34,824 bases of DNA from Bacteroidota bacterium (GTDB taxonomy: Bacteria; Bacteroidota; Bacteroidia; Flavobacteriales_F; PHOS-HE28): assembly GCA_963169595.1 (NCBI GenBank), contig CAUJFM010000030.1:1-34824 (forward strand), given 5' to 3'. A model generated the notes under the pieces. The model was not told where the DNA came from. It searched no databases and saw only the letters and a list, made by a program, of their open reading frames with translations. Shown in pieces: positions 1 through 34,824 of this stretch. The number at the start of each line of letters is the position of its first letter. Within the stretch, counting starts at the first letter, position 1. The position numbers were made by a program, and so were the translations under genes.

Positions 1-1398
1 GACCTCAACGACAAGATCGATTCCATCGACCTGTACATCACAACCCCGGAAGGCTACCGCGCGGGCTCGAACGGCCTGCTCGTATCCGAGGTCATGGGGA
101 ATGGGCATGTGACCTACCACTGGCGGCACCGTTATCCCATCGCCACCTACCTGATCTCCATGGCGGTGGCCGACTACCTCGTATTCACGCACGACATCGT
201 CATCGGCACGGATACCATTCCCATGCTCACGTACTCTTGGCACGACGACCCCGGCATGGCGGAACTGAATGGGTACGATGCTGGAGAACAGATGACCCTG
301 TACAGCGAGCTGTTCGGCCTGTATCCTTTCGCCGAGGAGAAATACGGCCACGCACAGTTCGGTTGGGGCGGTGGCATGGAACACCAGACCATGACGAGCA
401 TGGGGGGCTGGAGCTACGAATTGAGTGCGCACGAACTGGCCCACCAGTGGTTCGGCGACAAGGTGACCTGCGGCAGCTGGCAGGACATCTGGTTGAACGA
501 GGGCTTTGCCACCTACCTCAGTGGGCTCTGCTACGAGTACCTGGAGCCGGAGTATTGGATGCCCTTCAAGCGTGGGCGTCGCGACTTCGTGGTGTCGCAG
601 CCCGATGGCAGTGTGCGCTGCACCGACACCACCCAGATCGCCCGGCTCTTCAGCGGTCGGCTCTCCTATGCCAAAGGCGCCTACGTGTTGCACATGCTGC
701 GTTGGGTCACCGGCGACAGCGCGTTCTTCGCCGCCTGCCGCAACTACCTGAGCGACCCCGAACTGGCGCACCGGAGCGCACTGACACCACAATGGGTGGC
801 CCACTTGGAAGCCGCCAGTGGACTTGATCTGACGGAGTTCATGAACGACTGGTACATCGGTGAAGGGCATCCGCAGTACCAGATGACGTGGTCGCAGAAC
901 AGTTCCGGCCTTGCGGTGATCGAACTGGGCCAGACCACCTCGCACCCCAGCGTGGACTTCTTTGAGATGCCCGTTCCCGTGCGCTTCAAGAACGCCGAAC
1001 AGGATACCACGGTGGTCCTTGATCACACCTTCAGTGGTCAGATCTTCACCGTGCAGCTCCCCTTCCAGGCGGACAGTGCGTTGTTCGACCCCGATCTGTG
1101 GCTGCTGCACGGCCAGAGCCTGGTGGTGGGCATGGAAGGCCGGGATGTGCGTTCCGATCGCCCGGTGATCTTCCCGAATCCCGCTCGGAACATGGTGCAT
1201 GTGCAATGGACCACATTGCCCGATGAACACCTGACGTACTTCATTACCGATGCCACCGGTCGCCTGATGCGGCGTGACGTCGGTGCCCTGCGCAACAGCT
1301 CGCTGGACGTGCCCCTTGAGGACCTTGCACCGGGCGCGTACTGGCTGGTGGTGAATACCGAAGGCGGGCGCTTGACCCTGCCCTTCGTGAAGGAGTGA
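1..1398 (+). CDS. Secreted M1-family metallopeptidase with T9SS sorting domain (5' truncated)
   Basis: The frame is open from base 1, so the N-terminus lies outside the window; the first in-frame ATG at 94 is internal. The M1 exopeptidase signature is clear: a GGMEH substrate-binding motif, a variant of GAMEN, around 373-387; the zinc motif HELAH at 430-444; and 18 residues later the third ligand Glu (codon 499), in WLNEGFATY. The catalytic alpha-helical part runs to about base 870. The last ~80 residues (from about 1150) form a type-A T9SS sorting domain: a P-N-P-A motif, beta strands and the G-A-Y-W-L-V end typical of this signal. Family knowledge: a zinc aminopeptidase that trims N-terminal residues from peptides. 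Inference: exported by Sec, then anchored or released at the cell surface by T9SS, with a nutritional role. The gene is convergent with ribE, 7 bp away, with no terminator between them. Confidence 0.93.
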   Translation, partial: DLNDKIDSIDLYITTPEGYRAGSNGLLVSEVMGNGHVTYHWRHRYPIATYLISMAVADYLVFTHDIVIGTDTIPMLTYSWHDDPGMAELNGYDAGEQMTLYSELFGLYPFAEEKYGHAQFGWGGGMEHQTMTSMGGWSYELSAHELAHQWFGDKVTCGSWQDIWLNEGFATYLSGLCYEYLEPEYWMPFKRGRRDFVVSQPDGSVRCTDTTQIARLFSGRLSYAKGAYVLHMLRWVTGDSAFFAACRNYLSDPELAHRSALTPQWVAHLEAASGLDLTEFMNDWYIGEGHPQYQMTWSQNSSGLAVIELGQTTSHPSVDFFEMPVPVRFKNAEQDTTVVLDHTFSGQIFTVQLPFQADSALFDPDLWLLHGQSLVVGMEGRDVRSDRPVIFPNPARNMVHVQWTTLPDEHLTYFITDATGRLMRRDVGALRNSSLDVPLEDLAPGAYWLVVNTEGGRLTLPFVKE

Positions 1399-1405
1399 TC
1401 GCGGC

Positions 1406-1990
1406 TTACCGGCCTGCCATCATCCGTTCCACATACTTGCCCAGCACATCGAACTCCACGTTCACCTGGTGGCCGGGCTGCAGGTGCTGGAACGTGGTGT
1501 GCGCGTAGGTGTACGGGATGATCGCCACACTGAACTGCTGATCGTCCAGCGAGGCGATCGTCAGGCTCACACCGTTCAGGCAGATGCTCCCTTTGGGAAC
1601 GAGCAGGTGACGCTGGGCTGGTGTGCGGAAGCTGAAGCGCCAGCTGCCGCCGAGATCCTCCACGGCCAGGCATTCGGTCACCGTGTCCACATGGCCCTGC
1701 ACCAGGTGCCCATCCAGTCGGTCGCCCAGTCGCAGGCTGCGTTCCAGGTCGATGCCATCGCCCGGCCGAAGGTCACCCAGGTTGGTGCGGTCCAGGGTCT
1801 CCTGCACGGCGGTCACGGTGTAGGTGTCGCCTTCGATGCCCACTACGGTGAGGCAGACCCCGTTGTGGGAGACGCTCTGGTCGATGCGCAGTTCGGGGGT
1901 CATGCGCGCGCGCACCTGGAAATGGCGGTTGCTGCCCTCATCGGACACGCGCACCACGGTGCCGACCTCTTCCACGATCCCGGTGAACAT
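1406..1990 (-). CDS. ribE: Riboflavin synthase, alpha subunit
   Basis: A 194-residue protein that begins M-F-T-G-I-V-E-E, the conserved start of riboflavin synthase. It contains two tandem lumazine-binding halves (about 1-87 and 88-187), each with its G-x-V-x-x-V / N-G-V-C(S)-L-T pattern: N-G-V-C-L-T in the first and N-G-V-S-L-T in the second. The enzyme dismutates two 6,7-dimethyl-8-ribityllumazine molecules to riboflavin and a pyrimidinedione in the cytoplasm. The ATG at 1990 is preferred over the in-frame TTG at 1993 because it gives the canonical N-terminus. That ATG overlaps the stop of the upstream surface protein as TGATG, so translation is probably coupled to it. No other rib gene is visible. 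Length matches the family (about 195-215). The symbol ribC is also used for this gene in some species. Confidence 0.95.
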   Translation of the reverse strand: MFTGIVEEVGTVVRVSDEGSNRHFQVRARMTPELRIDQSVSHNGVCLTVVGIEGDTYTVTAVQETLDRTNLGDLRPGDGIDLERSLRLGDRLDGHLVQGHVDTVTECLAVEDLGGSWRFSFRTPAQRHLLVPKGSICLNGVSLTIASLDDQQFSVAIIPYTYAHTTFQHLQPGHQVNVEFDVLGKYVERMMAGR

Positions 1991-4599
1991 CAATCCACGG
2001 TTGAGTTGACCCCGGTGCCCAGGATGTGCACATAGCCGGTGAGCATGCGCACCTCTTCACCGGTAAGCCGAATGAAGTTCACGCGGCAGGTGTAATAGTA
2101 GACCCCATCAGGAAGGGTGCCACCATCCTTGTGCGTGCCGTCCCAGTTGATGTCCGGGTCGGTGGCGGTGAACACCACCTGTCCCCAGCGGTTGAAGACC
2201 TGCAGGTCGATCTCCTTCACCCCGCGGTAGGGGAAGGGGCCGAACAGGTCGTTCTGCCCATCGCGGTTCGGGGTGAAGACATTGGGCAGCTCATAGCCGG
2301 CACAGGCATTATCCCCGCAGACCGGTTCGCTGAACGCGCTTTCGTTCCCTACGCTGTCCACGGCCGTCACCACGTAGCAACCCGCCACGGAGAGCCCGTC
2401 GGCATGGGTGAACACGGTGTCCTCCACGGGGATGTTGGTGCCGATGAGGCGATAGGACCCACCCAGCGGATCGGTGAAGTACACGTTGTAGTACCAGGTG
2501 TCCTGGTCCCCACAGGCGTTCGCCGGGTTGGTCCAGGTGAGCGTGTTCAGGGGGATGTCGCAGCTGTTGTCGATGGTGACCGTCGGAACACAGGGCGGGG
2601 TCAGGTCAACCGGAGAGCCGCAGACCTCCTGGCTGAAGTTGATCAAGGGGGCCGTGATGTCCGGGTCGCTGTAGGCGCCGATGCTCTTCACCAGATAGCA
2701 GTAAGTGGCGCCGTTCTCCAGCCCGGTGTCCGTGTAGCTGCCGGTGGTGCTCGTGCCGATCAGGGTCCAGGTGCCGCCCACATCGCGGTACACCTCGTAC
2801 AGGCTGTTCGTCCACGGGGTGCTCAGCGACCACTGCACGGTGAGCTGCTCATCGTTCGGCACGGTGGAGATGAACACCGAGGAGGCCGGACTGCTGGACC
2901 CCACCAGGTCGGCGCCGTTGTTGCCCCACAATTCCACCCGGTAGACATGGGGCTGGAGCACGGTGTTCAGTCCGTTGTCCAGGAAACTGGTGTCCGGATG
3001 GTCCAGGAAGGGATGCAGGGGGCTCGTCCAGATGAGGTTGTTGGCGGTGGCGAGCCCGGTGCCGCGGTACAACCTGAACTGGTAGGGACCGGGCCGTGCC
3101 ATGGTGTCCAGAGCGAAGGCATTGCTCCAGCGCACGGTGTCGATACCGGCCGCCACATCGGTCGCCCCCACGCTCACATGGGTCATTACCGGCACCTGGC
3201 GGTCCAGGATGGTGCAGAACTCCACGCTGGCATAGCTCTGGGCGCCATCGGCAAAGGTGGCCACCACCATGTAGCAGTATTGGTTGCCGATCACCAGGTC
3301 GCCATTGTCCACGAAGCTGGTGCTGCTCACACCGGTGGTGGACCCGATCAGCGAATAGCCGGTGTACGCGGGCACGCCGGTCTCGCAATTGTCCGGGGTG
3401 AAGCCGTAGAGGCCGCTGCGCCGGTAGATGAGGTAGCCCGTGGCATTGGTGCATGGGCTGGGCGACCAGCTCAGTTCGATGGTGTTGCCCACGGGCGTGG
3501 CGGATGGGTCCACCGGTGCCGGCGCCACCACGGTGATGAGCATGGTGCTGTAGTCGTAGAGCTGCACCTCGTCATTGTCGCGGGCTGAGAACACCACCTG
3601 GTAGGGTTGGAGCCGCACATGGCTGCAGTTGGTGCTCCAGTTGAAGGTGCCGGTCACGGACTGCGCCGGTGGTGGGGTGTTGAAGACGGCGGGGGAGCTG
3701 GGCACTTCGAAGGGCTGGCCGAGGGCATTGAGGATCACCTGCTGGCCGAAGTTCGGGTCGCTGGCCTGCACGTCAAAGCTCAGGAAGGTGCCGGCGGTGA
3801 CGCAGGTGTCGGGCACATCCGTGATCACCGGCGGGATGTTGGAGCAGGGCACCACGGTCACCTGCATGTCGCGGGTCACCCAGCCCACGTTGCGCCATTC
3901 CCCGTTCACCCGCCGCCACTCACGCACGATGAAGGCGATGTTGTATTCACCGGCCACGGTGGGGGCGTTCCACGTGATGGTGCCGCTCGTGGGGTCGATG
4001 CTGTAGTTGGGGCCGGGGAAGGAGTACCCGGAGATCGGGGCGCAGTTCAGGCCCAGGCACACCACGGGTTCGTAGGAAAGGCTGTCCCCATCCAGGTCGA
4101 TGGCCACCGGATTGTGCACCCAGGGCTGGTTGATGCAGGCGTTCTGGATGGGTGAGTTCAGGAAGCGTGCACTACAATTCCCGCCTGTGATGGGGGAGAT
4201 CACCAGCTGGGTCTTCACGCAGAAGGACTGCGCGATGGAGTTGGGCACGTTGATGACCCCCCCGTTCCGGTTCTGATCGTCGAACTGCAGGGTGAACACG
4301 CCCGGGCCAGCATAGAGGTGTGTGGCCACGTAGGTGTTCCGGCGCAGGTCCTGGTCGGGGAAGTTCTCGATGGTGGTGCGGGCGATGGTATCCAAGGGTG
4401 AGCCATCGCCCCAGTCCAGGACCAGCTCGGGTCGGTCGGCCGGTGCACTGAGCTTGGTGTGGGTGATGATGGTGGCCTGGTACGTGAAGCCGGAGACCTG
4501 GCACACGATGATCTCGCCCGCACGGTTGTGCGTGGCCTCCACCCGCAGGCTCAGGACAAGCACTGCGAGAAGGACCAGGAGGGGGCGGAGGCCGCGCAT
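1990..4599 (-). CDS. Large secreted surface protein with type-B T9SS (gliding-associated) C-terminal domain
   Basis: An 869-residue protein. The start at 4599 is chosen because it gives M-R-G-L-R-P followed by a hydrophobic signal peptide ending near V-E-A; the frame stays open further upstream but has no signal-like start. After the signal comes an N-terminal region starting T-H-N-R-A-G-E-I, common in long Bacteroidota exoproteins, with a PKD-like W-G-D-G-S segment. The centre (about residues 380-760) has several fibronectin-III-like repeats, recognisable by recurring Y-x-V-Y-R, S-Y-T-D-T-G and Y-C-Y-x-V motifs. The last ~90 residues are the gliding-motility-associated sorting domain: N-V-F-T-P-N-R-D-G-Q-N-D, then F-N-R-W-G-Q-V-V-F, W-D-G-T and G-V-Y-Y-Y. 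Inference: an adhesin-like or structural cell-surface protein exported by T9SS; there is no catalytic motif. It overlaps ribE by TGATG. A possible -7 element (GAACTTTG, 4609-4616 on the minus strand) lies 9 nt before the start. Confidence 0.92.
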   Translation of the reverse strand: MRGLRPLLVLLAVLVLSLRVEATHNRAGEIIVCQVSGFTYQATIITHTKLSAPADRPELVLDWGDGSPLDTIARTTIENFPDQDLRRNTYVATHLYAGPGVFTLQFDDQNRNGGVINVPNSIAQSFCVKTQLVISPITGGNCSARFLNSPIQNACINQPWVHNPVAIDLDGDSLSYEPVVCLGLNCAPISGYSFPGPNYSIDPTSGTITWNAPTVAGEYNIAFIVREWRRVNGEWRNVGWVTRDMQVTVVPCSNIPPVITDVPDTCVTAGTFLSFDVQASDPNFGQQVILNALGQPFEVPSSPAVFNTPPPAQSVTGTFNWSTNCSHVRLQPYQVVFSARDNDEVQLYDYSTMLITVVAPAPVDPSATPVGNTIELSWSPSPCTNATGYLIYRRSGLYGFTPDNCETGVPAYTGYSLIGSTTGVSSTSFVDNGDLVIGNQYCYMVVATFADGAQSYASVEFCTILDRQVPVMTHVSVGATDVAAGIDTVRWSNAFALDTMARPGPYQFRLYRGTGLATANNLIWTSPLHPFLDHPDTSFLDNGLNTVLQPHVYRVELWGNNGADLVGSSSPASSVFISTVPNDEQLTVQWSLSTPWTNSLYEVYRDVGGTWTLIGTSTTGSYTDTGLENGATYCYLVKSIGAYSDPDITAPLINFSQEVCGSPVDLTPPCVPTVTIDNSCDIPLNTLTWTNPANACGDQDTWYYNVYFTDPLGGSYRLIGTNIPVEDTVFTHADGLSVAGCYVVTAVDSVGNESAFSEPVCGDNACAGYELPNVFTPNRDGQNDLFGPFPYRGVKEIDLQVFNRWGQVVFTATDPDINWDGTHKDGGTLPDGVYYYTCRVNFIRLTGEEVRMLTGYVHILGTGVNSTVD

Positions 4600-4821
4600 C
4601 GTCACGTACAAAGTTCGTGGATCCGGGGCTGGAACGCGCACCGCAGCTTGTGAATTGCGCCCGCTTGTTGGCCCGGATGCCCCGTGCCTCCTGCGGAAGG
4701 CCGGTCTCCTGCCGCTCATCACCGACCCCTTGCCGTTCATCCCAGGAAGGGAGTCCACCTGTAACTGCGGGCAGGGCAGGCCCGTCCCATGGGTGTAATG
4801 AACCTTCAAACCGCCACCGCC
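4600..4821. other. Divergent intergenic region
   Basis: This 222-bp gap separates the minus-strand T9SS surface protein from the plus-strand TonB-C-like gene. Apart from the weak GAACTTTG element at 4609-4616 (minus strand) I see no convincing promoter pair, RNA structure or small gene in it. Confidence 0.5.
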
Positions 4822-5202
4822 ATGAGAACCCGTTCCATCCGTCTGCTCCTTGTTTTCGCCTCGGTCCTTACCCTGGGCTACACCCGGGCTGCAGGCCCCG
4901 CCACCACCGCCACCACCACGGTCGCCGGCGTCAGCGCGGCCATGGAGCGCGCCCTCGACCACCAGCTGAACAAGCACCTCGCCTTCCCCGTACTCGCCAA
5001 GGAGCGTATGCTGGGTGAAGTGTTCGTGAGCTTCGTGATCGACAAGGAGGGCAAGGTCGAAGTGGTCCACTGCTCCTCGGACAATGAGGCCCTGAAGGCT
5101 TATGTGCTGCGCAAGCTGGCCCGGGTCGACATCGGTGACAACCCCGAGGGCATGTGGAAGACCACCCACCTGCGCATCACCTTCCGTCCGGAGAAGGCCT
5201 GA
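4822..5202 (+). CDS. Small exported protein with TonB-C-like domain
   Basis: A 126-residue protein from the ATG at 4822, which directly begins a signal peptide (M-R-T-R-S-I-R, then a hydrophobic stretch). Upstream in-frame ATGs at 4789 and 4798 would only add residues ahead of the signal. After a Thr/Ala-rich spacer the C-terminal ~75 residues read L-G-E-V-F-V-S-F-V-I-D-K-E-G-K-V, the beta-strand pattern of the TonB C-terminal fold, then a helix and a strand ending I-T-F-R-P. There is no N-terminal membrane anchor with a long Pro-rich region, so this is not a full TonB. Inference: a periplasmic TonB-C-like module of unknown role. A strong hairpin terminator follows at 5221, so the transcript probably ends there. 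No clear -7 box was seen upstream. The name is a fold resemblance, not an assigned function. Confidence 0.7.
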   Translation: MRTRSIRLLLVFASVLTLGYTRAAGPATTATTTVAGVSAAMERALDHQLNKHLAFPVLAKERMLGEVFVSFVIDKEGKVEVVHCSSDNEALKAYVLRKLARVDIGDNPEGMWKTTHLRITFRPEKA

Positions 5203-5220
5203 TCCCTGCTGCCATCCACG

Positions 5221-5252
5221 AAAGGCCCCGATCTCGGGGCCTTTCTTTTTTT
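5221..5252 (+). terminator. Rho-independent terminator
   Basis: A perfect 11-bp stem (AAAGGCCCCGA / TCGGGGCCTTT) with a 2-nt apex, 5221-5244, is followed by C and seven Ts (5246-5252). It sits 18 bp after the TonB-C-like gene and before the next plus-strand gene. It is the clearest intrinsic terminator in the window. Confidence 0.9.
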
Positions 5253-5312
5253 CGCGCCCCTGTAACTCCGTGTTCCCCGGCCCGTCCTACGAATACAAAC
5301 CGCATCGTCATC

Positions 5313-6482
5313 ATGAGAGCGTTGCACCTTCTATTCGGCCTGCTGGCCAGCACGGCGGGCCTCGTGGCCCAGCCGGACACCCTGGTCGCACCAGTGCCTC
5401 CGGCGCCCTTGGCCCCGCCCGTGCCACCTGTGCCGCCCGTACCACCGGTCACCACGATCATCGAGGACCTGGAGGCCGGCCAGCGTATCGTGGTGACCAA
5501 GCGGGATACCACCATCATTATCACCACCGATGCGGACGGCCGCACGGTGACCAAGGTGATCGTGGGGGATGTCACCTCCGAAAGTGTGGTCAATGACGGT
5601 CCTGCTACCCTGCACATGGGCATCGACGGACGCCATGGCGCCTACGTGAAGGTGGAGGATGGCGACACCACCCGGAAGGAACCGGTCACCATCACCACCC
5701 GGCGGAAGATCATCAAGATCTTCTCCGAGGACCGCGAGGTGCCCTCCGACAGCGCCAGGATGGCCGAACGCCTCAAGGAGCTGCGCACCGAACGTCGCAA
5801 CCTGTTCACCTATTGGAGCGGGCTTGACCTGGGCCTCAACACCCTGCTGGGCCCCGATGGCAGCTCGGACCTGGACAAGGACGCCGAGTTCATGGAGATC
5901 GATCAGGGCCGGTCGCGCTTCTTCGCCATCAACTTCATGGAGCAGAAGATCGAGTTCGGCAGCTCCAACGTGGGTCTGCTCACGGGCCTGGGATGGGAGT
6001 TCGTCAACTACCACCTGAAGAACAATGTGCAGCTGCAGTACAACGCGGACTCCGTCCATGGCGTGACCCTGGATAGCCCGGAGTTCAGCAAGAACAAGTT
6101 GCGCCAGATCGGTTTCCGCCTGCCGGTGATGATCGAGTTCAACACCAAGCGCGCGCCGCTGCCCACGATGGATGAGCTGCGTTCGAAGAAGAGCTTCAGC
6201 TACGACCGGAAGCGCAACTTCCACCTGGCCGTGGGGGTGATCGGCAGCTGGTACTACGAGAACATGTACAAGCAGAAGTACCGGCAGGAGGGCAACGACC
6301 ACAAGGACCGGTACGTGGGTGACTATCAGTTGATGCCGGTGCGTGCGGCCCTGAGCGCGCGTGTGGGCTATGGGGGGCTCAACCTGTTCGCCGAGTATGC
6401 GCTCACCCCGCTGTTCAAGGACGGCAAGGGACCGGAGCTCACCCCCCTCAATGTGGGCATCACCTTGGTCGGGTTCAACTAG
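5313..6482 (+). CDS. Outer-membrane beta-barrel protein with Pro-rich N-terminus
   Basis: A 389-residue protein. The start at 5313 (M-R-A-L-H-L-L-F-G) gives a typical signal peptide ending L-V-A-Q; the frame extends upstream without a signal. Next is a low-complexity Pro/Val segment (about residues 25-50) with near-tandem P-P-V-P units. A region of short beta strands rich in Thr and Asp follows (about 50-150), then a charged helical stretch. From about residue 165 the pattern is an alternating-hydrophobicity beta-barrel with glycine turns (G-L-D-L-G-L-N-T, L-T-G-L-G-W-E-F, S-A-R-V-G-Y-G-G-L-N), ending in G-I-T-L-V-G-F-N. The terminal aromatic next to the C-terminus suits barrel insertion. This resembles the broad PorT/outer-membrane beta-barrel superfamily common in Bacteroidota; I cannot assign a substrate. 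The preceding terminator suggests it has its own promoter, but no good -7 box is visible. Confidence 0.8.
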   Translation: MRALHLLFGLLASTAGLVAQPDTLVAPVPPAPLAPPVPPVPPVPPVTTIIEDLEAGQRIVVTKRDTTIIITTDADGRTVTKVIVGDVTSESVVNDGPATLHMGIDGRHGAYVKVEDGDTTRKEPVTITTRRKIIKIFSEDREVPSDSARMAERLKELRTERRNLFTYWSGLDLGLNTLLGPDGSSDLDKDAEFMEIDQGRSRFFAINFMEQKIEFGSSNVGLLTGLGWEFVNYHLKNNVQLQYNADSVHGVTLDSPEFSKNKLRQIGFRLPVMIEFNTKRAPLPTMDELRSKKSFSYDRKRNFHLAVGVIGSWYYENMYKQKYRQEGNDHKDRYVGDYQLMPVRAALSARVGYGGLNLFAEYALTPLFKDGKGPELTPLNVGITLVGFN

Positions 6483-6540
6483 CCAAGGGCCGCTGCCACG
6501 GCGGCGGCCCCGCGCTACGAGGGGTTGGACCTGCAGTGCT

Positions 6541-6575
6541 GCGGGGCCGTCCACCGGAAGGTGGACCGGCCCCGC
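6541..6575 (+). terminator. Strong GC-rich hairpin with GGAA loop (terminator-like)
   Basis: The left arm GCGGGGCCGTCCACC (6541-6555), the GGAA loop (6556-6559) and the right arm at 6560-6575 pair over 15 bp with one bulged C. It lies 58 bp after the beta-barrel gene and upstream of the yebC promoter. There is no T-tract, so termination is an inference; an RNA-stabilising 3' end is an alternative. Confidence 0.55.
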
Positions 6576-6612
6576 GGCCGTTCCGGGCGGCCTGCAATGG
6601 CCGTCGCTGCCC

Positions 6613-6620
6613 TATTTTTG
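6613..6620 (+). promoter_or_regulatory. -7 box of yebC promoter
   Basis: TATTTTTG is an exact match to the Bacteroidota -7 consensus TAnnTTTG, 37 nt before the yebC ATG. No TTTG -33 element is visible at the expected distance. Confidence 0.65.
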
Positions 6621-6657
6621 CCGGCCTCCCGCCTCATCCGGGACAAGCCACAGCACC

Positions 6658-7410
6658 ATGGGCCGCATTTTCGAGAAACGCAAGCACAAGATCTTCGCCC
6701 GTAACGCGAAGCTCAGCAAGCTCTTCACCCGCATCGGCAAGGAGATCGCCATGGCCGTGAAGGCCGGTGGCCCCAACCCTGATGCCAATTCGCGCCTGAA
6801 GGTGGCCATCCAGAACGCCCGGGGTATGAACATGCCCAAGGATAATGTGGACCGCGCCATCAAGAAGGCCGCCGGTGGTGAGGAGGCGGATTACCATGAG
6901 GTGACCTACGAAGGGTATGCGCCCGGTGGCGTGGCGGTTTTCGTCGATGCCGCCACCAATAACGTGAACCGTACCGTGGGCAATGTGCGCAGCTACTTCA
7001 GCAAGTGCGGAGGCAACCTGGGCACCAGCGGTTCATTGGGCCACATGTTCGAGCGCAAGGCCGAGTTCGTGATCGACACCGCCGCACTGAAAGGCCGCGA
7101 CCTCGATGAGTTCGAGATGGAAGTGATCGATGGTGGCGCCGATGATGTGGTGCGTGACGAGGATGGTCTGGTCATTTACGCGCCGTTCCAGTCGTTCGGG
7201 CAGATGCAGCAGAAGCTTGACCAGCTCGGGGTGGAGGTGAAAAGTGCCGAACTGAAGCGCTTCCCCCTGGTGACCGCTCCGGCGGACATCACCACGGCCC
7301 GCGCGGTGCTCAAGCTGGTGGACATGTTGGAGGAGGACGACGATGTGAACGCCGTCTACCACAACATGGACCTCACCGAGGAGGTGGAGGCTGAGCTGGA
7401 GAAGGGCTGA
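6658..7410 (+). CDS. yebC: YebC/PmpR-family DNA-binding protein
   Basis: 250 residues, the normal length for the family. The N-terminus M-G-R-I-F-E-K-R-K-H-K is the Bacteroidota form of the YebC start. It is followed by A-V-K-A-G-G-P-N-P-D-x-N-x-R-L, by N-M-P-K-D-N-V-D-R-A-I-K-K-A and by Y-E-G-Y-A-P-G-G-V-A, all family hallmarks. Three domains are expected: helical N-domain (1-80), then two alpha/beta domains. Known members act as transcription regulators, and recent work links YebC-type proteins to translation of problematic stretches; which applies here cannot be told from sequence. The frame is open upstream of 6658, but this ATG is chosen from the conserved N-terminus. It is convergent with the NIT kinase gene, 9 bp away, and has its own -7 box at 6613. 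Confidence 0.95.
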   Translation: MGRIFEKRKHKIFARNAKLSKLFTRIGKEIAMAVKAGGPNPDANSRLKVAIQNARGMNMPKDNVDRAIKKAAGGEEADYHEVTYEGYAPGGVAVFVDAATNNVNRTVGNVRSYFSKCGGNLGTSGSLGHMFERKAEFVIDTAALKGRDLDEFEMEVIDGGADDVVRDEDGLVIYAPFQSFGQMQQKLDQLGVEVKSAELKRFPLVTAPADITTARAVLKLVDMLEEDDDVNAVYHNMDLTEEVEAELEKG

Positions 7411-7419
7411 TCCCTCCTG

Positions 7420-9348
7420 CTAGGCGTGGGCGGCCCGCCCCCTGAAGCGGATGTGGTACACGGTGCCCTCGCTGCTGCTGTCCACCGTCATGCGGCCATT
7501 GAGCTGGTCCACCAGGCTTTCGATGAGGGTGGTGCCCAGCGTGGTGCCGTCCGGCTGCAGCTTCTCCATGGGGAAACCCACGCCGTTGTCACCCAGCCGC
7601 AGGTCGTAAGCATCGCCCTCCACGCGGTGGATGGACAAGCGGACCAGCCCTTCGGACCGCCCCTTGAAGGCGTGCTTGAGTGAATTGGTGATGAGCTCAT
7701 TCAGCAGGAGCCCGAGCGGCACCATGGTGGTGAGGTCGAAGGCGAGCCCGGGGTCGATCTCGCTTTCATAGCCGATGGTATCGCTCACATCGTTGAGGCG
7801 CACCAGGTCCGTGAACAGGTCCTCGATGTACTGGCCCACATCCACGGTGGCCAGCTCATCGCCCTTGTAGAGCTTCTCGTGGATCAGGGCCATGGCGTTC
7901 ACCCTGTTCTGGCTTTGTTCGAAGGCCTGCTGCAGCCGGTCGTCGGTGAAGGTGGCGGCCTGGAGACGCAGGAGGCTGGCGATCACCTGCAGGTTGTTCT
8001 TCACCCGGTGATGCATCTCCTTGATGAGCATCTGGATGCGCTCGTTCGCCTGCTCCAGCTTCAGCTTCTCGCTTTGCAGGGCCGCGGTCTGTTCGTCGTC
8101 GCGAAGCCGCGCGGCCTTGAGGTTCTCCTTCATCCGCGCCAGTGCCAGGCCCAGCACGTCCTGCGGCCCGCGCACGTTCACCGGTGTGTCGTAATCGCCC
8201 CGGCCGATGGACTCGGCGCTGCTGGCCAGCGAACGGATGTTCAGGATCAGCTCATTGAACGACCGGGCCATCTGGCCGATCTCGTCGTTGGTGGTCACCG
8301 GCACCTCGGCGCTGACATCACCTGCGGCCAGCGCCCTGGCGGCCTGGCCCACCTCGGTCACCGTGCTGCGGATGCCACGCAGGATCATGAAGCCCATGAC
8401 CACCACCGCACCGACCACCCCGATGAGGGCGCCCAGCACGATGAGCAGACGCACCTGTGCATTGCGTGAGTTCTCGGCTGTTCCCTGCACGATGAGCGCC
8501 AGGGAGCGGTCCTCCACCTGCTTGAGCTTGTCCATGGCCTGCATGGACAGGTCCCACCATTCCTTGGGCGCGATGCCCAATTGGGAGACCACGCCATGCT
8601 CCTTCACCGTGCCGATGAGGCTGCGCATGAAGTTGACATCCGTGCCTTGGAACAGTTGGCGGTGCAGGGCGAGGACCTCGGGCGGTGCATCCTGTTCAAA
8701 GAGCAGCATGTTGGTCTCGTACTGCGACACCTGGCCGGCGAGCTCGCCCAGCTCGTTGCGGCTGAGGGCTTCGTCCGAGAACCCGATGCTGATCAGGTCG
8801 CGCACCTCACTGAGCGATTCCTTGGCACGGAGCAGGCGCAGATGCGCGTACATCCGGTCCTTGGTCTCCGGGTCGAGGGCCAGCTTGCCACGGCGGCCCA
8901 GTTCATCCATCACCGCACGGGACATGGTTCGGAATCGCTGGGCGGTCTCTTCGGCCGAGATGGTCCGGTCCTTCACCCTGGTACGCAGCAGTTCCAGCCC
9001 GTCGAAGGGCAGCCGCTCGGTGATGGATGGGCGCAGGGGCCTCAGGGGATCGTGCAGGGTGGCCAGTGCCGCATCGGTGCGGGTGCGCTGCACGTTGAGC
9101 TTGATGGCGTTCACCGGGCGGCCCGTGAGGTAGCCCACGGACAGGGCGGTCTCCTTTTGCAGTTCATGCGCCACGTTGGCGTACCCACCGATGAGGTCGG
9201 CCTGGGTATTGATGTAGTCCATCACCCGCCGCCGCTTCAGGCTGCCGTCCACCTGCTTGCCGATCAACAGCACCATCCCCAGCACCGGGATGCCGAGGGT
9301 GATCATGAACTTGACGCGGACCGGGAGGTCGGCAAAGCGCAACTGCAT
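7420..9348 (-). CDS. NIT/HAMP sensor histidine kinase of the HisKA_2 type
   Basis: A 642-residue membrane kinase. TM1 is at about residues 12-27 and TM2 at about 300-322, flanking a mostly helical extracytoplasmic domain (about 45-290) that resembles the nitrate/nitrite-sensing (NIT) domain, including an E-T-A-L-S-V-G-Y-L segment. HAMP follows (about 323-375, with E-I-G-Q-M-A-R-S-F-N), then a coiled coil. The phosphoacceptor motif M-H-H-R-V-K-N-N-L-Q has its His at residue 447. A HATPase domain carries N-E-L-I-T-N-S-L-K-H-A-F and D-N-G-V-G-F-P. The frame is open far upstream, but that part is antisense to pccB; the ATG at 9348 gives a basic N-terminus and TM1. Inference: senses a small ligand and autophosphorylates. 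No response regulator is adjacent on this strand, so it is an orphan here. Divergent from pccB; a -7-like box sits 5 nt before the start. Confidence 0.9.
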   Translation of the reverse strand: MQLRFADLPVRVKFMITLGIPVLGMVLLIGKQVDGSLKRRRVMDYINTQADLIGGYANVAHELQKETALSVGYLTGRPVNAIKLNVQRTRTDAALATLHDPLRPLRPSITERLPFDGLELLRTRVKDRTISAEETAQRFRTMSRAVMDELGRRGKLALDPETKDRMYAHLRLLRAKESLSEVRDLISIGFSDEALSRNELGELAGQVSQYETNMLLFEQDAPPEVLALHRQLFQGTDVNFMRSLIGTVKEHGVVSQLGIAPKEWWDLSMQAMDKLKQVEDRSLALIVQGTAENSRNAQVRLLIVLGALIGVVGAVVVMGFMILRGIRSTVTEVGQAARALAAGDVSAEVPVTTNDEIGQMARSFNELILNIRSLASSAESIGRGDYDTPVNVRGPQDVLGLALARMKENLKAARLRDDEQTAALQSEKLKLEQANERIQMLIKEMHHRVKNNLQVIASLLRLQAATFTDDRLQQAFEQSQNRVNAMALIHEKLYKGDELATVDVGQYIEDLFTDLVRLNDVSDTIGYESEIDPGLAFDLTTMVPLGLLLNELITNSLKHAFKGRSEGLVRLSIHRVEGDAYDLRLGDNGVGFPMEKLQPDGTTLGTTLIESLVDQLNGRMTVDSSSEGTVYHIRFRGRAAHA

Positions 9349-9353
9349 GGCCT

Positions 9354-9361
9354 GCAAAGTA
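9354..9361 (-). promoter_or_regulatory. -7-like box abutting the NIT kinase start
   Basis: TACTTTGC (read on the minus strand) ends 5 nt before the ATG. It is a shortened variant of TAnnTTTG. If used, transcription would start at or next to the start codon. Confidence 0.5.
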
Positions 9362-9390
9362 CACAAGTGGCCCGCTCCGCGCATGCCCGT

Positions 9391-9398
9391 TAACTTCG
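9391..9398 (+). promoter_or_regulatory. -7 box (TTCG variant) of pccB promoter
   Basis: TAACTTCG lies 25 nt before the pccB ATG and 30 bp from the divergent -7 box of the NIT kinase, so the two promoters must share upstream DNA. Confidence 0.5.
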
Positions 9399-9423
9399 GC
9401 GCCGCCCGAAGGGGACATCGACC

Positions 9424-10965
9424 ATGGAACAACAGTTCAACGCGCTTGATGCGCGCATTGCGCAGGCCCTGGAGGGCGGAGGCGCCGAGCGGATCGCCGC
9501 CCAGCACAAGAAGGGGAAGCTCACCGCCCGGGAGCGCATCCACCTGCTCCTCGATGAAGGCAGCTTCCAGGAGATCGGTCAGTTGGTGACCCACCGCAGC
9601 ACGAACTTCGGCCTCGACAAGCAGAAATTCCTGGGCGATGGTGTGGTGACCGGCTTCGGCACCATCGATGGGCGCCTGGTCTACGTGTTCTCGCAGGATT
9701 TCACCGTGCTGGGTGGTTCGCTGGCCGAGGCGCATGCCCAGAAGATCTGCCGCATCATGGACCTGGCCATGCAGAACGGCGCGCCCGTGATCGGGCTCAA
9801 TGACAGCGGCGGAGCGCGCATCCAGGAGGGTGTGGTGTCCCTGGGCGGCTACGCGGACATCTTCTACCGCAACGTGCGCGCCAGCGGGGTCATCCCCCAG
9901 ATCAGCGCCATCCTGGGTCCCTGTGCGGGAGGCGCGGTGTACAGCCCGGCCCTCACCGATTTCGTACTCATGGCCGAGGGCACCAGCTACATGTTCGTCA
10001 CCGGGCCCAATGTGGTCAAGACGGTGACCCACGAGGAGGTGAGCAGCGAGGACCTGGGCGGGGCCATGACCCATGCGAGCAAGAGCGGCGTGGCCCACTT
10101 CACGGCGGCCAATGAGATCGAGGCCATCCGGCAGCTGCGGCAGCTGGTGGGCTACATCCCCAGCAATTGCGAGGAGGAGCCGCCAGCATTGCCCTATACC
10201 CCGGGTGATGAACTGCGGCCCGAGCTGGATACGATAATCCCCGAGAACCCCAACCAGCCGTACGACATCCGGCAGGTGATGAACGCGGTGATCGATCCCG
10301 ACAGCAGCATGGAGGTGCATGCCGAGTATGCCCGCAACATGGTCATCGGCTTCGCCCGCGTGGGGGGACGTACTGTGGGCTGCGTGGCCAACCAGCCCGC
10401 GGTGCTCGCCGGGGTGCTCGACATCGATGCCAGCACCAAGGCCGCACGCTTCGTGCGCTTCTGCGATGCCTTCAACATCCCCCTGCTGGTGTTCGTGGAC
10501 GTACCCGGCTTCCTGCCTGGTACCGACCAGGAATGGCGGGGCATCATCAACCATGGGGCGAAGCTGCTCTATGCCTTCAGCGAGGCCACCGTGCCGCGCA
10601 TCACGGTCATTACCCGCAAGGCGTACGGCGGGGCCTACGATGTGATGAACTCCAAGCACATCGGGTGCGACATGAACTATGCGTGGCCGAGCGCGGAGAT
10701 CGCCGTGATGGGCGCGAAAGGCGCTGCGGAGATCATCTTCAAGAGCGAGATCGCCAAGGCCGACGACCCCGCCGCCAAGTGGCAGGAGAAGGAGGCCCAG
10801 TACAAGGAGCAGTTCGCCAATCCCTACGAGGCGGCCGCGCGGGGCTATGTGGACGAGGTGATCCGGCCCAGCCAGACCCGCATGAAGGTGATGGCGGCCC
10901 TGGAGATGTTGCGCAACAAGGTGGACAAACTGCCCCGCAAGAAGCACGGGAACATCCCCTTATGA
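9424..10965 (+). CDS. pccB: Acyl-CoA (propionyl-CoA) carboxylase beta subunit, carboxyltransferase
   Basis: A 513-residue biotin-dependent carboxyltransferase. The N-terminal half contains [13 protein letters not shown] and G-D-G-V-V-T-G-F-G, with the acyl-CoA oxyanion-hole segment [10 protein letters not shown]. The C-terminal half has [13 protein letters not shown] and [10 protein letters not shown]. It ends R-K-K-H-G-N-I-P-L, typical of propionyl-CoA/methylmalonyl-CoA carboxyltransferase subunits rather than AccD, which has an N-terminal zinc finger missing here. Reaction: transfers CO2 from carboxybiotin to propionyl-CoA, giving methylmalonyl-CoA. The alpha (biotin carboxylase/BCCP) subunit is not in the window. 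Its stop overlaps the start of the TPR histidine kinase as ATGA, so the three genes pccB, kinase and regulator are probably one operon. Substrate preference (propionyl- versus acetyl- or methylcrotonyl-CoA) is inferred from overall likeness. Confidence 0.92.
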
Positions 10966-12887
10966 ACGGGCTGCGCAGATGGACCCTGCTCATGGTCCTG
11001 CTGGTGGGTGCGCAGGCTCACGCGCAGGTCACCCAGGCGCAGGTGGATTCCGTCCTTGCCCTGCGGGATGATACGGTCAAGGTCATCGCCCTTTCGGACC
11101 TCTGTTTCGCATACCGGCGGGTGGATGGTGACTCCGCCCTCCACTTCGGCCGGTCAGCCGCGGAACTGGCCCGCAAGCTGGACTTCCCGCGTGGCGAGGC
11201 CCAAGCGTTCAACGACATGGCCATCATCCATATCGACCGCAGCGATTTCCGTGCGGCCGATAGTGCCCTGCACCGTGCGTTGTCCATCCGGCTCGCGCTG
11301 AAGGACTCGGCCGGGATAGGGGCCGTGTACAACAAGCTGGGCAACATGCACCAGGCGCAGTCGCGGTTCGAGGAGGCGCTGGCCGAGAACCTCGAGGCCC
11401 TCCGCATCTTCGAGCGCATCGGACCGAAGGCCAAGGAGGCGTTGATCCTCAACAACATCGCCATTCTCCAGAACAACCTCCGGCGCCATGCTGATGCCCT
11501 GGCCACGCAGGAACGCGTCGTGGACCTGTTGTCGTCCATCGGCGATTCCACCGGCCTGGCCACCTCCTGGGGGAACATGGCGAACTCCTACCTGGCCTTG
11601 GGCGATACCGGGCGCGCCATCAGCCATTACGAAGCCGCAGCGCAGGTGTTCCGCCGGCGTGATATGCAGCGTGAGCTGGGTGTGCAGTTGCACAACCTGG
11701 CCGGTGCCGTATTGGAGCAGGGCGATCGCCAACGTGCGGAGCGGCTCTATCGGGAGGCGCTGGCCATCCGTGAACGCACCGGGGAGAAGAAGGCGATCGC
11801 CTCTTCGCTCATCGGCCTTGGCAAGACCCTGATGAAGGCCGGCAAATGGTCCGCTGCACTGCCGCTGCAACGCCGCGCGCTCGCCATAAGCCGTGAGGTG
11901 AACGCCCGGAACGAGCGCATGCAGGCCCTGCTCGACATTGCGCTGGTCCACGCGCGGATGAACAATGGGGACAGCAGCTACTGGTATCATGATCGGTACG
12001 TGCAGCTGAAGGATTCGGTCTTCAACGAGGACCTTTCGGCGCAGGTGGCCGAGATGCAGGAGCGTTACCAGGCCGAGAAGCGGGAGCGCGAACTGCTGGA
12101 GCAACGTGCACAGATCGCCGTGCTTGCGCAGGAATCCGAGCGACGGCGTTCCTGGCTCGTACTGGCGGCCGCAGGCGCAGGCATGGTCCTGCTGGCCGCA
12201 CTGCTCATGGTGCAGGTGCAGCGCCGTCGCGCCCGCGCCCAGCGCGATGCGGCCATCATCCGTGAACGGGAGGCCGGACTGAAGGCCGTGATCGAGGCCA
12301 CCGAGGAGGAACGCCGCCGGCTGGCCCGCGAACTGCACGATGGGGTGGGTCAGCAGCTGGGCGGCCTCAAGCACAGGTTGGAGCATCTGCGCGGAGCCAT
12401 GGATGCCCCGGGTCTGCAGGACACCATCACCATTGTGGACGATACGGCCCGCGAGGTGCGCGACCTGGCCCACCAACTGATGCCCAAGACCCTGAGCCGG
12501 CTGGGATTGGTGCCGGCCGTGGAGGACCTCTTGCACAAGGCGTTCAATGGGACCGGCACCAGCGTGGAGCTGGACCATGTGGGGCTGGAGGCGGGGGTGC
12601 CCGACAGCATCGCCACCGGGCTCTATCGCATGATGCAGGAACTGGTGGGCAACATCCTCAAGCATGCCCACGCCACCGCGGTCGAGGTGCAGTTGTTGCG
12701 CAACAAGGGCCACGTGGTGTTGATCGTGCAGGACAATGGCCGGGGGCTGGTGCGCACGGAAGGTGCCGGTGGCCTGGGGTTGATGAACATCGCCGATCGC
12801 GCCCGGGCACTTGGTGGCACCTTTACCATTGAAGCTGCCCCAGGCCATGGCACCGTGGCCACGATACGTGTTCCTTTGCCGCAGTAG
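10962..12887 (+). CDS. TPR-containing sensor histidine kinase (NarL/DesK-type HisKA_3)
   Basis: 641 residues. The ATG at 10962 overlaps the pccB stop (ATGA) and begins a signal peptide ending A-Q-A-H-A-Q. Residues about 30-340 are TPR repeats (recurring A-x-x-x-N-N-I-A / A-L-x-x-x-x-x-A-L patterns), followed by a coiled coil, one TM helix at about 397-420, another short coiled coil and the HisKA_3 motif [16 protein letters not shown] with phosphoacceptor His459. The HATPase carries [16 protein letters not shown] and G-L-G-L-M-N-I. This architecture (periplasmic TPR sensor with NarL-type kinase) is common in Bacteroidota. The next gene, 9 bp on, is the matching LuxR-type regulator. The signal is unknown; TPRs suggest a protein or peptide partner. 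Confidence 0.93.
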
Positions 12888-12896
12888 TGCCGGTCC

Positions 12897-13547
12897 ATGA
12901 GCGTTGCCAAGGTCATCCGTGTGTTGCTGGCCGATGATCACCGGATCATCACCGACGGCCTGAGCTTGCTCCTCGAAGGGGTGTCGGACATGGAATGTGT
13001 CGGCGCATGCGCCAATGGGGCCGAGGTGCTCGAGAGTATCGCCCACCTTGGTGTGGATGTGGTGCTGATGGACATCGACATGCCCGTGCTGGACGGGATC
13101 GCCGCCACGGAACGGATCAAGCGCGACCATCCCGCCGTGAAGGTCGTCGTCCTGAGCATGCACGATGAACCTGCGGTGGTGAAACGCGTCATGGAGCTGG
13201 GTGCCGATGGCTACCTGGTGAAGAACTGCGGCCGCGATGAACTGCTCTATGCCATCCGGGCGGTGCACGCCGGTCAACGCCATTTCACCGGTGCGGTGGT
13301 CGATGGCCTGGTGCGCCAACGCAACGAACAGGCGGCCCAGCATGAACTGCTGAAGGACCTCAGCGAACGGGAGGTGGAGGTGCTGGCAGCGCTGGCCGAA
13401 GGGCTGGGCAACAAGGAGATCGGCGATCGGCTCTTCATCAGTCCGCGCACCGTGGATACCCACCGCACCAACCTGATGCGCAAGCTCGACATCCACAACC
13501 TGGCCGGACTGGTGCGGGTGGCCATGAAGGCCGGTCTGGTGAGGTAG
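12897..13547 (+). CDS. LuxR/NarL-family response regulator
   Basis: 216 residues. A receiver domain (about 5-125) shows the acidic pair in L-L-A-D-D-H, phosphoacceptor Asp59 in L-M-D-I-D-M-P and Lys110 in Y-L-V-K-N. After a linker, the LuxR-type HTH domain (about 150-210) has L-S-E-R-E-V-E-V-L, G-x-x-N-K-E-I-G and S-P-R-T-V-D-T-H-R. It follows the TPR kinase by 9 bp and is almost certainly its partner: the kinase phosphorylates Asp59 and the regulator then dimerises on DNA. Targets are unknown; autoregulation of the pccB operon is a reasonable guess only. Length and domain order are standard. Confidence 0.95.
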   Translation: MSVAKVIRVLLADDHRIITDGLSLLLEGVSDMECVGACANGAEVLESIAHLGVDVVLMDIDMPVLDGIAATERIKRDHPAVKVVVLSMHDEPAVVKRVMELGADGYLVKNCGRDELLYAIRAVHAGQRHFTGAVVDGLVRQRNEQAAQHELLKDLSEREVEVLAALAEGLGNKEIGDRLFISPRTVDTHRTNLMRKLDIHNLAGLVRVAMKAGLVR

Positions 13548-13608
13548 GACCGATCGTTAAGCCTTGTGAACGGGAGGGCGACCGCTCAACAAGCGGGTGA
13601 CCCCCGTG

Positions 13609-13616
13609 TTACTTTG
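13609..13616 (+). promoter_or_regulatory. Possible -7 element before the thioredoxin-like gene
   Basis: TTACTTTG ends 14 nt before the ATG at 13631. It matches the TTTG half of the consensus but has TT instead of TA at its start. Confidence 0.35.
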
Positions 13617-13630
13617 GTGTCCTACAACCA

Positions 13631-14269
13631 ATGACCATGATCATCAAGCTCGCTTCCGTAGCCGCTGTGGCCCTGCTGGCCGCCCTTCCGCACGACCCGC
13701 TGCCCGACCTGCAGATCGGGGCCGCACTGCCCAAGGCCGATCATCGCATGAAGGACGTTTCCGGCAAGGAGATCGCCCTCAAGGAACTGGTGGGTGGCAA
13801 GGGTGTGCTGGTGATCTTCTCGTGCAACACCTGCCCCTTCGTGGTGGGGTCCGAGGGAAGTGAAGGCTGGGAGGGACGCTATCCGGAGCTCGCCGCCTTT
13901 GCCCAACGCTACGGTGTCGGGGTGGCCTTCATCAACAGCAATGAGGCCAAGCGGAACGACGGTGATTCCTATGCCGACATGCAGGCCCGGTACAAGGAGA
14001 AGGGCTACCAGGGTGCCTACCTGTTGGACAAGGACCACGTGGTGGCCGATGCCTTCGGTGCGCGCACCACGCCCCATGTGTTCCTCTTCGACAAGGACAT
14101 GAAGCTCGTGTACAAGGGCGCCATCGACGATAACGTGGCGAAGGCCGCCGAGGTGAAGGAGCGTTGGCTCCACAATGCCATCGAGCGGCTCGCCGAGGGC
14201 AAGGCGATCGAGCCGACCATGACCCGCAACATCGGTTGCAGCATCAAGCGCATGCCGCACAAGCACTGA
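13631..14269 (+). CDS. Exported thioredoxin-fold (peroxiredoxin-like) protein
   Basis: 212 residues with a hydrophobic N-terminal segment (about 4-19) that looks like a signal peptide, suggesting a periplasmic location. The redoxin fold follows: L-V-I-F-S-C-N-T-C-P-F-V with Cys65 and Cys68 (a C-N-T-C pair), V-A-F-I-N-S-N-E, L-D-K-D-H-V-V-A-D-A-F-G-A-R-T-T-P-H-V-F with the cis-Pro, and Y-K-G-A-I-D-D-N. This set matches the AhpC/TSA-like 'thioredoxin family' subgroup with a C-x-T-C-P-F motif. Role: thiol-disulphide exchange or peroxide reduction on an unknown substrate. Another Cys (G-C-S-I-K) sits near the C-terminus. The ATG at 13637 is a possible alternative start. A hairpin follows at 14295. 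Confidence 0.85.
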   Translation: MTMIIKLASVAAVALLAALPHDPLPDLQIGAALPKADHRMKDVSGKEIALKELVGGKGVLVIFSCNTCPFVVGSEGSEGWEGRYPELAAFAQRYGVGVAFINSNEAKRNDGDSYADMQARYKEKGYQGAYLLDKDHVVADAFGARTTPHVFLFDKDMKLVYKGAIDDNVAKAAEVKERWLHNAIERLAEGKAIEPTMTRNIGCSIKRMPHKH

Positions 14270-14294
14270 GCGCGTGCGCACCAGTTGGTGAAAG

Positions 14295-14328
14295 GCAAGG
14301 CGCCGGGCCACGTGGTCCGGCGCTTTGC
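14295..14328 (+). terminator. Long palindromic hairpin between redoxin gene and purD
   Basis: Arms GCAAGGCGCCGGGCCAC (14295-14311) and GTGGTCCGGCGCTTTGC (14312-14328) pair over 17 positions, two of them G-U, with an apex at ACGT. It lies 25 bp after the redoxin stop. There is no good T-tract, so it is terminator-like rather than canonical. Confidence 0.6.
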
Positions 14329-14429
14329 TGTTGATGGGTCCAGGCAACTAACAGGACGGTCTGTGTTCCCCATTGGCGGCGGGCCCGCACTGTTGAAAAC
14401 AAAGGGCCACAAGGGCCGACACTGCGGTG

Positions 14430-14437
14430 TTCCTTTG
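14430..14437 (+). promoter_or_regulatory. Possible -7 element of purD
   Basis: TTCCTTTG ends 17 nt before the purD ATG. It fits the TTTG half of the consensus but not the leading TA. No PRPP- or purine-riboswitch-like structure was recognised upstream. Confidence 0.35.
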
Positions 14438-14454
14438 CACGAAATTCCATCGGC

Positions 14455-15768
14455 ATGAACGTCCTGTTGATCGGTAGCGGTGGCCGTGAGCACGCCATGG
14501 CCTGGAAGATCGCCCAGAGCTCGCTGCTCGACAGCCTGTGGGTGGTGCCCGGGAACCCCGGCATGGTGCGGCATGGTCGCATCGCCGAGGTGGACATCAA
14601 CGACCACAAGGCGCTGCGTCGCTTCCTGCTGGAGAAGTCCATCCGCATCGTGGTGGTGGGCCCGGAGGGACCGCTGGTCGAAGGGCTGCATGACCGCATC
14701 GCCGACGATCCCCAGCTGGCCGGTCAGGTCACGGTGATCGGGCCGCGTAAGGAGGCCGCACAGCTCGAAGGCAGCAAGGATTTCGCCAAGGAGTTCATGT
14801 TCCGGCACAACATTCCCACGGCTGCGCACCGCACGTTCGTGAAAGGTCAGTTGCAGGATGCGGTGGAGCACTTGGAACGCATGTCATCGCCCTACGTGAT
14901 CAAGGCCGATGGCCTCGCCGCGGGCAAGGGCGTGGTGATCACCAGCGACCGCAAGGAGGCCACGGCGGTGATCAAGGGCATGCTCGATGGCAGCAGCTTC
15001 GGTGCAGCCGGCGAGCGCGTGGTGATCGAGCAGTTCCTGAACGGGGTCGAGCTCAGCGCCTTCCTCATCACCGATGGGGAGGCCTTCAAGATGCTGCCGG
15101 CCGCCAAGGACTACAAGCGGTTGGGCGATGGCGACTCCGGGCCGAACACCGGCGGCATGGGGGCCGTTTCACCCGTGCCTTTCGCTGACAAGGAGTTCAT
15201 GCAGAAGGTGCACGATCGCATCGCGGCGCCCACGATCCGCGGTCTGCGCAAGGATGGCATTGCCTACAGCGGCTTCCTGTTCATGGGCCTGATGAACGTG
15301 AACGGGGAACCGTACGTGATCGAGTACAACGTCCGCATGGGCGATCCGGAGACGGAGGCCGTGCTGCCACGCCTGCGGAGCGATCTTCTCGACCTCTTCG
15401 AGGGCATCGCCACAGGTACCCTCAGCGAGCGCCACGTGGATGTGGACGACCGCACGGCCGTGACCATCGTGATGGCCTCGGAAGGCTATCCGGGCAAGGT
15501 GGTGACGGGCCGCGCCATCGGTGGGCTGGAACTGGTGCGGGAGGCCTATGTGTTCCATGCCGGAACGGCCGAGAAGGATGGTCAACTGGTCACGGCCGGA
15601 GGCCGTGTGCTGGCGGTCACCGCGTTCGGCAAGGACCTGGAGCAGGCCATTGCCTCCGCTTACCGCAGCGCGTCACTGATCGACTTCGAAGGAAAGGTGA
15701 TGCGCACGGACATCGGCCATGACCTGGTGCGCATGCGCACGCCCAAGGGGGCGCAGCAGCAGGCCTGA
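14455..15768 (+). CDS. purD: Phosphoribosylamine-glycine ligase (GAR synthetase)
   Basis: 437 residues, the usual length. The N-terminal domain begins M-N-V-L-L-I-G-S-G-G-R-E-H-A, the family start, and contains V-V-G-P-E-G-P-L. The ATP-grasp core has K-A-D-G-L-A-A-G-K-G-V-V, D-Y-K-R-L-G-D-G-D and N-T-G-G-M-G-A-V-S-P; the metal-binding part has E-Y-N-V-R-M-G-D-P-E-T. The C-terminal domain follows (from about residue 330). It catalyses ATP-dependent joining of glycine to 5-phosphoribosylamine, step two of de novo purine synthesis. It is convergent with the DUF6341-like gene, only 3 bp apart. purQ lies about 1.3 kb downstream on the same strand but is separated by two membrane-protein genes. Confidence 0.97.
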   Translation: MNVLLIGSGGREHAMAWKIAQSSLLDSLWVVPGNPGMVRHGRIAEVDINDHKALRRFLLEKSIRIVVVGPEGPLVEGLHDRIADDPQLAGQVTVIGPRKEAAQLEGSKDFAKEFMFRHNIPTAAHRTFVKGQLQDAVEHLERMSSPYVIKADGLAAGKGVVITSDRKEATAVIKGMLDGSSFGAAGERVVIEQFLNGVELSAFLITDGEAFKMLPAAKDYKRLGDGDSGPNTGGMGAVSPVPFADKEFMQKVHDRIAAPTIRGLRKDGIAYSGFLFMGLMNVNGEPYVIEYNVRMGDPETEAVLPRLRSDLLDLFEGIATGTLSERHVDVDDRTAVTIVMASEGYPGKVVTGRAIGGLELVREAYVFHAGTAEKDGQLVTAGGRVLAVTAFGKDLEQAIASAYRSASLIDFEGKVMRTDIGHDLVRMRTPKGAQQQA

Positions 15769-15771
15769 TCC

Positions 15772-15951
15772 TCAGGCGATGGTGCCGTCCTGCTTGGCCT
15801 TGCGGTTGTACTTGCCCTGCAGGTTCAACCAGTAGACCATGCCCACGAACAGCAGCACGGAAATGGCGATGCTCGGCAGCCAACCCATGGCGGGGAGGAT
15901 CTTCATGGTCCACTCCAGGAAATGTCCGATGGCGAAGGAGATCTGTTGCAT
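15772..15951 (-). CDS. Small single-pass membrane protein (DUF6341-like)
   Basis: A 59-residue protein. The ATG at 15951 (M-Q-Q-I-S-F-A) is preferred over an upstream frame-open start because a perfect -7 box (TATATTTG) lies 22 nt before it. It has an amphipathic or hydrophobic N-terminus, one confident TM helix around residues 26-43 (P-S-I-A-I-S-V-L-L-F-V-G-M-V-Y-W-L) and a basic cytoplasmic tail. From memory of Flavobacteriia genomes, small proteins of this shape (DUF6341) lie near purD and a larger DUF6427 membrane protein, which fits the neighbours here. No function is known. It is too short for confident homology by eye. Confidence 0.7.
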   Translation of the reverse strand: MQQISFAIGHFLEWTMKILPAMGWLPSIAISVLLFVGMVYWLNLQGKYNRKAKQDGTIA

Positions 15952-15973
15952 CGTGCGTAAGCTTGGGGCCGCG

Positions 15974-15981
15974 CAAATATA
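15974..15981 (-). promoter_or_regulatory. -7 box of the DUF6341-like gene
   Basis: TATATTTG on the minus strand is an exact TAnnTTTG match, 22 nt before the start at 15951, inside the short divergent gap with the DUF6427-like gene. Confidence 0.6.
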
Positions 15982-16007
15982 GCGCCCGGTCCATTCCACG
16001 GCCATCC

Positions 16008-16979
16008 ATGCTCACAGGCCTTTTCCGAAGCAACCAGCCCGCCGTGCTGCTCACCGCCTTGGTGCTGGTGCCGTTGCTCTTCGCCGGTGCGTTCACCGGT
16101 GCTCCGGTCCCGGAAGGGGTGCACATGGTCCTGTTCCAGGTGTTGCTGGACAAGGCGGGTGCTTCGGCAGCCGTGCAGGGGGGCATCGCCATCGGCCTGG
16201 TGCTCATCCTCACCCTGCAGCTCGCATCACTGGTGAACAACACCGAGCAGACCGACCGGCGCAACCACTTGGTGGTCTTCCTGTTCCCGGTGCTGTTCGC
16301 CCTGTTCCACCGCTCCGTGCTGCTGGACCCCGCGCTGGCCGGCATGCCACTGGTCATCTGGGCCATGCGGAGGGCCTGGTCCATCACCAACGTGGGTCCG
16401 GCGCTGGGTCCCCTCTTTGACGCTGGGCTGCTGCTCGGGCTGGCGGCGCTCGTCTACTTGCCGTACACGTTCCTGGTGGTGGTGGTCTGGGCCTCCGTCT
16501 CGGTGATCAGGCCCTTCCAATGGCGGGAGTACCTGATGCCCGCGTTGGGTGCCGCCGTGGTGTTCTACCTGGCCTGGGGGGTGCTTCATTTGAACGGCCT
16601 CACCCCCTGGCGCCCGCTGCTCACGGTGGCCGATACCCGTCTCCCGGCGCTGGAGGCCGCACCGTGGGCCTGGCGTTGGCTGCGTGCCGGTGTACTTGTT
16701 CCCGTGCTGCTGGCCGCCTTGTACGAGTTCACGGTGAGCTACCAGCGGGGGGTGATGCAGGTGAAGAACCTCCGTTCCTCCTTCCTGGCCCTGGGGGCCG
16801 CCCTTTCGGTGGTGGTGGGCGGGGTGTACGCGTTGAACAACGCCTTTCCGCCCGTGCTGCTGGCCGTTCCGGTCTCGGTGGTGGCCGTGCACGGTTTCCT
16901 GGGGAACCGCCGCATGGCGTTGCGGGAGCTGGCCTTGTGGGTGCTGCTGGCGCTCGCGCTCTGGGCGCAATGGACCTGA
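16008..16979 (+). CDS. Polytopic membrane protein, DUF6427-like
   Basis: 323 residues from the ATG at 16008 (M-L-T-G-L-F-R-S-N-Q-P); the frame is open upstream, but those residues are charged and overlap the divergent promoter. About nine to ten hydrophobic helices are spread over the whole length (for example A-V-L-L-T-A-L-V-L-V-P-L-L-F near 11-30 and E-L-A-L-W-V-L-L-A-L-A-L-W at the C-terminus). A conserved-looking loop holds N-N-T-E-Q-T-D-R-R-N-H-L and F-R-S-N-Q-P near the N-terminus. These features match the Bacteroidota family DUF6427, which in Flavobacteriia lies by purD and a DUF6341 gene. The function is unknown. It is divergent from the small membrane protein and 68 bp upstream of purQ. 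Confidence 0.75.
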   Translation: MLTGLFRSNQPAVLLTALVLVPLLFAGAFTGAPVPEGVHMVLFQVLLDKAGASAAVQGGIAIGLVLILTLQLASLVNNTEQTDRRNHLVVFLFPVLFALFHRSVLLDPALAGMPLVIWAMRRAWSITNVGPALGPLFDAGLLLGLAALVYLPYTFLVVVVWASVSVIRPFQWREYLMPALGAAVVFYLAWGVLHLNGLTPWRPLLTVADTRLPALEAAPWAWRWLRAGVLVPVLLAALYEFTVSYQRGVMQVKNLRSSFLALGAALSVVVGGVYALNNAFPPVLLAVPVSVVAVHGFLGNRRMALRELALWVLLALALWAQWT

Positions 16980-17005
16980 GGTCCGGCGGACCGGTGCCTG
17001 CCGAC

Positions 17006-17013
17006 TACCTTTG
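17006..17013 (+). promoter_or_regulatory. -7 box of purQ promoter
   Basis: TACCTTTG is an exact match to TAnnTTTG, 34 nt before the purQ ATG. No -33 TTTG is visible at the right spacing. Confidence 0.6.
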
Positions 17014-17047
17014 CCGCGGCCTGCAACCATGCGGGCCAGTGCTCCTG

Positions 17048-17737
17048 ATGAAGTTCGGCGTGGTGACCTTCCCCGGTTCCAATTGCGATGAGGACATGAT
17101 CAACGTCCTGGAGTCGCTCACCAGCAAACCCGTGGAGCGTCTCTGGCACAAGGAGCATGACCTCCGCGGCGTGGACATGGTGGTGCTGCCCGGCGGGTTC
17201 TCCTACGGCGACTACCTGCGCAGTGGGGCCATCGCGCGCTTCTCGCCCATCATGCAGGAGGTGGCCGCCCATGCCGCGAAAGGTGGCCTGGTGTTCGGGG
17301 TGTGCAACGGGTTCCAGGTGCTGTGCGAGGCCGGTCTGGTGCCGGGTGCACTGCTCCACAACGCGGGCCAGAAGTTCATCTCGAAGAACGTCCACATCCG
17401 CCGCGGCACCGCCAACACGGCCCTCACGAACGCTGTGCCCGACAAGGCGCTGAAGATCCCCATCGCGCACGGCGAGGGCCGCTACCACGCCGATGCCGCC
17501 ACCCTGAAGGCGCTGAAGGACAACGATCAGGTGCTCTTCCGTTACTGCGACGCCGAGGGCCGCATCACCGACACCGCCAACCCCAATGGCAGCCAGGACA
17601 ATATCGCCGGGGTGTGCAACAAGGGCCGCAACGTGTTCGGCATGATGCCGCACCCGGAACGGGCCTGCGATGAACGCCTGGGCAACACGGACGGCCGTTC
17701 GCTCTTCGCCTCCCTGTTGAAGGAGGTGCTCGCTTAA
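17048..17737 (+). CDS. purQ: Phosphoribosylformylglycinamidine synthase, glutaminase subunit
   Basis: 229 residues, the size of a stand-alone PurQ. It begins [16 protein letters not shown], the family signature. The class-I glutaminase triad is intact: nucleophile Cys86 in F-G-V-C-N-G-F-Q, with His202 and Glu204 in [19 protein letters not shown] and P-I-A-H-G-E-G-R-Y are also present. It releases ammonia from glutamine for the PurL synthetase subunit in step four of purine synthesis. Many Bacteroidota instead use a long fused PurL, so a separate purQ implies small PurL and PurS elsewhere. Its stop overlaps the stop of the convergent CotH gene (shared TTAA). Confidence 0.95.
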
Positions 17738-19794
17738 GGAACCGTCACCCGGAGCCGCGGGGCGATGGTGCCCATCCGGGAAAGGTCGGCGACCTGCACC
17801 ACCGGGCCTCCGCGCACACCGCGCCATCCAGCGAACTCATGACCTGCGGCCGGCTCGATCGCCAGCGTGGCCGGTATCCCCGAAAGGCATAGCACCTGGC
17901 GACGCCCAGGAGGCAGTGCCAGGCCATTCAGCAGCACACGGCCCTGATCGGGTGGAGGCACCTCCACGGTCACGCGTTCCACCCGCCGTCCCGTTCGCTG
18001 TCCGAGGTAGGTGAACAGGTGCTGGGGGCGCTGGGAAACGAAGGCCTTCATCGCTTCCAAGGAGGCCGTGGGGGAGGGCCGGTCCAGTTCGTTGGACCAG
18101 CGGGCCTGGTCGGCTTCGAGCAGGTGTGCGTCCGCCGCGTGGATGCTGTCCGCGAGGTGGATGAGGTGGTCGGTGGCCCACGCCGAGGCCTGCAGTGCCG
18201 TGAGGCGGGCCAGCAGGCGCACTTGCAGGTCCGGATGACCGAGCAGCTGCGGGATGAAGGGTGTCTCCGGCTGGCTGGCGGCGCACATCCGCTCCACGCT
18301 GTTCTCATCGGCCGGTGCCCAGAGGTCCAGGTCGAAGAGCACCCACCGCCAGCGTCCACCCGGCATCCGGGGGCGGTAGCAGCGCACGTTCAGGTCGTGG
18401 TCCGCGCGGCCCGTGTACAGGTCCATGCAGGCCAGGTCGATGAGGCTCGCCAGGTCCAGCCAGGCTTCCAGGCTGTCGACTGGAGCGCCTGCTAGCAGGG
18501 CATCCCGTGCCGCCAGGAAACGCTCGTCGTTGCCCGACCGTTCCACCAGGGCAGGACCTTCCAGCACGTCCACGGCCTCGGCGCCACTGCATTGGGCCAG
18601 CCATTGCGCATCCTTGGGCGGCATGCGCCGGTAGAGCCCCCAGTGCGTGCCGTTCAGCCAGAGGTCCACCGGTGCGGAAGGCTGCACCTCCAGGGCGAGA
18701 CCATGCTGCTGCACCACCACCTCCATCAGCCGGTTGCGCAGGTAGGCGTGCGGACCGGCATCGGCGCGCAGCATCAATTCATCGCAGCGGGTCCCGTCCG
18801 CGAAGGCGAACAGCGCATCCTCCTCCGCGTACAGCTTCAACGACCGTTTGGCCAGCCCCCGTGAGCCGCTGCCGCTGATCCGCAGCTGCACAGGGGACAT
18901 GCGCCCATCGATGTCCTGGAAATGACCGGGTCGTTCCCAGAGGGCGCCTTGGCGGGTGTGGTTGGCCTGGGCACCGCTCACGAGGATCCCGAGGCTGTCG
19001 CTCCATAGGTGATGCGGGTCGGCCACCAGGTCCACGCGTTCCACCGGGCGTTGCTGCACATCCACCACCACGCAGCGCTCGGGTCCGGCCAGCTTGCCCG
19101 GCGCAACGACCTGGGCGCGCAGCACCGAGGTCCGCTCCACAGGGACCGGTCCGATGGCGGTCCGCGCTTCAGCCCGTGAGGGGTCCGATCCGTCCAGGGT
19201 GTAGCGGACGGCACATCCCTCCGGCGCCACCAGACGAATGGCGCAGGGACCGGCCAGGCACGCATCGAGGCCTTCCACCTCGGGCATCGGTGCACGGCCA
19301 CGCAGCGGTCCTTCTGCGCCGGCGCGGTTCGCCAGTCCGGGGCTGGTGCGGGTGAAGAAGCTCCATTCCGCAGCACCATCGGGCAGGCGGCCCACACCCA
19401 CGTCGAACGGCAGGGACGGGTAGGTGAAGAGGTCGCTGATGGTGAAGCCGTCCGCTGCGATGAGCAGCACCGTGCCGCCCGTGCGGTCCAGGGTGAAGCC
19501 CAGGTGCTCGGGTCCGCGCTCGGGATGCGCATCCGCCAGCAGCACCAGGTGGGCCTTGGGTGCCAGCGTGAGCGGGGCATCGATCACATGCTGCCGGCCC
19601 TGATAGGCGATGCGCATGCCGGCCAGCTGTGCGGTGCGGTTGCCAGCGTTGTACAGTTCGATCCAATCCGGTGTGCCGCCGTTCACCTCCAGCGCATGCT
19701 GGTTGGAGGCCAGCAGCTCGTTGATCACCACACGGGGCTGTGCATCGGCCAGGAAGGCGGAGAGCAGGAGGCCGATGGATGACGCGATACGCAC
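17734..19794 (-). CDS. Secreted lamin-tail / CotH-kinase-like protein
   Basis: 686 residues with a GTG start at 19794 giving the signal peptide M-R-I-A-S-S-I-G-L-L-L ending A-D-A-Q. Residues about 20-150 form a lamin-tail-like domain (V-I-N-E-L-L-A-S-N, D-W-I-E-L-Y-N-A-G-N). About 185-240 resembles a chitobiase-type C-terminal beta domain (Y-T-L-D-G-S-D-P). About 250-570 matches CotH: S-G-S-G-S-R-G, K-R-S-L-K-L-Y, R-N-R-L-M-E, L-N-G-T-H-W-G-L-Y and F-D-L-D-L. The tail (about 590-686) is an additional beta-rich module. Family knowledge: CotH is an atypical protein kinase in Bacillus spores, and related exported proteins are found fused to lamin-tail domains in Bacteroidota. No T9SS signal is evident. 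Its kinase activity is untested. Confidence 0.85.
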   Translation of the reverse strand: MRIASSIGLLLSAFLADAQPRVVINELLASNQHALEVNGGTPDWIELYNAGNRTAQLAGMRIAYQGRQHVIDAPLTLAPKAHLVLLADAHPERGPEHLGFTLDRTGGTVLLIAADGFTISDLFTYPSLPFDVGVGRLPDGAAEWSFFTRTSPGLANRAGAEGPLRGRAPMPEVEGLDACLAGPCAIRLVAPEGCAVRYTLDGSDPSRAEARTAIGPVPVERTSVLRAQVVAPGKLAGPERCVVVDVQQRPVERVDLVADPHHLWSDSLGILVSGAQANHTRQGALWERPGHFQDIDGRMSPVQLRISGSGSRGLAKRSLKLYAEEDALFAFADGTRCDELMLRADAGPHAYLRNRLMEVVVQQHGLALEVQPSAPVDLWLNGTHWGLYRRMPPKDAQWLAQCSGAEAVDVLEGPALVERSGNDERFLAARDALLAGAPVDSLEAWLDLASLIDLACMDLYTGRADHDLNVRCYRPRMPGGRWRWVLFDLDLWAPADENSVERMCAASQPETPFIPQLLGHPDLQVRLLARLTALQASAWATDHLIHLADSIHAADAHLLEADQARWSNELDRPSPTASLEAMKAFVSQRPQHLFTYLGQRTGRRVERVTVEVPPPDQGRVLLNGLALPPGRRQVLCLSGIPATLAIEPAAGHEFAGWRGVRGGPVVQVADLSRMGTIAPRLRVTVP

Positions 19795-19798
19795 CGGC

Positions 19799-19806
19799 CG
19801 AAATTA
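19799..19806 (-). promoter_or_regulatory. -7 box (TTCG variant) abutting the CotH-like gene
   Basis: TAATTTCG on the minus strand ends 4 nt before the GTG start, in the 32-bp gap after the 47-aa gene. If used, the mRNA would be leaderless. Confidence 0.5.
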
Positions 19807-19826
19807 GGGGGATCGCCCCGGTGCGT

Positions 19827-19970
19827 TCAAAGGGCCTTGCGGGTGACGAAGTACCGCCAGGCCACGATGGCCTTCTGGAGCTTGGTGAGCCGCGTGAGGT
19901 CCTTGTCCCAGAGCTTGGGCAGCAGCAGCCGGTTCAGGCGGGCGAGCAGGCGGAAGAACGCGCGTTCCAT
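19827..19970 (-). CDS. Conserved small basic protein of 47 residues
   Basis: ATG at 19970 and TGA at 19827-19829 give 47 residues. It is strongly basic, with two amphipathic stretches: F-F-R-L-L-A-R-L-N-R-L-L-L-P and K-L-Q-K-A-I-V-A-W-R-Y-F-V-T-R-K-A-L. I recall proteins of this size and the same closing pattern (K-L-Q-x-A-I-x-x-W-R-Y-Y-V-T) across Bacteroidota, often auto-named 'SsrA-binding protein' although they lack the SmpB fold. It starts 3 bp after the CDF transporter stop, so it is probably co-translated with it. The function is unknown. Codon use matches its neighbours and the reading frame has a clean start and stop. Confidence 0.75.
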   Translation of the reverse strand: MERAFFRLLARLNRLLLPKLWDKDLTRLTKLQKAIVAWRYFVTRKAL

Positions 19971-19973
19971 GGC

Positions 19974-20900
19974 TCAGTGGTGCTGGAGGTCACAGGGCTC
20001 GTGGGCCCATTCCAGTTCGATGGTGGCGTGGTGGATGCCCAGCGCGTGCAGCTCATCCCGCGCCTTGCACTTGATGGCCTGGGCCTGCGGAAGGTCCGCC
20101 GCGTCCACCACGATGTGCACGGTATGCACCACGAAGCTGCCATCGAGCGTCCACGTGTGCTGGTCGTGCAGGTCCTTCACATGGGGGATGGCCATGAGGC
20201 GTGTGCGCACCTCCTGCATGTCAAGGCCCGCCGGGATCTCCTGCATGAGGATGCCGGTTCCCTTCCGGAGTGTGCCGAGGGCATTCACGAGGATGAACAC
20301 GCTGATGGCCACGCTGAGCAGGGGGTCCATGATGGTCCAGCCGGTGAAGTGGATGATGACCGCACCGAGCAGCACGGCCGCCCAGCCGAGGACGTCCTCC
20401 AGCAGGTGCAGGTAGGCACCGCGTTCGTTCAGGGTGCCGCCGCCATGGAGCTTCCACGCCGCCAGTCCGTTCATCGCCAGACCGAACAGGGCGATGCCGA
20501 TCATGCCGGTGGCGTCGGGCGCGCCCGGGTCCCACAGCTTGGGCACGCTCACGGACAGCATGATCACGGACCCGATGATCAGCACCACGCTGGTGAGCCA
20601 GCCGCCCAGCATGCTGTACCGGCCATACCCGTAGCTGTATTGCGCATCCCTCCCCCGCAGGGCCACGCGCTGCAGGTACCACGCGGTGCCCAGCACCAGG
20701 CAGTCGCCGGCATCGTGCAGGGCATCGGTCAGTACGGCGATGCTGTGGGTCCAGAGACCGCCGGCCACTTCCACCCCGGTGAAGGCCAGGTTGATGAGGA
20801 AGGCCGTGCGCAGCGCCCGCGCACCCGCGGCGTTCACATGGCCATGCGGATGCTCATGGGGGTGATGGCCCGCGTGATCATGAGCATGGACGTGCGCCAT
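19974..20900 (-). CDS. Cation diffusion facilitator (Zn2+/Co2+/Cd2+ efflux)
   Basis: 308 residues. The N-terminus is His-rich (11 His within the first 21 residues), followed by six TM helices and a cytoplasmic C-terminal domain (from about 215) with the ferredoxin-like alpha/beta pattern. The transport-site residues are complete: Asp59 and Asp63 in TM2 (T-D-A-L-H-D) and His165 and Asp169 in TM5 (H-L-L-E-D), the HD-DD arrangement typical of zinc exporters of the CzcD/ZitB group. It exports divalent metal in exchange for protons at the inner membrane. More His residues lie in the C-terminal domain and at the very end (D-L-Q-H-H). It lies 18 bp after dnaG with its own -7 box 4 nt before the ATG. 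Metal specificity is inferred. Confidence 0.92.
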   Translation of the reverse strand: MAHVHAHDHAGHHPHEHPHGHVNAAGARALRTAFLINLAFTGVEVAGGLWTHSIAVLTDALHDAGDCLVLGTAWYLQRVALRGRDAQYSYGYGRYSMLGGWLTSVVLIIGSVIMLSVSVPKLWDPGAPDATGMIGIALFGLAMNGLAAWKLHGGGTLNERGAYLHLLEDVLGWAAVLLGAVIIHFTGWTIMDPLLSVAISVFILVNALGTLRKGTGILMQEIPAGLDMQEVRTRLMAIPHVKDLHDQHTWTLDGSFVVHTVHIVVDAADLPQAQAIKCKARDELHALGIHHATIELEWAHEPCDLQHH

Positions 20901-20904
20901 GTGG

Positions 20905-20912
20905 CGAAGGTA
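20905..20912 (-). promoter_or_regulatory. -7 box (TTCG variant) abutting the CDF gene
   Basis: TACCTTCG on the minus strand fills the 18-bp gap between dnaG and the transporter and ends 4 nt before the ATG at 20900. The same octamer precedes the gene at 24523. Confidence 0.55.
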
Positions 20913-20918
20913 ACCGCC

Positions 20919-22871
20919 TCACCCCACGATGACCCGGCCCGTGCGCTTGGCCAGTTTCACTTTGATTGGCTCAAGTCGCATTTTCTCAGCAAGGATCACC
21001 AGTTGGTCTTCATACGAAGTACAAGAAAGTAGCTTCTCAGCCAGTTCCTTCAGCATACGATCCAACCGGCGCTCCTTCAGGATGTCGATGGCCTCCTCCA
21101 GCGCATGATAGAGCTGTTCGTTCTCGCGCTTCACATGGATCTTGTGGCGCTCCTTCCAGTTGGGGCTCAGCACGTGCCGTTCGGTGAGCAGGTCGATCGC
21201 GGTGCGGCGCCAATGCTCCTGGTCATGGCCTACATACCGGCCGGGGTCCACGGCATGGCCCAGGTTGCGGGTGTGGCGGTAATCCAGGTAGATCTCGCGG
21301 AACAGCGGGTCGTCGAAGAGGATGTCGTCGTGTGCGAGCAGCTCGAACATCAGTTCGGCCAGGCTCATCTCGTCCTCGGCCGGATTGCCGTGCTCGTCCT
21401 GCACCGGCACGCGGACCTGCTCATGGCCGTAGGCCAGCAGCATTCGCAGCAGGTCGCGTTCCTGCGGCGTGGTGCCGAGGTCCTCGACGGTGGGCTGCGG
21501 CGCGGCGATCTCCGGGGCCACCAGTTCCTCCGGCACGGCCTCTTCGCCGCCCAGCTTCTTCCGGAACTGCCGCCGCAGCACCTTGTTGGTCTCGCTGATC
21601 AGCGCCTGCTCGGGGATCTCCAGCAGCCGGCTGCACTGCTGCAGGTAGAGCGAGCGCAGCACCTGGTCGGGCACCAGGGCGATGCTCTCCACGATGTCGT
21701 GGATGGCGGCCGCCTTCTTCACCGGGTCGTTACCCACGTCCTGCATCAGCAGCCCGGCCTTGAACACCAGGAAATCCTGCGCGGTCCGCGTCAGGTGGTC
21801 CAGCACCTCGCTGCTGCTGTGGCCCTTGGCGAAGCTGTCGGGGTCCTCCCCCTCGGGGAAGGTCACCACCTTCACGTTGAGGCCTTCCTTCAGCACCAGG
21901 TCGATGCCGCGCAGGCTGGCCTTCATCCCCGCCGCATCGCCATCGTAGAGGATGCACACCGTGGGCGCGTAGCGCTTGATCAGGCGCACCTGATCCTCGG
22001 TGAGGCTGGTGCCGCTGCTGGCCACCACGTTGGTGATGCCCGCCTGGTGCAGGCTGATCACATCGGTGTAGCCCTCCACCAGGTAGCAGAGCTGCTGCTC
22101 CACGATGGCCTTCTTCGCCAGGAAGATGCCGTAGAGCGAGCGACTCTTGTTGTAGAGCGCGCTCTCGGGGCTGTTGAAGTACTTGGGCAGCTTCTTGTCG
22201 CTGCGCAGCGTGCGGGCACCGAAGGCGATGGGTTGACCACTAAGCCCCTGCACGGGGAAGGTGACGCGTCCGGCGAAGAAGTCCCAGGCCGTGCCGTCCT
22301 CGCGCCGCTTGATCCAGCCGGCCTTCTCCAGCACCTCGGGGTCGAAGCCGTGGGCCAGCGCCGCGCTGGCGAAGGTGCTGCCCTGCTCGGGCACATAGCC
22401 CAGCTGGAAGGCGCGGATGGTGGCATCGGTGAAGCCGCGCTCGTGGAAGTAGGAGAGGCCGATGCGGCGGCCCTCGTCCGTGTTCCAAAGCTGGTCCACG
22501 CTCCAGTTCAACGCCCACTGCTGCACCACGGCGAGGCTCTCGCGCTCGCTCTGTTCCAGCTGCTGTTCCGGTGTGCTCTCTTCCTCCGGCAGCTCGATCT
22601 GGTAGCGCTTGGCCAGCCAGCGGATCGTCTCCACGTAGCTGAGGTGCTCGTGCTTCTGGAGGAAGGTGATGGCATCGCCGCTCTCCCCGCAACCGAAGCA
22701 CTTGAAGATGCCGAGGTTGGGGCTGACGTTGAAGCTGGGCGTCTTCTCGTTGTGGAAGGGGCACAGGCCCAGGTAGCGGGGGCCTTTGCGCTTCAGCGCC
22801 ACGAACTCGCCCACGACCTCCTCCACGCGGACGGCGTCCTTCACCTGTTGGATGGCGTGCGGAGAGATCAT
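20919..22871 (-). CDS. dnaG: DNA primase
   Basis: 650 residues. The start at 22871 gives M-I-S-P-H-A-I-Q-Q-V, the family beginning; the frame is open 20 codons further, through the promoter. The CHC2 zinc finger has Cys37, His40, Cys58 and Cys61 (C-P-F-H ... C-F-G-C). The catalytic core (about 110-370) includes the TOPRIM motifs V-E-G-Y-T-D-V and L-Y-D-G-D-A-A-G-M. The C-terminal region (from about 430) is the variable helicase-binding part. It makes RNA primers at the replication fork. The last ~35 codons (20951-21050) fall to about 44% GC with many A/T-ending codons, unlike the rest of the gene. Length is normal for Bacteroidota primases. Confidence 0.96.
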   Translation of the reverse strand: MISPHAIQQVKDAVRVEEVVGEFVALKRKGPRYLGLCPFHNEKTPSFNVSPNLGIFKCFGCGESGDAITFLQKHEHLSYVETIRWLAKRYQIELPEEESTPEQQLEQSERESLAVVQQWALNWSVDQLWNTDEGRRIGLSYFHERGFTDATIRAFQLGYVPEQGSTFASAALAHGFDPEVLEKAGWIKRREDGTAWDFFAGRVTFPVQGLSGQPIAFGARTLRSDKKLPKYFNSPESALYNKSRSLYGIFLAKKAIVEQQLCYLVEGYTDVISLHQAGITNVVASSGTSLTEDQVRLIKRYAPTVCILYDGDAAGMKASLRGIDLVLKEGLNVKVVTFPEGEDPDSFAKGHSSSEVLDHLTRTAQDFLVFKAGLLMQDVGNDPVKKAAAIHDIVESIALVPDQVLRSLYLQQCSRLLEIPEQALISETNKVLRRQFRKKLGGEEAVPEELVAPEIAAPQPTVEDLGTTPQERDLLRMLLAYGHEQVRVPVQDEHGNPAEDEMSLAELMFELLAHDDILFDDPLFREIYLDYRHTRNLGHAVDPGRYVGHDQEHWRRTAIDLLTERHVLSPNWKERHKIHVKRENEQLYHALEEAIDILKERRLDRMLKELAEKLLSCTSYEDQLVILAEKMRLEPIKVKLAKRTGRVIVG

Positions 22872-22889
22872 GGATGGCGGAGCGGGGCG

Positions 22890-22897
22890 CGAATTTA
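22890..22897 (-). promoter_or_regulatory. -7 box (TTCG variant) of dnaG
   Basis: TAAATTCG on the minus strand lies 18 nt before the dnaG ATG. No -33 TTTG is at the expected spacing. Confidence 0.45.
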
Positions 22898-22962
22898 CCG
22901 GTTCACGCGTGCTGTTCCGGAGGAGGAACAACGCTCAGACCCCGTCCCAGAAATACAAGCTC

Positions 22963-22991
22963 AAAATGCGAACAACCGTCCAACCGGTTGT
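22963..22991 (-). terminator. Weak hairpin after the YwqK-like gene
   Basis: On the minus strand ACAACCG (22985-22991) pairs with CGGTTGT (22972-22978) around a 6-nt loop, with TTTT at 22963-22966. It starts 11 bp past the lipoprotein stop. The T-run is five bases from the stem, so it is weak. Confidence 0.35.
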
Positions 22992-23002
22992 CCACAGTCG
23001 CT

Positions 23003-23440
23003 TCAGCGCTGCGCCACCCCGGTGCTGTCGTAGGTCACGCGCCTCACCTCCTTGCCCAGGGGGTCGTAGAAGACCCAATCGCCCACGGTGAGGCCTTGGT
23101 GGTAGTGGCCGGTGTAGTAGGGCATCCCGTTCGCGTGGAACACCTCGGTGGGGCCCTCCTCCTTGCCGTTCCGGTAGGTCACCCGGCTGCGCACGCTGCC
23201 ATCGGGGAAGTAGGAGGTCCACGGGCCGGTGCGCACGCCTTCGATCAGTTCGCCTTCCATGCGCCCGCCATCCTTCGTGTGGATCACCTGGGGGCCGTTG
23301 GCCGGAGCGGCCGGCGTGCTGGCCGTGGTGTCCGCGGCGGGCGTGCTTGCAGGCGTTCCGGCATTGGGCGGGGTGCATCCCTGGGACAGGGCCAGCATCA
23401 GGACGAAGCAGGAGCTGCGCAGCATGGCGGTCACGGTCAT
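23003..23440 (-). CDS. MORN/YwqK-like lipoprotein
   Basis: 145 residues from the ATG at 23440, which overlaps the polyprenyl synthase stop (ATGA); a second ATG five codons on (23425) is possible. The N-terminus is a lipoprotein-type signal (hydrophobic run then L-S-Q-G-C), followed by a Thr/Pro/Ala linker. The C-terminal ~90 residues contain three to four repeats of the G-x-x-x-G-x-W-x-x-Y/F-x-x-D-G type: G-V-R-T-G-P-W-T-S-Y-F-P-D-G, then N-G-K-E-E-G-P-T-E-V-F, then V-G-D-W-V-F-Y-D. This pattern is annotated 'toxin-antitoxin system YwqK family antitoxin' in databases, but no toxin gene is nearby, so I would not call it an antitoxin. Likely a periplasm-facing or outer-membrane lipoprotein of unknown role. 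Confidence 0.8.
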   Translation of the reverse strand: MTVTAMLRSSCFVLMLALSQGCTPPNAGTPASTPAADTTASTPAAPANGPQVIHTKDGGRMEGELIEGVRTGPWTSYFPDGSVRSRVTYRNGKEEGPTEVFHANGMPYYTGHYHQGLTVGDWVFYDPLGKEVRRVTYDSTGVAQR

Positions 23441-24411
23441 TTGATGCGTTCCACGGTGAGCTGCACCAGGGCCTCGAGGCTGTCCCGGGCGTCGTTGCGC
23501 GGGAAGGTGTGCAGCACGGCGATGGCCTCGTCGCGGTAGGCGTACATGCGTTCCCGGGCGTGGTCGATGCCGCCGGCCTTGGCCACGAGCTCCACCACGC
23601 GGGCCACGGCCTTGCTGTCCTCGTTGTTGTTCTTCACGGTGTTCACCATCCACCGGCGGTCGGCGGCGGACACGTGCTGCAGGGCATGGATCAGCGGCAG
23701 GGTGAGCTTCTTCTCCTTGATGTCCAGTCCCGTGGGCTTGCCGGTCTCGGCCCCGCTGCCATAGTCGAACAGGTCGTCCTTGATCTGGAAGGCGATGCCC
23801 ACCAGCTCACCGAACTTCCGCATGCGCTCCACCTCCTCCACGGGCCTGCCGGCCGCGCTGGCCCCGCTGGCGCAGCACGCGGCGATGAGGCTGGCGGTCT
23901 TCTGCCGGATGATGGTGAAGTAGACCTCCTCGCTGAAGTTGAGGTTGCGGCTCTTCTCCAATTGGAGCAGCTCGCCCTCGCTCATCTCGCGCACCGCATG
24001 GCTCACGATGCGGAGCAGCTCGAACTCGCCCTTGTCGATGGCCAGCAGCAGGCCTCGGCTCAGCAGATAATCGCCCACCAGCACGGCGATCTTGTTCTTC
24101 CACAGGGCGTTGATGCTGAAGAAGCCGCGCCGCAGGGGGCTGCCGTCCACCACATCGTCGTGCACCAGGGTGGCCGTGTGCAGCAGTTCGATCAGGCTGG
24201 CCGCGGTGAAGGCGCTCTCGTTCACCGGCCCGAACAGCCGGGCGCTGAGCAGGGTGAACATGGGCCGCATCTGCTTGCCCTTGCGCTTCACGATGTAGTG
24301 CATGATGCGGTCCAGCAGCGCGGCGCGGCTCCGCATGGCCTCGCGGAAATGGGGCTCGAAGGCCTTCATCTCCGCAGCGATCGGCCGCTGGATCTCGTCA
24401 ATGGACAGCAT
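23437..24411 (-). CDS. Trans-polyprenyl diphosphate synthase
   Basis: 324 residues, all-alpha. Both aspartate-rich motifs are intact: the first at Asp85-Asp86-x-x-Asp89 (L-V-H-D-D-V-V-D-G) and the second at Asp212-Asp213-x-x-Asp216 (Q-I-K-D-D-L-F-D-Y-G). The G-K-Q-M-R-P substrate-binding motif lies near residues 45-50. It condenses IPP units onto an allylic diphosphate. The residues before the first motif and the overall length suit the long-chain (octaprenyl/heptaprenyl, menaquinone side-chain) class rather than a short-chain FPP synthase, but product length cannot be fixed by eye. Followed with overlap by the YwqK-like lipoprotein gene. A -7 box is not obvious in the 111-bp divergent gap upstream. 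Confidence 0.93.
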   Translation of the reverse strand: MLSIDEIQRPIAAEMKAFEPHFREAMRSRAALLDRIMHYIVKRKGKQMRPMFTLLSARLFGPVNESAFTAASLIELLHTATLVHDDVVDGSPLRRGFFSINALWKNKIAVLVGDYLLSRGLLLAIDKGEFELLRIVSHAVREMSEGELLQLEKSRNLNFSEEVYFTIIRQKTASLIAACCASGASAAGRPVEEVERMRKFGELVGIAFQIKDDLFDYGSGAETGKPTGLDIKEKKLTLPLIHALQHVSAADRRWMVNTVKNNNEDSKAVARVVELVAKAGGIDHARERMYAYRDEAIAVLHTFPRNDARDSLEALVQLTVERIK

Positions 24412-24508
24412 CGGGGGACTAAGTTCGGCACGATCGGCGTTCCGGAAGCCTCGGCACGCAACCGGTCACCGGTTCCTGCGTCCATGCTGAGGACGTGCCG
24501 CTGCCGCC

Positions 24509-24516
24509 TACCTTCG
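24509..24516 (+). promoter_or_regulatory. -7 box (TTCG variant) abutting the gene at 24523
   Basis: TACCTTCG ends 6 nt before the ATG, implying a leaderless or near-leaderless mRNA. It is identical to the box before the CDF gene. Confidence 0.5.
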
Positions 24517-24522
24517 CTCAAC

Positions 24523-25236
24523 ATGCCAATGCCCCGCCCTGTTCACCGCACCTGGACGACCCTGCTCCTGGCCGTTCTGGCCACGGCGGCCCTCTCCCAG
24601 CCCCAGAAGGCGAAGGTGGTGCTGTACAAGGACCGCTTAGCGGCCCAGTTCGACACGGTGGATTGCGTGAAGAACGTGGTCAAGGTCAACCCGCTGCTCT
24701 TCTTCCGCGGCGAGATCCCCATCTATTACGAGCGCGCCCTCACCCCGCGCCTCAGCCTCGAGGTGGGCCTCGGGGTCACCCTGCGCGACTACCTCGCCCT
24801 GGGCTTCACGGAGGATGCCGATGATTTCGGCGCTGGCACGCAGATCATCCCCAACCCCAGCTTCCATATCGCCGCGCGGTTCTACCTGGTGGACGACCTG
24901 GAGCCACAGGGCTGGTACCTGCAGCCGGAGTTCGCCCATCTGGTCTACACCAAGGACATCCAGAAGCGGGGCGATGATGGCCAGTTCACGGGCGAGGAAC
25001 TGCGCGATGAGCGCACCTACAACGACCTGCGCCTGCTGGCCGGCTACCAGGTGCTGGGCCTCAGCAGCAACTGGCTGCTCGATTTCTACGGCGGGATCGG
25101 CTTCCGCTCGCGCAACCGGATCAAGGTGAGCGAGACCATCGACCTGGCCTCGCAGGTCTACGCCTACGACGTCACCGAGGAGTCGGACAACGTGCCGATG
25201 TTCTACTTCGGGATGAAGCTCGGCCTGGGCTGGTAG
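24523..25236 (+). CDS. Outer-membrane beta-barrel-like protein
   Basis: 237 residues. The ATG at 24523 (M-P-M-P-R-P) is followed by a signal peptide (T-T-L-L-L-A-V-L-A-T-A-A-L-S-Q). The mature part shows alternating strands with aromatic belts (I-P-I-Y-Y-E-R-A-L, L-S-L-E-V-G-L-G-V-T-L, F-H-I-A-A-R-F-Y-L-V, W-L-L-D-F-Y-G-G-I-G-F-R-S-R) and ends M-F-Y-F-G-M-K-L-G-L-G-W. The terminal Trp suits beta-barrel recognition by the BAM complex. About eight to ten strands fit. I recognise no specific family beyond porin-like or DUF3575-type small barrels. It is divergent from the polyprenyl synthase and convergent with rlmN, 8 bp away. Confidence 0.75.
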   Translation: MPMPRPVHRTWTTLLLAVLATAALSQPQKAKVVLYKDRLAAQFDTVDCVKNVVKVNPLLFFRGEIPIYYERALTPRLSLEVGLGVTLRDYLALGFTEDADDFGAGTQIIPNPSFHIAARFYLVDDLEPQGWYLQPEFAHLVYTKDIQKRGDDGQFTGEELRDERTYNDLRLLAGYQVLGLSSNWLLDFYGGIGFRSRNRIKVSETIDLASQVYAYDVTEESDNVPMFYFGMKLGLGW

Positions 25237-25244
25237 GGCGGCGC

Positions 25245-26321
25245 CTACTTCATCACGCGTTCGCCTTCCTTCAACGCCGGCTCGTTCTTGTTGGCGAGCT
25301 GCCCGCAGGCGGCATCGATGTCGCGCCCACGGCTGCGGCGGATCCGTGCGATGATGCCCTTCTTGTCCAGGTACTGCTGGAAGGCCTCGGCATCCTGGGC
25401 GTCCGTGCGACCGAAACCGCCCTCGTCGATGGGGTTGTATTCGATCAGGTTCACCTTGGCGTGCACGTCGCTGGCGTACTTCACCAGTTCCTGCGCGTCG
25501 GCCAGTGAATCGTTGAAGCCGCGCAGCAGGATGTACTCGAAGGTGACCGGCTGGCGCGTGACCCGGGTGTAGTAGCGGAGCGCCTCCTTCAGTTCGCTGA
25601 GGGAGTTCTGCTCGTTGATGGGCATGATGCGGTCGCGCTTCGCATCGTTGGCCGCATGCAGGCTCAGCGCCAGGTTGAACTTGGTGCCATCATCGGCCAG
25701 CTTGCGGATCATCTTGGCGATGCCCGCAGTGCTCACCGTGATGCGCTTGGCGCTCATGCCCAGGCCGTCGGGTGCGGTGATGCGCTCGGCGCTGCGCAGG
25801 GTGTTGGCGTAGTTGAGCAGCGGCTCACCCATGCCCATGTACACGATGTTCGTGAGCCCCTGATGGTAGTACTTGTGCGCGAGCTGGTCGATCAGCACCA
25901 CCTGGTCCACGATCTCGCCGGCGCTGAGGTTCCGGATGCGCTTCAGCTTGCCGGTGGCGCAGAAGCTGCACGTGAGGCTGCACCCGATCTGGCTGCTGAT
26001 GCAGGCCGTGAGGCGGGTGGGGGTGGGGATGAGCACGCCTTCCACCACATGACCGTCATGGGTCTTGAACGCGCACTTCACCGTGCCATCCTGGCTGCGC
26101 TGCTCCTCGGCCAGCACCAGCGGAAGCAACACGCAACGCTCCGCCAGCTGGGCCCGGAAGGCCTTGGGCAGGTCGCTCATGTCGTCCCAACTACGCGCCT
26201 TCTTCTTCCACAGCCACTCCCACAGCTGCTTGGCGCGGTAGGGCTTCTCGCCCAGCTCCGCCACCAGGGCCTGCACCTCCTCCAGGGAGAGGTCGCGGAT
26301 ATCGGTGGCCTTGTCGCTCAT
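25245..26321 (-). CDS. rlmN: 23S rRNA (adenine-2503-C2)/tRNA (adenine-37-C2) methyltransferase
   Basis: 358 residues, a typical length. The radical-SAM CxxxCxxC cluster motif is at Cys114, Cys118 and Cys121 (G-C-S-L-T-C-S-F-C-A-T-G). The second conserved catalytic cysteine is Cys339 (D-A-A-C-G-Q-L), and M-G-M-G-E-P-L-L-N and S-T-A-G-I are also present. It methylates C2 of A2503 in 23S rRNA, and of A37 in some tRNAs, through a methyl-cysteine intermediate. The N-terminal helical domain (about 1-90) is intact. It is the last gene of this minus-strand run; upstream (56 bp) is the accessory membrane protein, so it may be expressed from its own promoter, which I could not locate. Confidence 0.97.
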   Translation of the reverse strand: MSDKATDIRDLSLEEVQALVAELGEKPYRAKQLWEWLWKKKARSWDDMSDLPKAFRAQLAERCVLLPLVLAEEQRSQDGTVKCAFKTHDGHVVEGVLIPTPTRLTACISSQIGCSLTCSFCATGKLKRIRNLSAGEIVDQVVLIDQLAHKYYHQGLTNIVYMGMGEPLLNYANTLRSAERITAPDGLGMSAKRITVSTAGIAKMIRKLADDGTKFNLALSLHAANDAKRDRIMPINEQNSLSELKEALRYYTRVTRQPVTFEYILLRGFNDSLADAQELVKYASDVHAKVNLIEYNPIDEGGFGRTDAQDAEAFQQYLDKKGIIARIRRSRGRDIDAACGQLANKNEPALKEGERVMK

Positions 26322-26377
26322 GTCTCAGTCGCCCAAGCCGAAAGGCGAAGGCGATGGCAAAGGTCGGGCATCCCGGC

Positions 26378-26875
26378 TCAGTAGCTGCATGCCTCCCAGC
26401 TGCCTCGCTCGATGTAGCAGCCAAAGTCGTCATGCACGCAGTCATCGTGATCGGTGCGGTATTCAATGATCGGGAACAGCACAAAGGCCTTGGCGGTCGT
26501 TAGCGTACCATAGCCGCAGCCGGTCGCGCCGTTCGGCCGGAAGTACTGGTTCACCAGGAGCATTCCCTGCCGCTTGTCCGCTTGAGGAACAGCCTTGGTC
26601 CCCGCGAATGAAAGGGCGAAGAACAAGCCTCCCAGGGAAGCTGTGAGGATGATCGGAAGGGCGAGGAGCAGGCCAAGCAACGCGGGACCCATGGCGTTGA
26701 GCCAAGTGGGGCGGAACCGATCGGAAAGAGCCAGATAGGTGAACCAGAGAACACTTGCGAGGAACACCACCACATCGGTCCAGAAGCCATAGAGCGAAAT
26801 GGGCGTGAACAGCACGACCAGTTGCCAGAGCCCAAGGCCCAGCAGGGACCAGCGGTCGGCAAGGAAGCGGGGCAT
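26378..26875 (-). CDS. Unknown membrane protein with Cys-rich tail, downstream of a toxin gene
   Basis: 165 residues. Three hydrophobic helices are visible (about 10-28, 33-49 and 62-92), then a soluble tail with four Cys and several acidic and His residues (G-C-G-Y-G, D-H-D-D-C-V-H-D-D-F-G-C-Y, E-A-C-S-Y). The tail could hold a metal or form disulphides on the outside. No family is recognised. It begins 6 bp after the RelE/ParE-like toxin stop on the same strand, so it is probably co-transcribed. The base composition is somewhat lower in GC than the flanking housekeeping genes. It could be a cargo gene of a small accessory insertion between rlmN and ispD; function unknown. Confidence 0.7.
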   Translation of the reverse strand: MPRFLADRWSLLGLGLWQLVVLFTPISLYGFWTDVVVFLASVLWFTYLALSDRFRPTWLNAMGPALLGLLLALPIILTASLGGLFFALSFAGTKAVPQADKRQGMLLVNQYFRPNGATGCGYGTLTTAKAFVLFPIIEYRTDHDDCVHDDFGCYIERGSWEACSY

Positions 26876-26881
26876 CGAGGG

Positions 26882-27139
26882 TCAGCGGTACGCGTCCTTG
26901 CGGTGGGCGACGCGTTCAACACGCACCAGCCGGACGGTATCACCTATGGCGTAGATGATGCGGTATTGCCCCACCCGGATGCGCCATAGGTCCGCATGCC
27001 CGGCGAGTTTCTTGCAGCCGGCAGGTCGTGGGTCTTGGGCCAGGCGTCCTACCGCTGCCGCTATGCGAAGCGCCATGTCGGTCGACAGGGAGCGAACCTC
27101 ACGGGCTGCGCTGCGCGACCACTCCACGGAGTAGCTCAC
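26882..27139 (-). CDS. RelE/ParE-superfamily toxin
   Basis: 85 residues, with GTG start at 27139 overlapping the antitoxin stop (GTGA). The sequence shows the RelE/ParE pattern: an N-terminal helix pair with S-A-A-R-E-V-R-S-L, then R-L-A-Q-D-P-R-P-A-G-C-K-K-L-A-G, W-R-I-R-V-G-Q-Y-R-I-I-Y and V-E-R-V-A-H-R-K-D-A-Y at the C-terminus. R-I-R-V-G-Q-Y-R and H-R-x-x-A-Y are the features of the RelE branch, whose members cleave ribosome-bound mRNA. The residues match ribosome-dependent RNases better than gyrase-targeting ParE, but the target is inferred. Overlap with the upstream gene is standard for type II modules. Confidence 0.88.
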   Translation of the reverse strand: MSYSVEWSRSAAREVRSLSTDMALRIAAAVGRLAQDPRPAGCKKLAGHADLWRIRVGQYRIIYAIGDTVRLVRVERVAHRKDAYR

Positions 27140-27333
27140 TTTCGGGCCGCGCGTTTCTTCAGGGAACGGACCACTGCCTCATGGCTGACCGTCAGTTCAT
27201 TCCGGCGTTGCTCTGCGATCAAGCCGTCCAGCAGGTCCTCAATGGCCTCAGGGTCCTTGCTCAACCGATCGAGATCGATCTGCACGATACGCTTCTTGCG
27301 GGCCTCGTCAAAGAGGATGGTGACGCCTTTCAT
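27136..27333 (-). CDS. Type II antitoxin (partner of the RelE-like toxin)
   Basis: 65 residues, directly upstream of and overlapping the toxin. It opens with a strand-like segment (V-T-I-L-F-D-E-A-R-K-K-R-I-V-Q-I-D-L), then an acidic helix (P-E-A-I-E-D-L-L-D-G-L-I-A-E-Q-R-R) and a basic tail. I recall similar small proteins, with a Q-I-D-x-x-x-I opening and a L-I-A-E-x-R-x-x-E segment, upstream of RelE toxins in Bacteroidota. No classical HTH or AbrB domain is obvious, so DNA binding (autoregulation) is uncertain. A -7-like box ends 4 nt before the ATG. Confidence 0.75.
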   Translation of the reverse strand: MKGVTILFDEARKKRIVQIDLDRLSKDPEAIEDLLDGLIAEQRRNELTVSHEAVVRSLKKRAARK

Positions 27334-27337
27334 GACC

Positions 27338-27345
27338 GCAAGATA
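27338..27345 (-). promoter_or_regulatory. -7-like box abutting the antitoxin start
   Basis: TATCTTGC on the minus strand ends 4 nt before the ATG at 27333, in the 21-bp gap after ispD. It is a weaker match to TAnnTTTG. Confidence 0.4.
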
Positions 27346-27354
27346 AGCAGGTCC

Positions 27355-28026
27355 CTACCCGGCCGCCCCCAGCACCAGTTCCGCCACCTGCAGGTCGAAG
27401 GGCGTGGTCACCTTGATGTTGTGGTCCTCGCCCTCCACCAGGTGCACATCCACACCCAGGCGCTCCACCAGGGTGGCCTCGTCGGTGAAGGCGGGGTCGT
27501 AGGGCAATTCGAAGGCCCGGCGCAGCAGCGGGACCCGGAAGCACTGCGGGGTCTGCACGGCACGCAGGCGGCTGCGGTCGATGGCCTGGGAGCCCTCCTC
27601 CGTGAGCTCGCGCACCGAGGAGGCGATGGGCACCACGGGGATCGCGGCCCCATGCGCTTCGGCTGCGGCAAAGCAGCGGGCGATGAGCGCGGTGTTCACC
27701 AGCGGCCGCACGCCGTCGTGCACGGCCACCAGCCCGTCGTGGTCCACCGTCCGCAGGCCCTCCAGGGTGCTGTGGAAGCGCTCGGCACCGCCGGCCACCA
27801 GGGTGTGCGGCACATCGAACTCGTGCTCGGCGCACAGGTCCTCCCAGGTGGTGTGGTGGTCGGCCGGCAGCACCAGCACCAGGGGCATGGCGGCATCGAA
27901 GGCGTGGAAGGCCCGCAGGGTGTGGAAGAGCAGCGGCTCACCGTGCAGCAGCAGGAACTGCTTGGGGATGGCGGCGCCCATGCGCTTGCCCGACCCGCCG
28001 GCGACGATGATGGTGGTGCGCTTCAT
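27355..28026 (-). CDS. ispD: 2-C-methyl-D-erythritol 4-phosphate cytidylyltransferase
   Basis: 223 residues with the full nucleotidyltransferase signature: I-V-A-G-G-S-G-K-R-M-G near the N-terminus, P-K-Q-F-L, V-A-V-H-D-G-V-R-P in the middle and A-V-Q-T-P-Q-C-F-R, then T-D-E-A-T-L-V-E and E-G-E-D-H-N-I-K-V-T-T-P-F-D-L near the end. It uses CTP to make CDP-methylerythritol in the MEP isoprenoid pathway. It shows that this organism makes IPP by the MEP route, feeding the polyprenyl synthase and undecaprenyl carrier enzymes in the window. It lies just upstream of the TA operon (21 bp) and downstream of the composite palindrome. Confidence 0.96.
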   Translation of the reverse strand: MKRTTIIVAGGSGKRMGAAIPKQFLLLHGEPLLFHTLRAFHAFDAAMPLVLVLPADHHTTWEDLCAEHEFDVPHTLVAGGAERFHSTLEGLRTVDHDGLVAVHDGVRPLVNTALIARCFAAAEAHGAAIPVVPIASSVRELTEEGSQAIDRSRLRAVQTPQCFRVPLLRRAFELPYDPAFTDEATLVERLGVDVHLVEGEDHNIKVTTPFDLQVAELVLGAAG

Positions 28027-28032
28027 GAATGC

Positions 28033-28121
28033 TCACCGCAAAGGCGCGGAGACACAAAGGAACGCAGAGGCGCCAGAACAAAGGGCCGCTTTCTAGGCGG
28101 CCCTTTGCGTCTTTGCGGTGA
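28033..28121. repeat. Nested palindromic intergenic element
   Basis: Outer arms TCACCGCAAAGGCGC (28033-28047) and GCGTCTTTGCGGTGA (28107-28121) are inverted repeats with one mismatch (G-U if transcribed). Between them an inner hairpin AAAGGGCCGC / GCGGCCCTTT (28080-28106, 7-nt loop) is nested next to the right arm. The spacer repeats the theme (C-A-A-A-G-G, C-G-C-A-G-A-G-G). It fills almost the entire 100-bp gap between ispD and queA, both minus strand. It resembles REP/MITE-like elements carrying A-C-C-G-C-A-A-A-G arms seen in many genomes. It may end queA transcription. Confidence 0.7.
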
Positions 28122-28126
28122 AGCGA

Positions 28127-29176
28127 TCAGATGATCAGCATCGCATCCCCGTAGGAGAAGAAGCGGTACTTGTCCTTGATGGCCACCTTGTAGGCCTCCC
28201 ACACGTGCTCGTAGCCACCGAAGGCCGCCACCTGCATCAGCAGCGTGCTCTCGGGCATGTGGAAGTTGGTCACCATGCTGTCGGCAATGCTGAAGTCGTA
28301 GGGCGGGAAGATGAACTTGTTCGTCCACCCGTTCATCGGCTTCATGTGGTTCTCGGTGCTCACGCTGCTCTCAATGGCGCGCATGGTGGTGGTGCCCACG
28401 GCGCACACGCGCTTGCGGGCGTCCTTGGCGCGGTTCACGATGTCGCAGGCATCCTTGGTGATGATCACCTGCTCGCTGTCCATCTTGTGCTTGGTGAGGT
28501 CCTCCACCTCCACGGGGCGGAAGCTGCCCAGGCCCACGTGCAGGGTCACCTCGGCGAAGTTCACGCCCTTCAGCTCCATGCGCTTCATCAGCTCGCGGCT
28601 GAAGTGCAGGCCGGCGGTGGGGGCCGCCACGGCGCCTTCCTCCTTGGCGTAGATGGTCTGGTAGCGTTCGGCATCGCTGGGTTCGGTCTCGCGCTTGATG
28701 TAGCGCGGCAGCGGGGTCTCGCCCATCTCGGTGATGGTCTGCTTGAACTCCTCGTAGGTGCCGTCGAAGAGGAAGCGCAGCGTGCGGCCGCGGCTGGTGG
28801 TGTTGTCGATCACCTCCGCCACCAGCTCATCGTCCTTGCCGAAGTAGAGCTTATTGCCAATGCGGATCTTGCGGGCGGGGTCCACGATCACGTCCCACAG
28901 CAGGCTGTCGCGGTTCAGTTCGCGCAGCATGAACACCTCGATCTTGGCGCCGGTCTTCTCCTTGTTGCCCCACATCCGCGCGGGGAACACCTTGGTGTTG
29001 TTGAGGATGAAGGTGTCGCCCTCATCGAAGTAGTCCAGGATGTTCTTGAACTTCTTGTGCTCGATCTTCCCATCCTTGCGGTGCAGCACCATCAGCTTGC
29101 TGCCATCACGGTCCTTGGTGGGGTATAGGGCGATCTGCTCCTTGGGGAGGTCGAACTTGAATGCGGTAAGTTTCAT
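28127..29176 (-). CDS. queA: tRNA preQ1(34) S-adenosylmethionine ribosyltransferase-isomerase
   Basis: 349 residues, the usual QueA length. It begins [19 protein letters not shown], the family start, with [30 protein letters not shown] and the C-terminal F-I-F-P-P-Y-D-F. It transfers the ribosyl part of SAM to preQ1 at wobble position 34, giving epoxyqueuosine. AT- and lysine-richer codons at the start reflect the conserved N-terminus. It has the best promoter in the window (29224-29256). No other queuosine gene is visible. Confidence 0.97.
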
Positions 29177-29223
29177 GGGTGGGGAACGGGGCTTACGGGC
29201 CCGGTGTAATGTGAAATGGGGGC

Positions 29224-29256
29224 CGAAGATAAGTCGATCGTTAAGCGAACGTCAAA
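29224..29256 (-). promoter_or_regulatory. Complete Bacteroidota promoter of queA (-33 TTTG, -7 TATCTTCG)
   Basis: On the minus strand TTTG (29253-29256) is followed after 21 nt by TATCTTCG (29224-29231). Both position and spacing match the Bacteroidota -33/-7 pattern apart from C for T in the -7 box. It lies 47 nt before the queA ATG. Confidence 0.7.
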
Positions 29257-29322
29257 GCGGCGGAAGACCTTGATGCAGAAGGGGTTTTCAACGGGCGTGG
29301 AGCCTTGTTCGTCGGCCCTGGA

Positions 29323-30057
29323 TCAGCTTCTGTCGGGAAGCGGGGCGATCCGTTGGGCCCACACCACGGGCGGGTCGGCATCGGCCACGGTGTAGGGACC
29401 GATGGCCGTGCGGCGCAGGGCGCTGAGGTGTCCGCCGCAGCCCAGCATCTGGCCCACATCGTGCGCCAGGGACCGGATGTAGGTGCCCTTGCTCACATGC
29501 ACCTCGAAGTCCACCTCGGCACCGCGGATGGCGGTCACCTCCAGCCGGGAGATGAGCACCTTCACCGCGGGCATCTCCACTTGGGAACCCTCGCGGGCCA
29601 GGAAGTAGCCGCGTTCCCCCTCGTGCCGTTTGGCGGAGTAGAGGGGAGGGCGCTGCATCACCTCACCGGTGAAGCGGGCGAAGGCGGCGCGGATGGTGGC
29701 CTCGTCCAGCTGGTCCCAGGGCCCGGCCGGTTCGGGTGTCGTCTCCAGGTCGTAGCTCGGGGTCACGCTGCCCAGGGTCACCGTGCCGGTGTACACCTTC
29801 TCCAGTCCCGTGAGGGTGGGCAGCTGCTTGGTGCGCGGTCCGTAGGCCATGATCAGCAGGCCGCTGGCCAGGGGGTCCAGGGTGCCGGCGTGGCCCACCT
29901 TGAAGTTCTTGCGCTGCACCACACTGCGCATGGCCCCGCGGATCTTGTTCACAGCATCGAAGCTGGTCCAGCCCAGGGGCTTGTCCACCAGGATCAGGCC
30001 GCCCTCCTCGGGGGTGAACACATGGTCCGCCGCGGTGTGTCCGATGCCCGCCGTCAT
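29323..30057 (-). CDS. truB: tRNA pseudouridine-55 synthase
   Basis: 244 residues, starting at ATG 30057, which overlaps the uppP stop as TGATG; the frame is open upstream but in another gene's shadow. The catalytic motif G-H-A-G-T-L-D-P-L-A-S-G has Asp61. L-V-D-K-P-L-G-W-T-S-F near residues 24-33, R-P-P-L-Y-S-A-K-R, and S-K-G-T-Y-I-R-S-L-A-H-D are the other TruB hallmarks. It isomerises U55 in the T-psi-C loop of tRNAs. It is the last gene of the ftsX-DUF3098-uppP-truB operon. No PUA domain is expected at this length. The end is near 29323 and queA has its own promoter. Confidence 0.96.
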   Translation of the reverse strand: MTAGIGHTAADHVFTPEEGGLILVDKPLGWTSFDAVNKIRGAMRSVVQRKNFKVGHAGTLDPLASGLLIMAYGPRTKQLPTLTGLEKVYTGTVTLGSVTPSYDLETTPEPAGPWDQLDEATIRAAFARFTGEVMQRPPLYSAKRHEGERGYFLAREGSQVEMPAVKVLISRLEVTAIRGAEVDFEVHVSKGTYIRSLAHDVGQMLGCGGHLSALRRTAIGPYTVADADPPVVWAQRIAPLPDRS

Positions 30058-30851
30058 CACATCATCTGCATGGACACGCCCGCCAGGTGGAGCGCGATGA
30101 TGAGGCCGCCCACGGCGATGCGGTACCACCCGAAGGCCCGGAACCCATGCTGGCTCACGAAGGCCACGAAGGAGCGGATGGCGACAATGGCCACCACGAA
30201 GGCCACCACGTTCCCCACCGCGAAGAGCTGCAGGTGCTCGCCGGTGATGGTGCCCCCATCCTCCAGGTAGTCGTGGATGCTCTTCACCGTGGCGCCGAAC
30301 ATGGTGGGCACGGCGAGGAAGAAGCTGAACTCGGCCGCGTGCCGCCGCGTGAGGCCCTGCGTCATGCCGCCGATGATGGTGGCCGCCGAGCGCGACACGC
30401 CCGGCACCATGGCCAGGCACTGCCACAGGCCGATCACCGCGGCCTTGCGGTAGGTCATGGGCTGCTGGCCGGTGGCCGTTCCGCCCGGTGCCCAGCGGTC
30501 GATGAAGAGGAACACGATGCCGCCCAGGAAGAGCATCACGCCCACCACCAGCGCGTTCTCCAACAGCAGGTCCACCATGTCCTTGAAGAGCAGCCCGAAG
30601 ACCACTGCGGGGATGAAGCCCACGAAGAGCTTGGTGTAGAAGTCGATGCTCTGGAAGAAGCGCTTCCAGTAGAGGGCGATCACGGACAGGATGGCCCCGA
30701 ACTGGATGGCCACGGTGAAGAGCTTCACGAACTCGTCCTGCTGGATCCCCATGATGGTGGACCCGATGATCATGTGCCCCGTGCTGGAAACGGGCAGGTA
30801 CTCGGTAAGGCCCTCGATGATCGCGAGGACGATGGCCTGGACCAGGGTCAT
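30057..30851 (-). CDS. uppP: Undecaprenyl-diphosphatase (bacitracin resistance, BacA family)
   Basis: 264 residues with eight or so TM helices. Motif I is E-G-L-T-E-Y-L-P-V-S-S-T-G-H at residues 13-26, which contains the catalytic Glu-rich and Ser/Thr residues; motif II is P-G-V-S-R-S-A-A-T-I. It dephosphorylates undecaprenyl pyrophosphate, recycling the lipid carrier for peptidoglycan and O-antigen. The start overlaps the DUF3098 stop as ATGA and the stop overlaps truB as TGATG. Functional link: FtsX (division), UppP (carrier recycling) and the polyprenyl enzymes serve envelope synthesis. Confidence 0.96.
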   Translation of the reverse strand: MTLVQAIVLAIIEGLTEYLPVSSTGHMIIGSTIMGIQQDEFVKLFTVAIQFGAILSVIALYWKRFFQSIDFYTKLFVGFIPAVVFGLLFKDMVDLLLENALVVGVMLFLGGIVFLFIDRWAPGGTATGQQPMTYRKAAVIGLWQCLAMVPGVSRSAATIIGGMTQGLTRRHAAEFSFFLAVPTMFGATVKSIHDYLEDGGTITGEHLQLFAVGNVVAFVVAIVAIRSFVAFVSQHGFRAFGWYRIAVGGLIIALHLAGVSMQMM

Positions 30852-31105
30852 TGCGCGGCGCCGTTGCCCTTGTCGCGCTTCAGGATGGCGAAGGCGATGA
30901 ACAGGTAGCCGCTGAGGACCACGATGGGCGCCACGGTGATGCGGCGCGGGCTGAAGATGGCGTTCTCATCGAACGCGTTGGGGTCGCCGTTGCCGCCGCC
31001 GGCCATCAGCAGGTAGCCCACCACCACCACGGCCAGCCCGATCAGCAGCAGGCGGTAGTTCGTGGTCGTGAACGGCAGGTCGTTGAAGTGGTTCTGCTTG
31101 GCCAT
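30848..31105 (-). CDS. DUF3098 small membrane protein
   Basis: 85 residues with two TM helices (about 18-36 and 59-77), and the P-x-x-x-x-N-Y-R/L-L-L-I-G-L-x-x-x-x-x-G-Y-x-L-M-x-G-G motif that marks DUF3098. The middle has N-A-F-D-E-N-A-I-F-S-P-R-R-I-T-V-A-P, and the C-terminus is basic. Position, between ftsX and uppP with TGATG/ATGA overlaps, matches the conserved Bacteroidota arrangement. The function is unknown; linkage suggests a role with the FtsX/FtsE complex. Confidence 0.92.
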   Translation of the reverse strand: MAKQNHFNDLPFTTTNYRLLLIGLAVVVVGYLLMAGGGNGDPNAFDENAIFSPRRITVAPIVVLSGYLFIAFAILKRDKGNGAAQ

Positions 31106-31980
31106 CAGCTCCAGTGTAGGTCCTCGGAATTCATGCGAAGGTAGCGGCCCACGGCGAACCAGGTGGAGACCACCGAGATGAGCAGGCCCAGCCCCACCAC
31201 GCCCGCGAAGAGCAGGCCCAGGGTCACCACGTTGGTGAAGGCGAGCAGGTCGGGCACATGGTGCTGCGCCAGCTGCAGCAGCCCCACCAGCAGCCCGATG
31301 GCCAGCACCCCGCCCAGGAGGCCCTGCCACAGGCTCTGCCCCATGAAGGGCCGCTTGATGAACCATTGCGTGGCGCCCACCAGGTGCATGGTGCGGATCA
31401 GGAAGCGTTTGCTGTAGATGGCCAGGCGGATGGTGTTGTTGATCAGCGCGATGGCGATCACCAGCAGCAGCGCCGTGAAGCCCAGCACGATGAGCGTGAG
31501 CCGCCCCATGTTGGCATCGATGTTCTCCACCACGGCGGCGTTGTAGGCCACCTCGTCCACGCGGCGGTCCTGCTTCAGGTGCTCCACGATCCACTTCAGG
31601 CTGTCGGGCTGCGCATAGGCGGCCTCCAGGTTCAGCTCCACCGAGGCCAGCAGCGGGTTGCTCCCGAGCACGCCCAGGAAGTCCTCGCCCAGGTCCTGCT
31701 TCAACTGCTCGGCGGCCTCGTCGGCGGTGACGTAGCGCGTGGCCTTGGCGAAGGGCTCGGTGTCCAGCTCCTTGCGGAACTGCATGATGTCCACCTCCTT
31801 CAGGTCGCGCTTCAGGAAGAGCTCCACCCGCACGTTCTCGCGGAAGTAGCGCTCCAGGGCCTGCGCGTTCAGCACCAGGAAGCCCAGCACACCCAGCATG
31901 AACAGCACCAGCGCGATGCCGATCACCGTGCTCACGCTGGCGGTGCGGGTGCGGGCCTTGTAGTGGCGGTCTACTCCCAT
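31105..31980 (-). CDS. ftsX: Cell-division ABC transporter permease FtsX
   Basis: 291 residues from the ATG at 31980 (M-G-V-D-R-H-Y-K-A-R-T-R-T); the frame is open far upstream, antisense to leuS, and should be ignored. TM1 at about 18-38 is followed by the extracellular domain (about 50-165, with V-R-V-E-L-F-L-K and L-G-S-N-P-L-L-A-S), then three TM helices (about 168-190, 220-240 and 255-280). Between them is the coupling helix in S-K-R-F-L-I-R-T-M-H-L-V-G-A-T. FtsX with the ATPase FtsE (not in the window) regulates peptidoglycan hydrolases at the septum. It is the first gene of the four-gene operon and has a leaderless-type start. Confidence 0.95.
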   Translation of the reverse strand: MGVDRHYKARTRTASVSTVIGIALVLFMLGVLGFLVLNAQALERYFRENVRVELFLKRDLKEVDIMQFRKELDTEPFAKATRYVTADEAAEQLKQDLGEDFLGVLGSNPLLASVELNLEAAYAQPDSLKWIVEHLKQDRRVDEVAYNAAVVENIDANMGRLTLIVLGFTALLLVIAIALINNTIRLAIYSKRFLIRTMHLVGATQWFIKRPFMGQSLWQGLLGGVLAIGLLVGLLQLAQHHVPDLLAFTNVVTLGLLFAGVVGLGLLISVVSTWFAVGRYLRMNSEDLHWS

Positions 31981-31986
31981 CGCCGG

Positions 31987-31994
31987 CAAATGTA
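31987..31994 (-). promoter_or_regulatory. -7 box of ftsX
   Basis: TACATTTG on the minus strand ends 6 nt before the ftsX ATG at 31980, so the mRNA is expected to be leaderless or nearly so. Confidence 0.6.
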
Positions 31995-32016
31995 GGGTCG
32001 GCCAAGGCACGCCCTC

Positions 32017-32024
32017 TACATTTG
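32017..32024 (+). promoter_or_regulatory. -7 box of leuS
   Basis: TACATTTG ends 19 nt before the leuS ATG at 32044. It is the mirror image of the ftsX box. Confidence 0.6.
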
Positions 32025-32043
32025 CCGGCTGTACCTCAGGACC

Positions 32044-34824
32044 ATGCATTACGAGCACAAGGACATCGAGAAGAAGTGGCAGGATGAATGGCGCAAGCGC
32101 GGCACCTACCGGGTGACCAACGATCCGTCCAAGCCCAAGTACTACGTGCTCGACATGTTCCCCTACCCCAGTGGTGCCGGCCTGCACGTGGGGCACCCGC
32201 TCGGCTACATCGCCAGTGACATCGTGGCGCGCTACAAGCGGCACAGCGGCTTCAACGTGCTGCACCCCATGGGCTACGACAGCTTCGGCCTGCCCGCGGA
32301 GCAGTACGCCATCCAGACCGGCCAGCATCCTGCCAAGACCACCGAGATCAACCTGGCCCGCTACCGCGAACAGCTGGACCGCATCGGCTTCAGCTTCGAT
32401 TGGGACCGCGAGGTGCGCACCAGCGATCCGTCCTTCTACAAATGGACGCAGTGGATCTTCCTGCAGCTCTTCGACAGCTGGTACGACCACGCGCAGCAGA
32501 AGGCCCGTCCCATCAGCGAACTGATCGCCTGCTTCGCCGAGAAGGGCAGCGCCGGCCAGGACACCAGCGTGCTCACGGGCGACATCGAGCGCTTCGTGGG
32601 CGGCTTCTCCGCGGCGGAATGGAACGGCTTCGATGAGCGCACCAAGCAGATGGTGCTGCAGCATTTTCGCCTGGCCTACCTCAGCGATGCCTGGGTGAAC
32701 TGGTGCCCCGCGCTGGGCACCGTGCTCGCCAACGACGAGGTGAAGGACGGCGTGAGCGAGCGCGGCGGCCACCCCGTGGAGCGCAAGCGCATGAAGCAGT
32801 GGAGCCTGCGCATCACCGCCTACGCCCAGCGCTTGCTCGATGGGCTGGACGGGCTGGACTGGAGCGAGAGCATCAAGGAGGCCCAGCGCAACTGGATCGG
32901 CCGCAGCGAAGGCGCCACCGTGCGCTTCCCCATCGGTGAGGACTTCATCGAGGTCTTCACCACGCGGCCCGACACGCTCTTCGGCGTCACCTTCATCACC
33001 CTGGCCCCCGAGCATGTGTTGGTGGGCAAGTTCACCACGCCGGACCGCAAGGCCGAGGTGGAGGCCTACGTGAACACGGCCAAGAACCGCAGCGAGCGCG
33101 AGCGCCAGGCCGAGGTGGACAAGGTGAGCGGCGTGTTCACCGGCAGCTACGCGAAGCACCCCTTCACCGGCGCCCCCGTGCCCGTGTGGGTGGGCGATTA
33201 TGTGCTGGCCGGCTATGGCACCGGTGCCGTGATGGCCGTCCCCGGCGGCGACCAGCGCGACTGGCGCTTCGCGAAGCACTTCGGGCTGCCCATCATCGCG
33301 GTGACCGAGGGCGCCGACATCGAGAAGGAGGCCGACGAACGCAAGGACGCCACCATCTGCAGCGAGGGTTTCCTCCAGGGCCATAAGGTGCCGCAGGCCA
33401 TCACCCGCGCCATCCAGGAACTGGAGAAGCTGGGTGCCGGCGAGGGCCGCATCAACTTCCGCCTGCGCGATGCCGCCTTCGGGCGCCAGCGCTACTGGGG
33501 CGAGCCGATCCCCATCTACTACCAGGACGGCATCCCGTACCCGCTGCCCGAGAGCGAGCTGCCGCTGAAGCTGCCCGAGGTGGACAAGTTCCTGCCCACC
33601 GAGGATGGCGAACCACCGCTGGCCCGCGCGGCCAACTGGAGCTACAACGGCTTCCCGTTGGAGACCACCACCATGCCCGGTTGGGCCGGCAGCAGCTGGT
33701 ACTTCCTGCGCTACATGGACCCCAAGAACGAGGGCCGGTTCGCCTCACCCGAGGCCATCAATTACTGGCAGCAGGTGGACCTCTACGTGGGCGGCAGTGA
33801 GCACGCCACTGGCCACCTGCTCTACTTCCGCTTCTGGACCAAGTTCCTCTTCGACCACGGCTACATCAACTTCGATGAGCCCGCGAAGAAGCTGGTGAAC
33901 CAGGGCATGATCCAGGGGGTGTCGGCAATTGCAGGTGTGTTTAAGGTGCGCGTAGTTCCGGGACAAGAGAGTCTTTCGGGAACAACCGGATTCAAATTGG
34001 TTAGTCGATTCGAGCAAGAGGAAGTCGAAGTACTTTCCAGTTTGAATTGGCACAAGAATGAGGATCAGTCAACCTTACATGGAGTTGTAGTGGAGCGTAC
34101 ACCGACTCGTTCGCTAACTGTTCCTATTGACTATGTTGACGGCAATACCGTAGAGATTGGTCGGCTCAAAGAACTAGCTAACGTAGACGGTAGGTTTTCC
34201 TTCTTGAAGGATCAGGACTATTTGAACATTGCTCCAATCGTGGGCAGTGCAGCTCATCACATTGCTGTTCGACGCGAAGTCGATAAGATGTCGAAGTCCA
34301 AGCACAACGTTGTCAATCCTGATCGAATTATTGAAGAGTACGGCGCCGACACCCTGCGGCTGTACGAGATGTTCCTGGGCCCGCTGGAGCAAAGCAAGCC
34401 GTGGGACACCAACGGCATCGAGGGCACCTTCCGCTTCCTGCGGAAGTTCTGGAATCTCTTTCACTTGTCCGCCGAAGCCTCGGCGAAGGCGGATGGTGCT
34501 GGTGAAGCGTTCGGCGTTTCCGACGACGCCCCCACCAAGCCCGAACTGAAGGTCCTGCACGCCACGCTCAAGAAGGTGACCGAGGACATCGAGAAGATGA
34601 GCTTCAACACCAGCGTGGCGCAGTTCATGATCGCGGTGAACGAGCTGGGCAGCTTGAAATGCAATAAGCGCGCGGTGCTGGAACCGCTGGTGATCGCGCT
34701 GGCGCCCTTCGCCCCGCACATCGCCGAGGAGCTGTGGGAGAAGCTGGGCCACCCCACCAGCGTCACCACCGCACCCTGGCCGCAGTGGAGCGCCGAGCAC
34801 CTGGTGGAGGACAGCTTCAGCTAC
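32044..34824 (+). CDS. leuS: Leucyl-tRNA synthetase (3' truncated)
   Basis: 927 codons open to the window edge. The N-terminal HIGH motif is H-V-G-H in [10 protein letters not shown]. The CP1 editing domain has T-T-R-P-D-T-L-F-G and [10 protein letters not shown], keeping the universal Asp. It is followed by [19 protein letters not shown] and KMSKS at residues 748-752. It charges tRNA-Leu with leucine. Between N-Q-G-M-I-Q-G (about residue 625) and KMSKS lies a 122-residue segment where the leucine-specific domain belongs. Its codons are AT-rich (about 46% GC against about 65% around it) and its sequence is unlike the usual Bacteroidota version, though the frame is unbroken. Anticodon-binding and C-terminal parts continue normally ([18 protein letters not shown]). 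Confidence 0.96.

Follow-up and report, generated by a model that had tools for sequence, protein, structure and literature searches.

Several described proteins offer points of comparison for the short protein considered here. YidD, a small membrane-associated protein encoded by a core gene, begins with a basic amphipathic helix followed by a proline, and small proteins such as MntS of E. coli tune cation transporters. Many ribosomal proteins are about as short, carry a basic charge and show conservation all round. SmpB (PF01668) is an OB-fold protein of about 150 amino acids, and there are Bacteroidota proteins of 45-53 amino acids, with the shape and closing motif of the present one, which are said to carry the label 'SsrA-binding protein' in public databases. 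Finally, the ribosomal protein bL38 of Borrelia, which has been compared with its F. johnsoniae counterpart, is part of the 50S subunit and includes beta-strands (PMC10618245).

The window (the whole stretch of DNA that was analysed, 34,824 nucleotides) is contig C30 of a 3.6 Mb genome in 404 contigs, in which the small open reading frame occurs once. The gene and its neighbours are as follows:

19827..19970, minus strand: 47-codon gene for a small basic protein (translation, codon statistics, conservation in class Bacteroidia)
19974..20900, minus strand: CDF cation-efflux transporter with Cation_efflux and ZT_dimer domains (Pfam PF01545, E 1.4e-37, and PF16916; TIGR01297)
20919..22931, minus strand: DnaG primase, next upstream (Pfam PF01807, PF08275)
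17734..19794, minus strand: LTD/CotH-domain protein, next downstream (Pfam PF08757, PF00932)

The reading frame runs on the minus strand from an ATG at 19970-19968 to a TGA at 19829-19827 and encodes 47 amino acids (MERAFFRLLARLNRLLLPKLWDKDLTRLTKLQKAIVAWRYFVTRKAL). The initial annotation had described a clean short gene 3 bp past the CDF stop, and this is accurate: the CDF gene lies directly upstream, with exactly 3 bp (GCC) between its stop codon at 19976-19974 and the ATG. The closing pattern given there, K-L-Q-K-A-I-V-A-W-R-Y-F-V-T, was also found, although it actually extends to ...VTRKAL and is read from the minus strand. Codon-position statistics are coding-like, with GC contents of 0.64/0.38/0.96 at the three positions that resemble those of the CDF, DnaG and PurD genes, and codon usage fits the gene's own frame only (+0.83 bit per codon; the other five frames are negative). 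These statistics and the conservation described below rule out a spurious frame, and the small open reading frame is a real gene. Readthrough from the CDF gene was also considered since the two frames coincide in the window, but congeners have the two genes 1, 2, 4 or 5 bp apart; with the frame relation thus changing, no readthrough fusion is conserved.

Conservation across the Bacteroidota, as originally suggested, was apparent in every draw of genomes. A direct protein search recovered an open, alignable frame from 39 of 58 relatives; the draw included 34 further genomes of the same genus, and all but one of them (33) carry it. A profile of 27 sequences found the family in 64 of 346 class genomes, and a broader profile of 80 sequences in 76 of 396 (27 of 198 genera). 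Within one family (f53), 109 of the 121 genomes carry the gene, representing 108 of the 120 genera. One genus of that family (g57) has a uL15 that agrees with 7jil_L, the ribosomal chain of F. johnsoniae, in 144 of 150 positions counted on the alignment (96% identity), which makes Flavobacterium the most likely identity of g57 and Flavobacteriaceae that of f53. All 35 matches in the phylum draw fall in the same class, and a scan of 84,980 named species genomes yielded 95 loci, of which the 80 kept are all from Bacteroidota and span Flavobacteriales, Cyclobacteriaceae, other Cytophagales, Cryomorphaceae, Flavobacteriaceae and Capnocytophaga; no match fell outside class Bacteroidia. Over 38 congeneric copies pN is 0.25 and pS 0.55, with 47% of the differences at third positions, and the gene is accordingly under purifying selection within the genus. 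Flavobacteriaceae-type lineages, and several within the Cytophagales, retain it as a core gene. Some genomes nevertheless do without it, so that it is not strictly essential throughout: it is missing from 12 of the 121 f53 genomes and from a complete congener genome (G217), where the LTD/CotH gene comes straight after the CDF gene.

The encoded protein is strongly basic (pI 11.6; net charge about +9), and copies across the family are 47-53 amino acids long with net charges of +6 to +13 and about half of their residues hydrophobic or aromatic. N13, P18 and T43 are invariant and F6, L9, A10, L17, D24, L28, V42 and L47 nearly so, with the C-terminal consensus AxVAYRYWVTxNAL. The window copy deviates at two near-invariant positions, with F41 in place of W and K45 in place of N. 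No conserved Cys or His was found among the 80 members. Searches with the window protein gave no match to Pfam or NCBIfam up to E 10, to PHROGs or to PDB sequences, and none was found in 50,697 phage and 72,556 plasmid records; the 80 members gave scattered chance-level matches only against Pfam and NCBIfam. Weak PDB profile matches to subtilisins (E 0.4-0.8), obtained with a narrow alignment, disappeared with the broad one. The description of a real, conserved, uncharacterised basic protein is borne out. By these searches the proteins form a Bacteroidia-specific orphan family that lacks a model in the curated libraries searched, and in this the family is of a familiar kind, that of conserved small orphan proteins.

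The fold predicted by AlphaFold2 from an 80-sequence alignment consists of two helices, residues 2-16 and 30-46, joined by a loop with the invariant proline, and contains no strand. The mean pLDDT of the model is 83.8 and its pTM 0.55, with no residue reaching a pLDDT of 90; Foldseek against the PDB returned nothing below E 2. The helices are encoded as follows:

19923..19967, minus strand: helix 1 coding part, residues 2-16 (AlphaFold2; hydrophobic moment; conservation)
19833..19883, minus strand: helix 2 coding part, residues 30-46 (AlphaFold2; per-position information)

Helix 1 is amphipathic and basic, with near-invariant F6, L9 and A10 and invariant N13. Its mean hydrophobic moment is 0.64 (Fauchere-Pliska scale, residues 3-16) and its mean charge +3.6. 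The lipid-discrimination score 0.944*muH+0.33*z, for which the usual lipid-binding cut-off is 0.68, is at least 1.17 in 80/80 members, so that a strongly amphipathic basic helix is a property of the entire family. Among 3322 14-mers taken from nine further proteins encoded in the window, not one reached the H, muH and charge of helix 1. Conservation in this helix is offset by about 107 degrees from the centre of the hydrophobic face: one half is fixed (F6, L9, A10, N13 and, just beyond, L17), and positions 5, 8, 12 and 16 take any aliphatic residue. This is the pattern to be expected if one side rests on protein and the other on lipid. Helix 2 is the most conserved segment (consensus AxVAYRYWVTxNA), with more than 3.1 bits at positions 33-43 and 45-47 of helix and tail except for position 35 (2.83). 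It has almost no conservation moment, being conserved on all faces, as would a helix that is contacted on every side within a larger assembly.

Taken together, the amphipathic and basic character of helix 1, the all-face conservation of helix 2, the variable Cys and His and the absence of a match in the 70S ribosome lead us to propose, tentatively, that the modelled protein is a cytoplasmic adaptor at the membrane surface, with helix 2 buried in a larger complex. Helix 1, being cationic and amphipathic, would rest against the cytoplasmic membrane on its inner side; the exchangeable aliphatic residues at positions 5, 8, 12 and 16 would dip into the lipid, and the conserved edge (F6, L9, A10, N13, L17) would pack against helix 2. 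Helix 2 and the tail AxVAYRYWVTxNAL could then be docked inside a larger housekeeping complex, a hypothetical partner, and the protein would neither handle metal nor serve as a subunit of the CDF transporter. We infer both the membrane step and the complex step, and amphipathic basic helices bind RNA too. YidD (PF01809) offers a functional analogy only: it shares with the small family a basic amphipathic helix and a proline, but it differs in length and in its C-terminal motif, the small family has no conserved Cys, and PF01809 is absent among the Pfam matches of the 80 members at E up to 1.

The main rival to the membrane-surface adaptor is an RNA-binding role, in which K/R-rich helices would make the protein an RNA- or ribosome-associated factor, either a factor acting transiently in translation, assembly or hibernation, or a ribosomal protein held only by loose binding. 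The high pI and charge and the core-gene distribution fit such a factor, as does the resemblance to the many ribosomal proteins of this size that are basic and conserved all round. However, a search with the 80-sequence family profile at E up to 10 returned no PDB chain, although the set searched contains the 70S ribosome of F. johnsoniae (7jil, plus four further entries sharing its uL15). The uL15 of 7jil is 96% identical to that of a genome (G095) which encodes the small family, so that close relatives of F. johnsoniae within its genus have the protein, and the absence of the family from the F. johnsoniae 70S structures disfavours a stoichiometric ribosomal protein. The large hydrophobic and aromatic fraction also argues against RNA binding, and a ribosomal or translation gene was never seen as a conserved neighbour. 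We consider this role unlikely. Identity with bL38 or with another 70S component is ruled out by the profile search, which included a positive control. The bL38 of F. johnsoniae and Borrelia is likewise small, missed in annotation and found in Bacteroidota (PMC10618245), but that of Borrelia has beta-strands, whereas the small family is all-helical in prediction and matches no ribosomal chain.

A second possibility is that the small protein serves the CDF transporter as an accessory or regulatory peptide, and here the gene neighbourhoods are informative. Gene order in the window's genus is DnaG, CDF, small gene and LTD/CotH protein. Among the 80 loci fetched, a DnaG homologue and an LTD/CotH homologue each occur nearby in 27 of the 30 genus-type loci; the homologue of the LTD plus CotH-kinase-domain protein lies downstream in most genus loci, at varying distance. 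In nearly all species of the genus the small gene comes immediately after the CDF stop, with gaps of -8 to 28 bp overall and of 1-6 bp in most. A CDF gene was found nearby in 28 of the 80 loci, all of the genus type, and none was found within about 6 kb in the fetched loci of other lineages. Neighbours there include a tail-specific protease, FeoB with a MurF-alanine racemase fusion, biotin carboxylase with DUF3109, MutS with a phosphopantetheinyl transferase, a dienelactone hydrolase with tricorn, topoisomerase IV with a Fic protein, a phosphoribosyltransferase, an M56 peptidase and an Na/Ca exchanger, and no neighbourhood common to the lineages was seen. Since neighbours outside the genus are unrelated and vary by lineage, the 'coupling' to a zinc transporter proposed in the initial annotation is a lineage-specific gene order: it holds inside the genus and fails elsewhere. 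A partnership with a zinc transporter as a general role is ruled out by these neighbourhoods.

Cation transporters do stand near the small gene in three lineages (FeoB, Na/Ca exchanger and CDF; the L080-L126 group, L124, L184 and the window), with FeoB divergent in one Cyclobacteriaceae group and the exchanger near in some Flavobacteriaceae. This could be read in favour of an accessory peptide, but it is a weak pattern, recognised post hoc and without conserved metal ligands in the small protein, and most other contexts contain no metal gene. The variation of Cys and His disfavours a metal-ligand role, and the conserved hairpin upstream of the Flavobacteriaceae copies resembles an intrinsic terminator rather than a metalloregulator box. 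An accessory peptide of the CDF transporter is therefore very unlikely.

This hairpin belongs to a tiny transcription-unit-like element that lies upstream of the small-family gene in 12 Flavobacteriaceae-like loci (L167, L168, L173, L176, L177, L178, L187, L189, L190, L191, L192, L195). The element comprises an ORF of 16-23 codons for a hydrophobic peptide of the pattern M[IM]TLAKLxIDIIxxIxSII, preceded in several loci by a promoter-like TATATCTTC and followed in most by a near-perfect hairpin, GTAAAACTTA..TAAGTTTTAC, and a T-run, the end of which overlaps the promoter-like site of the small-family gene. The start and length of the peptide look conserved across genera. A metalloregulator operator had been considered for this position and was rejected, the palindrome being the terminator-like hairpin with its T-run over the promoter-like site. 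In addition, a tRNA-Arg (anticodon ACG) lies within about 1 kb of the small-family gene in about a third of the scanned Flavobacteriaceae loci (L166, L170, L172, L176, L178, L182, L188, L190, L207, L125), and a Flavo-1 RNA (RF01705, 77 bits), a family for which we know of no assigned function, was detected in one genome of Flavobacterium type (L206:7518-7594, plus strand), where about 3 kb separate it from the gene.

A mobile or toxin-like protein, of toxin-antitoxin, phage or plasmid origin, could also be small, basic and amphipathic, and one genome (G062; contigs C34, C14 and C2) has several small-family matches, one of them split into two reading frames. These extra copies possibly reflect duplication and decay, or assembly redundancy. 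The gene is single-copy in nearly all carriers and kept genus- to family-wide, and neither the phage and plasmid records nor PHROGs contain a match, which makes such an origin highly improbable.

The so-called 'SsrA-binding' proteins share with the small family their length class, lineages and the closing motif W/Y-R-Y-[WYF]-V-T-x-N-A-L, but the name has no support from SmpB similarity, and the real SmpB lies elsewhere in the genome. The literature searched contained nothing relevant on the label, and a neighbouring tmRNA or known non-coding RNA as the source of the name was dismissed, the scanned loci containing only the tRNA-Arg and the single Flavo-1 RNA. If used for this family, the name would, by sequence, be wrong. 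That the protein is a trans-translation factor related to SmpB, as the name alone would have it, is scarcely credible: PF01668 matches none of the 80 members at E up to 1, two predicted helices over 47 residues share only a basic character with the OB-fold barrel, a full SmpB is encoded on another contig (G000:C273:6900-7319, E 1.1e-51), and no tmRNA was found in the neighbourhoods scanned. Identity with SmpB itself is ruled out on the same grounds.

To summarize, a single-copy gene that about 90% of the f53 genera sampled have kept, and whose product has three invariant residues and a tail that hardly varies, must have a general job in these bacteria. It is possible, if doubtful, that Flavobacteriales and part of the Cytophagales share a core membrane-associated complex of their own and that the protein is a small, near-universal subunit of it; if so, this subunit would have been overlooked owing to its short length and the missing family model. 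The zinc-transporter link, local to one genus, cautions against inferring function from operon neighbours. Naming the small family would let existing transposon, ribosome-profiling and proteome data from Flavobacterium be read for this gene.
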